Shown here piece after piece: positions 1 through 7,611 of a stretch of 7,611 nt of DNA (the first letter of the stretch is position 1; every line of letters starts with the position of its first letter). The notes below the pieces were generated by a model that saw only the letters and a program-made list of their open reading frames with translations, had not been told where the DNA came from and searched no databases. The position numbers and the translations under genes were made by a program. Origin of the DNA: Anaerotignum sp. (GTDB lineage: Bacteria; Bacillota; Clostridia; Lachnospirales; Anaerotignaceae); assembly GCA_017560955.1 (NCBI GenBank), contig JAFZDV010000259.1, positions 1 to 7,611 on the forward strand. The letters are read 5' to 3'.

Positions 1-177
1 AATCGTGCGGAAGAAGCATTGGGATTTCCTCTGACAGAAAAACAGATCGGCGGCAAAGGCGGCGGTGGCAGCATTTTGACGGCGGAAGCACTTGCGTTCT
101 TGGAAAAATATGAGGCATATCGGGAGGCTTGTTATGAAGCAAACAGAAAATTATATATGGAATTCTTTTCTGAATAG
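1..177 (+). CDS. ModE-type winged-helix regulator, C-terminal fragment (5' end outside window)
   Basis: The frame is open from the first base and ends at TAG 175-177, giving 59 residues. They contain LGFPLTEKQIGGKGGGGS followed by ILTAEALAFLEKYEAYR. This matches the end of the ModE N-terminal DNA-binding domain, where a GGKGGGG wing is followed by LT and a long helix (E. coli ModE has ATGGKGGGGAVLT). Known ModE proteins repress molybdate uptake or regulate molybdoenzyme genes. The protein stops about 17 residues after the LEKYEAYR helix, so it lacks the C-terminal molybdate-binding (Mop/TOBE) domains of E. coli ModE. HTH-only ModE proteins are common in Clostridia, and how they sense molybdenum is less clear. 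Its last 44 bases overlap the next gene, which implies translational coupling and a shared molybdenum role. The family call is firm; the regulated genes cannot be read from this fragment. Confidence 0.85.
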   Translation, partial: NRAEEALGFPLTEKQIGGKGGGGSILTAEALAFLEKYEAYREACYEANRKLYMEFFSE

Positions 178-1222
178 CGGCAAGAAGCACCTGATTCTGA
201 CAGGTACCCACCGTGCCGGTAAAACAACGCGTTTTCAGGCGTTGTGTAATTATCTGAAAGAGGCCGGAGAGCCCTTGCCTGGTATTACGACCTATGCTGT
301 GCCCGGGAAAGAAGTGCTTCTAAAAGACAATGAAAACGGACAGGAAATGAAGATTGGGGTTTTTGATCCAGAAATGAAAGGCAGCCCCATGCGTACTGTG
401 AAAGAAGGTTTTTCTGAGCTGGGTTGTCCTGCACTTTATCGTATGGCAGAAACGAAAGGCTCCTGGGTATCTATCGATGAACTGGGTTTTCTGGAAAGCA
501 ATGAACTAAGTTTTCAGGCGGCAGTCAGAAATGTTTTTGATAAAAAAAGAGTACTTGCGGTACTAAGAAAACAGGATATCTCTTTCCTGAATGAACTGAA
601 AGAAAGAAACGATGTTTATCTGGTGGATCTGGATCAGCTGCATAGAAAAGTTGGTTGTGTGATCATGGCATCGGGTAAGAGTGTCCGTTTTGGCGACAAT
701 AAACTTTTTGCAGAACTAAACGGCAAGACATTTTTACAAAGAGCACTGGAACTGACAGAAGGTATCTTTGTGAAAAGAGTGGTGGTTACCAGAGATGCAG
801 ATGCCGCAGAGTATTGCAGAGCAAAGGATGTGGATGTGATTTTTCACGACCTTCCTTTCAGAAGTGATACTGTTCGCATAGGGACTGAGTTTATGGAAGA
901 TATGGACGGTATTGTTTTCTGTGCTTGCGACCAGCCCATGCTGCGCAGGGAAAGTCTGCTGAAACTGAGAAATGCCTTTTCTTTTGAACAGAAGGAACTT
1001 CTTCGTCTTGCAGTGAAAGAGAAGCAGGGAATGCCTGCGTTATTTGGGAAAAAATATATAGATGAACTGAAAAATCTTCCGGAAGGAAAGGGTGGTTCTT
1101 ATATCCTGAAAAAGCATGAAAATGAATTGGAATGTATTCAGGTGGAAGATCCATTGGAACTTTTTGATGTAGATACAAAGGAAGATTTGGAAATATTAAA
1201 GAAAAGTGCCATTTTTTTATAA
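134..1222 (+). CDS. Fusion protein: THEP1-like P-loop NTPase + MobA/MocA-type nucleotidyltransferase (probable molybdenum cofactor maturation)
   Basis: I place the start at ATG 134 because GGGAGG (122-127) sits six bases ahead of it. An in-frame ATG at 92 has no such site and would add 14 unlikely residues. The protein has 362 residues. Residues 18-170 look like a THEP1-type nucleoside-triphosphatase: Walker A GTHRAGKTT (24-32) and a Walker B-like WVSIDELGFLE (111-121). Residues 173-362 look like a MobA-like NTP transferase: VIMASGKSVRFGDNK (176-190) is the nucleotide-binding loop, CDQPM (265-269) carries the metal-binding Asp, GKGGSYILKKH (318-328) follows, and FDVDTKEDLE (344-353) is the typical C-terminal motif. 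The transferase half is closest in layout to MocA, which attaches CMP to molybdopterin for xanthine-dehydrogenase-type enzymes. The ModE-like gene directly upstream supports a molybdenum role. The nucleotide used (CTP or GTP) and the job of the NTPase half are not shown. Both halves appear intact. Confidence 0.82.
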   Translation: MKQTENYIWNSFLNSGKKHLILTGTHRAGKTTRFQALCNYLKEAGEPLPGITTYAVPGKEVLLKDNENGQEMKIGVFDPEMKGSPMRTVKEGFSELGCPALYRMAETKGSWVSIDELGFLESNELSFQAAVRNVFDKKRVLAVLRKQDISFLNELKERNDVYLVDLDQLHRKVGCVIMASGKSVRFGDNKLFAELNGKTFLQRALELTEGIFVKRVVVTRDADAAEYCRAKDVDVIFHDLPFRSDTVRIGTEFMEDMDGIVFCACDQPMLRRESLLKLRNAFSFEQKELLRLAVKEKQGMPALFGKKYIDELKNLPEGKGGSYILKKHENELECIQVEDPLELFDVDTKEDLEILKKSAIFL

Positions 1223-1237
1223 GGAAAATGGCACTTT
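1203..1237 (+). terminator. Perfect 13-bp hairpin at the end of the NTPase-MocA gene (terminator-like, weak T-tract)
   Basis: AAAGTGCCATTTT (1203-1215) and AAAATGGCACTTT (1225-1237) are perfect inverted repeats around a 9-base loop that contains the stop codon. The 3' arm ends in TTT but is followed by CTGTTG instead of a clean T-run. It may therefore terminate weakly or protect the 3' end of the transcript. It ends three bases before the xpt -35 box. Confidence 0.65.
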
Positions 1238-1240
1238 CTG

Positions 1241-1269
1241 TTGATATGATAACTTTTTTTCAGTATAAT
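1241..1269 (+). promoter_or_regulatory. Housekeeping (sigma-A type) promoter of xpt
   Basis: TTGATA (1241-1246) and a perfect TATAAT (1264-1269) are separated by the ideal 17 bases. Transcription should start near A1276, leaving a leader of about 38 bases ahead of the xpt ATG. I find no operator in it. Confidence 0.85.
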
Positions 1270-1313
1270 TTTATCAGTAAAAGTAAAGAGGGTATACGGG
1301 GAGGGAATAACGA

Positions 1314-1898
1314 ATGAATTTTCTTGAAGAAAGAATTTTAAAAGACGGCGTTGTAAAAGAAGGTAATGTTCTGAAAGTTGACAGTTTCCTGAATCACCAG
1401 ATGGATATTGATCTGATCAATGAAATGGGCAGAGAATGGAAACGTCGTTTTGCAGATAAAAATATCAATAAAATTCTGACAATTGAAGCATCCGGTATCG
1501 GTATTGCCTGCATTGTAGCACAGCATTTTGGTGTGCCTGTGGTATTTGCAAAAAAAGCAAAAAGTATCAACATCGATGGTGATGTATATGTTGCAGAAGT
1601 AAAATCTTTCACACATAAAAAAGTAAATCAGGTTATTCTGTCTAAGAGTTTCCTGAACAGCGATGACCATGTTCTGCTGATCGATGACTTCCTGGCAAAT
1701 GGCGATGCTCTGCAGGGTCTGATTTCCATCTGTAACGAAGCAGGTGCGACAGTAGAAGGTATTGGTATTGCGATTGAAAAAGGTTTCCAGATCGGTGGTA
1801 CAGTAATCAGAAACTTTGGTTATGATCTGGAATCTCTGGCTATCGTTGAAGGCATGAATCACGAAACAGGTGAAGTGTTCTTCAGAAAACAGGATTGA
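1314..1898 (+). CDS. xpt: Xanthine phosphoribosyltransferase
   Basis: This cytosolic purine salvage enzyme transfers the phosphoribosyl group of PRPP to xanthine, giving XMP. The product has 194 residues, the same length as B. subtilis Xpt, and appears complete. The PRPP-binding signature [13 protein letters not shown] is at residues 120-132 with its acidic pair D124-D125. IEASGIG (58-64) and FAKKAKS (78-84) are further type I PRTase elements, and the N-terminal [10 protein letters not shown] is typical of Xpt. GGGGAGGG (1298-1305) lies eight bases ahead of ATG. The gene stands alone between its own promoter and terminator, without the pbuX permease gene that accompanies it in Bacillus. Its leader is too short for the purine riboswitch often found ahead of xpt, so purine control, if any, must work in another way. 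Confidence 0.95.
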
Positions 1899-1922
1899 TA
1901 AAAAACTTGATTATGAAAGAAG

Positions 1923-1956
1923 AAAAACCTTTCCTTGTGGAAAGGTTTTTTTGTTT
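1923..1956 (+). terminator. Intrinsic terminator of xpt
   Basis: AAAAACCTTTCC (1923-1934) pairs perfectly with GGAAAGGTTTTT (1939-1950) around the loop TTGT, and the T-run continues to 1952 and again at 1954-1956. It starts 24 bases after the xpt stop codon. This is a classic Rho-independent terminator. Confidence 0.92.
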
Positions 1957-1994
1957 GGAAAATATTTATGAGTCAATTTGGCACTATTTGTAAC

Positions 1995-2023
1995 TTGACA
2001 AGATTATTTGACTGTGTTAAAAA
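1995..2023 (+). promoter_or_regulatory. Probable sigma-A type promoter of the ECF sigma factor gene
   Basis: A perfect TTGACA (1995-2000) is followed after 17 bases by TAAAAA (2018-2023), which is preceded by TG at 2015-2016 as in an extended -10. The start point would be near 2030, leaving about 25 bases of leader with the ribosome binding site. A second pairing, TTGACT (2008-2013) with TAGAAA (2031-2036), has the same spacing but would start transcription inside the ribosome binding site, so I prefer the first. An AGTCAA/TTGACT inverted repeat (1971-1976 and 2008-2013) flanks the -35 box and could bind a regulator. Confidence 0.55.
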
Positions 2024-2054
2024 GAATAACTAGAAAAAACAAAGGGGTGATTGC

Positions 2055-2561
2055 TTGAAAATTTTTGAAAGCCTTTACCGGGAATATTATCAGAAAGTAT
2101 ACGCTTTTTTGTACCGTCTTTGTGCCGATGGGGATCTGGCGGAGGATCTGACTCAGGAAACTTTCCTGCAGGCCTATAAATCCTTCCATAAATTCCGTGG
2201 TGAATGTGAGGTATTCACCTGGCTGGCGGCCATAGGGAAGCATACATATTTCAAATATCTGAAAAAGAAAAAACTTCATCTGGATGCGGCCAATCTGGAA
2301 CTGGTAGCCCAAAGTTATATGAAGGGAGATGTCAGTCCGGAGGAACATGTCCACAAGAAAGATGTTGAAGGCGCGGTGCGAAAAGTGGTGGATACCATTC
2401 CCAAAAAATATCGGGATGTTGTTCTGCTGCGTATCTATGCGGAACTTCCCTTTTCTCAGATTGCACAGATTCTGAAAATCAGTGAAAGTTCTGCAAAGGT
2501 TATTTATTTCAGAGCGAAGAAAATGCTGATGGAGGTGTTAAAAGATGAGCTGGAAATGTGA
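2055..2561 (+). CDS. ECF-family RNA polymerase sigma factor
   Basis: The protein directs RNA polymerase to a small set of promoters, normally when released from its anti-sigma factor. It has 168 residues, the usual ECF length, with sigma region 2 at about 4-72 (core-binding motif DLTQETFLQAY at 31-41, then FRGECEVFTWLAAIGKH) and region 4 at about 106-163 (DTIPKKYRDVVLLRIYAELPF with a helix-turn-helix over 133-154). Region 3 is absent, as expected for the group. The start is a TTG, chosen because AAAGGGGTGA (2041-2050) is correctly placed and no in-frame ATG exists before residue 89. The gene overlaps the anti-sigma gene by 17 bases, so the two are translationally coupled. The subgroup cannot be fixed by eye, though its features are compatible with SigW/YlaC-like factors. 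The fatty acid operon downstream is a candidate target. Confidence 0.93.
   Translation: MKIFESLYREYYQKVYAFLYRLCADGDLAEDLTQETFLQAYKSFHKFRGECEVFTWLAAIGKHTYFKYLKKKKLHLDAANLELVAQSYMKGDVSPEEHVHKKDVEGAVRKVVDTIPKKYRDVVLLRIYAELPFSQIAQILKISESSAKVIYFRAKKMLMEVLKDELEM
2531..2537 (+). promoter_or_regulatory. Ribosome binding site of the anti-sigma gene, inside the sigma gene
   Basis: GGAGGTG lies within the sigma factor coding sequence, seven bases ahead of the anti-sigma ATG at 2545. It fixes that start and shows that the two products are made from one coupled transcript. Confidence 0.85.
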
Positions 2562-2850
2562 TGTGGTGACAGATCTTGCGCCCCTGTATCATGACGGCGT
2601 GGCAAGCAAAGCCAGCAGAAAACTGGTAAAAGAACACTTGAGAGAATGCCCCGAATGCAGGGCTTATTATAAAAAATATAGTCCTGTTGAGGGCATCAAA
2701 ATGGATATGCCCATTTCTGATGCAGAGGATTTTGTGCTGCTGGCAAAGCAGATGCGCAGACGAAGACTGCTGCTTTGGGGTGGTTTTCTGTCCTATGTGA
2801 GTGCAACAGTGGTTGCTCTGGTACTGTATTGGGTGAAGAAAAACAGATAA
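2545..2850 (+). CDS. Membrane-anchored zinc-binding anti-sigma factor (zf-HC2/ZAS domain)
   Basis: The 101-residue product should hold the preceding sigma factor inactive at the membrane. The cytoplasmic half carries the ZAS zinc motif C5, H31, C35, C38, with HLRECPEC as the HxxxCxxC core. A run of four arginines (71-74) then precedes one hydrophobic helix at about 75-97. The arginines predict that the N terminus is inside the cell. Only the four residues KKNR follow the helix, so there is no extracytoplasmic sensor domain and little room for the site-1 protease cleavage seen with RsiW. A signal could act through the membrane itself, a partner protein or the zinc-thiol centre; that is inference. 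Overlap with the sigma gene and the family motif make the pairing firm. Confidence 0.9.
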   Translation: MSWKCDVVTDLAPLYHDGVASKASRKLVKEHLRECPECRAYYKKYSPVEGIKMDMPISDAEDFVLLAKQMRRRRLLLWGGFLSYVSATVVALVLYWVKKNR

Positions 2851-2886
2851 TTTTTGAAAAAAATAAAAAAATTTTAAAAAATTTTT
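2851..2886. other. Very AT-rich A/T-tract spacer
   Basis: This stretch after the anti-sigma stop is almost only runs of A and T (only one G). I see no gene in it. Such tracts can curve DNA, but I cannot test this by eye. Confidence 0.4.
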
Positions 2887-2936
2887 AAATGCTAAAAATG
2901 TTGAGAACTCAACGATTTTTGGCATTTTTTTGTTTT
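2887..2936 (+). terminator. Strong intrinsic terminator between the sigma/anti-sigma pair and the fab operon
   Basis: AAATGC, T, AAAAAT and GTTGAG (2887-2905) pair with CTCAAC, ATTTTT, G and GCATTT (2908-2927), with one T-G wobble and one bulged G at 2914. That gives about 19 paired positions around a tiny loop (GAAC if the innermost pair opens). It is followed by TTTT-G-TTTT (2928-2936). The fab operon should therefore need its own promoter. Confidence 0.88.
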
Positions 2937-2976
2937 CGGTAAAAATTTTTTCGGAAAATTCGTGTAACCTTTTCGG
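2933..2976 (+). repeat. Three direct copies of TTTTCGG ahead of fabH
   Basis: TTTTCGG occurs at 2933-2939, 2948-2954 and 2970-2976, with start-to-start spacings of 15 and 22 bases. The last copy lies inside the predicted fabH promoter, next to its -35 element. They could be regulator sites or a product of local base composition. Confidence 0.5.
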
Positions 2977-2992
2977 AATTCTGAGGTACTAA
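2963..2992 (+). promoter_or_regulatory. Candidate ECF-type promoter of the fab operon
   Basis: TGTAAC (2963-2968), followed by CTTTT, is one base from the SigW-type -35 TGAAAC. After exactly 16 bases comes GGTA (2985-2988), one base from the -10 CGTA. Transcription would start near 2996, giving a leader of about 55 bases. I find no good sigma-A promoter between the terminator and fabH. AGGTACTAA (2984-2992) also resembles half of the FapR operator as I remember it from B. subtilis (TTAGTACCT in reverse), but the other half is missing. Confidence 0.5.
2973..2984. promoter_or_regulatory. Short palindrome in the fab promoter spacer (possible operator)
   Basis: TCGGAATTCTGA is a 12-base inverted repeat with a single mismatched pair (TCnGAATTCnGA). 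It sits between the predicted -35 and -10 elements, where a bound repressor would block polymerase. It contains an EcoRI-type GAATTC core, so a chance palindrome is possible. Confidence 0.35.
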
Positions 2993-3010
2993 GTTATCGA
3001 AACCAAAAAT

Positions 3011-3047
3011 TGGGAGAAAAAAAGTTCTCCTAGGAAGATGGAGGAAC
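3011..3047 (+). promoter_or_regulatory. fabH leader with two mutually exclusive hairpins, one covering the ribosome binding site
   Basis: TGGGAGAA (3011-3018) can pair with TTCTCCTA (3025-3032), eight pairs including one G-U, loop of six. The same GTTCTCC (3024-3030) can instead pair with GGAGGAAC (3040-3047) with one bulged G. That second fold buries the fabH ribosome binding site GGAGG (3040-3044), seven bases ahead of the ATG. This has the shape of a translational switch, but no known riboswitch or leader family is recognised. Confidence 0.4.
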
Positions 3048-3051
3048 AATA

Positions 3052-4008
3052 ATGAGCTTTCGTGTATTGGGTACAGGCAGCTATGCACCGCCCAAAGTAG
3101 TGACCAATGACGACTTGTCACAATTTTTAGATACCAGCGATGATTGGATCAGACAGAGGGTGGGTGTAAAGGAACGTCATTTCAGCGTGAACGAAACAGC
3201 AGCAGATATGGCTGCAAAGGCAGCAAGCACTGCTATCGAAAACAGCGGCGTGAATCCCGAAGAAATTGACCTCATTCTGCTGGCAACTATTTCAGGCGAA
3301 AGTCAGGTGCCTTCTACCGCATGCATGGTACAGGGACTTCTTGGGCTGAACTGTATGGCACTGGAAGTGAATGCGGCCTGTTCTGCTTTTGATTTTGCAC
3401 TGGAAACAGTGGCAGGTTACTTTGCCAGAGGAAAGGTGAGAAAAGCACTGGTAATCGGTGCAGAAAGAATGAGCCGTATCCTTGATTTTACGGATAGAGG
3501 CACAGCAGTTATTTTCGGCGACGGCGCAGGGGCGCTGGTTCTGGAAGCAGGTGAAAACTATATTGACTCTGTTTTTTATGTGCAGGGTGATGATGAAGTC
3601 ATTGGATGTGGGCTGCCCGTGGGCAATTCCCCTTATTACGAAAGAGGCCAGGAAAAGAAACCACTGGCATATATGGATGGTCAGGCCACATTTAAATTTG
3701 CAGTTAATGCTATTGTAAATGATTGCAACGAACTGGTGAGAAGAAATGGGCTGACATACGATGATATCGCTTATATCGTGCCTCATCAGGCAAATATGCG
3801 TATCATCGATTTCGCCAGCAGAAAGCTGAAAGTTCCTATGGAAAAATTCAGCGTAAACATCGACAGATTTGGCAATACATCTTCCGCAAGCATTCCTATG
3901 ATGCTGGATGAATTAAACAGAGCAGGGAAATTGAAGCGTGGAGATTTATTATTACTGCCGGCCTTTGGCGGCGGTCTGGCAAGCGCATGCTGCTTGCTGA
4001 AATGGTAA
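3052..4008 (+). CDS. fabH: 3-oxoacyl-ACP synthase III (KASIII), initiates fatty acid synthesis
   Basis: FabH condenses an acyl-CoA primer with malonyl-ACP to start each fatty acid chain, so it influences chain branching and overall flux. The 318-residue product has the full Cys-His-Asn triad: C110 in VNAACSAF, H245 in PHQAN and N275 in DRFGNTSSAS. W32 and R36 (DWIRQRVG) match the CoA-binding residues of the E. coli enzyme, and FGDGAGALVLE (155-165) is the usual thiolase-fold motif. It looks complete and active. It is the first gene of the operon, following a terminator and a candidate ECF promoter, with GGAGG seven bases ahead of ATG. Primer preference (acetyl or branched) cannot be read reliably from sequence alone. 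Confidence 0.97.
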   Translation: MSFRVLGTGSYAPPKVVTNDDLSQFLDTSDDWIRQRVGVKERHFSVNETAADMAAKAASTAIENSGVNPEEIDLILLATISGESQVPSTACMVQGLLGLNCMALEVNAACSAFDFALETVAGYFARGKVRKALVIGAERMSRILDFTDRGTAVIFGDGAGALVLEAGENYIDSVFYVQGDDEVIGCGLPVGNSPYYERGQEKKPLAYMDGQATFKFAVNAIVNDCNELVRRNGLTYDDIAYIVPHQANMRIIDFASRKLKVPMEKFSVNIDRFGNTSSASIPMMLDELNRAGKLKRGDLLLLPAFGGGLASACCLLKW

Positions 4009-4045
4009 ACGAAAATATTTAAGACAAAAAAGGAGAACGAAAATT

Positions 4046-4270
4046 ATGGTATTCGAAAAAATCGCAGCACTGCTGGCAGAAAAACTGGAATGTGAAGCAA
4101 CAGAAATCAAAATGGAAACAGAATTCAGCGCACTGGGCATTGACTCTCTGGATGTTATGGAACTTCTGATGACTCTGGAAGAAGAATTCGGCACAGAAAT
4201 CGAAATGGGCGAAAACAAGGTAAATACAGTTGCTGAACTGACAGCGCTGATTGAAGCAAAACTGGCTTAA
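4046..4270 (+). CDS. acpP: Acyl carrier protein
   Basis: This small acidic protein carries growing acyl chains on a phosphopantetheine arm for all the other Fab enzymes. It has 74 residues, normal for the family. The attachment site is S34 in GIDSLDVMEL, with the expected acidic helix II after it (LMTLEEEFGTEI), which is the docking surface for partners. AGGAG lies ten bases ahead of the ATG. The gene is set apart by gaps of 37 and 21 bases while the later genes overlap, and it has its own strong ribosome binding sequence. That fits the higher output usually needed for ACP. Nothing is missing or unusual. Confidence 0.97.
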   Translation: MVFEKIAALLAEKLECEATEIKMETEFSALGIDSLDVMELLMTLEEEFGTEIEMGENKVNTVAELTALIEAKLA

Positions 4271-4291
4271 AGAGAAAAGGAGGACGACGAT

Positions 4292-5242
4292 ATGATCGTT
4301 TCACCGATTTGTGAGATGCTCGGCATTGAATATCCCATTTTCCAGGGCGGCATGGCATGGATCGCAGACAGCAGACTGGCAGCAGCTGTTTCTAATGGCG
4401 GTGGTTTGGGTATTATTTCTGCTATGAATGCAGGCGGCGAATATCTGAGAGAACAGATCAGGATCGCAAGAGAACTGACAGACAAACCTTTTGGCGTGAA
4501 TATCATGCTGATGAGCCCCCATGTGGAAGAAGTGGCAAAAATCGTTGCAGAGGAAAAAGTAGCGGTCGTGACAACAGGCGCAGGCATTCCAACAAAATAC
4601 ATTCCCATGTGGAAAGAAGCAGGAATCAGGGTGATTCCCGTAGCAGCTTCTGTGGCGGCAGCAAAAATGATGGCACGTGCAGGCGCAGATGCTGTCATTG
4701 CGGAAGGCGGCGAATCGGGCGGTCATATCGGCGAAATGTCCACAATGCCGCTGGTGCCTCAGGTGATAGATGCGGTAGATATTCCCGTACTGGCGGCTGG
4801 TGGCATCGGCGATGGCAGAGGGATCGCGGCGGCATTCATGCTGGGCGCAGTTGGTGTGCAGATGGGCACGCGTTTCCTTTTGGCGGAAGAATGCGGCGTA
4901 CACCAGAATTACAAGGACATGGTCCTGAAAGCAACAGACATTTCCACAACAGCTACAGGCAGACGTTTTGGCGGCAGTACCTGTCGTGTTCTGAAGAATC
5001 AGTTTGCCCGTAACTTCCTGAAACTGGAGTATGAACCGGAAACTACTGCGGAGATGGTTGACCAGTTGGGGATAGGTGCCCTGAGAAAAGCGGCTGTGGA
5101 AGGCGATACAAAAGAAGGCTGTTTCATGGCAGGTCAGATTTCCGGCATGGTGAAGAAAGCACAGCCCGCAGCGGAAATGATCCGTGAAATCGCAGAAGAA
5201 GCGGAAGAATTACTGAAAGGAGCAGCAAAATGGGTAAAATAG
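4292..5242 (+). CDS. fabK: Enoyl-ACP reductase II, FMN-dependent
   Basis: FabK performs the last reduction of each elongation cycle, converting trans-2-enoyl-ACP to acyl-ACP with NAD(P)H and bound FMN. The 316-residue protein is a nitronate-monooxygenase-type TIM barrel: PIFQGGMAWIAD (15-26), SNGGGLGIIS (34-43), the AEGGESGGHIG loop (137-147) with catalytic H145, the phosphate-binding AAGGIGDGRG (168-177) and GVQMGTRFL (188-196). It is distinguished from other family members by its place between acpP and fabD. FabK enzymes are known to resist triclosan, which targets FabI. No fabI is visible here. AAGGAGG (4277-4283) precedes the ATG, and the end overlaps fabD by 13 bases. Confidence 0.95.
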   Translation: MIVSPICEMLGIEYPIFQGGMAWIADSRLAAAVSNGGGLGIISAMNAGGEYLREQIRIARELTDKPFGVNIMLMSPHVEEVAKIVAEEKVAVVTTGAGIPTKYIPMWKEAGIRVIPVAASVAAAKMMARAGADAVIAEGGESGGHIGEMSTMPLVPQVIDAVDIPVLAAGGIGDGRGIAAAFMLGAVGVQMGTRFLLAEECGVHQNYKDMVLKATDISTTATGRRFGGSTCRVLKNQFARNFLKLEYEPETTAEMVDQLGIGALRKAAVEGDTKEGCFMAGQISGMVKKAQPAAEMIREIAEEAEELLKGAAKWVK

Positions 5243-6144
5243 CATTTGTTTTTTCCGGTCAGGGTGCCCAGAAGGCTGGCATGGGCAAGGCTTTTTATGA
5301 AGCCAATGAAACAGTTAAAACCTTGTTTGATAGTGCAGAAGCCTTGAGAGAAGGCACGCTGAAACAGTGCTTCGAAGGCACAGCGGAAGAATTGAAAGAA
5401 ACACAGAATACACAGCCCTGTCTGTATCTGGCAGATCTGGCGGCAGCAAGTGCTGTTTCTGAAGCAGGTATCACGCCAGATGGCGTGGCAGGCTTCTCCC
5501 TTGGAGAAATTCCTGCTCTTGCGTTTGCCGGAGCGTGCAGTCATCTGGATGGTTTTCAGCTGGCGATGAAACGCGGCGAAGTGATGGCGAAAGCGGCGGC
5601 AGAACATCCTGCACACATGCTGGCAGTCATGAAACTGGAGAATGAAAAAATCGAAGAAATCTGTAAGCAATTCAGACAGGTTTATCCTGTGAATTATAAT
5701 GCACCTGGTCAACTGGTGGTTGCAGGTGCAAAAGAAGAAATGGATGACTTCAACAAAGCCATCCGTGAAGCAGGTGGCAGAGGCATGCCTGTGGCTGTTG
5801 GCGGCGGTTTCCATTCCCCCTTCATGGATGAAGCAAGTAAAGAATTTGCGGAAGTGGCAAAGAATTTCGAACTGAAGCAGCCTGAAATCCTTGTTTACTC
5901 AAACTATACAACAGAACCTTATGGTGAAAATGTGCTGGAACTGATGAGAAATCAGATCAACCATAGCCTGCGCTGGCAGGAAAGCATCGAACGAATGGCA
6001 GCAGATGGCTTTGACACATTCATTGAGGTTGGCGTTGGTGATACACTGAAAAAACTCATCAAACGCATCCTGCCTGATGCAAGGGTCTACAGCGTTTCCA
6101 ATATGGAAGAAGTACAGAAAGTGAAGGAGGAACTGGGGTGCTGA
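5230..6144 (+). CDS. fabD: Malonyl-CoA:ACP transacylase
   Basis: FabD moves malonyl groups from CoA to ACP, supplying the two-carbon units for elongation. The 304-residue product starts with FVFSGQGAQ (7-15). The nucleophile is S90 in GFSLGE, the malonyl-binding arginine is probably R115 in MKRGE, and the active-site histidine is H195 in GGGFHSPFM. Near the C terminus, FIEVGVGDTLKKLIKRI is the standard family motif. The nucleophile elbow has Phe where most homologues have His (GHSLGE), a modest departure that need not impair activity. The ATG lies inside the end of fabK and is served by AAAGGAG (5216-5222). The gene overlaps fabG by seven bases, so fabK-fabD-fabG should be translated as a coupled set. 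Confidence 0.96.
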   Translation: MGKIAFVFSGQGAQKAGMGKAFYEANETVKTLFDSAEALREGTLKQCFEGTAEELKETQNTQPCLYLADLAAASAVSEAGITPDGVAGFSLGEIPALAFAGACSHLDGFQLAMKRGEVMAKAAAEHPAHMLAVMKLENEKIEEICKQFRQVYPVNYNAPGQLVVAGAKEEMDDFNKAIREAGGRGMPVAVGGGFHSPFMDEASKEFAEVAKNFELKQPEILVYSNYTTEPYGENVLELMRNQINHSLRWQESIERMAADGFDTFIEVGVGDTLKKLIKRILPDARVYSVSNMEEVQKVKEELGC

Positions 6145-6869
6145 AAGGAAAAACAGCAGTGGTGACTGGCGGTTCTCGCGGGATCGGTAAAGCCATCTGC
6201 CTGAAATTTGCAGAAAATGGTGCGGACATTGCGTTCCTGTATGCAGGCAACACAGTGAAAGCAGAAGAAACTTTAAAAGAATTAGAAAAACTGGGTGTGA
6301 GAGCCAAAGCATACCAGTGTAATGTAGCCGATGCCGATGCAGTGGCGGCAGTTGTAAAAGAAATTGTAACAGACTTTGGTAGTATTCAGATCCTGGTGAA
6401 CAATGCAGGTATCACAAAGGATAAACTGGTGCCTATGATGAAAGCAGCTGATTTTGATGCCGTTGTAGATACCAATCTGAAAGGCACATTTTACATGATC
6501 AAAGGAGTATATCCTCTCTTCCTGAAACAGAAAGGCGGTAAGATCATCAACATCAGTTCTGTTTCCGGTCTGATGGGTAACTCCGGTCAGGCGAACTATT
6601 CTGCATCCAAGGCTGGTGTGGTAGGCCTGACAAAATCTGTGGCGAAGGAACTGGCTGGCAGAGGGATTTGCTGTAATGCCATTGCACCCGGTTTTATTGC
6701 CACAGAAATGACAGAAAATCTGGAAAATAATGCATTAAAAGATGCGATTCCTATGAAACGCTTTGGCGAGGCGGATGAAGTAGCAAAACTGGCGCTGTTT
6801 CTGGCGTCGGAACATTCTGACTATATTACAGGTGAGATCATCAGAATTGATGGCGGTCTGGCCTGCTAA
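6138..6869 (+). CDS. fabG: 3-oxoacyl-ACP reductase
   Basis: FabG reduces 3-oxoacyl-ACP to 3-hydroxyacyl-ACP with NADPH. The 243-residue protein is a classical short-chain dehydrogenase: cofactor loop TGGSRGIG (10-17), NNAG (88-91), N113, S141 in NISSVSG, and Y154/K158 in YSASK, completing the Asn-Ser-Tyr-Lys tetrad. IAPGFIATEMT follows, and the end ITGEIIRIDGGLAC is the standard FabG C terminus. The start is GTG at 6138, fixed by AAGGAGG (6124-6130) seven bases upstream and by LKGKTAVVTGG beginning at once. Its start overlaps the fabD stop region. SDR enzymes are a large family, but the operon position makes FabG nearly certain. Confidence 0.97.
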   Translation: MLKGKTAVVTGGSRGIGKAICLKFAENGADIAFLYAGNTVKAEETLKELEKLGVRAKAYQCNVADADAVAAVVKEIVTDFGSIQILVNNAGITKDKLVPMMKAADFDAVVDTNLKGTFYMIKGVYPLFLKQKGGKIINISSVSGLMGNSGQANYSASKAGVVGLTKSVAKELAGRGICCNAIAPGFIATEMTENLENNALKDAIPMKRFGEADEVAKLALFLASEHSDYITGEIIRIDGGLAC

Positions 6870-6880
6870 GAGGTGACAAG

Positions 6881-7611
6881 ATGAAACGAGTAGTAGTAAC
6901 AGGAATCGGCGCGGTAACGCCCGTAGGCAACAATGTGCTTGATTTCTGGGAATCATTGAAAAACGGAAAAAACGGTATTGGTCCAATTACAAGATATGAC
7001 GCCAGTGAAAGCAAATACAAACTGGCAGCAGAAGTAAAGGACTTTGACCCGACAACATATATGGATAAAATGGCGGCGAAAAAAGTTGACCGCTTTACAC
7101 AGTTTGCAATGTGTGCAGCAGGTGAGGCGATGGCAGACAGTAAACTGGAAGGTAATATCGAAAAAGAGGAACTGGCAGTATATTTTGGCAGTGGTATTGG
7201 CGGATTTGAAACCCTTATGGAAGGCCAGAATGCGTTGGCGACGAAGGGGGAAAGACGAGTATCCCCTCTTCTGATCCCTAAAATGATCGATAACATTGCA
7301 GCAGGCAACATTGCGATCCGTTATCAGGCGATGAACGCCTGTGTGGCAGTTTCCACTGCATGTGCCACAGGCACAACAGCCATTGGCGAAGGCTACAGGG
7401 CTATCCTGCACGGATATACAACTGCGGCAATCTGCGGCGGCAGTGAAGCAGCCATCGTTCCTCTGACTGTAGCGGGCTTTGGTGCCTGCATGGCGTTGAA
7501 TCCTTCCGAAGATTCTGATGCGGCATCTTTGCCCTTTGACAAACGCAGAGGCGGTTTTGTTATGGGCGAAGGCGCAGGTGCGGTGATTCTGGAGGAATAT
7601 GAACATGCAAA
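6881..7611 (+). CDS. fabF: 3-oxoacyl-ACP synthase II (KASII), N-terminal part; gene runs off the window
   Basis: FabF carries out the elongation condensations, adding two carbons from malonyl-ACP. The open frame gives 243 residues before the window ends, against about 410 for the family. It begins MKRVVVTGIGAVTPVGNN, has YFGSGIGGFETL (101-112) and the catalytic cysteine C161 in VSTACATG, followed by CGGSEAAI and the RRGGFVMGEGAGAVILEE stretch. The two catalytic histidines would lie beyond the edge. AGAGGTGA (6869-6876) overlaps the last base of the fabG stop and leads into ATG 6881, with 11 bases between the genes. In related operons accB, fabZ and acc genes usually follow, but that is not visible here. 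Confidence 0.96.
   Translation, partial: MKRVVVTGIGAVTPVGNNVLDFWESLKNGKNGIGPITRYDASESKYKLAAEVKDFDPTTYMDKMAAKKVDRFTQFAMCAAGEAMADSKLEGNIEKEELAVYFGSGIGGFETLMEGQNALATKGERRVSPLLIPKMIDNIAAGNIAIRYQAMNACVAVSTACATGTTAIGEGYRAILHGYTTAAICGGSEAAIVPLTVAGFGACMALNPSEDSDAASLPFDKRRGGFVMGEGAGAVILEEYEHA

Follow-up and report, generated by a model that had tools for sequence, protein, structure and literature searches.

Accounts of fatty-acid synthesis in Firmicutes usually place it under the control of a repressor, either the transcriptional repressor FapR or FabT. A literature search by title and opening lines of the abstract, with most subscription journals outside its reach, returned no fab operon of this phylum with an extracytoplasmic function (ECF) sigma factor dedicated to it. 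FapR of Bacillus exerts global control of lipid synthesis (PMC5052256) and is the key regulator in B. subtilis, where SigW, an ECF sigma factor with a broad regulon, shifts the balance between fabHA and fabF from a promoter inside fabHA (PMC8144471, PMC3498285). In Pseudomonas aeruginosa, overexpression of SigX raises fatty-acid enzymes and also changes other proteins, and the ECF factor linked to fabH3 in the predicted operon fabH3-PA14_21550-PA14_21560 did not activate fatty-acid genes (PMC3875570), so that linkage alone is weak evidence for regulation.

The window analyzed here, a stretch of 7,611 nucleotides, is a complete contig from an incomplete genome (67.7% complete) of Anaerotignum sp., with named relatives that include Anaerotignum neopropionicum and A. 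lactatifermentans; the locus is present in the strains DSM 3847 of the former and DSM 14214 of the latter. Its genes all lie on the + strand, in the order NTPase/MobA-like fusion, xpt, ECF sigma factor, zf-HC2 anti-sigma factor, fabH-acpP-fabK-fabD-fabG and the start of fabF, with the following features:

1995..2023, + strand: TTGACA-N17-TAAAAA, picked out by eye; a possible but weak SigA-type promoter for the sigma gene
2055..2561, + strand: ECF sigma factor gene, TTG start, 168 aa; Pfam Sigma70_r2 (8e-15) and Sigma70_r4_2 (1.5e-10)
2545..2850, + strand: anti-sigma gene, 101 aa; Pfam zf-HC2 (2.2e-10)
2889..2934, + strand: hairpin and U-run resembling an intrinsic terminator; RNA fold -14.8 kcal/mol, z -5.06
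2963..2992, + strand: predicted ECF promoter; -35 TGTAAC (2963-2968), TTTT, -10 core ACTAA (2988-2992)
3040..3044, + strand: GGAGG, likely ribosome-binding site of fabH, from the sequence
3052..4008, + strand: fabH; NCBIfam TIGR00747 over cut-off
4046..4270, + strand: acpP; Pfam PP-binding
4292..5242, + strand: fabK (enoyl-ACP reductase II); TIGR03151 at 445.3 bits, slightly below the cut-off of 453.1
5230..6144, + strand: fabD; Pfam Acyl_transf_1
6138..6869, + strand: fabG; Pfam adh_short_C2
6881..7609, + strand: fabF, truncated by the contig end; Pfam ketoacyl-synt

The first-pass annotation had placed an ECF sigma/anti-sigma pair directly ahead of the fab operon, and this holds, with both frames and their Pfam domains in place and fabH starting at 3052. 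Beyond the contig end, the loci of named relatives extend the operon: accB-fabZ-accC-accD-accA follow fabF on the same strand in 12 of the 15 loci with fabF, the other 3 ending at a contig edge, and a site before fabH may thus command the whole pathway. Near the other end of the window, the frame at 128-1222 (+ strand) fuses an NTPase_1 domain to a MobA-like nucleotidyltransferase domain; its best NCBIfam model, molybdenum cofactor cytidylyltransferase, scored below cut-off, and the short coding end before it resembles a ModE-type regulator. Rfam returned no RNA family over threshold in the window, and a known RNA family was rejected on this ground.

The sigma and anti-sigma genes overlap by 17 nt. 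In sequence the sigma factor belongs to the ECF class (group 4), matching Sigma70 regions 2 and 4 only, with no match to region 3, at the class size of about 170 aa, and its profile matched SigW and other ECF structures. Identity with SigW was rejected, as the scores (NF007223, 76.3 bits vs. a cut-off of 209; TIGR02948, 68.3 vs. 243.1) fell far short; the SigM subfamily model TIGR02950 gave 116.2 bits and did not reach its cut-off of 147.95. The anti-sigma is of the ZAS type by sequence, in that its zf-HC2 domain carries HX3CX2C plus an upstream Cys, and the four putative zinc ligands (C5, H31, C35, C38) are invariant in 19 sequences. Hydropathy predicts one transmembrane helix, with residues 76-94 as the best stretch and 7 residues beyond; this stretch is kept in 19/19 anti-sigmas, each with 5-20 residues after the helix. 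Since so little sequence follows the predicted membrane helix, we favor sensing through this helix or the lipids around it rather than through a ligand outside the cell. By profile the anti-sigma matched RsiW of PDB 5wuq (E 2.9e-5); its structure model (pLDDT 74.4, pTM 0.38) has a long C-terminal helix, and a Foldseek search with it put RslA and RsiW in the top rows at non-significant E-values of 0.2 or more. In genome G004 (loci L023 and L107, the latter from Clostridia bacterium UC5.1-1D10), all three frames, for sigma, anti-sigma and fabH, look interrupted, possibly by sequencing error.

Between the terminator-like hairpin and fabH, the window carries TGTAACCTTTT-N14-ACTAA at 2963-2992, which in its spacing form reads TGTAAC-N19-ACTAA. 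Among the 23 family genomes with sigma and this type of fabH, ACTAA lies 18 nt after TGTAAC in 10 upstream regions and 19 nt after it in 13, usually with GG just before ACTAA. Alignment of 16 of these 23 regions gave 15 invariant columns, which are exactly TGTAAC, TTTT and ACTAA, with none invariant outside the boxes. In an enlarged set of 29 upstream regions (the 23 family fabH regions, five from other families and that of G054), 28 contained the strict form TGTAAC-N18/19-ACTAA and all 29 a relaxed form, vs. 0 of 8,700 dinucleotide shuffles (300 per region), so that the motif is not due to chance. The first-pass annotation had proposed TGTAAC-N16-GGTA as an ECF-like promoter; its TGTAAC box stands, but the conserved -10 is ACTAA, and N16-GGTA fits some genomes only. 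A scan of the window for SigA-type promoters gave two weak sites (9 of 12) between 2854 and 2946, and over the 29 regions the best SigA scores (6-9 of 12) were close to those of shuffled sequence (means 7.0-8.5, from 40 shuffles per region), indicating no clear SigA promoter before fabH. This agrees with the earlier view that the only convincing promoter for the fab operon is ECF-like. A terminator after the sigma pair had likewise been called and matches the terminator-like hairpin and U-run (z -5.06), even if a consensus terminator scan did not list this hairpin. In both genomes folded (window and G346), such a hairpin parts the sigma pair from the fab genes, which likely depend on a promoter of their own there.

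The motif follows the sigma factor across the family. A sigma orthologue is present in 24 of 58 family genomes (E 2.4e-55 or better), and in 22 of them, besides the window genome, fabH is 62-90% identical to that of the window (in G004 as a partial match); TGTAAC-N18/19-ACTAA lies upstream of fabH in 23/23. In the remaining sigma-bearing genome, G054, a fabH search gave no match at E 1e-20 and the motif precedes acpP. Genome-wide, the pattern TGTAACYTT-N15/16-ACTAA matched exactly once in each sigma-bearing assembly (24/24), 23 times before fabH and once before acpP; the window assembly is incomplete, and the fabH site is its sole strict-pattern match. Three of the 34 sigma-less genomes (G018, G030, G032) have one stray strict match each; two of these fall within open frames read from the opposite strand, and the third lies outside any frame of more than 100 codons. 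None adjoins fabH, and no fab or acc match was found within the surrounding 3 kb. All told, the strict pattern gave 27 matches in 58 genomes, 24 of them at fab genes, vs. 41 for a reversed-pattern control and 3 stray matches for an out-of-register gap (N9-13). As the reversed control outnumbers the real pattern, it is the location of the matches and not their number that carries the case. A looser pattern with GG, run on the 24 sigma-bearing genomes, misses G025 and G054, which lack GG there, and adds one match within an open frame in G005 (reversed control, 8).

Linkage of sigma and fab genes was examined within the family and beyond it. In 19 of the 23 family genomes, 425-748 nt separate the end of the sigma gene from the fabH downstream of it; in the other four it is displaced, by 11 kb in G017 and 56 kb in G020, and to another contig in G013 and G015. 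In all four the motif is still at fabH and is absent upstream of the sigma gene, which argues that the motif goes with the fab operon, as a target, and is no by-product of the control region of sigma. Searches at the level of order (295 genomes), class (391) and phylum (398) added five genomes outside the family: G202 at order level, G675, G346 and G670 at class level and G707 at phylum level. Each of the five has sigma beside a fabK-type fab operon, in arrangements that are divergent (G202, G675, G670), upstream and codirectional (G346) or convergent at the 3' end of the operon (G707). Four of the five (G675, G346, G670 and G707) have the strict motif before fabH, in G675 without TTTT; in the sigma-acpP intergenic region of G202, TGTAAC-N17-CTCTAAC points toward the sigma gene and a variant, CGTAAC-N17-CTCTAAC, toward acpP. 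Conservation of both linkage and motif in relatives, a check that the first-pass annotation had set itself, thus came out in its favor (19/23 and 23/23 in the family, plus the five genomes of other families). From 33 class-level genomes with a sigma match at E up to 1e-35 we opened ten regions: the three best matches outside the family are fab-linked, and of the next eight by E-value the seven opened (all except G344) showed no fab or acc match in the 12-20 kb fetched. In a tree of 56 sigma factors, a branch supported at 98/97 sets the 27 fab-linked ones (the window sigma and 26 others) apart from the rest; L023, L143, L150 and L155 (internal stops), duplicates, class-level hits without a locus and G707 were omitted, L140 was retained, with X at its single internal stop, and G670 was entered as L158, which is cut by a contig end.

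An autoregulated promoter is common among ECF factors and is not required of them. In the 220 nt 5' of the sigma gene, the fab-type motif is absent from 24/24 family genomes, suggesting that sigma is probably made from other promoters there. In G202 a motif site faces the sigma gene, and in G054 the sigma gene closes the motif-bearing fab operon at its 3' end; ECF autoregulation is thus visible only in G202 and perhaps, via the operon, in G054, and the arrangement in these two genomes suggests positive feedback.

Sigma-less members of the family present another picture. A MarR-family gene, for which the best NCBIfam model is FabT (NF050133, 187.5 bits, below the cut-off of 200), has an orthologue in 21 of 34 sigma-less genomes vs. 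0 of 24 sigma-bearing ones, and in 20 of these 21 a distance of 26-343 nt separates it from the fabH downstream, the remaining genome being without a fabH match. The Fisher value for this distribution (5e-7) is only descriptive, since the genomes are kin and not independent. Neither sigma nor the FabT-like gene was found in 13 of the 34. In agreement with the earlier remark that no fabT gene adjoins fabH in the window, no FabT-like gene was found there. FapR did not reach its cut-off in any of the 58 genomes of the family; one genome of the control set did exceed it. In G016, of the same genus as the sigma-bearing G017, neither a sigma orthologue nor the motif was found; its fab cluster (L121, G016:C41:8000-19000) also differs, with a fabH of about 40% identity and a second weak fabK-like match.

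From these data we consider it likely that the neighboring sigma factor is a dedicated activator of the fab operon, acting through the single site at fabH, with the anti-sigma holding it inactive at the membrane, though sigma may also read weaker sites elsewhere. Free sigma would direct RNA polymerase to TGTAAC-N19-ACTAA before fabH; the anti-sigma would bind sigma at the membrane in an inactive state for as long as no additional membrane lipid is called for; a signal from lipids or the membrane, the least certain part of the scheme, would relieve this hold; and the fab genes, in relatives with the acc genes, would form one transcript. That sigma reads the fab site and that the anti-sigma inhibits sigma are both points that we infer from sequence. 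The suggestion of the first-pass annotation that a linked sigma factor may control the whole initiating operon gains support from the conserved linkage and motif, as a proposal about regulation.

Other readings of the same site were weighed against this one. The site may be an ECF promoter read mainly by another ECF factor, with the neighboring pair a passenger or a minor contributor. Some paralogous ECF genes (L026, L028, L031) have upstream TGTAAC boxes, but where the -10 would be expected the sequence is not ACTAA, and a more distant ECF sigma of G435 (37% identical) has the whole TGTAAC-ACTAA core 5' of its own gene (L164:7019-7048); cross-recognition is therefore possible, and promoters of this type are not confined to the fab-linked group. 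The P. aeruginosa ECF without effect on fatty-acid genes (PMC3875570) points the same way. At the paralogues, the differing sequences suggest that it is the -10 that separates the ECFs. We nonetheless judge this reading improbable, as sigma and the fab motif occur together in 24/24 genomes while neither sigma nor a fab-operon motif was found in the other 34, which in such cases as G018 and G055 still have other ECFs, and as the association recurs in other families with different gene orders. Even less probable, in our view, is that the conserved sequence is a repressor or activator binding site over an unrecognized housekeeping promoter. The length of the conserved block would allow this, weak SigA-like sites are possible, and ACTAA resembles one half of a FapR operator; against it are two fixed boxes 18-19 nt apart with poor self-complementarity (at best 14 of 28 positions in the window motif), the absence of any FapR over cut-off in 58 genomes (on which a FapR operator was rejected) and of a FabT-like match in 24, and the fact that the site accompanies the sigma factor across lineages. 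That the motif reflects chance or shared ancestry of the upstream region alone we find scarcely credible: 22 of the 24 sigma-bearing family genomes fall within three genera and are not independent, but invariant columns are confined to the boxes, the shuffles gave no motif, and the motif or a close variant recurs in five non-family genomes of differing gene order.

A further question concerns what the anti-sigma may respond to if the sigma factor does activate the fab operon. It may be a redox or metal switch working through its zinc site, which would put the fab genes under oxidative state rather than the membrane. Redox-sensing zinc anti-sigmas carry the same kind of ligands, here invariant in all 19 sequences, and the weak fold matches were to RslA and RsiW; on the other hand, anti-sigmas with no role in redox sensing carry the same ligands, and a transmembrane stretch kept in 19/19 would be unneeded. 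We regard this variant as unlikely. More doubtful than likely, too, is a bolder extension of membrane sensing, in which the pair would constitute a third master control of bacterial fatty-acid synthesis: a single-target ECF, essential as the main route to FASII and ACC transcription, with an anti-sigma that lacks an extracytoplasmic domain and reads the bilayer via one helix, the two forming a direct loop from membrane to lipid synthesis that replaced FabT.

Returning to dedicated activation by the neighboring sigma, the closest parallel is SigW of B. subtilis, in that both involve an ECF sigma with a membrane-bound anti-sigma and act on fatty-acid genes, here by prediction, and the anti-sigma here matches RsiW by sequence and weakly by fold. 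The comparison with SigW made by the first-pass annotation survives as analogy only, given scores far below the SigW models, a different -10 core and a site that precedes the whole operon. With that site as the sole strict match per assembly and no FapR over cut-off, we infer a switch that is neither SigW nor a counterpart of its promoter within B. subtilis fabHA. P. aeruginosa offers a likeness, by description and not by sequence, in the effect of SigX on fatty-acid enzymes and in the ECF/anti-sigma pair of the predicted fabH3 operon. FapR of Bacillus is alike in controlling lipid synthesis and unlike in being a repressor, and none of the 58 family genomes has one that exceeds the cut-off. 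FabT is alike in position, the FabT-like gene lying just before fabH in family genomes that have it, and unlike in being a MarR-type repressor, not a sigma factor, with no match in sigma-bearing genomes of the family.

The place held by a FabT-like repressor gene in many relatives is taken here by the sigma pair. If an ECF pair does own the operon, lipid synthesis in these bacteria would depend on an alternative sigma factor and be tied directly to the membrane. With one predicted target per genome, the pair would offer an uncomplicated setting in which to ask what is sensed by an anti-sigma that lacks an outer domain, and it may bear on the response of these bacteria to inhibitors of the operon's enoyl reductase, FabK.
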